Positions 1 to 36,839 of a stretch of DNA of 36,839 bases are shown piece after piece (positions within the stretch are counted from its first letter, which is position 1; each line of letters opens with the position of its first letter). The DNA is taken from NCBI GenBank assembly GCA_017881445.1, contig JADGQX010000014.1, forward strand, positions 1-36,839. Reading direction: 5' to 3'. A model generated the notes under the pieces. It worked only from the letters and a program-made list of their open reading frames with translations, searched no databases and was not told where the DNA came from. The position numbers and the translations under genes were made by a program. Source of the DNA: Gemmatimonadota bacterium. GTDB taxonomy: Bacteria; Gemmatimonadota; Gemmatimonadetes; Longimicrobiales; RSA9.

Positions 1-1196
1 TTGTGCGCGTTCACGAAGTCGATGTGCGACGAGATCGCGTTGATGTACGCCGCCTTCGCCGTGGCCTGGTCTCCCTTGCGCAGCGCGGCTTCCGCCTTGA
101 TGAACTGCAGCTCCGAGTACGTCATGAAGGGAAACTTCGGCTTGTCCGAGAAGATGTAGCGGCTGGGCGAGCCGACGGGCGGCGAGCCGGCGTACCCGAA
201 GACATTGTATGGCCGCTTCGTCGTATCCGTAATGATGGTCAGCGCATTGCCCACGTTCGGATCGAGGCCGCGGTAGACGCCGTCATGCGACGGCCCCATG
301 ATGCGGCTCAGGCGCGGATCGACGGTGCCGCCGAACTGCGTGCCGTCCACGAGCCCGACCGCGAACAGCGTCTGCCGGTAGCTGGGCAGGTTGCCCCGCC
401 TCGGGCCGTAGAAGCTGAAGTCGTCGTTGGCGCCCGCCCCCGGGAAGAGGAAGACGGCGTCGTCCGCGTTGCTGGCGAACGACTTGTCCACGTTGTCCAT
501 CACGGCCTGCGCGTTGTAGTTGCTCTTGGCCGTGTAGTGATTCAGCCCCAGCGCCTTCATGCCGTAGGCCAGCTTCAGCCACTTGGTGCGATCGCCGTTG
601 TACATGTGGTCGCCCACCGCCAGGTAGGTCTGGCTCACGGCGCCGTCCGTGCGCTGCAGGTTCACGACCGCGCTGTCCAGCAGCCGCTGGACCTCCGTGT
701 AGGCGAACTCCTCGGTGTCGTAGTCGAAGGAGAAGCGCGTCGGGTCGAAGGCTTCCTTGATGATAATCGGACCGTGCATGTCTACCAGCGCCTGCCAGCC
801 CCACGCCTTCATCACGTAGCCGACCCCGAGCACGTCCCAGCGCTGCTCGGCCGCGGCTTTGCTCATCATGGTGACCAGGTTCGACCCCAGCGACCAGTAG
901 ACGTCGCGCCACTGCTCGCCGCCGTTGTCGTTCGAGGGGTCGTACCCCATGCGGTCCCACGTGCTGGGCGTCGCGCTCGAGCCCGGCAGCATCCACATCT
1001 GGGTGAACCGCCCCACGAAGCGTCCGTCGTACTGCTGGGACATGACCATCCAGTGCAGCATGGGCGGCATGTACAGGTTGGCCGTCACCGTCTGGGGCGC
1101 GTTCGGATTGACGTTCACGTCCAGGAAATCCTTGCACGCGCCCGACGAGAGGGCCATCAGCCCGGCCAGGGCCACTGCGTAGAGTTTCTTCATCAT
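1..1196 (-). CDS. SusD/RagB-family outer-membrane lipoprotein (3' end beyond window)
   Basis: Surface lipoprotein that, with its SusC partner, captures oligomeric nutrients for TonB-dependent uptake; the substrate cannot be read from sequence. The frame is open from ATG 1196 to the window edge, about 398 codons. It starts MMKKLYAVALAGLMALSSGAC, a type II signal with the lipobox Cys at residue 21, followed by KDFLDVNVNPN, a typical SusD mature N-terminus. The last visible codons read AKAAYINAISSHIDFVNAH, typical of the helical C-terminal half of the SusD_RagB group. Family members usually run to about 480-550 residues, so roughly 100 are missing. Its ATG overlaps the susC stop by one base (TGATG), so the two are translationally coupled. 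Confidence 0.85.
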   Translation of the reverse strand, partial: MMKKLYAVALAGLMALSSGACKDFLDVNVNPNAPQTVTANLYMPPMLHWMVMSQQYDGRFVGRFTQMWMLPGSSATPSTWDRMGYDPSNDNGGEQWRDVYWSLGSNLVTMMSKAAAEQRWDVLGVGYVMKAWGWQALVDMHGPIIIKEAFDPTRFSFDYDTEEFAYTEVQRLLDSAVVNLQRTDGAVSQTYLAVGDHMYNGDRTKWLKLAYGMKALGLNHYTAKSNYNAQAVMDNVDKSFASNADDAVFLFPGAGANDDFSFYGPRRGNLPSYRQTLFAVGLVDGTQFGGTVDPRLSRIMGPSHDGVYRGLDPNVGNALTIITDTTKRPYNVFGYAGSPPVGSPSRYIFSDKPKFPFMTYSELQFIKAEAALRKGDQATAKAAYINAISSHIDFVNAH

Positions 1197-4100
1197 CAGA
1201 ACCCCACCCGGAAGCCGAAGTTGATCCCGCGCGGAATCGGGAAGTTGCCGTAGTCGATGCCGACACCGCCCGAGCCGCCCACCGCGGCGTCATTCCCATT
1301 CACGATCGGATCGAGCCCGGTGTAGTTGGTGATGAGGAACGGGTCCGTGATGGTAAGGAACACACTGGCCGTCCGGGCAAAGACGTACTTGCCGGGGACC
1401 TGGTAGCGCAGCGTGATGTCCTTGAGACGGATCCAGTTGATGTGCTTCTCGATGAACATCTCCTCGCTCATGTTCGTGTAGTAGCCCGTGTTCACGGCCG
1501 GGACCACGACGATGTTGTTGATCGTGGGGTTGGCGGTGTTCTCCTTGCCGTCGCGCAGGATGCCCTGGATCACGCGCGGCGTCTCGCGATCGAGCGTGCT
1601 CGTGGCCAGACCGCGTGCCGTGAGCCAGTGATCCGTTGCGTCGAAGATGTCCCCGCCGTACCGGATGTCGGTCAGGAAGTCGAGGCTGAAGCGCTTGTAG
1701 TTGAACGTGTTCGAGATACCCATGGTCCACGTGGGCTGACGGTCGTAGCCGCGATCGATGAAGTTCGCGGACTGGATCGGCAGACCCGAGGTCGGGTCGA
1801 TCAGCAGCTGGCCCTGCTTCCCGCCCGCCGTGGAATCGACCCGCAGCCAGAACAGCCCGCTGAGGGCCATCGTGGACTTCCCGGGCATGACGCCGTTGCG
1901 CACGTTGCCGTAGAGCCAGGTGTCAGACACGTAATACTCGGGCAGCTGTGGCGGCAGCGACGTCACCTTGCCGCGCTCGGCGGCCCAGTTCACCAGCAGG
2001 TCCCAGGAGAAGCCGGGCCTCTGGATCGGCACGCCGTGCACCGTCAGCTCCAACCCCTGGTTGCGCGTGGAGGCGCCGTTCAGGTTGAAGAGGATGAAGC
2101 CCGTGCCGTAGCTGCCTCGGAGGTTCTGCACGATCTCGTTGCTGGTCTGCTTGCGGTAGACCGTGGCATCCACACCCAGCCGGTCGTCCAGCATGCTCAG
2201 CTCCGTCCCGAACTCGTACGACTTGGCGAACTCGGGCTTGAGGGCCGGGTTCGGGCCGTAGAAGCCCGCCCCGTAGCCGGCATAGGAGGTGGTCTTGTAC
2301 TCGAGCGACGGCAGGTAGGAGTATGGCTGCGCGTCGTGGCCCACCTCGGCATAGCCGCCCCTCAACTTGCCGCTCGTGAAGAACTTCTTCATTACCGGGA
2401 ACGCATCCGTGAAGACGAAGCTGCCGTTGATTCCCGGGTAGAAGAACGAGTTGGCGTTCGTCGGGATCGTCGACGTCCAGGTGTTGTTGACCGTGCCGGT
2501 CAGGTACAGGTAGTCCCTGAAGTCCAGCTGAGCCTGGCCCACGGCGGTAACGAGTCGCCGCCGGATGATATTGGTCGCCTCGGTGCGGTTCAGCGTGTTG
2601 TTGATCGAGACGAAGTTGGGGTCCATGAAGCTCGTGCCGCCCAGCACGTCGTACGAAGCCCGCTCGTCACGGATCGTGTTGCCCAGCAGGCCGTTGATGG
2701 ACAGCCCGTTCAGGATCTGGTGCGGGTTGAAGTTGAGCAGCGTCTGCGCCGTGATGTTGCGCGTGAAGTCGGTTGTCTCGTCCAGGATCCCGCCGTAGCT
2801 GTAGCCCAGCGCGCTCTCCGGGTTGCGCAGCACCTCGACCTGGTCCGTGTAGTTGTCGGTCCCGATGTTGGTCTTCAGGTAGCCCCAGGAGAAGGGCATG
2901 ATCTTCAGGCCGACGTTGACGTTGATGCGGCTGTTCTTCGTGTCGCTGTGATTCTTGTTCACGTTGAAGTACGGATTGTCGAGCTCCGCGCCCTGCGAGA
3001 GCGTGGTGATGCGCAGGCGCGTGCCCGCGGGCGTCAGCCAGTTCTTGGCATCGGAGGTGTCCGGCCACGCCAGCAAACCCAGCAGCGGGCCGGCGTTGGC
3101 CGTCAGCGGCATGTTGTTCACCGCGTACGAGTACTGCATCACCGCGTCCACGTTCAGCCAGTCGAGCGCCTGTGCCTGCGAGGCGGCCGTCACGTTGATG
3201 CGGTCGTACTTCGAGTTCGGGATCACGCCGTTCTGCCGCGTGTCCCCCGCGGACAGCCGGTAGTTCATGCGGCCGTCGTTGGTCGCGCCGCTGAACGCCA
3301 GGTTGTGGTGCTGCGTCAGCGCGGTCTGGAAGAAGCCGGCCACGTTGTCGTAGAACTTCGTCCCCGCCGGATAGGGGGACCCGAAGTACAGGAGGGTCGT
3401 GCCGCCCAGCAGGCTGGAGCCGTACACGTTCTGTGTCTCCGGCCGGCTGCGCGTCCCCTCCAGCTTGAAGTCTGCACTGTACTCGAAGCCGCCGGTCCCA
3501 GCCTTGCCGCGCTTGGTCGTGATCACGATGGCGCCGTTGGCCGCGTCGATCCCGTACAGTGCGGCGGCCTCCGGTCCCTTCAGCACCGTGATGCTCTCGA
3601 TGTCCTCGGAGTTGAAGTCCGCCATGCGGTTGGTGAAGTCGATGCCGCGGTTGCTCAGCGCCGTGTTCGAGCTCACGTCGGAGGCGAGAGCGAACGTGTT
3701 GAGTGTCTTGTTGTCGGCGGGCAGACCGTCGATGATGAAGAGCGGCTGGTTGCTGCTGCTGATCGAGCTGGTGCCGCGGATCGTGATCGACGACGAGGCG
3801 CCGGGCAGACCCGACGTGCTCGTCACGTCCACGCCCGCGACGCGCCCCGCCAGCCCATTGATGAAGTTCTCGCGCTGCGTACCCGCGATCACGGTTCCGC
3901 GCACGGTCTGCTGCGACGTGCCCAGCGACTTCTTCTGCGCCGTCTGGCCGAGCGCCGTGACCACCATCGCCTGCAGCCCGATGGCCGTCGTCTCCATCTG
4001 CACGTTGATGGCGCCGGAGGTGCCGACCGTGCGCTCCACCGTCGCCATGCCGATGAAGCTGAACTGCAGTATCTGGCCCGGCGCCGCGCGGATCGAGTAG

Positions 4101-4276
4101 CTCCCCGCGTTGTTGCTCAATGTTCCCTGGCCAGTCCCCTTGATCAGGATCTGCGCGCCAACGACGGGCGCGCCCTGGTCGTTAGTCACCTTGCCGGTGA
4201 CCGTCGTTTGCTGTGCAAAAGCTTGGGCTGCAATGAGAAAAACTCCCATTACCGCCAAGACGACACGGTTTTTCAT
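1196..4276 (-). CDS. SusC/RagA-family TonB-linked outer-membrane protein
   Basis: Outer-membrane beta-barrel transporter of 1026 residues driven by TonB/ExbBD. Residues 1-21 form a Sec signal ending AQAFA. Residues ~24-105 are a carboxypeptidase-regulatory-like beta-sandwich (TVTGKVTNDQGAPVVGAQI), the usual N-terminal extension of SusC proteins. The plug follows at ~115-235, with PLFIIDGLPADN and ESITVLKGPEAAALYG then ANGAIVITTKRGKAG, the SusC/RagA signature. The remainder is the barrel, ending in Phe (FGFRVGF), as BAM substrates do. No good Shine-Dalgarno precedes ATG 4276 (GGTATAACTC), but a small upstream frame with a strong one ends three bases before it. susD follows directly, forming a two-gene transport operon. 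Confidence 0.93.
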   Translation of the reverse strand: MKNRVVLAVMGVFLIAAQAFAQQTTVTGKVTNDQGAPVVGAQILIKGTGQGTLSNNAGSYSIRAAPGQILQFSFIGMATVERTVGTSGAINVQMETTAIGLQAMVVTALGQTAQKKSLGTSQQTVRGTVIAGTQRENFINGLAGRVAGVDVTSTSGLPGASSSITIRGTSSISSSNQPLFIIDGLPADNKTLNTFALASDVSSNTALSNRGIDFTNRMADFNSEDIESITVLKGPEAAALYGIDAANGAIVITTKRGKAGTGGFEYSADFKLEGTRSRPETQNVYGSSLLGGTTLLYFGSPYPAGTKFYDNVAGFFQTALTQHHNLAFSGATNDGRMNYRLSAGDTRQNGVIPNSKYDRINVTAASQAQALDWLNVDAVMQYSYAVNNMPLTANAGPLLGLLAWPDTSDAKNWLTPAGTRLRITTLSQGAELDNPYFNVNKNHSDTKNSRINVNVGLKIMPFSWGYLKTNIGTDNYTDQVEVLRNPESALGYSYGGILDETTDFTRNITAQTLLNFNPHQILNGLSINGLLGNTIRDERASYDVLGGTSFMDPNFVSINNTLNRTEATNIIRRRLVTAVGQAQLDFRDYLYLTGTVNNTWTSTIPTNANSFFYPGINGSFVFTDAFPVMKKFFTSGKLRGGYAEVGHDAQPYSYLPSLEYKTTSYAGYGAGFYGPNPALKPEFAKSYEFGTELSMLDDRLGVDATVYRKQTSNEIVQNLRGSYGTGFILFNLNGASTRNQGLELTVHGVPIQRPGFSWDLLVNWAAERGKVTSLPPQLPEYYVSDTWLYGNVRNGVMPGKSTMALSGLFWLRVDSTAGGKQGQLLIDPTSGLPIQSANFIDRGYDRQPTWTMGISNTFNYKRFSLDFLTDIRYGGDIFDATDHWLTARGLATSTLDRETPRVIQGILRDGKENTANPTINNIVVVPAVNTGYYTNMSEEMFIEKHINWIRLKDITLRYQVPGKYVFARTASVFLTITDPFLITNYTGLDPIVNGNDAAVGGSGGVGIDYGNFPIPRGINFGFRVGF

Positions 4277-4279
4277 GAG

Positions 4280-4471
4280 TTATACCGGGAAGCGGTGAGT
4301 GAAAGCCCTCGGGCACCCGTGGAATTGCCCGCCGGCACGTCGTCGATCGGATATTTGCCGCCGGCCATTGGCCTTGGCGTGCCCTCTTCCGCGACTCTCC
4401 AGCGGACTAGCCCCGCCGATCAGCGCCGCATACGCGGCCTCGAGCGGCGGAGCGCGCCTGTGGAATCTCAT
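4280..4471 (-). CDS. Candidate 63-residue leader ORF coupled to susC
   Basis: No family is recognised. It begins MRFHRRAPPLEAAYAALIGG and ends HRFPV; it is Arg-rich with no signal or membrane segment. The reason to list it is its start: GAGGAGG, seven bases, ATG, the best Shine-Dalgarno in the 5' region of susC. Its TAA is only three bases from the susC ATG, which has no such site of its own, so ribosomes ending here could re-initiate on susC. Against it, GC at third codon positions looks lower than in neighbouring genes, so the peptide itself may not matter. The start region overlaps a small hairpin (GGTTTC 4474-4479 with GAAACC 4493-4498) that could mask the site. Confidence 0.3.
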   Translation of the reverse strand: MRFHRRAPPLEAAYAALIGGASPLESRGRGHAKANGRRQISDRRRAGGQFHGCPRAFTHRFPV

Positions 4472-4857
4472 CGGGTTTCCTCCTCGGAGAGAGAAACCAG
4501 CACGGGCCGTTTCCCGACCCGTCGCCGGCACCCTCGACGGCGCCGGAAGGACGACAAGCCCCGCGTCTCCAGGGTGCGCTAGATGCGCAACGGGAGCTCG
4601 GGGCTCAGTGGGCCTCCTTCGGTCGTGGCGGAGCGGACGGCGCTCCGCGCGTCCTCGGCTGGGCTGGTACGATTCAGTTCAATAGGGAGCGTCCGTACGC
4701 GCTCGGCAAGGTCATTCTGCCGCAACCCGGGGTGTCGCGCGCGCCGAAACTGCAGTTTTTTGCATCTATTTACGGCGGGCGACCCAAGCTGCGCGGTGAG
4801 CGCGCCAGCTTGCCGGGGGTCGTCAATTTCGGTCCGGCGGATCGGCCCGGCCGTGCC
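4472..4857. other. Long non-coding stretch upstream of susC
   Basis: No convincing gene was found between the leader ORF and the coiled-coil gene. It holds an 8-bp GC hairpin with a 5-base loop at 4628-4648 (GCGGAGCG / CGCTCCGC), without a T-run on either side. It also holds an AT-rich island near 4749-4772 (ttttttgcatctatttac), the most likely promoter region for the leftward susCD operon. No -35/-10 pair could be assigned confidently and no cobalamin-type riboswitch core was recognised. Confidence 0.4.
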
Positions 4858-5253
4858 TCAAGCCCGCGGGGACGGTGTCACGTCCGGCGGCCGGGGTGGC
4901 GGCATCTGCGGGGTCGTCGGCGGTGGCGCGGCCGACCGCTGGGCGGGCGCCGCGAGCTGGCGCATGAAGTCGCGCTCTTCGCTGAGCCGATCGATCCGTT
5001 CCTGGGCGGCCGTCAACTCGAGCTGCGTGCCGGCGAGACTCTCGGCGAGCTGCTCGACGCGTTGCTGGAGCTGGAGGTCGGCGGTGGGATGTCGGTCGCG
5101 GCGCACGGCCAGCAGGAAGCCGCCGGCGCCGAAGAGGAACCCCGGTACGATGAACGGCGCGGTGTGCCCGATTTCGGCGAAGAAGGCGACCGAGGCGAGC
5201 ATCAGCCCCGCGCCCATGAGCTTGTTGAGGATGTCGCCCGTCTTCAGCGTCAC
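4858..5253 (-). CDS. Small membrane protein with C-terminal coiled coil
   Basis: 131 residues, function unknown. GTG 5253 is chosen because GGGGAG lies six to seven bases upstream; the longer in-frame N-terminus is charged and non-domain-like. It begins VTLKTGDILNKLMGAG. Two hydrophobic segments follow (about residues 13-26 and 33-50), then a short RRDRH basic turn. A heptad-rich helix comes next (about 58-95, LQQRVEQLAESLAGTQLEL), and the tail is Pro/Ala-rich. The basic residues after the second segment suggest both ends face the cytoplasm. Read with the M13 peptidase in the same direction, 163 bases downstream of it, but nothing ties the two functionally. Confidence 0.7.
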   Translation of the reverse strand: MTLKTGDILNKLMGAGLMLASVAFFAEIGHTAPFIVPGFLFGAGGFLLAVRRDRHPTADLQLQQRVEQLAESLAGTQLELTAAQERIDRLSEERDFMRQLAAPAQRSAAPPPTTPQMPPPRPPDVTPSPRA

Positions 5254-5416
5254 GGCTGTCTCCCCGGTTTCAGGCTCGGTGTCATGGCCGTCGGGACGCA
5301 GACGGCCGGCGACGCCGGCGCAGCGGTCCGCCGGCAACCGACTTCCTTACGCAGCGCAGCCGACCGGGTTTCCGCCGCGGTTCGCGGCGCCAGGGCCATG
5401 GCGCACCTCCGGCGTA

Positions 5417-7504
5417 TCACCAGATGCGCACACGGGCCCCGCTGGACAGCGCGAGCTTCTGCCCGGGCTTCACGCCGAAGGCCGGGTACCACGCGTCGAT
5501 GTTGCGCACCGTGTCGGCGCGGTACCGGGCGGGGGCGTGGCCGTCTGTCAGGATCTGCTGACGGGCGGCCGGCTCGCGGCTCTTGCTACGCCAGTTCTGC
5601 GCGAAGGCGAGAAAGAACTGCTGGTCGCCCGAGAGGCCCTGGGCGGCCGGGGCGGGCTGGCCGCGCAGCGACAGCTTCCAGGCGTCGTAGGCGGCGGCGA
5701 CGCCGGCCACGTCCGCGATGTTCTCGCCCAGCGTCTGCTTGCCTTTGACGGCGAGGTCGGGGAAGGGGCGGTAGGCGTCGAACTGCTTTGCCAGCCTGTC
5801 GGCGGCGGCGCGGAAGTGCGCCAGATCCGCGGGGGTCCACCAGTTCGCCAGCCTGCCGGTCGGGTCGAAGAGCGCGCCCTGGTCGTCGAAGCTGTGGCTG
5901 ATCTCGTGTCCGATGACGGAGCCGATGGCGCCGTAGTTCATGGCGGCCGGCCGCTGGGGATCGAAGAAGGGTGGCTGGAGAATGGCCGCGGGGAAATTGA
6001 GCGCGTTCATGGCCGGCAGGTTGACGGCGTTGACGGTCTGGGGCGTCATCACCCACTCGCCGCGGTCCACGGGCCGCCCGAGCTTGGCCAGGTTGCGCTT
6101 CAGCTCGAAGGCCTGCGCCCGCTCGGCGTTGCCGAAGGCGTCGCCGCGCACGACCCGGAGGGCGGAGTAGTCGAGCCAGCGGTCGGGGTAGCCGATGCCG
6201 ACCTTCAGCGCCGCGACCTTGGCCTTGGCATTCGCCCTGGTCGCGGGCGCCATCCAATCGAGCCTGTCGATGCGGGCGACGAAGGCGGTCATCAGGTTGC
6301 GGACCAGGGCCTCGACCGCCGCCTTGGACTGGGGCGGGAAGTAGCGGGCGGCGTAGAGCCGGCCCACCGCGTCGCCCAGGGCTCCGTTGGTGGCCTCGAC
6401 GGCCGACTTCCAGCGGTCGGGCAGCTGGGGCGTGCCCGAGAGGACGCTGCCGTAGAAGGCGAAGCTCTCGTTCACGAACGCCTTCGGCAGCACGCCCGAG
6501 CGCTGGTCCACCGCGTGGAATGCCAGGAAGTCCTTCCAGGTGTCGATGGGGAGCGAGCCGACGAGCGCGGCGATGCCGGTGAATGCGCTCGGCTGCCAGA
6601 CCACGAGCTGCCTCTCGCCGCCGAGTCCGGCGGCCTGGAAGAAGGTCTTCCAGTCGAGGCCGGGGGCCCGCGCCTGGAGCTGAGCCAGCGTGACGTGGTT
6701 GTTGCCTTTGGCCACGTCCTCGGTCGCCTCGCGGCTCCAGTGCGCCCGGGCTATGCGACGCTCGAGCTCCAGCACGCGCGCGGCCCGCGCCCGGGCGTCC
6801 GGGAAACCGGCCAGCCGCAGCACGGCGGCGATGTGCGCCCCGTACTTCGTCCGGATCGCGGCCATGCGGGGCGAGGCGTCGATGTAGTACTCGCGGTCGG
6901 GCATGCCGAGCCCGCCCTGGACGAGGAACGCGGAGTAGCGCGAGGGGTCGCTCAGGTCCTGGGCGATCCACAGGCCGAAGAGGTTGCTGGTGTAGAGGTT
7001 GGTCGAGTTGAGGATGTCGATGTCGGCGCGCAGCGTGCCGCCCAGCGCACGCGCCAGGCTGGTGCGGTCGGCGATGGCGGCGATGGCGTCGAGCAGCGGC
7101 TTCAGCGGCGCCGTCCCCCTGGCATCGATGGCCGCCTGGTCCAGGTAGCTGGCATAGTAGTCGCCGATCTTACGAGCGTCGGAGCCGGCGGGCGCATTCG
7201 TTTTCGCCAGCCCGAGGATCAGGTCGGAGGTCCGCTTGCTGGTCAGTTCGTCCAGCATCGCGAAGTTGCCGGTGGAGGCCCGGTCGGCGGGGATCGTCGT
7301 CTTCTTCAGCCAGGTGCCGTTGGCATAGGCGAAGAAGTCGTCGCCCGGCGCGACGGCGCGATCCATCCCGGCGGTCTCGATGCCGTGCGAGGCGGGGGTG
7401 CGGCTGACGGCAGGAACCTGGGCGGCGCCCGGCCCGCTCGCGACGGAAAGGCCCAGGGCGAGCGTGACGACGATGGCGCTCGAGGTGCGTCCGATGATAG
7501 TCAT
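5417..7504 (-). CDS. M13 (neprilysin-like) zinc metallopeptidase
   Basis: Secreted or periplasmic zinc endopeptidase of 695 residues. Residues 1-29 are a Sec signal (MTIIGRTSSAIVVTLALGL, then SGPGAAQ). The N-terminal M13 domain covers about 40-430. The catalytic Peptidase_M13 domain holds HEISH (His533, Glu534, His537) in VIGHEISHSFDDQGALFD and the third zinc ligand Glu594 in GENIADVAG. The NALNFPAAILQPPFF segment matches the NAYY-type substrate-backbone motif region. The C-terminus DAWYPAFGVKPGQKLAL...RIW is the family ending, though the usual Cys before the final Trp is absent. Length matches bacterial PepO-like members. No clear Shine-Dalgarno is visible before ATG 7504. Probable role: peptide degradation in the envelope. 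Confidence 0.93.
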   Translation of the reverse strand: MTIIGRTSSAIVVTLALGLSVASGPGAAQVPAVSRTPASHGIETAGMDRAVAPGDDFFAYANGTWLKKTTIPADRASTGNFAMLDELTSKRTSDLILGLAKTNAPAGSDARKIGDYYASYLDQAAIDARGTAPLKPLLDAIAAIADRTSLARALGGTLRADIDILNSTNLYTSNLFGLWIAQDLSDPSRYSAFLVQGGLGMPDREYYIDASPRMAAIRTKYGAHIAAVLRLAGFPDARARAARVLELERRIARAHWSREATEDVAKGNNHVTLAQLQARAPGLDWKTFFQAAGLGGERQLVVWQPSAFTGIAALVGSLPIDTWKDFLAFHAVDQRSGVLPKAFVNESFAFYGSVLSGTPQLPDRWKSAVEATNGALGDAVGRLYAARYFPPQSKAAVEALVRNLMTAFVARIDRLDWMAPATRANAKAKVAALKVGIGYPDRWLDYSALRVVRGDAFGNAERAQAFELKRNLAKLGRPVDRGEWVMTPQTVNAVNLPAMNALNFPAAILQPPFFDPQRPAAMNYGAIGSVIGHEISHSFDDQGALFDPTGRLANWWTPADLAHFRAAADRLAKQFDAYRPFPDLAVKGKQTLGENIADVAGVAAAYDAWKLSLRGQPAPAAQGLSGDQQFFLAFAQNWRSKSREPAARQQILTDGHAPARYRADTVRNIDAWYPAFGVKPGQKLALSSGARVRIW

Positions 7505-7683
7505 GGCGCGCGCGTCCGGCGATAGGATCCAGAGGGGATTGCCTTGCGCAGCAGACGATAGGCTGGCGAGCGAAGGCGCGTCAACACGGCCCGGGCCCGG
7601 CCGGGGCCAGCCGCCGTCTTCAATCGCCTCGGCCGGTCACCAGGTACTCGCTCTGCTAGCCGCGCGGGGGTCTGGCCGGCGGC

Positions 7684-8058
7684 TCAGGCGGCCGGCCCGG
7701 GCCCGTCGTTGTAGCCGCGGTCGCCGTAGGGGGCGAGGCGCTCGAGCCAGAGCGCCTCGAGCACCGCGAGGTCGGGGCCCGGATTCCAGGGGCCGGGGTC
7801 GTCGGGCGGGCTCAGCGTATCCAGCACCTCGAAGACGAAGGCGTCGGCGCCGAGCTCGCTCCAATCCCGCTGCAGGGCGCGGTTGGGATGGGCGCCGAAG
7901 CGGAGCTGAGCGCGCTGCCGGTTGAGCATGGCGGGCAGGTCGGCGCTGGAGCCGACCAGGGCCTTGCCGTTCGTCGTGTTGCGGACGCAGAAGATGCCCG
8001 CGGGGCGGCGGCTCTCCCTGTACTCGCGGCTCGCCGCCCTGCGCTCGGCCGGGTTCAC
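7684..8058 (-). CDS. GIY-YIG nuclease-family protein
   Basis: 124 residues from the preferred GTG 8058, which has GGGGATGAGG just upstream; another GTG at 8082 would overlap the preceding gene by 20 bases and has no such site. The core RRPAGIFCVRNTTNGKALVG, with LNRQRAQLRFGAHPNRALQRDW and FEVLDTLSPPDD, matches the stand-alone GIY-YIG family found in many soil bacteria (XGVY...I.N..NGK.FVGSS, then an H.N..LQ.DW block and a Glu-rich helix). GIY and YIG are degenerate here (GIF, LVG). The conserved Arg is plausibly in NRQR and the Glu in LEALWLERL. Substrate unknown. It starts four bases after the hemolysin III stop, so the pair is co-translated. Confidence 0.75.
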   Translation of the reverse strand: MNPAERRAASREYRESRRPAGIFCVRNTTNGKALVGSSADLPAMLNRQRAQLRFGAHPNRALQRDWSELGADAFVFEVLDTLSPPDDPGPWNPGPDLAVLEALWLERLAPYGDRGYNDGPGPAA

Positions 8059-8062
8059 GACC

Positions 8063-8692
8063 TCATCCCCGGACGGCGACACCCACGGCCAGGGCGTGGC
8101 ACAGGCTGCCCAGCAGCACGAAAACGTGCCAGATGGCGTGAGCGTACGGGATGCGGCGGGAGTGATAGAACGCGGTCCCGCCGGTGTAGGCGAGGCCGCC
8201 GGCGAGCAGCCAGAGCAGCGTCGCCAGGGGCAGGTGGTGGATCATGGGGCCGACGGCGATGACGATGAGCCATCCCATGGCGACGTAGAGCGCGGTGGAG
8301 AGCCGGCTGAAGCGGCCGGCATAGAAGAGCTTGAAGACGACGCCCGCGATGGCCAGACCCCAGACCACGCCCAGGAGGCTCCAGCCCCAGCCGCCGCGCA
8401 GGTCGCCGATCATGAAGGGCGTGTAGGTGCCGGCGATCAGCAGGTAGATGGCGCCGTGGTCGAGCACCTTGAGCCGCGCCCGCACCTCGGGGCGCCGGGC
8501 CGTGTGGTAGGCGGTGGACGCGCCGTAGAGCAGCACCAGAGTGCCGACGAAGATGGAGACGCCGACGATCTTCCACGGGTCGCCGTGCAGCGCCGTCCAG
8601 ACGATGAGGGCGGTGCCGCCCAGGACGCTGGCGAGGATGCCGACGGCGTGGGTGAGTGCGTTGGCCAGGTCGTCGCGGGTCGGTCGGTCCAT
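8063..8692 (-). CDS. Hemolysin III / PAQR-family membrane protein
   Basis: 209-residue inner-membrane protein with seven hydrophobic segments, of the YqfA/hemolysin III branch of the PAQR superfamily. The zinc-site motifs are present in order: Ser and His in GASTAYHT, Asp in LKVLDHGAIYLLIAGTYTP, and two His in IPYAHAIWHVFVLLGSLCH. The PAQR fold is associated with zinc-dependent hydrolase (ceramidase-like) activity; the substrate of bacterial members is not established. GGGAG sits about five bases before ATG 8692. Followed immediately by the GIY-YIG gene. Divergent from the small gene at 8.9 kb across a 235-base gap in which no other gene was seen. Confidence 0.9.
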   Translation of the reverse strand: MDRPTRDDLANALTHAVGILASVLGGTALIVWTALHGDPWKIVGVSIFVGTLVLLYGASTAYHTARRPEVRARLKVLDHGAIYLLIAGTYTPFMIGDLRGGWGWSLLGVVWGLAIAGVVFKLFYAGRFSRLSTALYVAMGWLIVIAVGPMIHHLPLATLLWLLAGGLAYTGGTAFYHSRRIPYAHAIWHVFVLLGSLCHALAVGVAVRG

Positions 8693-8927
8693 TCGGGCTC
8701 CCGTCTGAGTCGGGCCGCGCAGATACGCGCGGCGCCGCTAAAGCTAACGGTTCGGGGCCTTCCTGACGACGCGGCGGCCGGTCCGGCGCCCCGCCGTCGG
8801 CGTTGCATTGGGAGTGCCGCGGACCACGCGGAGGCCAGGCGGGTATCAGAAGAAGCCCGCCGGATGCGCGCACGCGTCCCGCCCGCGCGCTATCCGAAAA
8901 GCGATCCCTCCGTAATGGAGAACCGCC

Positions 8928-9104
8928 ATGGCCCGCACCCGCATCTTCAAGAAGGACGGCACTCCGACGCCCTTCTTCTGGTCCGACAAGGACGGCAACG
9001 CCCTGTCGGCCAAGCGCGTATACAAGAAGACGGCAGACGGCGTGAAGCGTATGAGGGGCGTGCGTTTCGACGTGGAGAAGAAGGAGTTCAGGAAGGACGA
9101 CTGA
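8928..9104 (+). CDS. 58-residue basic conserved-looking small protein
   Basis: A short gene with no assignable function. It reads MARTRIFKKDGTPTPFFWSD, continues KDGNALSAKRVYKK, and ends EKKEFRKDD. GGAG stands seven bases before the ATG, and third codon positions are strongly G/C-biased (about 45 of 58). It is rich in Lys/Arg with alternating beta-prone segments, no Cys and no membrane segment. The TP-FFWSDKDG and VKRMRGVRFD segments look like a compact nucleic-acid- or ribosome-binding beta protein, but that is only an impression. No operon partner: hemolysin III is divergent and the TrmO relic is convergent. Confidence 0.65.
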   Translation: MARTRIFKKDGTPTPFFWSDKDGNALSAKRVYKKTADGVKRMRGVRFDVEKKEFRKDD

Positions 9105-9196
9105 GTCCGTTCCCGCTGCAGGTACCGGCGCGCCGGCCCATCGACCTCCGGTCGACGCGCCCGGCGCCGGGACCCGCGGTTCCCCGGATCGCCCCC

Positions 9197-9433
9197 CTAC
9201 TCCTCGAAGTATCCGCTCATCACCTCGGCACACCAGGCGGGCTGGCGCACATCGCCGGCCGGGCCGAACTCGCGCATCCAGGGTTTGATGTCCAGCACGG
9301 GCGTGCGGTCGGGATCCAGCTCGATGCGCGAGACGACAGTGCCCCAGCCTCGATCGGATGCGTCCGCGCGGCCGTTGCGCACGATGCCCACAGGGCGGCA
9401 GGGGATCCCGCCGCCGGAGGAGTCGCTGGTCAT
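9197..9433 (-). pseudogene. trmO: trmO (tRNA m6t6A37 methyltransferase) with centre deleted
   Basis: TrmO (YaeB/TsaA, UPF0066) N6-methylates t6A37 in tRNA using SAM and normally has a domain of about 130-160 residues. Here only 78 residues are read in one frame. The N-terminal part is RPVGIVRNGRADASDRGWG-TVVSRIELDP (family: PIGVVRNGR.D..DD.WG..VS.I.L). It jumps straight to TPVLDIKPWMREFGPAG and VRQPAWCAEVMSGYF, the family C-terminus. The middle, holding the GLEGFSH strand and the R.G...NRIG SAM/tRNA-binding core, is absent. The join is in frame, so a short product could be made, but it cannot carry the active site. An APH-like fragment follows upstream. Confidence 0.8.
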
Positions 9434-9484
9434 GTCGGTACCCCGCCTGGAGCCGCCGTTCGCGCGGGCGGAGGCCGCCCGCCG

Positions 9485-9682
9485 TCAGAAGAACTCGTCC
9501 AGTAGCAGATAGAAGGAAAGCTTCGCTTCGTCCAGGGAAGTGAGGCCGTATTCCCGGGCGAGCAGGGCGGGAAGACGCGAGCCGGTGTTGAGGTCGAAGC
9601 TGCGCAGCAGCAGCGCCAGGTCCTGGTAGCGGTCCGCGATGCCGGCCCGCCCCCAGTCCACCAGGCCGGTCACCTTCAGGGC
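9485..9682 (-). pseudogene. C-terminal fragment of APH(3')-like aminoglycoside phosphotransferase
   Basis: About 65 residues ending in TGA 9485-9487 match the end of APH(3')-type kinases: LKVTGLVDWGRAGIADRYQD, then LALLLRSFD and finally YLLLDEFF (family: G.IDWGR.G.ADRYQDIA..., ending ...YYILLDELF). VDWGR carries the metal-binding Asp of the DFG-equivalent; the catalytic HGD.. loop and the whole N-lobe are missing. Upstream of about 9682 the frame runs on as low-complexity Arg/Pro/Gly sequence without kinase features, and dtd occupies the other strand. It is therefore a relic, not a resistance gene. It lies 50 bases from the broken trmO. Confidence 0.7.
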
Positions 9683-9818
9683 GCTGCGCCGGGGCCCGCC
9701 GGGTCGGGTGCCGCGGCGCGTAGCCGGGCGCGCGCCGCCGCCGTCGGACGGGAGCTTGTGCGGCGGCAGGCGCAGCGCGTAGCCTTCGCGGCCGGACGCG
9801 AGAGGAGGGGGAGGGCCG

Positions 9819-10280
9819 ATGCGCGTGGTGCTGCAACGGGTGTCGCGGGCGCGCGTGACCGTGGACGGCCGCGTCACGGGTGAGATCGGACGGGGGTTCC
9901 TGCTGCTGGCGGGGTTCCGGGCCGACGACGGCGAGGAGACGCTGCGCTGGATGGCCGAGAAGATCGTGGGCCTGCGCCTCTTCGCGGACGCGTACGACAA
10001 GATGAACCTCGCGCTGGGCGATGTGGCCGGGGGGATGCTGGTGGTGAGCCAGTTCACCCTATACGGCGACACCCGCAAGGGCCGGCGCCCGAGCTTCATC
10101 GACGCGGCGCCGCCGCCGGTGTCCATTCCGCTGTACGAGCGCTTCGTGGCGCTGCTGCGGGAACGGGCGCCGGGGCCGGTGGAGACGGGCGAGTTCGGCG
10201 CCATGATGGACGTGGAGCTGGTGAACGACGGGCCGGTGACGCTGATCCTCGAGCGGCAGGGCTCGGACTCGGCGGGATAG
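9819..10280 (+). CDS. dtd: D-aminoacyl-tRNA deacylase
   Basis: Hydrolyses D-aminoacyl-tRNA (and Gly-tRNA-Ala) in the cytoplasm, recycling tRNA and preventing D-residue entry into proteins. 153 residues, the usual length, as a homodimer. The two family motifs are intact: SQFTLYGD with Thr80, and NDGPVT with the Gly138-Pro139 cis dipeptide that enforces chirality. The start MRVVLQRVSRARVTVDG is canonical, and a purine-rich AGGAGGGGGAGG precedes ATG 9819. First gene of the plus-strand run that continues with maf and mtnA. Confidence 0.96.
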   Translation: MRVVLQRVSRARVTVDGRVTGEIGRGFLLLAGFRADDGEETLRWMAEKIVGLRLFADAYDKMNLALGDVAGGMLVVSQFTLYGDTRKGRRPSFIDAAPPPVSIPLYERFVALLRERAPGPVETGEFGAMMDVELVNDGPVTLILERQGSDSAG

Positions 10281-10398
10281 CCGGCGGGCGAGGCAGGATG
10301 GGTTCCGCCGCGGTGGCGGGGGCGGTATTCTCCGGATGCGGCGGCGCGGCTTCCGCGATCCGAGTCGTAACCATAACCCTGAAGAGCAGTTGAGGACG

Positions 10399-11052
10399 AT
10401 GCCCTTTATACCCGTTCCCCCGATCGTGCTGGCGTCGCAGTCGCTGAGGCGGGCACAGCTCATGGAGCTGATCGGACTGAAGTTCGAGGTGGTGCCGGCG
10501 GACCTGGACGAGAGCTACCGGGAAGACGAGCGCCCGCCGGAGCACGTGCGGCGCCTGGCGGCGGAGAAGGCGGCCGCGGTGGCGGCCTCGCGTCCGGACG
10601 CGCTGGTCGTGGGCAGCGACACGGTGGTGGTGATCGAAGGCGAGGTGCTGGGCAAGCCGCGGGACGAGGTGCAGGCGCTGGAGATGCTCATGCGGTTGCA
10701 GGGGCGGGAGCACGAGGTTCACACGGGGATCGCCGTGGCCGCGCCGGCAACGACGGGGGAGCGCGAGCGCGAGCGCGAGCGGGGGTTGCCGGGCGACCTG
10801 GTGGTCTCAGGCGTGGAATCCGTCCGGGTCCGGTTCCGGGAACTCGACCAGGGCACGGCGCGGGAGTACGTCGAGACGGGCGAGCCCATGGACAAGGCGG
10901 GCGCGTACGGGATCCAGGGCTTCGGCGCGACCCTCGTGGAGTCGATCGAGGGCGACTACTTCGCCGTGATGGGGCTGCCGATCGGCCTGATGGTCCGCCT
11001 CTTCGGCGACCTGGGCTGGCGCTACAACTTCAAGGGGCTGGAGCCGCTGTGA
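10399..11052 (+). CDS. maf: Maf/YhdE-family nucleoside triphosphate pyrophosphatase
   Basis: Hydrolyses non-canonical or pyrimidine nucleoside triphosphates (house-cleaning). 217 residues from ATG 10399; an in-frame ATG at 10336 would add an Arg-rich stretch foreign to the family. Seen: PPIVLASQSLRRAQLM (usual S.SPRR, with Leu replacing Pro), catalytic Asp74 in GSDTVVVIEGEVLGKP, and DKAGAYGIQGFGATLVESIEGDY, the QG.G signature of the YhdE (dTTP/UTP) branch. A hexamer tract at 10759-10782 inserts an ERERERER run in the loop before the VESVRVRFREL strand. The stop overlaps the GTG start of mtnA (GTGA), so they are coupled. Confidence 0.92.
   Translation: MPFIPVPPIVLASQSLRRAQLMELIGLKFEVVPADLDESYREDERPPEHVRRLAAEKAAAVAASRPDALVVGSDTVVVIEGEVLGKPRDEVQALEMLMRLQGREHEVHTGIAVAAPATTGERERERERGLPGDLVVSGVESVRVRFRELDQGTAREYVETGEPMDKAGAYGIQGFGATLVESIEGDYFAVMGLPIGLMVRLFGDLGWRYNFKGLEPL
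10759..10782. repeat. Hexanucleotide tract inside maf
   Basis: Four copies of GAGCGC, the last ending in G, in frame within maf and encoding alternating Glu-Arg. A surface-loop expansion is likely because the flanking family motifs are intact. Confidence 0.8.
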
Positions 11053-12149
11053 GCGGGCACGAGCACGAGGCGGAGACGGTGCTCTGGACGCCGGAGCACC
11101 CGGAGGCGGTGCGCTGGGCGCCGGATGGCAGCGGGGTGGACCTGCTGGACCAGACGCAGCTTCCGGAGCTGACGATCTGGCGACGGTGCCGCTCCGCGGA
11201 CGAGGTGGCCGACGCGATCCGGCGGCTGCAGGTGCGGGGCGCGCCCGCCATCGGCATTGCCGCGGCGTATGCCCTCGCCCTGGAGGTGGCCCAGGCGACG
11301 TCGCTGCCTCCGGCGGCGCTGCTGCAGGCGCTGCGGGCGGCGGCGGGCGTCCTGCGGCAGGCCCGGCCCACGGCCGTGAACCTGGCGTGGGCCGTGGACC
11401 GCGTGGCGGCCGTGGCGGAGACCGCCCTGGCGCAGGGGACCGAGGCGGCGGCGTGGCGCGCGTGGGACGAGGCGGACCGGATCCACGAGGAGGACCGGGC
11501 CATGTGCCGTCGCATCGGCGAGCACGCCCTCACGCTCTTCCCCGAGCCGGAGGACCGGCCGCTGCGCATCATGACCATCTGCAACGCGGGCGCCCTGGCG
11601 ACCGGAGGGATGGGCACGGCGCTGGCGCCGGTCTACCTGGCGCACGGGGCGGGGCGTGCGCTGCGCGTCTGGGCGCTCGAGACCCGGCCGCTGCTGCAGG
11701 GGAGCCGGCTGACGGCATGGGAGTTGTCCCGGGCGGGCGTGCCGGTCACCGTCATCGCGGACTCCGTGGCGGCCGACGTCATGGCGCGAGGCGAGGTGGA
11801 CCTGGTGATCACGGGAGCGGACCGCATCGCCGCCAACGGCGACGCGGCCAACAAGGTAGGCAGCTACGCGCTGGCCGTGCTGGCGCGGTACCACGGCATT
11901 CCCTTCTACGTCGCCGCGCCCTCCAGCACGGTGGACATGGCGACGCCCGACGGCGCCTCCATCCCCATCGAGGAGCGCGGCGCCGACGAGGTGCGACGCG
12001 GCTTCGGCCGGCTCACGTCGCCGGAGGAGGTGCCGGTCTGGGCGCCCGCCTTCGACGTCGTGCCGGGAAGGCTGATCTCCGCCATCGTGACGGATCGCGG
12101 CGTGATCCGGCCGCCGCTGGGGCGCGGAATCGCCGAGGTCTACGGATGA
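11049..12149 (+). CDS. mtnA: S-methyl-5-thioribose-1-phosphate isomerase
   Basis: Isomerises MTR-1-P to MTRu-1-P in methionine salvage. 366 residues from GTG 11049, which overlaps the maf stop. Family motifs in order: RGAPAIGIAAAYALALE near 60-76; TICNAGALATGGMGTAL with catalytic Cys178; ETRPLLQGSRLTAWEL; and VITGADRIAANGDAANKVGS with catalytic Asp258, followed by IPFYVAAPSSTVD. These separate it from the related eIF2B alpha subunits. The usual next gene of the pathway (mtnB or mtnK) is not adjacent, so the rest of the salvage route must lie elsewhere or use a promiscuous kinase/phosphorylase. Confidence 0.95.
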   Translation: MSGHEHEAETVLWTPEHPEAVRWAPDGSGVDLLDQTQLPELTIWRRCRSADEVADAIRRLQVRGAPAIGIAAAYALALEVAQATSLPPAALLQALRAAAGVLRQARPTAVNLAWAVDRVAAVAETALAQGTEAAAWRAWDEADRIHEEDRAMCRRIGEHALTLFPEPEDRPLRIMTICNAGALATGGMGTALAPVYLAHGAGRALRVWALETRPLLQGSRLTAWELSRAGVPVTVIADSVAADVMARGEVDLVITGADRIAANGDAANKVGSYALAVLARYHGIPFYVAAPSSTVDMATPDGASIPIEERGADEVRRGFGRLTSPEEVPVWAPAFDVVPGRLISAIVTDRGVIRPPLGRGIAEVYG

Positions 12150-12204
12150 CCCACTGCCGAGCACGAGCACGGCGGGCGGCGGACGGCGGACGGAGGACGG
12201 CCTC

Positions 12205-13752
12205 ATGAGGGCGGTGCTGGCCATCGACCAGGGGACGACGGGAACGACCTGCCTGGTCATCGACGAGCGGGGCCAGGTGCGAGGGCGGGCCTACGCCGAG
12301 CTGCCGCAACACTACCCGGCGCCGGGTCTGGTGGAGCACGAGCCGGAGGAGATCTGGGCCTCGGTGCTGGGGGCGGGGCGCACGGCGCTGGCGGCGGCGG
12401 AGCGGGAGGCGGGTGGTGCCGGTGCCGGCGGGCTCGACGTCGCCTGCATCGGCATCACGAACCAGCGGGAGACCACGATCCTGTGGGACCGGGCGACGGG
12501 GGCGCCGCTGGGGCGGGCCATCGTGTGGCAGGACCGTCGCACGGCGGATCGTTGCCGGGAGCTGCGGGGACAGGGGCTGGAGAGCTTCATCCGCAACCGT
12601 ACGGGGCTGGTGCTGGACCCCTACTTCTCCGGCACGAAGGTGGAGTGGCTGCTGGACCACCTGCCCGGGGCGCGGGAGCGCGCCGCCCGGGGCGAGCTGG
12701 CCGTCGGCACCGTGGACAGCTGGCTGATCTGGCGGCTGACGGGCGGGGCCGTGCATGCCACGGATCCGACCAACGCCTCCCGCACGCTCCTCTACGACAT
12801 CGACCTCCTCGACTGGTCCGACCCGCTGCTGCGGACGTTCAACGTGCCCCGGGCTCTGCTGCCGGACGTGCGGCCCAGCAGCGGCGCCTTCGGTGTGGCC
12901 GATGCGTCGCTCTTCGGCAAGGCGCTACCGATCACGGGCGTGGCCGGCGACCAGCAGGCGGCGCTGTACGGGCAGGGGTGCTGGCGCGCGGGGCACGCCA
13001 AGAACACCTACGGCACCGGCGCGTTCCTGCTCATGCACACGGGAGCGGACCGGGTGGCGTCGGGCGCCGGGCTGCTGACGACGGTGGCGTGCGGGCCGCG
13101 GGGCGAGCCCGCCTACGCCCTCGAGGGCTCCATCTTCATCGCCGGCGCCGCCATCCAGTGGTTGCGCGACGGGTTGCGCATCCTGGACTCCGCGCCCGAG
13201 AGCGCGACGCTGGCGGCGTCGATCCGCTCCAACGACGGCGTCTACTTCGTGCCGGCGTTCGTCGGCCTGGGAGCGCCGCACTGGGACGCGGAGGCGCGCG
13301 GCACCATCGTCGGGCTGACCCGCGGATCCACCCGCGCCCACATCGTGCGCGCGGCGCTCGAGTCCATGGCCTACGGCACGCGCGACGTGCTCGAGGCCAT
13401 GGTCGCCGACTCCGACGTTCACCTGGCCGACCTGGCCGTGGACGGCGGGGCGGCGCAGAACGATTGGCTCATGCAGTTCCAGGCCGACATCCTGGACGTG
13501 ACCATCCGCCGGCCACGCATGGTCGAGAGCACGGCGCTGGGCGCGGCGGGACTGGCCGGGCTGGCGGCGGGCATCTGGAGCGAGCCGGGCGAGTTCGTGG
13601 CGGCGCGGCCGGAGCCCACCGTCTTCTCCCCCCGCATGCGCGCCGCCGAGCGCGCCACGCTGGTGCGCGGGTGGACGCGGGCGGTGAAGGCGGCGCTGGC
13701 GTGGGCGGGGGAGCAGGAGCAGGAGCAGGAGAACGAGCAGGAGAACGGCTAA
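12205..13752 (+). CDS. glpK: Glycerol kinase
   Basis: Phosphorylates glycerol to sn-glycerol 3-phosphate with ATP; FGGY family, 515 residues. Phosphate-binding DQGTTGTTCLVID is at 8-20. GITNQRETTILWDRATG and VWQDRRTADRC cover the glycerol-binding Arg/Glu region. ATDPTNASRTLLYDI follows, then GVAGDQQAALYGQG and KNTYGTGAFLLMHTG. The C-terminal lobe carries VDGGAAQNDWLMQFQADIL, the FGGY_2 signature. GGAGG stands before ATG 12205. No glpF or glpD is adjacent. The last 13 residues (EQEQEQENEQENG) come from a hexamer tract and extend past the normal family end. Confidence 0.96.
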   Translation: MRAVLAIDQGTTGTTCLVIDERGQVRGRAYAELPQHYPAPGLVEHEPEEIWASVLGAGRTALAAAEREAGGAGAGGLDVACIGITNQRETTILWDRATGAPLGRAIVWQDRRTADRCRELRGQGLESFIRNRTGLVLDPYFSGTKVEWLLDHLPGARERAARGELAVGTVDSWLIWRLTGGAVHATDPTNASRTLLYDIDLLDWSDPLLRTFNVPRALLPDVRPSSGAFGVADASLFGKALPITGVAGDQQAALYGQGCWRAGHAKNTYGTGAFLLMHTGADRVASGAGLLTTVACGPRGEPAYALEGSIFIAGAAIQWLRDGLRILDSAPESATLAASIRSNDGVYFVPAFVGLGAPHWDAEARGTIVGLTRGSTRAHIVRAALESMAYGTRDVLEAMVADSDVHLADLAVDGGAAQNDWLMQFQADILDVTIRRPRMVESTALGAAGLAGLAAGIWSEPGEFVAARPEPTVFSPRMRAAERATLVRGWTRAVKAALAWAGEQEQEQENEQENG

Positions 13753-13784
13753 CGGACTCGTGAGTGTGAGCGTGAGCGTGAGCG
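13711..13784. repeat. Two hexanucleotide tracts at the glpK 3' end
   Basis: 13711-13746 consists of six units (GAGCAG x3, GAGAAC, GAGCAG, GAGAAC) in frame at the end of glpK. After the stop, 13761-13784 holds four units of TGAGTG/TGAGCG. The two tracts have different hexamers only 14 bases apart, one coding and one not. Confidence 0.8.
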
Positions 13785-13793
13785 GAACGGCCC

Positions 13794-14270
13794 ATGACTG
13801 ATCGGGCGCCGAGAGTCGCGGTGTGCGGGGCGGGGGTGGCGGATCCTCTCCTGGAGGCGGTGGCGGAGGAGGTGGGGCGCGGCATCGCGCGGGGCGGGGG
13901 AGTGCTCATCTGCGGGGGACTGGGCGGGGTCATGGCGGCGGCGGCGCGGGGCGCCGCCGCCGCGGGTGGCCTGACCATCGGCCTGCTGCCGGGGGCGGAC
14001 CCCGCCGCCGCCGATCCCGCCATCGCCGTGCCGCTCGCCACCGGGCTGGGCGAGGCGCGAAACGTGCTCGTGGCCCGGACGGCCGGGGCGGTTGTCGCCA
14101 TCGGCGGCGAATGGGGCACTCTCTCTGAGGTGGCGTTCGCGATGAAAGTCGGGATCCCCGTCGTACTGCTCCGCCCCGCCGCCCTCACGGCCGCGCTGCC
14201 CATTCCCACCGCCGCCACCCCCGCCGAGGCTGTGAGCTGGGCGCTGGAGCGCGCGCGGAGGCGCGCATGA
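13794..14270 (+). CDS. LOG-like Rossmann protein, TIGR00725 family
   Basis: 158 residues of the LOG/'lysine decarboxylase-like' Rossmann superfamily. The nucleotide-binding start is RVAVCGAGVADPLLEAVAEE; GGGVLICGGLGGVMAAAARG corresponds to the GGG.GGLM.A turn. IGGEWGTLSEVAFAMKVGIPVVLL carries the PGG.GT..E-equivalent motif in the form typical of TIGR00725. LOG enzymes are nucleoside-5'-monophosphate phosphoribohydrolases; this branch has the fold, but its activity is not established. The next gene's ATG overlaps its stop (ATGA), so the two are coupled. Confidence 0.85.
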   Translation: MTDRAPRVAVCGAGVADPLLEAVAEEVGRGIARGGGVLICGGLGGVMAAAARGAAAAGGLTIGLLPGADPAAADPAIAVPLATGLGEARNVLVARTAGAVVAIGGEWGTLSEVAFAMKVGIPVVLLRPAALTAALPIPTAATPAEAVSWALERARRRA

Positions 14271-14695
14271 TGGCCGCGCTGCTGGGCGCGCTCTGGCTCG
14301 CGGGCGTGCAGGCCCCCGCGCAGGCCCCTGCGCCCGCCGCTGCCCCCGCCGCTGCCCCCGCGCGCATGGCCCCGCGGGTCGCGTTCGCCGCCGACACCCC
14401 CGTGAGCGCCCGGCCGCGGCGGCGCGACGAGGGCCCCGACCGCTGGTTCGCCGAGGACAAGGTCAAGCACTTCCTGATGTCCTACGCCGTGACCACGGTC
14501 GGCTATGCCTTCGCGCGCAGCGCGGGGCTGCGCCACGGCGAGGCTCTGGCGGCGGGCACGGGCGCCGGCATGGTGGCGGGCGTCTGGAAGGAGGCGCGCG
14601 ACCGCCGCTCGGGCGGCGATGTCAGCGCCCGCGACCTGGCCTGGGACGTCCTGGGCGTCGTCGCCGGCTCGCAGGTCGCCGCCCGCACCCGCTAG
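14267..14695 (+). CDS. YfiM/DUF2279-like exported protein
   Basis: 142 residues with a hydrophobic start (MMAALLGALWLAGVQ) and an Ala/Pro linker made partly of a repeat (about 16-33). The domain DRWFAEDKVKHFLMSYAVTT, GYAFARSAG, AGTGAGMVAGVWKEARDRR and SARDLAWDVLGVVAG matches the DUF2279/YfiM pattern: the D-K-x-x-H helix, the GxxKExxD turn, and a D-x-x-x-D-x-x-G helix near the end. These are envelope proteins of unknown role. There is no lipobox Cys, so it is probably anchored or periplasmic. Coupled to the LOG-like gene. Confidence 0.7.
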   Translation: MMAALLGALWLAGVQAPAQAPAPAAAPAAAPARMAPRVAFAADTPVSARPRRRDEGPDRWFAEDKVKHFLMSYAVTTVGYAFARSAGLRHGEALAAGTGAGMVAGVWKEARDRRSGGDVSARDLAWDVLGVVAGSQVAARTR

Positions 14696-14727
14696 CCGCG
14701 CTCCCTCTCCAGCGGCTCCCCAGCCCT

Positions 14728-14757
14728 TTCGCCCTGGCCTTCGCCCTCGCCGTCGCC
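14728..14757. repeat. Hexanucleotide tract in the spacer before the zinc-ribbon gene
   Basis: Five units (TTCGCC, CTGGCC, TTCGCC, CTCGCC, GTCGCC). Read on the other strand the units are GGCGAA/GGCGAG, the same as the tract at the end of gmhA (30111-30158), so the two loci carry opposite orientations of one repeat type. Confidence 0.75.
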
Positions 14758-14783
14758 CTGCTTTTCAGGCTAGATTCGCCCGC

Positions 14784-15143
14784 ATGCAATACGTCATCGT
14801 CGTGCTCATCGCCGCCCTCGCGGTGGCGCTGGTGATGCTCCCGCTGCTGCGCCGCCAGAGGGGCGCGGCCGCGGGCGACATGGATGCCACGCCGCTGCCG
14901 CCGCCGGTTGCGCGTGCGCCTCAGCCCGTCGTGGCGGGTGCGCCGGGGGAGACGGACGCCGAGGAGATGCCCATCGTCGCCCCGACGCTGCCGCCCAGGC
15001 GGCCGGGAACGGAGCTGTCGGCGACGGAGGAGGACGTGCTGCGCTACCGGGAGGCGCTGCGCGCGCACACCATCTGCCAGTTCTGCAGCGCGGCGAGTCC
15101 TCCGGGAAGCAAGTACTGCAAGGAGTGCGGGAAAAAGATCTGA
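14784..15143 (+). CDS. Membrane-anchored zinc-ribbon protein
   Basis: 119 residues, no named family. One N-terminal membrane segment (MQYVIVVLIAALAVALVMLP) is followed by RRQR, so the rest is cytoplasmic by the positive-inside rule. A Pro-rich linker follows, then a short Glu/Arg helix (ATEEDVLRYREALRAH). The C-terminal zinc ribbon has four Cys as CQFC and CKEC, 11 residues apart. The start is the first Met of this reading frame that gives a membrane segment; only weak purines precede it. Such zinc ribbons often bind partner proteins. It directly precedes the DUF2339 gene. Confidence 0.75.
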   Translation: MQYVIVVLIAALAVALVMLPLLRRQRGAAAGDMDATPLPPPVARAPQPVVAGAPGETDAEEMPIVAPTLPPRRPGTELSATEEDVLRYREALRAHTICQFCSAASPPGSKYCKECGKKI

Positions 15144-15219
15144 CGCACGGCAGGCTTGCCCCGGGCGCGACGCGCTTTACCGTGGATCGGCTGCCCCCAC
15201 TCGCTTCCCTCGGAGCCCG

Positions 15220-16983
15220 ATGCCGGAACAGCCCTCGACCGAAGAGCGCCTCGAGCACCTGGAGCGCGCCCTGAGCCAGATCCAGCGCGCCCTGGGCATC
15301 GCACCCGAGGCAGCCGCAATGCCGGCGGGGCCGGCCGCGGCTCCGCCGCCGGTCGCGACCGGGGCGCCTGCCCCGCCGGTTCGCCCGACCGCGCCGCCTG
15401 CCCCGCCGATCCGCCCGACCGCGCCGGTGCGTCCGGCCCGCCCCGCGCGCGACTGGTGGGCGATGGGACAGCTCTGGATCGGTCGCGCCGGGCTCGCGCT
15501 GCTCGCGCTCGGACTCGCTTTCCTCTTCCGCTACGCCGTCGAGCGCGGCTGGCTCACGCCGGAGCTGCGCGTCGGCTTCGGCCTGGTCGTGGGAGCGACC
15601 CTGGTGATTCTGGGCACGCGCCTGCAGGCGACGCCGGCCCGGCGCGGCTACGGGCTGCTCCTGATCGGCGGCGGCATCGGCATCGTCTACCTGAGCGCAT
15701 ACGCTGCCTTCGCTTTCTACCGGATGGTCGGGCCGGAGGTCGCGCTGGCGACGCTGGCCGGGGTCACGCTGCTCGCCACCGCGCTCGCCGCCGGCCGGCA
15801 GGAGCCGCTGCTGGCGGAGGTGGGCGCGCTGGGCGCGTTCGCCGCGCCTCTACTGGTGCGGACGGCGTCGCCAAATCTCGTCCTGTTCTCGGGTTACGTC
15901 GTTCTGGTCACGGCCTGGACCGGCGGCATCGCCATCCGCCGGGGCTGGCGGCTGCTGGCCTGGACCGCGCTCGCCGGGGCGGTCGTGCTGCTGATCCTCG
16001 GCGCCCAGCCCCCCGAGGCGCGCGGGGCCTACCCGTGGCTCAATGCCGCCGCGATGCTGACCTGGCTGGGCCTGGGCGCCGCCGCGCTCTGGCGGGAGAC
16101 GCGCGTGCTGGCGGCGCCCGAAGTGTGGCCCCGGCGCCCCACGCCCGCCTGGGCCCGCGGCTTCGACGCCCAGCGCGCAGACAGCTACAGCGCCGCCGGC
16201 CTGGTCCTGGTGGGCGCGCTCCTGTTCCCGCTCTACGCCACGGGCGCCGCGCACTGGGACATGCGCACGACCGGGGCGGCATTCTACCTGGGAGAGGCGG
16301 CCGCGCTCGGCGGCGCGGCGTGGCTCTGGCGCCGCAGCGCCCGCGATCTCGCGCTGCAGGTGGGGCTGCTCGCGGTGGTCCCGCTCCTGCTCGGCACGGT
16401 CGCCCTGCAGCTCCACGAGTACCGCGGCGTGCTGGCACTGGAGGCCCTGGCCCTGGCCTACCTCGGTACGTGGCTGGACGACGTCCGCTACCGCCGCGCA
16501 GGCGATGCCGTCTTCGGCGTTGTCGCCTTGGCCTACCTGTTCTTCGCCACGAACTCCGCCGGGGCCGCGCCGCCGCCGGAGACGAGCGCGGCCGACCTCG
16601 TCGCCATCGCCGCCGCCTACGTGGCGCGCACCCGCGCCGACTCTCCGACGGCGGCGCGCGCCTACGGTGCGGGTGCGCTGGCGGGGCTGCTGGCCTGGCT
16701 GCTCATCACGCTCTCGCCGCTGCCCGGCGGCGCCTACTGGACGACGCTGTCCTGGGGCGCGCTCGGGACCGGGCTGCTGCTGGCCGGATTCCGCCGCGCC
16801 TCGCCCGACGTGCGCTCGGCGGCGCTGGCGACGCTGGCGCTGGTCGCCCTCAAGCTCCTGTTCGTGGATACCGCCCGGCTAGCGGCCGGCGGCCGGATCA
16901 TCGTCTTCCTGGGCTTCGGCGCGCTCTTCCTGGTGCTGGCCGGGATCTACCGCAGGAGCGGGCGACCGGGAGGGACGTCCTGA
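15220..16983 (+). CDS. DUF2339 polytopic membrane protein
   Basis: 587 residues of the large DUF2339 family, function unknown. A short coiled-coil (RLEHLERALSQIQRALGI, residues 10-27) and a Pro/Ala linker with repeated RPTAPPAPPI units (about 45-72) come before DWWAMGQLWIGRAGLALLA. That sequence is the family signature, in which the first membrane segment follows a D-W-E/W motif. About 16-18 further hydrophobic segments follow, ending GFGALFLVLAGIYRRSG. GGAG precedes ATG 15220 at short spacing. Its last 37 bases overlap the antisense FMN-reductase relic. Confidence 0.85.
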   Translation: MPEQPSTEERLEHLERALSQIQRALGIAPEAAAMPAGPAAAPPPVATGAPAPPVRPTAPPAPPIRPTAPVRPARPARDWWAMGQLWIGRAGLALLALGLAFLFRYAVERGWLTPELRVGFGLVVGATLVILGTRLQATPARRGYGLLLIGGGIGIVYLSAYAAFAFYRMVGPEVALATLAGVTLLATALAAGRQEPLLAEVGALGAFAAPLLVRTASPNLVLFSGYVVLVTAWTGGIAIRRGWRLLAWTALAGAVVLLILGAQPPEARGAYPWLNAAAMLTWLGLGAAALWRETRVLAAPEVWPRRPTPAWARGFDAQRADSYSAAGLVLVGALLFPLYATGAAHWDMRTTGAAFYLGEAAALGGAAWLWRRSARDLALQVGLLAVVPLLLGTVALQLHEYRGVLALEALALAYLGTWLDDVRYRRAGDAVFGVVALAYLFFATNSAGAAPPPETSAADLVAIAAAYVARTRADSPTAARAYGAGALAGLLAWLLITLSPLPGGAYWTTLSWGALGTGLLLAGFRRASPDVRSAALATLALVALKLLFVDTARLAAGGRIIVFLGFGALFLVLAGIYRRSGRPGGTS

Positions 16984-17220
16984 GTCCGGGCGAACGCGAC
17001 CAGTGCCTCGCGCAGGGGCGTGGCGAGCGCGGCGTCCGCGGCGATCGCGGCGGCGTCCAGGTTGCGCGCCAGCGAGATCGGGGTTGAAGTGCGGCAGTTC
17101 GCCCAGGTGCGTGTAGAGCGTGATCTCCATGCCGACCGGGGCGAGGAGCGCCGCGGCCTGCAGGAGGGCCGTGTTCGAGGATCCGGAGCGCAGGCTGCCG
17201 GAGATGCCGAGTAGCCGCAT
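16947..17220 (-). pseudogene. NADPH-dependent FMN reductase with centre deleted and frame broken
   Basis: The family (SsuE/ChrR-like flavodoxin fold) has about 180-190 residues. Here the N-terminus MRLLGISGSLRSGSSNTALL runs to LYTHLGELPHFNPDL (about 47 residues), containing the FMN phosphate loop GSLRSGSSN. In another frame the next codons give SLARNLDAAAIAADAALATP then LREALVAFARTQ, the normal C-terminal helix. Some 90-100 residues between, including the PEY.HG.PG.LKN flavin/substrate loop, are gone, and the join shifts frame (about 17085). The product cannot be active. The second frame's stop lies inside the convergent DUF2339 gene. Confidence 0.78.
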
Positions 17221-17340
17221 GCGGGAGGCCGTCCGTCAGCGAAGGACGAGACGGCAGGCGTGCACTGCGCAAAGGGCCAGGCGCGCCTGCCTCTCTCGAG
17301 CGTCCGTCGTCCGGTGTGGAGGGGGGTGGGGGGTGGCGCC

Positions 17341-17949
<609 letters not shown>

Positions 17950-18032
17950 GAGTCCTCCTTGCTTTGGACATGTTCGGACGCCGGCCGCGCTCCCAGGTGC
18001 AGCGTGGGCCGGGACTATGCGCTCTCAGCTAC

Positions 18033-18326
18033 GCAAGAGCAAGAGCACGGACACTTGCAGGTGCATGTGCACGAATCGGTGCACGTGTATCCTCGATGGC
18101 GTACGAGCATGTGGCCGGGCACCCCATAAGCGCGCGAGCCGCTGCCAGGGTTCCGGGCTCCGGCCACCAGCCACGCCGCTTCCTGCCGGCAGGCCCGCAG
18201 CACCCGTGCCGGCGGGATGGCCGCACTCGCGGCCGGACGCGTGCTTCCGCTCCAACGGTCCCTCCTCCGGACACACGTGCGCGTGCAAACTGCACGTGCA
18301 CGTGTCCCCTGCTCGTGCTCCTTGCC
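18033..18326. repeat. Imperfect inverted repeat between sodA and ltaE
   Basis: Two arms of about 60 bases (18033-18092 and, reversed, 18267-18326) share a GCAAG-GAGCA-GAGCAC block, a GGACAC-TGCA block and a final GCACGTGT-TCC. The right arm contains its own near-perfect hairpin, with stems built of CGTGCACGTGCA around AAC (18274-18306). About 174 bases separate the arms; no gene is seen in between. It occupies most of the 459-base gap between divergent sodA and ltaE, so it probably overlaps or displaces their promoters. Confidence 0.55.
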
Positions 18327-18408
18327 AAGCCTGCGGGGGAGAGCGATCTTCCTACCCGACAATATCCCGAAGGATATGGCTAAACGCCGAAGATCAGCAG
18401 GCTTGGCA

Positions 18409-19431
18409 ATGACGATTGATCTGCGAAGCGACACCGTGACGCGTCCCACGCCACCCATGCGCGAGGCGATTGCCCGGGCCGAGGTGGGCGACGACCAGTT
18501 CGGCGACGACCCCACGGTGAAGCGGCTGGAGGCGCGGGTGGCGGAGCTGCTGGGCAAGGAGACTTCGCTGCTGTTCCCGACCGGCATGATGGCCAACGAG
18601 ACGGCGCTGCTGACGCTGTGCGCGCCCAGCACGGAGGTGGTGGCGGAAGGGCACTGCCACTTCATCGACTGGGAGGATGGCGCGCCGGCGCAGCTGGCAC
18701 AGGTGATGATGCGGGGCGTGCCCACGCCCGACGGCGTGCTGACGGCAGAAGGCGTGGAGGCGGCGATCCGCTCTCCCAACTTCAACCAGCCCCGCACCTC
18801 GGCCATCGCGGTGGAGAACACGCACAACGCGGCGGGGGGCAAGATCCTGCCGCTGGAGACCATGCGCGCCATCCGGGCCGTGGCCGAGAAGCACGGGCTG
18901 CCGGTGCACCTGGACGGCGCGCGCCTGTGGAACGCCAGCGTCGCCACGGGCGTGCCGCTGGCGGATTTCGCCGCCTGCGCCGACACGGTCATGGTGTGCC
19001 TGTCCAAGGGGCTGGGCTGCCCGGTGGGCTCGATGCTGGCGGGGCCGAGGTCGATCCTGGACTGCGCCAAGCGCAACCGCCGCCGGCTGGGCGGCGCCAT
19101 GCGCCAGTCGGGGATCCTGGCGGCGGCGGGGCTCTACGCGCTGGACCACAACATCGAGCGCCTGGCCGACGACCACGCCCGGGCGCGCCGGCTGGCCGAG
19201 ATGCTCTCGAGCGTGCCCGGCCTCCAGGTCGTGCCGCCCGACACCAACATCCTCATGGTGGACCTGGCGCCGGACGTCCTGGACGCGCCCACACTGGTCG
19301 CGCGCCTGAAGGAGCGCGGCATCCTGGTCACCGCCTTCACCAGCCGCCGGGTGCGCTTCGTGACCCACCTGGACGTGGACGACGCGGGCATCGAGGCCGC
19401 GGCAACGGGCGTCCGAGAGATCCTGGCTTAA
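18409..19431 (+). CDS. ltaE: Low-specificity L-threonine aldolase
   Basis: PLP enzyme cleaving L-threonine/allo-threonine to glycine and acetaldehyde; 340 residues. MTIDLRSDTVTRPTPPMREA is the family N-terminus. LFPTGMMANETALLTL stacks on the cofactor; VHLDGARLWNASVATG supplies the PLP-nitrogen Asp; VMVCLSKGLGCPVGSMLAG contains Schiff-base Lys200. ATG 18409 is preferred; an ATG 33 bases upstream (MAKRRRSAG) is also possible and has AAGGA close by. Single-gene unit before the repeat element at 19.45 kb. Confidence 0.95.
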   Translation: MTIDLRSDTVTRPTPPMREAIARAEVGDDQFGDDPTVKRLEARVAELLGKETSLLFPTGMMANETALLTLCAPSTEVVAEGHCHFIDWEDGAPAQLAQVMMRGVPTPDGVLTAEGVEAAIRSPNFNQPRTSAIAVENTHNAAGGKILPLETMRAIRAVAEKHGLPVHLDGARLWNASVATGVPLADFAACADTVMVCLSKGLGCPVGSMLAGPRSILDCAKRNRRRLGGAMRQSGILAAAGLYALDHNIERLADDHARARRLAEMLSSVPGLQVVPPDTNILMVDLAPDVLDAPTLVARLKERGILVTAFTSRRVRFVTHLDVDDAGIEAAATGVREILA

Positions 19432-19449
19432 AGGACAGATCGGGGGCAG

Positions 19450-19667
19450 CTCACCGCTCATCTCACACAAAGGGGCGAAGGGCCGAAGACACGAGGTTTT
19501 CTTTTGTTCTGCCGGGCTTGCGCGAGCGCCCGGCTCTTCGGGGCAGCGCCCGGACCCGCTGGATGTTGAACACCCGATGATGGCTTCGGACGCCCGGCGG
19601 CCCGCGGTTCGCCGCGCAGAATGGCTTCGGCCCTTGGCGTCTTCGTGTGAAACGATGGAGCGGTGAG
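19450..19667. mobile_element. Palindromic CACGAAG-type element without a gene
   Basis: Inverted arms run inward from both sides: CTCACCGCT then CATC-T-CACACAAAG and AAGGGCCGAAG on the left (19450-19490); CTCACCGCTCCATCGTTTCA, CACGAAG and AAGGGCCGAAG on the right strand (from 19667 back to about 19625). The outer CTCACCGCT (9) and the AAGGGCCGAAG (11) are identical in both arms. The right arm's CATCGTTT-CACACGAAG is nearly the same as the termini around the GxxExxY gene at 34 kb. About 125 bases of non-coding sequence lie inside. No target-site duplication was recognised. Confidence 0.6.
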
Positions 19668-19863
19668 TCGCCCGGGCAGCAGCGGTCCGCCGGGAACGCA
19701 GGTCGTCCCAACGTCGCATGGCAGCGGCCGGAAATCCGCTTGCGCCGGCGACGCTGCCGCCCATCTTGCGGGCAGGGTCGGACGAAACTTTTGGTTTATC
19801 TTCGGGTACCCGTGGACGGCCGGGGCATGCGGCCGGAAGCTCTCAACCAACGAAGGTGTGAGG

Positions 19864-20913
19864 ATGCCAGCGGAACAGGACAAGCAGAAGGCGCTGAACG
19901 TCGCCATCAGCCAGATCGAGCGCGCCTACGGCAAGGGCTCCATCATGCGCATGGGTGCCGACGGCGCCCGCGTGGTGCTCGACTGCATCTCCACCGGCGC
20001 CATCAACCTGGACGCCGCCATCGGCATTGGCGGCATTCCCCGCGGGCGCATCTGCGAGATCTTCGGCCCCGAGTCGAGCGGCAAGACCACGCTGTGCCTG
20101 CACGTCATCGCCAACGCGCAGCGGGCCGGCGGCGTCGCCGCCTTCATCGACGCCGAGCACGCCCTGGACATCGAGTACGCCCGCAAGCTGGGCGTGGACA
20201 TGGAAAACCTGCTGGTCAGCCAGCCCGACACGGGCGAGCAGGCGCTGGAGATCGCCGAGCTGCTCATCCGCAGCAACGCCGTGGACGTGGTGATCATCGA
20301 CTCCGTGGCGGCGCTGGTGCCGCGGGCGGAGATCGAGGGCGAGATGGGCGACAGCCACGTCGGGCTGCAGGCGCGCCTCATGAGCCAGGCGCTGCGGAAG
20401 ATGACCGCCGCCGTCAACCACTCGCACACGTCCGTGCTCTTCACCAACCAGCTGCGCGAGAAGATCGGCGTCATGTTCGGCAACCCCGAGACGACGACAG
20501 GCGGCCGCGCGCTCAAGTTCTACGCCGCCGTGCGCCTCGACATCCGCCGCATCGGCGCCATCAAGGAGGGGCAGGACATCACCGGCTCGCGCACCCGCGT
20601 GAAGGTGGTGAAGAACAAGGTGGCCCCGCCGTTCAAGCAGGCCGAGTTCGACATCATGTACAACGTCGGCATCGACCACTACGGCATCCTCATCGACGTG
20701 GGCGTCGAGAACAACATCGTGCAGAAGTCCGGCGCCTGGTTCTCCTTCGGCGACGTCCGCCTGGGCCAGGGGCGCGAGAACGCCAAGGTCTACCTCAAGG
20801 AGAACCCCGCCGTGGGCGCGCAGGTCGAGGCCCAGGTGCGCGAGTTCCTGGGTACGCGCGGCCTCGCCTCGGGCGGCAACGGCGCCGGCGACGACGGCGC
20901 CTTCGACGAGTAG
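19864..20913 (+). CDS. recA: Recombinase RecA
   Basis: DNA-dependent ATPase for homologous recombination and SOS induction; 349 residues. Walker [10 protein letters not shown] is at 68-76, preceded by [42 protein letters not shown] is the Walker B and loop L1 region, followed by [20 protein letters not shown] and [14 protein letters not shown]. The acidic C-terminal tail ends [10 protein letters not shown]. The start [12 protein letters not shown] is the common RecA start; AAGGTGTGAGG lies directly before it. No LexA-type box could be identified upstream; the AT-rich patch aacttttggtttatc (19787-19800) is the likely promoter area. A strong hairpin follows the gene. Confidence 0.98.
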
Positions 20914-21018
20914 CGGGCAGGGGAGCGACGTGGTCCGGATCGTGCCATAGCAGGCGGCGCCCACACGGGCGACGCCGTCACGTCCACCGGCGGGCTCCGG
21001 CAGGGACGCGGCGGCGCA

Positions 21019-21056
21019 GGAACGGCCCCGGCGAGCAGGCTCGCCGGGGCCGTTCC
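21019..21056 (+). terminator. Strong hairpin, terminator of recA
   Basis: Perfect 17-bp stem with a 4-base loop (GGAACGGCCCCGGCGAG / CTCGCCGGGGCCGTTCC), 105 bases after the recA stop. No T-run follows, so it is either an L-shaped terminator or an mRNA 3'-end stabiliser. Confidence 0.7.
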
Positions 21057-21167
21057 GCATGTGGGTCCCACTCTCTCTCGCCGCAAGTGTGGTGGCCGCA
21101 TTTTCTTAGGGCTGTTCGTACCGCACCGAACCGGTGCAGTTGGTTTGCGGGAGCGCAAAGTTCGATC

Positions 21168-21199
21168 TTGACAGGTGAGTTGGGGGCGACAACGTTGTC
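21168..21199 (+). promoter_or_regulatory. Candidate promoter and operator of the FadR-type gene
   Basis: TTGACA at 21168-21173 is followed, after 17 bases, by a perfect 12-base palindrome GACAACGTTGTC (21188-21199) that would cover the -10 position. That is where an autorepressor operator would be expected. A further small hairpin (TTTGCG GGAG CGCAAA, about 21143-21158) lies upstream. No good -10 hexamer is visible, so the promoter call is tentative. Confidence 0.35.
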
Positions 21200-21256
21200 A
21201 GCAGGTCATCATATGAATTGCGCGTTTCCCCCCAGCCGGCGCGCCAGGTTGAGCGC

Positions 21257-21973
21257 ATGAAAGAGAAGATTCGGCCGGTGGCGAGGCAGAGCCTGGCCGA
21301 CGACCTGGCGCAGCGGATCCGCCGGCTGATCCGGGAGAACCGGCTGAAGCGAGGGCAGCGGCTGCCGCCCATCGCGGAGATGGCGAAGCGCTTCGGGGTT
21401 GGTCACCCGACGCTGCGGGAGTCACTGCGGAAGCTGGAGGCGCTGGGGATCGTGGACATCCGGCACGGGTCGGGGGTCTACGTGAAGGACGAGACCGGGT
21501 TGCTGGTGACGAACCCGATCCACGAGACGCGGGTGTCGAAGAAGCTGCTGCTGGACCTGGTGGAGGCGCGGGAGCCGGTGGAGCTGAAGTCGGTGCAGCT
21601 GGCGGCGCGCTCGGTGACGCAGGAGCAGCTGGAGGAGATGCACGCGACGCTGGCGACGGCGGCGAGCAGCTTCGGTGACCCGGCGGCACTGACCGCGGCG
21701 AACATGCGCTTCCACCTGGAGATCGCGAAGGCCTCGGGGAACAGCGTGGTGTTCGAGCTGCTGAAGGTGTTGTCGGCGCTGTTCCAGAACGAGCAGCGGA
21801 TCGTGCTGGACATCCACGGTTCTCCCCGGGTGGACCTGGCCGAGCACCGGGCCATGCTGGAGGCGCTGGAGCGGCGGGACGAAGCCGAGGCGGTGGCGCT
21901 GATGCGGGCCCACCTGGCGGGCGTGCGCCAGGCCATCGAGAACTGGGATGCGTTGATCGATCCGGTGGAATGA
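21257..21973 (+). CDS. FadR-type GntR transcriptional regulator (FCD domain)
   Basis: 238 residues. The N-terminal winged helix (about 5-75) shows LAQRIRRLIRENRLKRGQRL, then AKRFGVGHPTLRESLRKLEA and HGSGVYVKD, the GntR DNA-binding signature. The C-terminal all-helical FCD ligand domain follows. It has metal/effector-binding candidates in NMRFHLEIAKASGN and EHRAMLEALERRDEAEAVAL plus MRAHL. Such regulators usually sense a carboxylate or sugar acid; the ligand cannot be inferred because no metabolic operon is attached. ATG 21257 was chosen over a TTG at 21218. Confidence 0.9.
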   Translation: MKEKIRPVARQSLADDLAQRIRRLIRENRLKRGQRLPPIAEMAKRFGVGHPTLRESLRKLEALGIVDIRHGSGVYVKDETGLLVTNPIHETRVSKKLLLDLVEAREPVELKSVQLAARSVTQEQLEEMHATLATAASSFGDPAALTAANMRFHLEIAKASGNSVVFELLKVLSALFQNEQRIVLDIHGSPRVDLAEHRAMLEALERRDEAEAVALMRAHLAGVRQAIENWDALIDPVE

Positions 21974-22459
21974 ACGGGACCCGGCGCGCGCTGGGTGCAG
22001 GCCGCGCTCGGGTCTCAGGTGTTGGGCTGGCTGTGGCCGCGCGTGTGTCACGCATTCGGGGGCGGATGTGGGCCCGTCGCTCGTCGCACTCTGTGTGGCG
22101 TCCGAACAGGGCCGGATGCGCGCGGCACAGCCGCTCCTTCCGACCGCGCTGCACGATCTTCCCTCCCGCTACCGGCGAAACGGCGACACGGCCGTGAGCG
22201 TGCGCGACGGCCGCTGCCTCGCCCCGTAGCCAGAGGAAACGCCGGGTCGCCCGATTGATGTTGCGCCCCCTCGTTACGGATGCGCCCAGGCGCCCGCGAT
22301 TTTGCGCCCAGCCCTCGCCATCGATGTCGCCCCCCCTCCGCCGGTCGGCGACCGGTCCCCGCCCCCGGCGATGGACCAGGACGGCTCCCTCTAGCGTCGG
22401 CCCGCCCAGCCCCCCATGTTCGCGCGTTCCAAGAAACCGGGGCAACAAGCGAGGCCACG
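21974..22459. other. 486-base gap before glnK, no gene seen
   Basis: Very GC-rich. No ORF with family resemblance, no RNA fold and no iterated-arm repeat was recognised on either strand. It presumably holds the glnK-amt promoter. No sigma-54 -24/-12 (GG-N10-GC with TTGC) element stood out. Confidence 0.4.
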
Positions 22460-22873
22460 ATGAAGCTCATCACAGCCATCGTCCGCCCGGAGCGCGTGCC
22501 GGAAGTGAAGGCGGCGCTGTTCCGGGCGGGCGTGACCGGCATCACCCTCACGCGCGTCAGCGGCCACGGCGGCGAGCACGAGATCATCCAGCGCTATCGT
22601 GCGAGCACGGTGGTGGTGGAGTTCCACGAGAAGGTGAAGATCGAGGCGGCGGTGTCGGAGCCGTTCGTGGAGCTGACGATCCAGGCGGTGCTGGCGTCGG
22701 CGCGGACGGGCGACGTCGGCGACGGCAAGATCTTCGTGCAGCCGCTGGAGCGCGTGATCCGCATCCGTACGGGTGAGTCGGACAACGCGGCACTCACGCC
22801 GGTGACGGCGGACGAGGTGCAGCAGGCGATGCTGCGGGCGAGCGGCGGGGCCGAGCCGGGGGGTGAGCCATGA
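22460..22873 (+). CDS. glnK: PII-family nitrogen regulator (GlnK-type)
   Basis: Trimeric signal protein that reads ATP/ADP and 2-oxoglutarate and blocks the ammonium channel Amt. 137 residues from ATG 22460 (GAGG before it). MKLITAIVRPERVPEVKAAL starts the fold. The B-loop is ASARTGDVGDGKIFV and the C-loop RIRTGESD; the C-terminal tail is longer than usual. The T-loop (about 37-55) is GHGGEHEIIQRYRASTVVVE: Tyr46 is kept, but position 51, the Tyr uridylylated by GlnD in proteobacteria, is Val. Regulation by uridylylation is therefore unlikely, leaving ligand sensing. Its stop overlaps the amt start (ATGA). Confidence 0.93.
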   Translation: MKLITAIVRPERVPEVKAALFRAGVTGITLTRVSGHGGEHEIIQRYRASTVVVEFHEKVKIEAAVSEPFVELTIQAVLASARTGDVGDGKIFVQPLERVIRIRTGESDNAALTPVTADEVQQAMLRASGGAEPGGEP

Positions 22874-24183
22874 CACCCCTGGCGGTGAACGCCGGCGATA
22901 CCGCGTGGGTGCTGGTCTCGACCGCGCTGGTCATGGTCATGCTGCCGGGGCTCGCGTTCTTCTACGGCGGGCTGGTGCGCAGCAGGGGCACGCTCAACAC
23001 CATGATGATGAGCGTCGCGGCGCTGGGTCTGGTGGGCGTGCAGTGGGTGCTGTATGGCTATTCGCTGGCCTTCCACCCGGGGAGCGGCCTGGTGGGTGGG
23101 CTGGGCTGGCTGGGGCTCGAGGGCGTGGGTGCCGCGCCGCGCGAGGCGTACGGCGCCACCATTCCGCACCTGGCCTATGCCACCTACCAGGGGATGTTCG
23201 CCGCCATCACGGTGGCGCTGGTCTCGGGCGCGGTGGTGGAGCGCATGCGCTTCCGCGGCTACCTGCTCTTCGTGCTGCTCTGGAGCACGATCGTCTACGA
23301 CCCGCTGGCGCACTGGGTCTGGGGCGAGGGCGGCTGGTTGCGGACGCTGGGGGCGCTGGACTTCGCGGGCGGGACGGTCGTGCACGTGAGCGCGGGCACG
23401 GCCGCCCTGGTTGCCGCCATCATGACCGGGCCACGCCGCGGCCTGGGGCGTACGCCTTTCGTGCCCCACAACGTGCCCTTCGTGCTGCTGGGGGCCGGAC
23501 TGCTCTGGTTCGGCTGGTTCGGCTTCAACGGCGGCTCCGCGCTGACGGCCGGACCGCTGGCGGCCAACGCGCTGATGACGACGAACACCGCCGCCGCGAC
23601 CGCCCTCGTCGCCTGGATGCTGCTGGACCACCTGCGCGCCCGGCACTCCACCGCCGTGGGCGCCGCCACCGGGGCGGTGGTTGGGCTGGTGGCCATCACG
23701 CCGGCCGCGGGCTACGTCACCCCGCTGGCAGCGATCGCGATCGGTGGCGTGGCCGCCTGCTGCAGCTACGTCGCCATGCAGATCCGGTCCCGCACGCGCG
23801 TGGACGACTCTCTGGACGTCTTCGCCTGCCATGGCGTGGGCGGCATCGTGGGCGCGTTGCTGACCGGCGTCTTCGCCACGAAGCTCGTGAACCCCGGCGG
23901 TGCCGATGGCCTGCTGGCCGGCAACCCGTCGCAGGTTCTGGTGCAGCTCGCGGCGGTGGGGGCGACGATGCTCCTCTCGGCGACGGCGACCACCGCCATC
24001 CTGGTGCTCGTCCGTGCCGTCGTCGGCGTTCGCCTGGGCATCGAGGAAGAGATCACTGGCATCGACCTGGCCGAGCACGGCGAGGAGGCGTATTACGGTG
24101 GCGACGTGGGCGAGCTGGCCGGTCGCCGGCCCCTGCTCAGCGAGAGCGTGTTCATTCCCGAGTCGGAGATGAGTCACCGATGA
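22870..24183 (+). CDS. amt: Ammonium transporter
   Basis: Amt/MEP/Rh channel, 437 residues, about 11 membrane helices. Signatures: FFYGGLVRSRGTLNTMMMS near the start; DFAGGTVVHVSAGTAALVAA with pore His172; WFGWFGFNGGSALTAG; DVFACHGVGGIVGALLTGVF with pore His321. The C-terminal tail GIEEEITGIDLAEHGEEAYY is the conserved cytosolic regulatory segment that PII proteins act on. It has no separate signal peptide. Overlaps glnK upstream and the cupin lipoprotein gene downstream (both ATGA), so the three are one translationally coupled unit. Confidence 0.96.
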   Translation: MTPLAVNAGDTAWVLVSTALVMVMLPGLAFFYGGLVRSRGTLNTMMMSVAALGLVGVQWVLYGYSLAFHPGSGLVGGLGWLGLEGVGAAPREAYGATIPHLAYATYQGMFAAITVALVSGAVVERMRFRGYLLFVLLWSTIVYDPLAHWVWGEGGWLRTLGALDFAGGTVVHVSAGTAALVAAIMTGPRRGLGRTPFVPHNVPFVLLGAGLLWFGWFGFNGGSALTAGPLAANALMTTNTAAATALVAWMLLDHLRARHSTAVGAATGAVVGLVAITPAAGYVTPLAAIAIGGVAACCSYVAMQIRSRTRVDDSLDVFACHGVGGIVGALLTGVFATKLVNPGGADGLLAGNPSQVLVQLAAVGATMLLSATATTAILVLVRAVVGVRLGIEEEITGIDLAEHGEEAYYGGDVGELAGRRPLLSESVFIPESEMSHR

Positions 24184-24764
24184 GCACTCTGCTGTCCCGC
24201 CGCCGGCCCGGGCGGATGCGCGCGCCGGCCGTCGTGCTGCTGGCCGCTACCCTGGGCGCGTGCGCGGGGAAGGGTGCGCGCACCCCCGCGCCGGCCGGTC
24301 CTGCGCCCGTGACGGGCGCGTCCGCCGTCACCGCTCCCGCCCGGGCGACGCCGGCCGCGACCGACATCGAGCTCTATCCCGCCGCGCAGCTGGCGCAGGT
24401 CGCGGACGAGCTGGCCCGCGTGTCCTCGACCGGGCGGACCCTGGGCGGGAGCACCACCTACCATTACATCCAGGGCCGCCGGAGCGTGACGGGCTCGCCC
24501 GAGGTGCACGACGGCTGGATCGACATCACCGTGATCCAGGCGGGCGGAGCCACGCTGATCACCGGCGGTCGCGTGGAGGGCGGGCGCGTGACCTCGCCCG
24601 GCGAGCACAGTGGTGGCGCGATCGTGGGGGGCACGTCCCGGCGGGTGGCGCCGGGCGACCTGTTCGTCGTCCCGGCCGGCGTCCCGCATTACTACCAGCT
24701 CGCCGCCGGCGACTCGCTGCGCTACCTGACGATCAAGGTGCGGCAGCCGGCGGCGGGGGACTGA
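24180..24764 (+). CDS. Cupin-domain lipoprotein coupled to amt
   Basis: 194 residues. MSTLLSRRRPGRMRAP, then VVLLAATLGAC, is a lipoprotein signal with the lipobox Cys near residue 30, followed by an Ala/Pro linker to about 60. The domain has strands typical of a small cupin: GGATLITGGRVEGGR and VAPGDLFVVPAGVPHYYQL (the G(X)5PXG(X)2H motif), ending LRYLTIKVRQP. One His is visible in motif 2; the first motif is degenerate, so metal binding is uncertain. Being fused to amt by an ATGA overlap is unusual and suggests an envelope role in the same process, but none is known. Confidence 0.8.
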   Translation: MSTLLSRRRPGRMRAPAVVLLAATLGACAGKGARTPAPAGPAPVTGASAVTAPARATPAATDIELYPAAQLAQVADELARVSSTGRTLGGSTTYHYIQGRRSVTGSPEVHDGWIDITVIQAGGATLITGGRVEGGRVTSPGEHSGGAIVGGTSRRVAPGDLFVVPAGVPHYYQLAAGDSLRYLTIKVRQPAAGD

Positions 24765-24778
24765 GCCTGGCAGGAGGA

Positions 24779-24849
24779 GTCCCCGGGGCGCTCGCGCGTC
24801 CCCGGGGACCTGTCTGCACGGCGGTGAACGATCCGGCAGGCGCCTGCCG
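24779..24849. terminator. Two palindromes between convergent genes
   Basis: GTCCCCGGGG pairs with CCCCGGGGAC (24779-24788 / 24800-24809), and the 16-base palindrome CGGCAGGCGCCTGCCG lies at 24834-24849. They sit between the cupin gene and the convergent barrel gene, so each probably ends one transcript. No T-runs. Confidence 0.55.
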
Positions 24850-24855
24850 TCGGCC

Positions 24856-25491
24856 TCAGAAGATGATGCCGAAGCTCACCGGCACCGCCTGGATGTTCTT
24901 CAGTTTGACGGCGCCCGAATCCGTGTAGATGTTCTGCACCCGGCCCTCGACGAAAGCGGACAGGCGGCCGATGCTGATGGCGATGCCCGCGCCGCCGTCG
25001 ATGCCGAACTTGAGGGAGGACGTCGAGACGCTGCCGGTCGGGTTGTTGAGGGTGTTCTTCACGTTGAAGCCACCGACGCCCGCCACCACATAGGGACGCA
25101 CCGGTCCGGGAAGCAAGCTGATCTGCGTGCCCGCGGTGCCGGCCAGGATGCCCGTGGTGCCGGACGGCATCGCCGCCTGCTGGGCCGTGGCGACGATGCT
25201 CTTGAGATCGAGCTTCTGGTACCCGAGGTTCAGCCGCAGCGGCAGGCCCGGCAGCAGGTTGATGAGCCCGAACGCCTGGGCGTGCACCCCGGTCTTGAGC
25301 GCACTGCTCGCGTTCGACGTGGGCACGATCACGCCGCCGGCGACGCCCAGGCGGAACATGTGCTCCCCGGAGCGCTGTGCGCTCGCGGCCATGGGCAGCG
25401 CGAGGAGGGCGAGGAGGGCCCCGGCGGACGCGGTCGCCCGGCGGCGCAGGGTCCGGCGCCAGCCCGGGTTGCCTAGCCTGCTTTCAGCCAT
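24856..25491 (-). CDS. Small outer-membrane beta-barrel protein
   Basis: 211 residues. The signal peptide comprises RRTLRRRATASAGALLALLA then PMAASAQ (cut near 39). The mature part alternates polar and hydrophobic residues in about eight strands (FRLGVAGGVIVP, LRLNLGYQKLDL, VRPYVVAGVGGFNV, LKFGIDGGAGIAI, LSAFVEGRVQNIY). It ends VPVSFGIIF with terminal Phe, as in OmpA/OmpX-like barrels. Role unknown: porin, adhesin or structural. GAGAGG precedes ATG 25491. Single gene; no partner in the neighbourhood. Confidence 0.8.
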   Translation of the reverse strand: MAESRLGNPGWRRTLRRRATASAGALLALLALPMAASAQRSGEHMFRLGVAGGVIVPTSNASSALKTGVHAQAFGLINLLPGLPLRLNLGYQKLDLKSIVATAQQAAMPSGTTGILAGTAGTQISLLPGPVRPYVVAGVGGFNVKNTLNNPTGSVSTSSLKFGIDGGAGIAISIGRLSAFVEGRVQNIYTDSGAVKLKNIQAVPVSFGIIF

Positions 25492-25686
25492 GTGTCCTCT
25501 CTTTCGTGACGGTCCAGGGAGCGGCCGACCCGCGCCGGGTGACCATCGGGGGGGGGGGAGCCGCAGTCTAACGCCGCTTGCACGGGCTCTCTCAGGTCAT
25601 GGTTCGGATTCCCCGCGCGGCGGCCCGCCGGCATGCGGCCTGCCGCACGCGCGCCACGCTGCGCTTGCCCGGAAGCGGAGGCCGAT

Positions 25687-26135
25687 ATGAGCACTCGTCG
25701 TGAGTTCCTGACCGCCGCGAGCGGTGCCATCGGCCTCTCTCTGGTGCCGGGCGCGGTGCGCGCCGCCGAGGGCGTCGTCGAGCCGGGGGCGGCCACGGTG
25801 CTGTTCCAGGGCGACTCCATCACGGATTGGGGCCGTGACAGGAAGAATGGGCAGGCGAACAACACCTCGGCGCTGGGCGGCGGCTACCCGCTGCTGATCG
25901 CGTCGGCGCTGCTGGAGAAGCTGCCCGCGCGCAACCTCCGCTTCTACAACCGGGGCGTGAGCGGCAACGGTGCCGGACCTGGCGGCGCGCTGGGACGCGG
26001 ACACGCTGGCGCTCCAGCCCGACATCCTGAGCATCCTCATCGGCGTGAACGTGGACCGCCGACGGCGTTCACCCCACCCCCGCCGGCCACGAGGCCATCG
26101 CCCGGGAGTGGATGGACCGGGTCAGGGTCGGCTAA
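25687..26135 (+). pseudogene. Tat-exported SGNH/GDSL hydrolase with frameshift and internal deletion
   Basis: Three frames join to give one family. Frame 1: MSTRREFLTAASGAIGLSLV, a twin-arginine signal, then ATVLFQGDSITDWGRDR with the nucleophile Ser (GDSIT) and FYNRGVSGN (block II Gly). Near 25966-25970 the frame shifts, and VPDLAARWDADTLALQPDIL then LIGVN (block III Asn) follows. At about 26050 it jumps again to WTADGVHPTPAGHEAIAREW, the catalytic Asp-x-x-His of block V, and ends at TAA 26133-26135. About 90-110 residues between blocks III and V are missing compared with the usual 220-250. All catalytic blocks survive, but no single frame contains them. Confidence 0.8.
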
Positions 26136-26143
26136 CGGCAGGG

Positions 26144-26201
26144 ATAAGCAGGAGCAGGAGTTTAAGGGAGGGCGAAGGTGTCCCCTTCTGCTCCTGCTTA
26201 T
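26144..26201. repeat. Hexamer-armed hairpin after the SGNH relic
   Basis: ATAAGCAGGAGCAG (26144-26157) pairs perfectly with CTGCTCCTGCTTAT (26188-26201), giving a 14-bp stem and a 30-base loop. Both arms are themselves GAGCAG-type hexamer repeats, and the right one continues with another CTCCTGCTTATG copy to about 26215. Confidence 0.7.
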
Positions 26202-26262
26202 GCTCCTGCTTATGCTTCCCCTGATCTGCCCCCTGGGCCCTGACCCCTGAGCGCCTGCGTAG

Positions 26263-26298
26263 TTGCCCCTGCCTTTGCCCCTGCCGCTGCCCTTCGCA
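26263..26298. repeat. Hexanucleotide tract upstream of alaS
   Basis: Six units (TTGCCC, CTGCCT, TTGCCC, CTGCCG, CTGCCC, TTCGCA) in the non-coding leader region; the last unit coincides with the candidate -35 of alaS. Confidence 0.7.
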
Positions 26299-26321
26299 GT
26301 TCCGCGCCCTTCCCATATATT
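26293..26321 (+). promoter_or_regulatory. Candidate alaS promoter
   Basis: TTCGCA and TATATT separated by 17 bases, in one of the few AT-rich spots here. Transcription would start near 26328, giving a leader of about 57 bases. Confidence 0.4.
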
Positions 26322-26384
26322 AGCCGCTTGCTCCCGGGCGCCCTTCGCGACCGGGCGACGCGCGAACGCCAGTGACAAGCCGCC

Positions 26385-29056
<2,672 letters not shown>

Positions 29057-29060
<4 letters not shown>

Positions 29061-29530
29061 CGGAAGAGGCGATGGGGGGATGGGGAGATGGGGCGACGAA
29101 GCCGGCGTCCGAGAGCCCGGGCGAGTTGTCGGGCGCCCCGGACACCGCGGCTGCCCGGACGCATGCGGGCGCCGAGTTCTCCCCATCGCCCCATCCCCCC
29201 ATCTCCCCATCTGAGGCTTTGGCCTGGCTGGACGCCCGCGCGGCCGCGCCCCCGCCGGAGCTGCGGGAGCGCATGGCGGCGGCGCTGGCGGACGTCACCT
29301 CCGAGACCGTGCCGGGGACGCTGGCCGAGGCCGCCCTCTCCTGCCTGCAGGCGACCATGGCCGCGGGAGGCGAGCGCGCTTCCGCGCTGGACCTGCTTGC
29401 GGCGGATGCGCTGCTGACCTACGCGCTGGAGGCCGCGGCGGAGATGGGCGCGCAGGCGCTGCGCGACGTGGTGGACGCCTACGGTCCGTCCAGGCTGGGC
29501 GAGGTCATTCCGCCGAGGGTCGAGCCATGA
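29057..29530 (+). CDS. Unknown protein carrying a translated palindromic insert
   Basis: 157 residues, no family recognised. It overlaps alaS by four bases and gmhA by four, so it is translated within the operon. The C-terminal ~108 residues (ALAWLDARAAAPPPELRERM ... VVDAYGPSRLGEVIPPR) are helical and acidic/hydrophobic, with no Cys or membrane segment. Residues about 6-54 (MGGWGDGATKP ... SPSPHPPISPS) are the direct translation of the repeat element at 29.07-29.21 kb. Removing the 147-base insert with one flank copy restores MTEEALAWLDARAA without a frame change. The original protein would then be about 108 residues. Confidence 0.7.
29066..29217. mobile_element. GATGGGG-armed palindromic element with 5-base direct repeats
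   Basis: Left arm 29071-29096 and right arm 29186-29211 are inverted copies, matching at 24 of 26 positions. Both are built of GATGGGG/GATGGGGA units and end GATGGGGCGA inward. About 89 GC-rich bases separate them. GAGGC occurs immediately outside both ends (29066-29070 and 29213-29217), as expected of a target-site duplication. Element plus one flank copy is 147 bases, a multiple of three. No transposase inside: MITE-like. Confidence 0.65.
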
Positions 29531-30153
29531 GAAGCCCGATCGTGCAGGAGGTGGAGGCGGCGCTGCGCGGGTTGTCGCAGCTGGCGGAGCGGGTGGCCCG
29601 GGAGATGGCCGGGGACGTGGAGCAGGTGGTCGAGCTGGTGCTGCACGCCCTGGACGACGGCGGGCGACTCTTCTTCTGCGGCAATGGCGGCTCCGCGGCG
29701 GATGCGCAGCACCTGGCCACGGAGTACGTGGTGAGGTTCCAGCGCCATCGACGCGCGCTGGCGGCCATCGCGCTGACCACGGACACCTCGCTTCTGACCG
29801 CGGCCGCCAACGACTACGGCTTCGAGCACGTCTTCGAGCGCCAGGTCCGGGCCCTGGCCCGGCCCGGCGATGTGCTGTTCCTGCACTCCACGTCGGGCGA
29901 GTCCCCGAACCTGATCGAGGCGGCGCTGGCGGCGCGGGAGCAGGGGGTGCGCACCGTGGCGCTGCTGGCGCGCGGCGGCGGCCGGCTGCGCGAGCTGGTG
30001 GACATCGCGCTGGTGCTGCCCACGGAGGATGGCGCCCGGGCGCAGGAGGTCCAGCTCGCCATCGGCCACGCCATCTGCGACGCCATCGAGCGGAGAGTCG
30101 TCGAACAGCAGGGCGAAGGCGAAGGCGAGGGCGAAGGCGAGGGCGAAGGCTAG
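29527..30153 (+). CDS. gmhA: Sedoheptulose-7-phosphate isomerase, SIS domain
   Basis: Makes D-glycero-D-manno-heptose 7-phosphate, the first step to ADP-heptose for LPS or glycoprotein heptose. 208 residues. LFFCGNGGSAADAQHLATEY is the sugar-phosphate loop; LHSTSGESPNLIEAALAARE is the second SIS motif; ALLARGGGRLRELVDIALVL and QLAIGHAICDAIERRVVEQ (with the conserved His helix) follow. The last 13-14 residues are a Gly-Glu run from a hexamer tract beyond the normal family end. No hldE or gmhB is adjacent. Overlaps the unknown gene upstream. Confidence 0.93.
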   Translation: MRSPIVQEVEAALRGLSQLAERVAREMAGDVEQVVELVLHALDDGGRLFFCGNGGSAADAQHLATEYVVRFQRHRRALAAIALTTDTSLLTAAANDYGFEHVFERQVRALARPGDVLFLHSTSGESPNLIEAALAAREQGVRTVALLARGGGRLRELVDIALVLPTEDGARAQEVQLAIGHAICDAIERRVVEQQGEGEGEGEGEGEG

Positions 30154-30158
30154 GGCGA
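30111..30158. repeat. Hexanucleotide tract across the gmhA stop
   Basis: Eight units of GGGCGA/AGGCGA/AGGCTA. The stop codon TAG is itself inside the seventh unit (AGGCTA), a one-base variant, so the reading frame appears to have been extended by repeat growth until a variant unit ended it. Confidence 0.8.
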
Positions 30159-30194
30159 GAGGGGTGGGGGTCGAGGGTCGAGGACGAGGAGCGA

Positions 30195-30956
30195 ATGCTG
30201 CAGATCGATCTGAAGGGCAAGGCGGCGGTGGTCACGGGCGCGTCGCGCGGGGTGGGGCGGGCGGTGGCGCTGCTGCTGGCGGAAGCGGGCTGCGACGTCG
30301 GCATCACCTACCAGAACCGCGCGGGCGCGGCCGACGCCGTGGTGGCCGACATCGAGCGGCGGGGCGGGCTCGGCTGGGCCGAGGGCGGCGACCTGGCGGA
30401 TGCGCGCACGGCGGAGCGCATCTTCGCGCGCGCCCAGGAGGAGTTCGGCGGGCTGGACATCTTCGTGGGCAATGCCGGCATCTGGCCGGTGGAGGACGTG
30501 CCCATCGCCGAGATGTCGGACGAGCAGTGGCGTCGCACGCTGCAGGCGAACCTGGACTCGGTCTTCTACACGACGCGCGCCGCCGCCCGCATGATGCGCA
30601 AGCACGGCCGGATCGTGCTCATCTCCTCCACGGCGGGCCAGCGGGGCGAAGCGTACCACGCCGACTACGCGGCGACGAAGGGCGCCCTCATCAGCATGGT
30701 CAAGGGACTGTGCATCGAGATGGCGCGGCAGGACGTCACCGTGAACTGCGTCGCCCCGGGCTGGATCGACACCGAGATGTGCGTCGTGCCGTACGCCGGC
30801 GGCGGCCGGAAGCGGATCGAAGCCCGCATCCCGCTGGGCCGCGTCGCCTCGGCCGAAGACGTCGCCGGACCGGTGGTCTTCCTCTGCTCGCCCCTGGCGC
30901 GCCACATCACGGGCGAGATCCTGAACGTGAACGGCGGCTCGGTGCTCTGCGGATGA
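30195..30956 (+). CDS. Short-chain dehydrogenase/reductase (FabG-like)
   Basis: 253-residue classical SDR using NAD(P)H. Cofactor loop VVTGASRGVGRAVALLL (TG-x3-G-x-G); NAG equivalent in DIFVGNAGIWPVEDV; catalytic Ser in IVLISSTAGQRGE; Tyr158 and Lys162 in YAATK; PG-W-IDTEM after the active site. The first strand is followed by TYQNRAGAADAVV, with neither a clear NADPH Arg pair nor an Asp, so cofactor choice is unclear. GAGGACGAGGAGCGA lies before ATG 30195. The stop overlaps the nadE start. Substrate unknown; 3-oxoacyl-ACP or a sugar are both possible. Confidence 0.9.
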   Translation: MLQIDLKGKAAVVTGASRGVGRAVALLLAEAGCDVGITYQNRAGAADAVVADIERRGGLGWAEGGDLADARTAERIFARAQEEFGGLDIFVGNAGIWPVEDVPIAEMSDEQWRRTLQANLDSVFYTTRAAARMMRKHGRIVLISSTAGQRGEAYHADYAATKGALISMVKGLCIEMARQDVTVNCVAPGWIDTEMCVVPYAGGGRKRIEARIPLGRVASAEDVAGPVVFLCSPLARHITGEILNVNGGSVLCG

Positions 30957-31762
30957 GCGAGCAGCGGCTCCGCGACCCCGCGCGGCTGCGAGAGTATCTC
31001 GTCGACTGGCTCCGGCAGGTTCAGAGCCAGAGTGCCGTGGACGGCTTCATCTTCGGGCTCTCTGGCGGCATCGACTCGGCCGTGGTGTGCGGCCTGGCCG
31101 CGGAAGCCGTGGGCGCCGAGCATTGCCTGGCGCTCGTCCTGCCCGTGGAATCCCACGCCGAAGACGCGCGCCTCGCCTCCGACGTGGCCGACCGCTTCGG
31201 CGTACGGGCGATCACGGTGGAGCTGGCGCGGCCGTTCCGCTCGCTGGTCGAGGCGCTGGCGGACTCCCGCGGGCGCGGGGCGCGGCCGGGCGAGGTGGCC
31301 GGCACGCCGGCGCAGGACGCGGGGCACACCTCCCCGGCGGAGGCTCTGGCGCTCGCCAACGTGAAGCCGCGCCTGCGCATGCTGGCGCTCTACTACTACG
31401 CCAACCTGCTGCGCTACCTCGTATTGGGCACCGGCAACCGCGACGAGATCGCGGTGGGCTACTTCACCAAGCACGGCGACGGCGCTGCCGATGCCTTCCC
31501 GCTGGCCGACCTGGTGAAGGCGGAGGTGCGGGCTCTGGCCCGGGAGCTAGGCGTGCCCGAGGCCGTCATCGAGCGACCGCCGTCGGCGGGCCTCTGGCCC
31601 GGGCAGACCGACGAGGCGGAGCTCGGCTTCAGCTACGACCAGCTCGACCGGTACCTGCTGGAGGGCGGCTCGGGCGATGAAGGCGTGGACGCGGCCATCC
31701 GGCACCGCCAGGACCAGGCGCGCCACAAGCTGTCGCCGCCACCGGCGGCGCGCCCGGAGTAG
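30953..31762 (+). CDS. nadE: NAD+ synthetase, ammonia-dependent type
   Basis: Amidates nicotinate adenine dinucleotide to NAD+. 269 residues, with no N-terminal glutaminase/nitrilase domain, so ammonia is the nitrogen donor. PP-loop GFIFGLSGGIDSAVVCGLA is near 32-50. NVKPRLRMLALYYYANLL and LGTGNRDEIAVGYFTKHGDG are the family motifs, followed by FPLADLVKAEVRALARELG and PSAGLWPGQTDEAELGFSYD. A Gly/Ala-rich insert (SRGRGARPGEVAGTPAQDAG) sits before the second block. ATG overlaps the SDR stop. Confidence 0.95.
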   Translation: MSEQRLRDPARLREYLVDWLRQVQSQSAVDGFIFGLSGGIDSAVVCGLAAEAVGAEHCLALVLPVESHAEDARLASDVADRFGVRAITVELARPFRSLVEALADSRGRGARPGEVAGTPAQDAGHTSPAEALALANVKPRLRMLALYYYANLLRYLVLGTGNRDEIAVGYFTKHGDGAADAFPLADLVKAEVRALARELGVPEAVIERPPSAGLWPGQTDEAELGFSYDQLDRYLLEGGSGDEGVDAAIRHRQDQARHKLSPPPAARPE

Positions 31763-31766
31763 CGCC

Positions 31767-33209
31767 ATTTCCAGTGCCCCGCGTCCCGCGCCGCTGGAGC
31801 TGGCGCCGCCCCCCGCCGTGCGCGACATCGCCCGGCGGCTGGAGGGGGCGGGCTTTCCCACCTTCGCCGTGGGCGGCGCCGTGCGCGACGCCCTGCTGGG
31901 ACTCCCGGCCCAGGACTGGGACCTGGCCACGCGGGCGCGGCCGCAGGAGGTGCGGCGGCTCTTCCGGCGCACGGTCCCCATCGGCATCGAGCACGGCACC
32001 GTGGGCGTGCACGGCAAGGACGGCGTGCTCTACGAGGTCACGACCTTCCGGCGCGACGTCGAGACCTTCGGCCGACACGCCACGGTCGAGTTCGCGGACA
32101 GCATCGAAGACGACCTCTCCCGCCGCGACTTCACCATCAACGCCCTGGCGTGGGACCCGGCCACGGGTGAGCTGCGCGACCCCTACGGCGGCCTGGACGA
32201 CCTCGCAGCCGGCGTGCTGCGCACCGTCGGGGGGGCGGAGGAGCGCTTCGCCGAGGACTACCTGCGGGTCCTGCGTGCGCTGCGCTTCGCCGGCCAGTTC
32301 CGGCTGCGCATCGACGGCGACAGCTGGAGCGCGCTCACCGGGGCCACTCCCCAGCTGGCACTGCTCTCCGCCGAGCGAGTGCGCGAGGAACTGCTCAAGG
32401 TCCTGTCCAAGTCCCGCTGCGCCTCCGCCGCGCTCTCCCTCTACGCGGCATCGGGCGTGCTGGGGGCGCTCTACCCCGAGCTGGAGCGGCTCGTCGAGAT
32501 GGCGGCGGAAGTGGGCTCGGGGTCGGGGTTGGGCTCGGGCTCGGGTGGTGACGACGTCTGGGCCCTGACGCTGCGGGCCGTGGACGTCATTCCGCCCTCG
32601 CGGCCGCTGCTGCGCCTGGCCGCGCTGCTGCACGCCACCGGCATGCCCGCGGCCCGCACCCGCGACCTGCGCGGCGGCTGGCGCTACACCGGCCACGAGC
32701 AGGCCGGCGCCCGCGTCGCGCAAGAGCTGCTCCGGCGCCTCAAGGCGTCCAATGCAGAGATCGAGCGCGTGGGTCAGCTGGTGCGGCACCAGTCGGACCT
32801 CTTCCCCCCGGACTCCCGCTCGCCCGTGGTCCGGCGCTGGATGCTGGCCGTCGGCCGTGACCTGCTGGACGACCTCTGGCGCCTGCGCTTCGCCCTGGCG
32901 CGCGCCCGCGACCCCGCCAACGCCGCGCTGCCGCCCGACCTGCTGGAGCGCTGGCGCATGGCGCGCTTCATCCGCCGCCAGCACCCGCCCCTCTCGGTCG
33001 CCGAGCTGGACATCGACGGTGGCGACCTGAAGGAGCTCGGCCTCCGTCCCGGCCCCCGCTTCGGCGAGATCCTGCGCGCACTGCTCGAGCAGGTGCTGGA
33101 CGACCCGGCGCTCAATACGAGAGAGAAGCTGCTGGATCTGGCGCGACAGATCGTGGACGTGAGCGGGAACGTTGACGTGCAGCCTCAGCCTCGGCCTCGC
33201 CGTCCATGA
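31767..33209 (+). CDS. cca: CCA tRNA nucleotidyltransferase / poly(A) polymerase family
   Basis: Class II nucleotidyltransferase completing or repairing tRNA 3' CCA ends. FPTFAVGGAVRDALLGLPAQ then DWDLAT gives the catalytic GG...DxD. RRDFTINALAWDPATGELRD and FAEDYLRVLRALRFAGQF are the nucleotide-selection motifs. A divergent HD-like region follows (LLHATG, GHEQAGARVAQEL). About 480 residues. Start is uncertain: GGAG-N7-ATT at 31767 fits best; an ATG at 31677 overlaps nadE by 86 bases and gives an Arg-rich non-family N-terminus; a GTG at 31818 is the shortest option. A GSGSGLGSGSGG linker (32514-32543) is a hexamer tract. Confidence 0.88.
   Translation: MSSAPRPAPLELAPPPAVRDIARRLEGAGFPTFAVGGAVRDALLGLPAQDWDLATRARPQEVRRLFRRTVPIGIEHGTVGVHGKDGVLYEVTTFRRDVETFGRHATVEFADSIEDDLSRRDFTINALAWDPATGELRDPYGGLDDLAAGVLRTVGGAEERFAEDYLRVLRALRFAGQFRLRIDGDSWSALTGATPQLALLSAERVREELLKVLSKSRCASAALSLYAASGVLGALYPELERLVEMAAEVGSGSGLGSGSGGDDVWALTLRAVDVIPPSRPLLRLAALLHATGMPAARTRDLRGGWRYTGHEQAGARVAQELLRRLKASNAEIERVGQLVRHQSDLFPPDSRSPVVRRWMLAVGRDLLDDLWRLRFALARARDPANAALPPDLLERWRMARFIRRQHPPLSVAELDIDGGDLKELGLRPGPRFGEILRALLEQVLDDPALNTREKLLDLARQIVDVSGNVDVQPQPRPRRP
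32514..32543. repeat. Hexanucleotide tract inside cca
   Basis: Five units (GGCTCG, GGGTCG, GGGTTG, GGCTCG, GGCTCG) in frame, giving a Gly-Ser linker between the head/neck and the HD-like part. Confidence 0.75.
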
Positions 33210-33931
33210 TTTCCAACCTGCTGTACGCGATCCTGGCCGGCGGCATGGACATCCTGGGCGGCGCGCTGGTGATCACACCGGCGCGGCGGAGCAAGCGGTT
33301 CCTGGCGTTCCTGGTGGCGTTCGGCGCGGGGTTCATGCTTGCCGTGGCGCTGCTGGAGATGCTGCCGGACGCGCTGGTGGCGCGGGGCGGGGTCACGGCG
33401 GTGCTGATCGGCTACCTGCTGGTGCACCTGACGCAGCACACGCTCACACCCCACTTCCACTTCGGCGAGGAGACCCACGCCCACGAGATGGTGTCCCGCG
33501 GGATCGGCGGCTGGGCGCTGGTGGGACTGCTGCCGCACTCGTTCTTCGATGGCGTCGCCATATCGAGCGCCTTCCTGGCCGGCCCGAAACTGGGGATCCT
33601 GGTCTTCTCCGCCGTGGCGCTGCACAAGGTGCCGGAGGGCGTGTCGCTGGTGAGCATCATGCTGGCCAGCGGCAACACGGCGCGGCGGGCGGTGCTGGCC
33701 GTCTGCTCCATCGCCCTGGCGACCGTGATCGGCGCCGTGGTCACACCGACGCTCGACCTGCTGGCGCGCTACGGCCTGGCCCTCTCCGCCGGCGTCACCA
33801 TCTACGTGGCGGCGTCCAACCTGATCCCCGAGTCTCAGCGCGAACGCGAGCACGGCTGGTTCGTCCCGGGTGGGGTCTTCCTGGGCGTCGTCGCCTTCTA
33901 CGTCATCCGCTTGCTGCTGCCGGCCGGCTGA
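33206..33931 (+). CDS. ZIP-family metal transporter
   Basis: Divalent metal (Zn/Fe type) transporter, 241 residues, about eight membrane segments. VAFGAGFMLAVALLEMLPDA is the ZIP helix IV-type block. A His-rich loop (HLTQHTLTPHFHFGEETHAH) lies between segments. LLPHSFFDGVAISSAFLAG and VALHKVPEGVSLVSIMLASG carry the paired metal-site motifs H-x3-D-G and H-K-x-P-E-G. GVTIYVAASNLIPESQRERE ends the core. Its ATG overlaps the cca stop (ATGA). Last gene of the alaS run; the GxxExxY element begins 30 bases after it on the other strand. Confidence 0.93.
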   Translation: MISNLLYAILAGGMDILGGALVITPARRSKRFLAFLVAFGAGFMLAVALLEMLPDALVARGGVTAVLIGYLLVHLTQHTLTPHFHFGEETHAHEMVSRGIGGWALVGLLPHSFFDGVAISSAFLAGPKLGILVFSAVALHKVPEGVSLVSIMLASGNTARRAVLAVCSIALATVIGAVVTPTLDLLARYGLALSAGVTIYVAASNLIPESQREREHGWFVPGGVFLGVVAFYVIRLLLPAG

Positions 33932-33958
33932 CGCCGAGCTTCCGCGGCGTCCTCCGAT

Positions 33959-34381
33959 TCACATCGTTTTCGCACGAAGACACGAAGGAGCGAAGCGTCC
34001 GACGTAGCGGTTGACGATCCGGTGAATGCCGCTCTTCATCGTTGCATCGCCGAAATTGAGCAGGAAACCCAACCGCAAGTCCAGCAATCGGATGTAGGTA
34101 TGCACCTGCTTCCAGTGCGCCGGCACGAACGTCTCGACGGATTTGATCTCGACGACGATCAGGCCCTCCACCAGCAGGTCGAGCCGAAACGCTTCGTTGA
34201 ACTGGACGCCGTCGATAACCACGTCAACAGGCCGCTGACGCTCCACCGTGAGCCCTCGGCGCTCGAGCTCCCGGGCAAGAAGGACCTCGTACACGGATTC
34301 CAGAAGGCCCGGCCCGGTTCGCTTGTGCACCTTGACGGCAGCATCGACGATCTCGCGTGCAACCGTCTCGATCCGGTCCAT
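33959..34381 (-). CDS. GxxExxY protein (PD-(D/E)XK nuclease fold)
   Basis: 140 residues of TIGR04256/PF13366. The name motif is G25-LL-E28-SV-Y31 in KRTGPGLLESVYEVLLAREL. The nuclease-fold residues are Asp68 (FRLDLLVEG) and Glu78-x-Lys80 (LIVVEIKSVE), followed by the usual HTYIRLLDLRLGFLLNFG and IHRIVNR. Biochemical role is unknown in the family. The gene is enclosed by 34-base inverted arms. The right arm supplies AAGGAGGG nine bases before ATG 34381. The left arm encodes the last ~13 residues (RFAPSCLRAKTM) beyond the normal family end, and the TGA lies at its outer edge. The gene therefore belongs to the repeat unit. Confidence 0.9.
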   Translation of the reverse strand: MDRIETVAREIVDAAVKVHKRTGPGLLESVYEVLLARELERRGLTVERQRPVDVVIDGVQFNEAFRLDLLVEGLIVVEIKSVETFVPAHWKQVHTYIRLLDLRLGFLLNFGDATMKSGIHRIVNRYVGRFAPSCLRAKTM

Positions 34382-34421
34382 TCGGGTCTTCCCTCCTTCG
34401 TTGCTTCGTGCGAAAACGATG
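33962..34421. mobile_element. Inverted-repeat unit enclosing the GxxExxY gene
   Basis: Left arm 33962-33995 and right arm 34421-34388 (reversed) agree at 31 of 34 positions. Both begin CATCGTTTTCGCACGAAG and continue ACGAAGGAG-GAAG, i.e. tandem CACGAAG-like heptamers. The 460-base unit contains only the GxxExxY gene. It sits in the gap between the ZIP gene and rarA. No target-site duplication was seen. Termini match the gene-less element at 19.45-19.67 kb. Confidence 0.65.
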
Positions 34422-34499
34422 GGAGGTGGCCAAGGGCGCTGCCATAGGCCGGTGAGCCAGAAGCCGTGCCGGATAGGCCGTGACGGTGTAGTATCTGCC

Positions 34500-35882
34500 A
34501 TGCCCAAGATGAACCGACCCCACCCCTCCCGGCGCGACGCCGGCGCCACGCTCTTCTCGGCGGCATCCGCCCGCGCGACGCAGCCGCTGGCGGCGCGCAT
34601 GCGGCCGCGCTCGCTCTCCGAGTTCGTGGGCCAGGAGCACATCCTCGGGGAAGGCAAGGCGCTGCGCGTGGCCATCGAGCGCGGCAACGTCAGCTCGATC
34701 ATCCTCTGGGGGCCGCCGGGCAGCGGGAAGACCACGCTCGGCCACGTGATCGCGGAAACGGCGGAGCGTGTGTTCGTGCCCTTCAGCGCCGTGAGCGAGG
34801 GCGTGCCGCGCATCCGCCAGATCGCCGACGAGGCCCGGGAGCGCCTGGCGACGGGCGGCCGCGGCTCCATCCTCTTCATCGACGAGATCCATCGCCTGAA
34901 CAAGTCGCAGCAGGACTCGCTGCTGCCGCACGTGGAGCAGGGCGTCTTCACCCTGGTGGGCGCCACCACCGAGGCGCCCAGCTTCGAGATCAACGGCGCG
35001 CTGCTCTCGCGCTGCCGCGTCTTCGTGCTCAATCCCCTGTCGGGCGACGACATCCTGTCGCTGCTCCGGCGATCCCTCGGGGATGCCGAGCGCGGGCTGG
35101 CTGCCCTGAGGCTGGAGGTGGACGAGGACGCGCTCCGGCTCATGGCCGATGAAGCCGACGGCGACGCCCGGCGCGGGCTCACGGTCCTGGAGGCCTCCGC
35201 CGATGCCGTGGGAGAGGGCGGGCACGTGACGGTGGACGTCGCCCGGGAGGCCATGCAGCTCCGCTTCGCGCGCTACGACAAGTCGGGCGAGGAGCACTTC
35301 AACCTGCTCTCGGCCTATCACAAGTCGCTGCGCGGCAGCGATCCGCAGGGTGCGCTCTACTGGATGGCCCGCATGATCGACGCGGGCGAGGACCCCATGG
35401 TGCTGTTCCGGCGGGGCATTGCCATGGCGGCGGAGGACATCGGCACGGCCGACCCGCAGGCGCTCATGCTGGCGGTCGCCGCCCGCGACGCCTTCCACAT
35501 GCTGGGCGAGCCCGAGGGCTACCTGCCGCTGGCCCAGATGACCGTGTACCTGGCCACCGCCCCCAAATCGAATGCCTCCGCCCGCGGCCTCTGGTCCTCC
35601 ATGGCCGCCGCCAAGGAGACGCCCGCCGCGCCGGTCCCGCTCCACATCCGCAACGCCCCCACGAAGATGCATAAGGAGCTGGGCTACCACACCGGCTACA
35701 AGTACGCCCACGAGTTCGAGGGCGCCTACGTGCCCCAGGACTACCTGCCCGATCAGCTGAGCGACGCCGTCTTCTACGAGCCGGGCGACCTCGGCTTCGA
35801 ACGCAAGATCCGGGAGCGGATGGAGTACTGGCGGAAGGTCCGGGAGGAAGCGGGGGCCGAGGGCGCGGACGACGCCGGGTGA
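34500..35882 (+). CDS. rarA: Replication-associated recombination protein RarA (MgsA)
   Basis: AAA+ clamp-loader-like ATPase acting at stalled forks; 460 residues. LAARMRPRSLSEFVGQEHIL is the start of the core; Walker A GPPGSGKTT is at 71-79; Walker B ILFIDEIHRLNKSQQD is near 123-138; sensor 1 is GATTEAPSFEIN with the Arg finger following in LLSRCRVF. The MgsA C-terminal tetramerisation domain carries YDKSGEEHFNLLSAYHKSLR, GSDPQGALYWMARMI and the ending YVPQDYLPDQL. A TAGTAT hexamer at 34489-34494 would put the transcript start at about the ATG, so translation may be leaderless; no Shine-Dalgarno is visible. Confidence 0.95.
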   Translation: MPKMNRPHPSRRDAGATLFSAASARATQPLAARMRPRSLSEFVGQEHILGEGKALRVAIERGNVSSIILWGPPGSGKTTLGHVIAETAERVFVPFSAVSEGVPRIRQIADEARERLATGGRGSILFIDEIHRLNKSQQDSLLPHVEQGVFTLVGATTEAPSFEINGALLSRCRVFVLNPLSGDDILSLLRRSLGDAERGLAALRLEVDEDALRLMADEADGDARRGLTVLEASADAVGEGGHVTVDVAREAMQLRFARYDKSGEEHFNLLSAYHKSLRGSDPQGALYWMARMIDAGEDPMVLFRRGIAMAAEDIGTADPQALMLAVAARDAFHMLGEPEGYLPLAQMTVYLATAPKSNASARGLWSSMAAAKETPAAPVPLHIRNAPTKMHKELGYHTGYKYAHEFEGAYVPQDYLPDQLSDAVFYEPGDLGFERKIRERMEYWRKVREEAGAEGADDAG

Positions 35883-35917
35883 GCCGCCGGGGCTCGCGCG
35901 GGGCACGGAACGGCAAT

Positions 35918-36041
35918 CTCACGCGGAGCCGCGGAGCACGCGGAGCTGGTGGCACCGCCGGACGAGTGGCGGCTGCCGGCTTTCCTTTTGTAGTTAACTG
36001 AAAAAGATCAGTTCTCTGCGTTCTCTGCGGCTCCGCGTGAG
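35918..36041. repeat. ACGCGGAG-armed palindromic element between convergent genes
   Basis: Left arm 35918-35945 and right arm 36014-36041 (reversed) match at 25 of 28 positions, both starting CTCACGCGGAGCCGC and built of (A)CGCGGAG/ACGCAGAG units. The inside (68 bases) has an AT-rich patch, ttttgtagttaactgaaaaa. It lies between the 3' ends of rarA and the DUF3788 gene, so it may serve as a two-way terminator. Confidence 0.65.
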
Positions 36042-36051
36042 CCGATGGTGC

Positions 36052-36462
36052 TCAGCGCGACGGAATGCGCTTGACCGCGAGCAGCAGCAGGGCCTCGTCC
36101 AGGTCGGCCTCGCCCGTCACGGTCACCCTGACCATGCGTCCCTCGGGGTATTTCTTCGAGCCGCGCAGCTCGTCCTTGATCGCCTCACTCGAAGGCCCGG
36201 CCAGCACCTCGTCGTAGGCCCGGTCGCCGAAGACGAACGCCACGACGAACGCCCCTTCCTGTGGCCTGATGAAGCACAGGTTACGCTTCTTCTCGAAAAG
36301 CTTGAGTGACCAGCCGTACTTCTGCCCGTAGTATTTCCATTCGGGCGTGAAGGGGCCGCTCTCGAGGAGCGCGCGATAAAGGGGGAAGGCCGGTCCGAGC
36401 AGGGTCTCGGTCTCCTGCTCCTGCGGCGGCTCGGGGCGGCCCACGGGTGCCGTCTTCGGCAT
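36052..36462 (-). CDS. DUF3788 family protein
   Basis: 136 residues from ATG 36462 (GGAGAGG six bases upstream; a longer N-terminus from 36528 lacks family resemblance). EWKYYGQKYGWSLKLFEKKR then NLCFIRPQEGAFVVAFVFGD, with IKDELRGSKKYPEGRMVRVT at the C-terminal side, match DUF3788. This is a small soluble domain of unknown function, often annotated as a YdhG/DUF1801-like relative. The N-terminus PQEQETETL comes from another hexamer-type tract (36402-36425). Divergent from the partial secreted-protein gene. Confidence 0.85.
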   Translation of the reverse strand: MPKTAPVGRPEPPQEQETETLLGPAFPLYRALLESGPFTPEWKYYGQKYGWSLKLFEKKRNLCFIRPQEGAFVVAFVFGDRAYDEVLAGPSSEAIKDELRGSKKYPEGRMVRVTVTGEADLDEALLLLAVKRIPSR

Positions 36463-36654
36463 GGCTAGCCTCTCCGTGAGGGTGGCGGGCGACAGGGCGA
36501 ATGAAGCGCACCGCTGGCGCCGGCGCAAGGCCGATCATGCGCCCACGGCGGACACGAGCGGGGTGGTTTGCGCGTGACGGAACATTGCCCGCCGCAATGC
36601 AGGTATATTGCCGCACTGCAGGACGTGGCCGACCCGCTGAAGGGGGGCAGACGC

Positions 36655-36839
36655 ATGCGGTCCTCGCCGGTGGCACTCTGCAATCGATCGAAATCCACAT
36701 TCCTGATGGACCTGATCCCCGCGCTCTGCATCTGCGCTGCCGTCTCGGCGACGCTCGCGCCGGCGGCGCTGGCGCAGAAGCCGTCGCCGCGCCAGGCCGC
36801 GCCGCGCCCGGCGCAGCTGCCGGCGGCGCTGCGGGACTC
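36655..36839 (+). CDS. Start of a secreted protein (3' end beyond window)
   Basis: About 61 residues visible. AAGGGGGG precedes ATG 36655. After a polar stretch (MRSSPVALCNRSKS) comes a hydrophobic core (LIPALCICAAVSATLA) ending PAALAQ, a Sec signal, then a Pro/Ala/Arg-rich mature start (KPSPRQAAPRPAQLPAAL). No domain is visible yet. A TATATT at 36604-36609 is a possible -10, without a matching -35. An in-frame internal Met at residue 18 would give a shorter signal. Confidence 0.6.
   Translation, partial: MRSSPVALCNRSKSTFLMDLIPALCICAAVSATLAPAALAQKPSPRQAAPRPAQLPAALRD

Follow-up and report, generated by a model that had tools for sequence, protein, structure and literature searches.

The window, as we call the whole 36,839-nt stretch of Gemmatimonadota DNA that was analyzed, carries on its minus strand a GxxExxY gene of 140 codons (33959–34381; ATG at 34381, TGA at 33959–33961) encoding a protein of 140 aa. 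The gene is tightly enclosed by two inverted arms of 37 nt each, which are 89% complementary and separated by 392 nt. The left arm (33959–33995; TCACATCGTTTTCGCACGAAGACACGAAGGAGCGAAG) lies at the 3' end of the gene, encodes its last ~11 residues (FAPSCLRAKTM), and has the TGA at its outermost edge. The right arm (34388–34424; reverse complement, TCCCATCGTTTTCGCACGAAGCAACGAAGGAGGGAAG) lies at the 5' end and contains, 9 nt before the ATG, the Shine-Dalgarno sequence AAGGAGGG (34391–34398, minus strand), read directly from the sequence. This arrangement agrees with an earlier note on the same DNA, which had described 34-nt inverted arms (31/34) around a single GxxExxY gene, a right arm with the ribosome binding site, and a left arm encoding ~13 C-terminal residues and the stop codon at its outer edge. 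The arms scored 54, against a maximum of 37 among 2,805 intervals of the same spacing elsewhere in the window, and a chance origin is therefore excluded. As context only, the left neighbor is a ZIP-family metal transporter gene (33206–33931, plus strand; PF02535, E 2e-25) whose end lies 27 nt beyond the left arm, and the right neighbor is a RarA/MgsA-type AAA ATPase gene (34500–35882, plus strand; PF12002, E 5e-63, and NCBIfam AAA/RarA matches) that starts 75 nt outside the right arm. An Rfam scan of positions 33000–35500 gave no match to a known RNA family.

The protein was assigned to the GxxExxY family (TIGR04256/PF13366) by profile scores above the curated cut-offs (TIGR04256, E 3e-37, 127 bits, cut-off 35; PF13366, E 1e-36, 126 bits, cut-off 22), by the motif, and by a D...ExK active site. 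The AlphaFold model (pLDDT 90.9) predicts an alpha-alpha-beta-beta-beta-alpha-beta PD-(D/E)XK fold in which the catalytic D68, E78, and K80 are present; these three residues, and G25-x-x-E28-x-x-Y31, are invariant in 86 homologs. A search of the PDB returned no sequence relative of the protein. The nearest solved folds, all of them weak matches (best E 0.016), include AdnAB, Cas4 SSO0001, MGME1, lambda exonuclease, and a Holliday junction resolvase, and the matches to Cas4 profiles were weak as well (E 0.005–0.02). The protein thus shares its fold class with the Cas4/RecB-like nucleases, but differs from them in that no fold match is better than weak, the PDB holds no sequence relative, and the immediate neighbors in the window are not cas genes.

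Inverted arms (score of at least 30) were found at 85% of 80 GxxExxY loci from about 15 phyla, a set whose loci are only partly independent and in which sphingomonads make up a sizeable share, compared with 1.5% of 937 random intervals and 1.3% of 394 neighboring ORFs. With a threshold of 40, the values were 61% of the GxxExxY loci and 0% of the neighboring ORFs. Chance inverted repeats are ruled out by the window, random-interval, and neighboring-ORF controls, and an absence of arms around most GxxExxY genes, an outcome that the earlier note had named as counting against its reading, was not what we observed. None of the 12 loci scoring below 30 belongs to a sphingomonad, and the flanks are truncated in two of them. 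Arms do not characterize the whole family, since the divergent members L048, L049, and L056 are without them. All six PF13366 genes of the window's genome have tight inverted arms, and most GxxExxY genes of its relatives are likewise armed.

The arm sequences of these six copies all differ (CGCAGAGCCACGGAG, CACAGAGG, CGCCGAGGACGCCGAGG, CACGAAGACACGAAGG, CGCGAAGAACGCGAAGG, and CACACGAAG). Arms are built from copy-specific units of ~8 nt (for example, CGCGGAGA, CGCAAAGG, and CACGAAGA), and both arms of one copy match. The unit follows the form N-C-R-C-N-R-A-G, about 8 nt long and repeated ~3 times, with TCNC or ACC at the outer end, and a period of 8 was seen in 31 of the 33 periodic arms of the broad set. 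Because the arms vary by copy, a universal CATCGTTT-CACGAAG consensus was rejected; it is specific to the class of the window copy. A single change suffices to place the arm grammar (ACC vs. TCNC) on the protein tree, a fit that stands for clustering and not for a proven history, as few columns underlie the tree and it contains open forks. Other layouts were also seen: the divergent GxxExxY gene L039 has inverted arms of a very different unit (GGGAGAT/GGGGGAT), and L040, L042, L047, L053, L115, L132, and L153 have whole small hairpins at one or both gene ends instead of split arms, which is nearer to the RAYT-REP layout.

That the arms supply the ribosome binding site and the stop codon is true of the window and holds only in part as a rule: among 50 testable loci, a Shine-Dalgarno-like core lies inside the arm in 35, and the stop codon falls before the right arm in 25, inside it in eight, and beyond it in 17. 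The 35 cores, like the weak Cas4-like profile matches, would suit a purely regulatory role, in which the arms would be only terminator or processing hairpins controlling expression of a nuclease whose true target lies elsewhere, for example, in defense. We regard this role as highly improbable, since it leaves unexplained the hundreds of gene-less copies described below, their gene dependence, and the type switching; a defense system was rejected, as no PADLOC family rose above noise or threshold.

Searching the window's genome with a single 18-mer turned up about 15 palindromes of 180–210 nt that contain no gene. Their outer arms are class-specific and common to gene-bearing copies: the window copy shares CATCGTTTTCGCACGAAG with them, and L006 shares GGGCGTCCCAACGCTCATCTCACACGAAG. 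At the centers of L008–L026, an A/T-rich core (for example, TTGTTGTTTAACAACAA) is kept inside the otherwise GC-rich interior of gene-less elements. The copies in genome G049 are near-perfect hairpins of about 62 nt (DNA fold z −8.4). Across 61 relatives, a generic arm pattern gave a median of 64 matches in genomes with the gene (maximum 1,634, in G049) and at most five in genomes without it (MWU p 3.8e-8; within families f1+f3, p 0.0014), and a reversed-pattern control gave about 0 matches. Arms equally common without the gene, which the earlier note had also listed against itself, were therefore not found. The dispersed arms of gene-bearing genomes are mostly gene-less hairpins. Few or no matches were obtained in the gene-bearing genomes G003, G011, G019, G035, G043, G044, and G051, in part because the grammar of their arms is a different one, which the generic counting pattern misses.

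The GxxExxY gene is present once in each of 11 sphingomonad genomes and, in many sphingomonads, is located between fabD and fabG. In 15 close Sphingomonas species, four types of the gene occur, each with arms to match (alpha, TCGCGCAGAGGCGCAGAG; beta, TCACGCGGAGACGCGGAG; gamma, TCACGCGAAGGCGCAAAG; and delta, which resembles alpha). At these 15 fabD-fabG loci, protein identity is 0.946 within an arm type vs. 0.749 between types, while that of fabG is the same across the comparisons (0.916 within and 0.919 between); for L296 and L297, fabG is 95.7% identical and the GxxExxY proteins 77%. On both sides, the sequence switches between types no more than about 25 nt from the arms. The arms switch together with the protein type, and this could be in part joint inheritance of a linked cassette and not recognition. 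The dispersed arms are moderately enriched for the resident type, at a fraction of 0.468 vs. 0.320 under label shuffling (p 0.0001), computed with the gene's own arms left out. Within types, dN/dS is 0.07, and the gene combines an intact active site with purifying selection. Junctions of fabD and fabG without the gene exist in other species, as candidate empty sites of the gene-bearing cassette, but are diverged; two of them (L313 and L323) have other palindromic repeats, such as GTCATCCCGGCGAAAGCCGGGATC, at the same intergenic site.

When the left and right arm motifs were located independently of one another, free arm positions were 0.867 identical within a locus vs. 0.482 when shuffled across loci (maximum of 5,000 shuffles, 0.585). 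For the orthologous fabD-fabG copies, the corresponding identities were 0.913 within a locus and 0.656 across loci, and the two arms of a copy thus evolve together. At orthologous gene-less sites of genomes G063 and G064 (about 91% identical), the arm types differ in roughly half of the pairs examined; both arms had changed in every one of these, and the interior between the replaced arms is significantly homologous in three of the four tested. Overall, the data best show rewriting of the arms in place and exchange of the gene plus arms as one cassette, rather than mobility, which they do not prove. Palindromes are often nested, one arm type flanking another on each side, and in L248, L243, L238, L237, L241, and L259–L261 the offset is about 30–50 nt per side, as if new pairs had been added around old elements.

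Nested elements would also be produced by a classical transposon with MITEs, in which a GxxExxY transposase would move any DNA between arms and the gene-less hairpins would be non-autonomous deletion derivatives. Such a transposon would likewise account for class-specific arms, outer part included, that are common to gene-bearing and gene-less copies, and for copy numbers as high as that of G049. We nevertheless consider it unlikely, because the Sphingomonas genomes have just one gene copy each, in many at a syntenic site, because most gene-less sites examined are common to G063 and G064, and because no target-site duplication was evident at the gene-less sites of these two genomes and no clean empty site was found at the six where it was sought. 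Three of these six candidates are rearranged sites; elements specific to G064 aligned with a half-arm remnant in G063 (L249/L286) or with a different, decayed palindrome (L232/L285), or were the same element with other arms (L241/L284). Plasmid copies provided just six weak matches for this comparison. The terminal inverted repeats common to autonomous and non-autonomous copies are a likeness to IS elements and MITEs, but the GxxExxY system differs from them in having no known transposase, arms rewritten in place, and, in sphingomonads, one gene copy at a fixed locus. For the "compact self-mobilising or repeat-maintaining element" proposed earlier, these results lend no support to self-mobilization, the gene lying at conserved syntenic sites and its gene-less copies being mostly common to related species.

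Two known host processes, slippage and quasipalindrome correction, would yield identical repeated-unit arms without a dedicated enzyme. Under an explanation built on them, the palindromes would be spread and homogenized by the host through slippage, quasipalindrome correction, and gene conversion, and the nuclease gene would merely have landed in one and been inherited along with it; that genes of an unrelated family, TIGR02436, are enclosed by similar arms speaks for this. It is quite unlikely, however, as within families the number of arms follows the presence of the gene, the type of the resident gene is overrepresented among dispersed arms, and the association extends over about 15 phyla with an arm grammar specific to the protein clade. 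The TIGR02436 genes (four-helix-bundle, S23p/IVS family; L057–L086 in relatives) are bounded by inverted short-unit arrays, and 89% of the genes score at least 30, compared with 3% of controls. Their units of about 7 nt, otherwise given as 6–7 nt, differ per copy (AGTGCCC, GGTTATC, GGGAATA, AGTCCTA, and GGCTCGC), and the two gene families co-occur by genome (Fisher 8e-8; within f1+f3, p 0.035).

The 23S rRNA IVS elements, whose S23p protein is also a four-helix bundle (TIGR02436; PMC4990558), resemble the GxxExxY copies in being very short, with complementary ends, one small ORF, and no assigned function, and TIGR02436 genes that stand alone in the same genomes likewise carry inverted arms of short repeats that differ by copy. 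The protein and the arms are, however, non-homologous, and the window copy lies outside rRNA. It was not classed as an IVS, its flanks being a ZIP transporter and RarA, its protein PDDEXK_3, and Rfam giving no match.

Another parallel is the REPtron (PMC3686654, PMC3116915, PMC8266576). The RAYT (TnpAREP) gene is flanked by inverted REP/REPIN palindromes, gene-less copies are dispersed, the number of repeats follows the cognate gene, and orthologous genes at syntenic sites of related strains have different classes of repeat on their flanks (PMC3686654). The GxxExxY genes share the inverted flanking repeats, the gene-dependent dispersed copies, and the different repeat classes at syntenic genes, a likeness that is a functional analogy only. 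RAYT is an IS200/IS605-like HUH Y1 tyrosine enzyme, whereas Pfam and NCBIfam show only PDDEXK_3/GxxExxY here, with a PD-(D/E)XK fold; REP repeats have a GTAG/GTGG-type tetranucleotide followed by a palindrome, whereas GxxExxY arms begin with TCNC or ACC and consist of tandem units of about 8 nt; and the GxxExxY system spans about 15 phyla. Membership in REP/RAYT was rejected on enzyme type and repeat tag, and, as the enzyme and repeats are unrelated, the system is an analog of REP/RAYT and not a member. The earlier analogy with RAYT and REP is well supported by the arms, their dispersal, and the co-switching. A literature search, with preprints and most subscription journals outside its scope, found no earlier description of GxxExxY genes with these arms.

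Because the arms are general, the dispersed arms depend on the gene, protein and arm types switch together, and both arms are rewritten jointly, the gene and its arms make up a single unit with REPtron-like behavior. The earlier note had likewise seen gene and arms as one unit, a view borne out by near-universal arms, gene-dependent dispersed copies, and the switching of types, so that its interpretation is, overall, partly supported. Probably, then, the gene with its arms represents the "autonomous," gene-bearing copy in a REP-like system that consists of a small PD-(D/E)XK nuclease and its cognate palindromes. We infer that the GxxExxY protein recognizes palindromes composed of the short repeated unit of its own type; its cognate sites would be the arms that flank the gene and, elsewhere in the genome, tens to hundreds of hairpins without a gene. 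The nuclease would most likely nick or cut these hairpins upon extrusion, for example, at replication forks, and template-switching repair or gene conversion could then copy the resident arm type onto other palindromes. The same copying would keep both arms of each copy alike, while the gene cassette would stay at fixed loci, with protein and arms swapped as a unit between related strains.

In its strongest form, which we hold to be about evenly poised between right and wrong, this proposal would make the GxxExxY nucleases the enzymes dedicated to a second REP-like world of independent origin, with allele-specific palindromes, hundreds of them kept in trans, and both arms actively rewritten to the resident type. 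The link to the arms gives GxxExxY, a widespread family to which no function has been assigned, a testable substrate, for which the natural allele and arm types at fabD-fabG are a ready specificity panel. The tie to GxxExxY would also explain the hairpin repeats of CGCAGAG/CACGAAG units across many phyla. The REP/RAYT way of life, with one nuclease gene, many cognate palindromes, and allelic specificity types, may thus have arisen with an unrelated enzyme fold.
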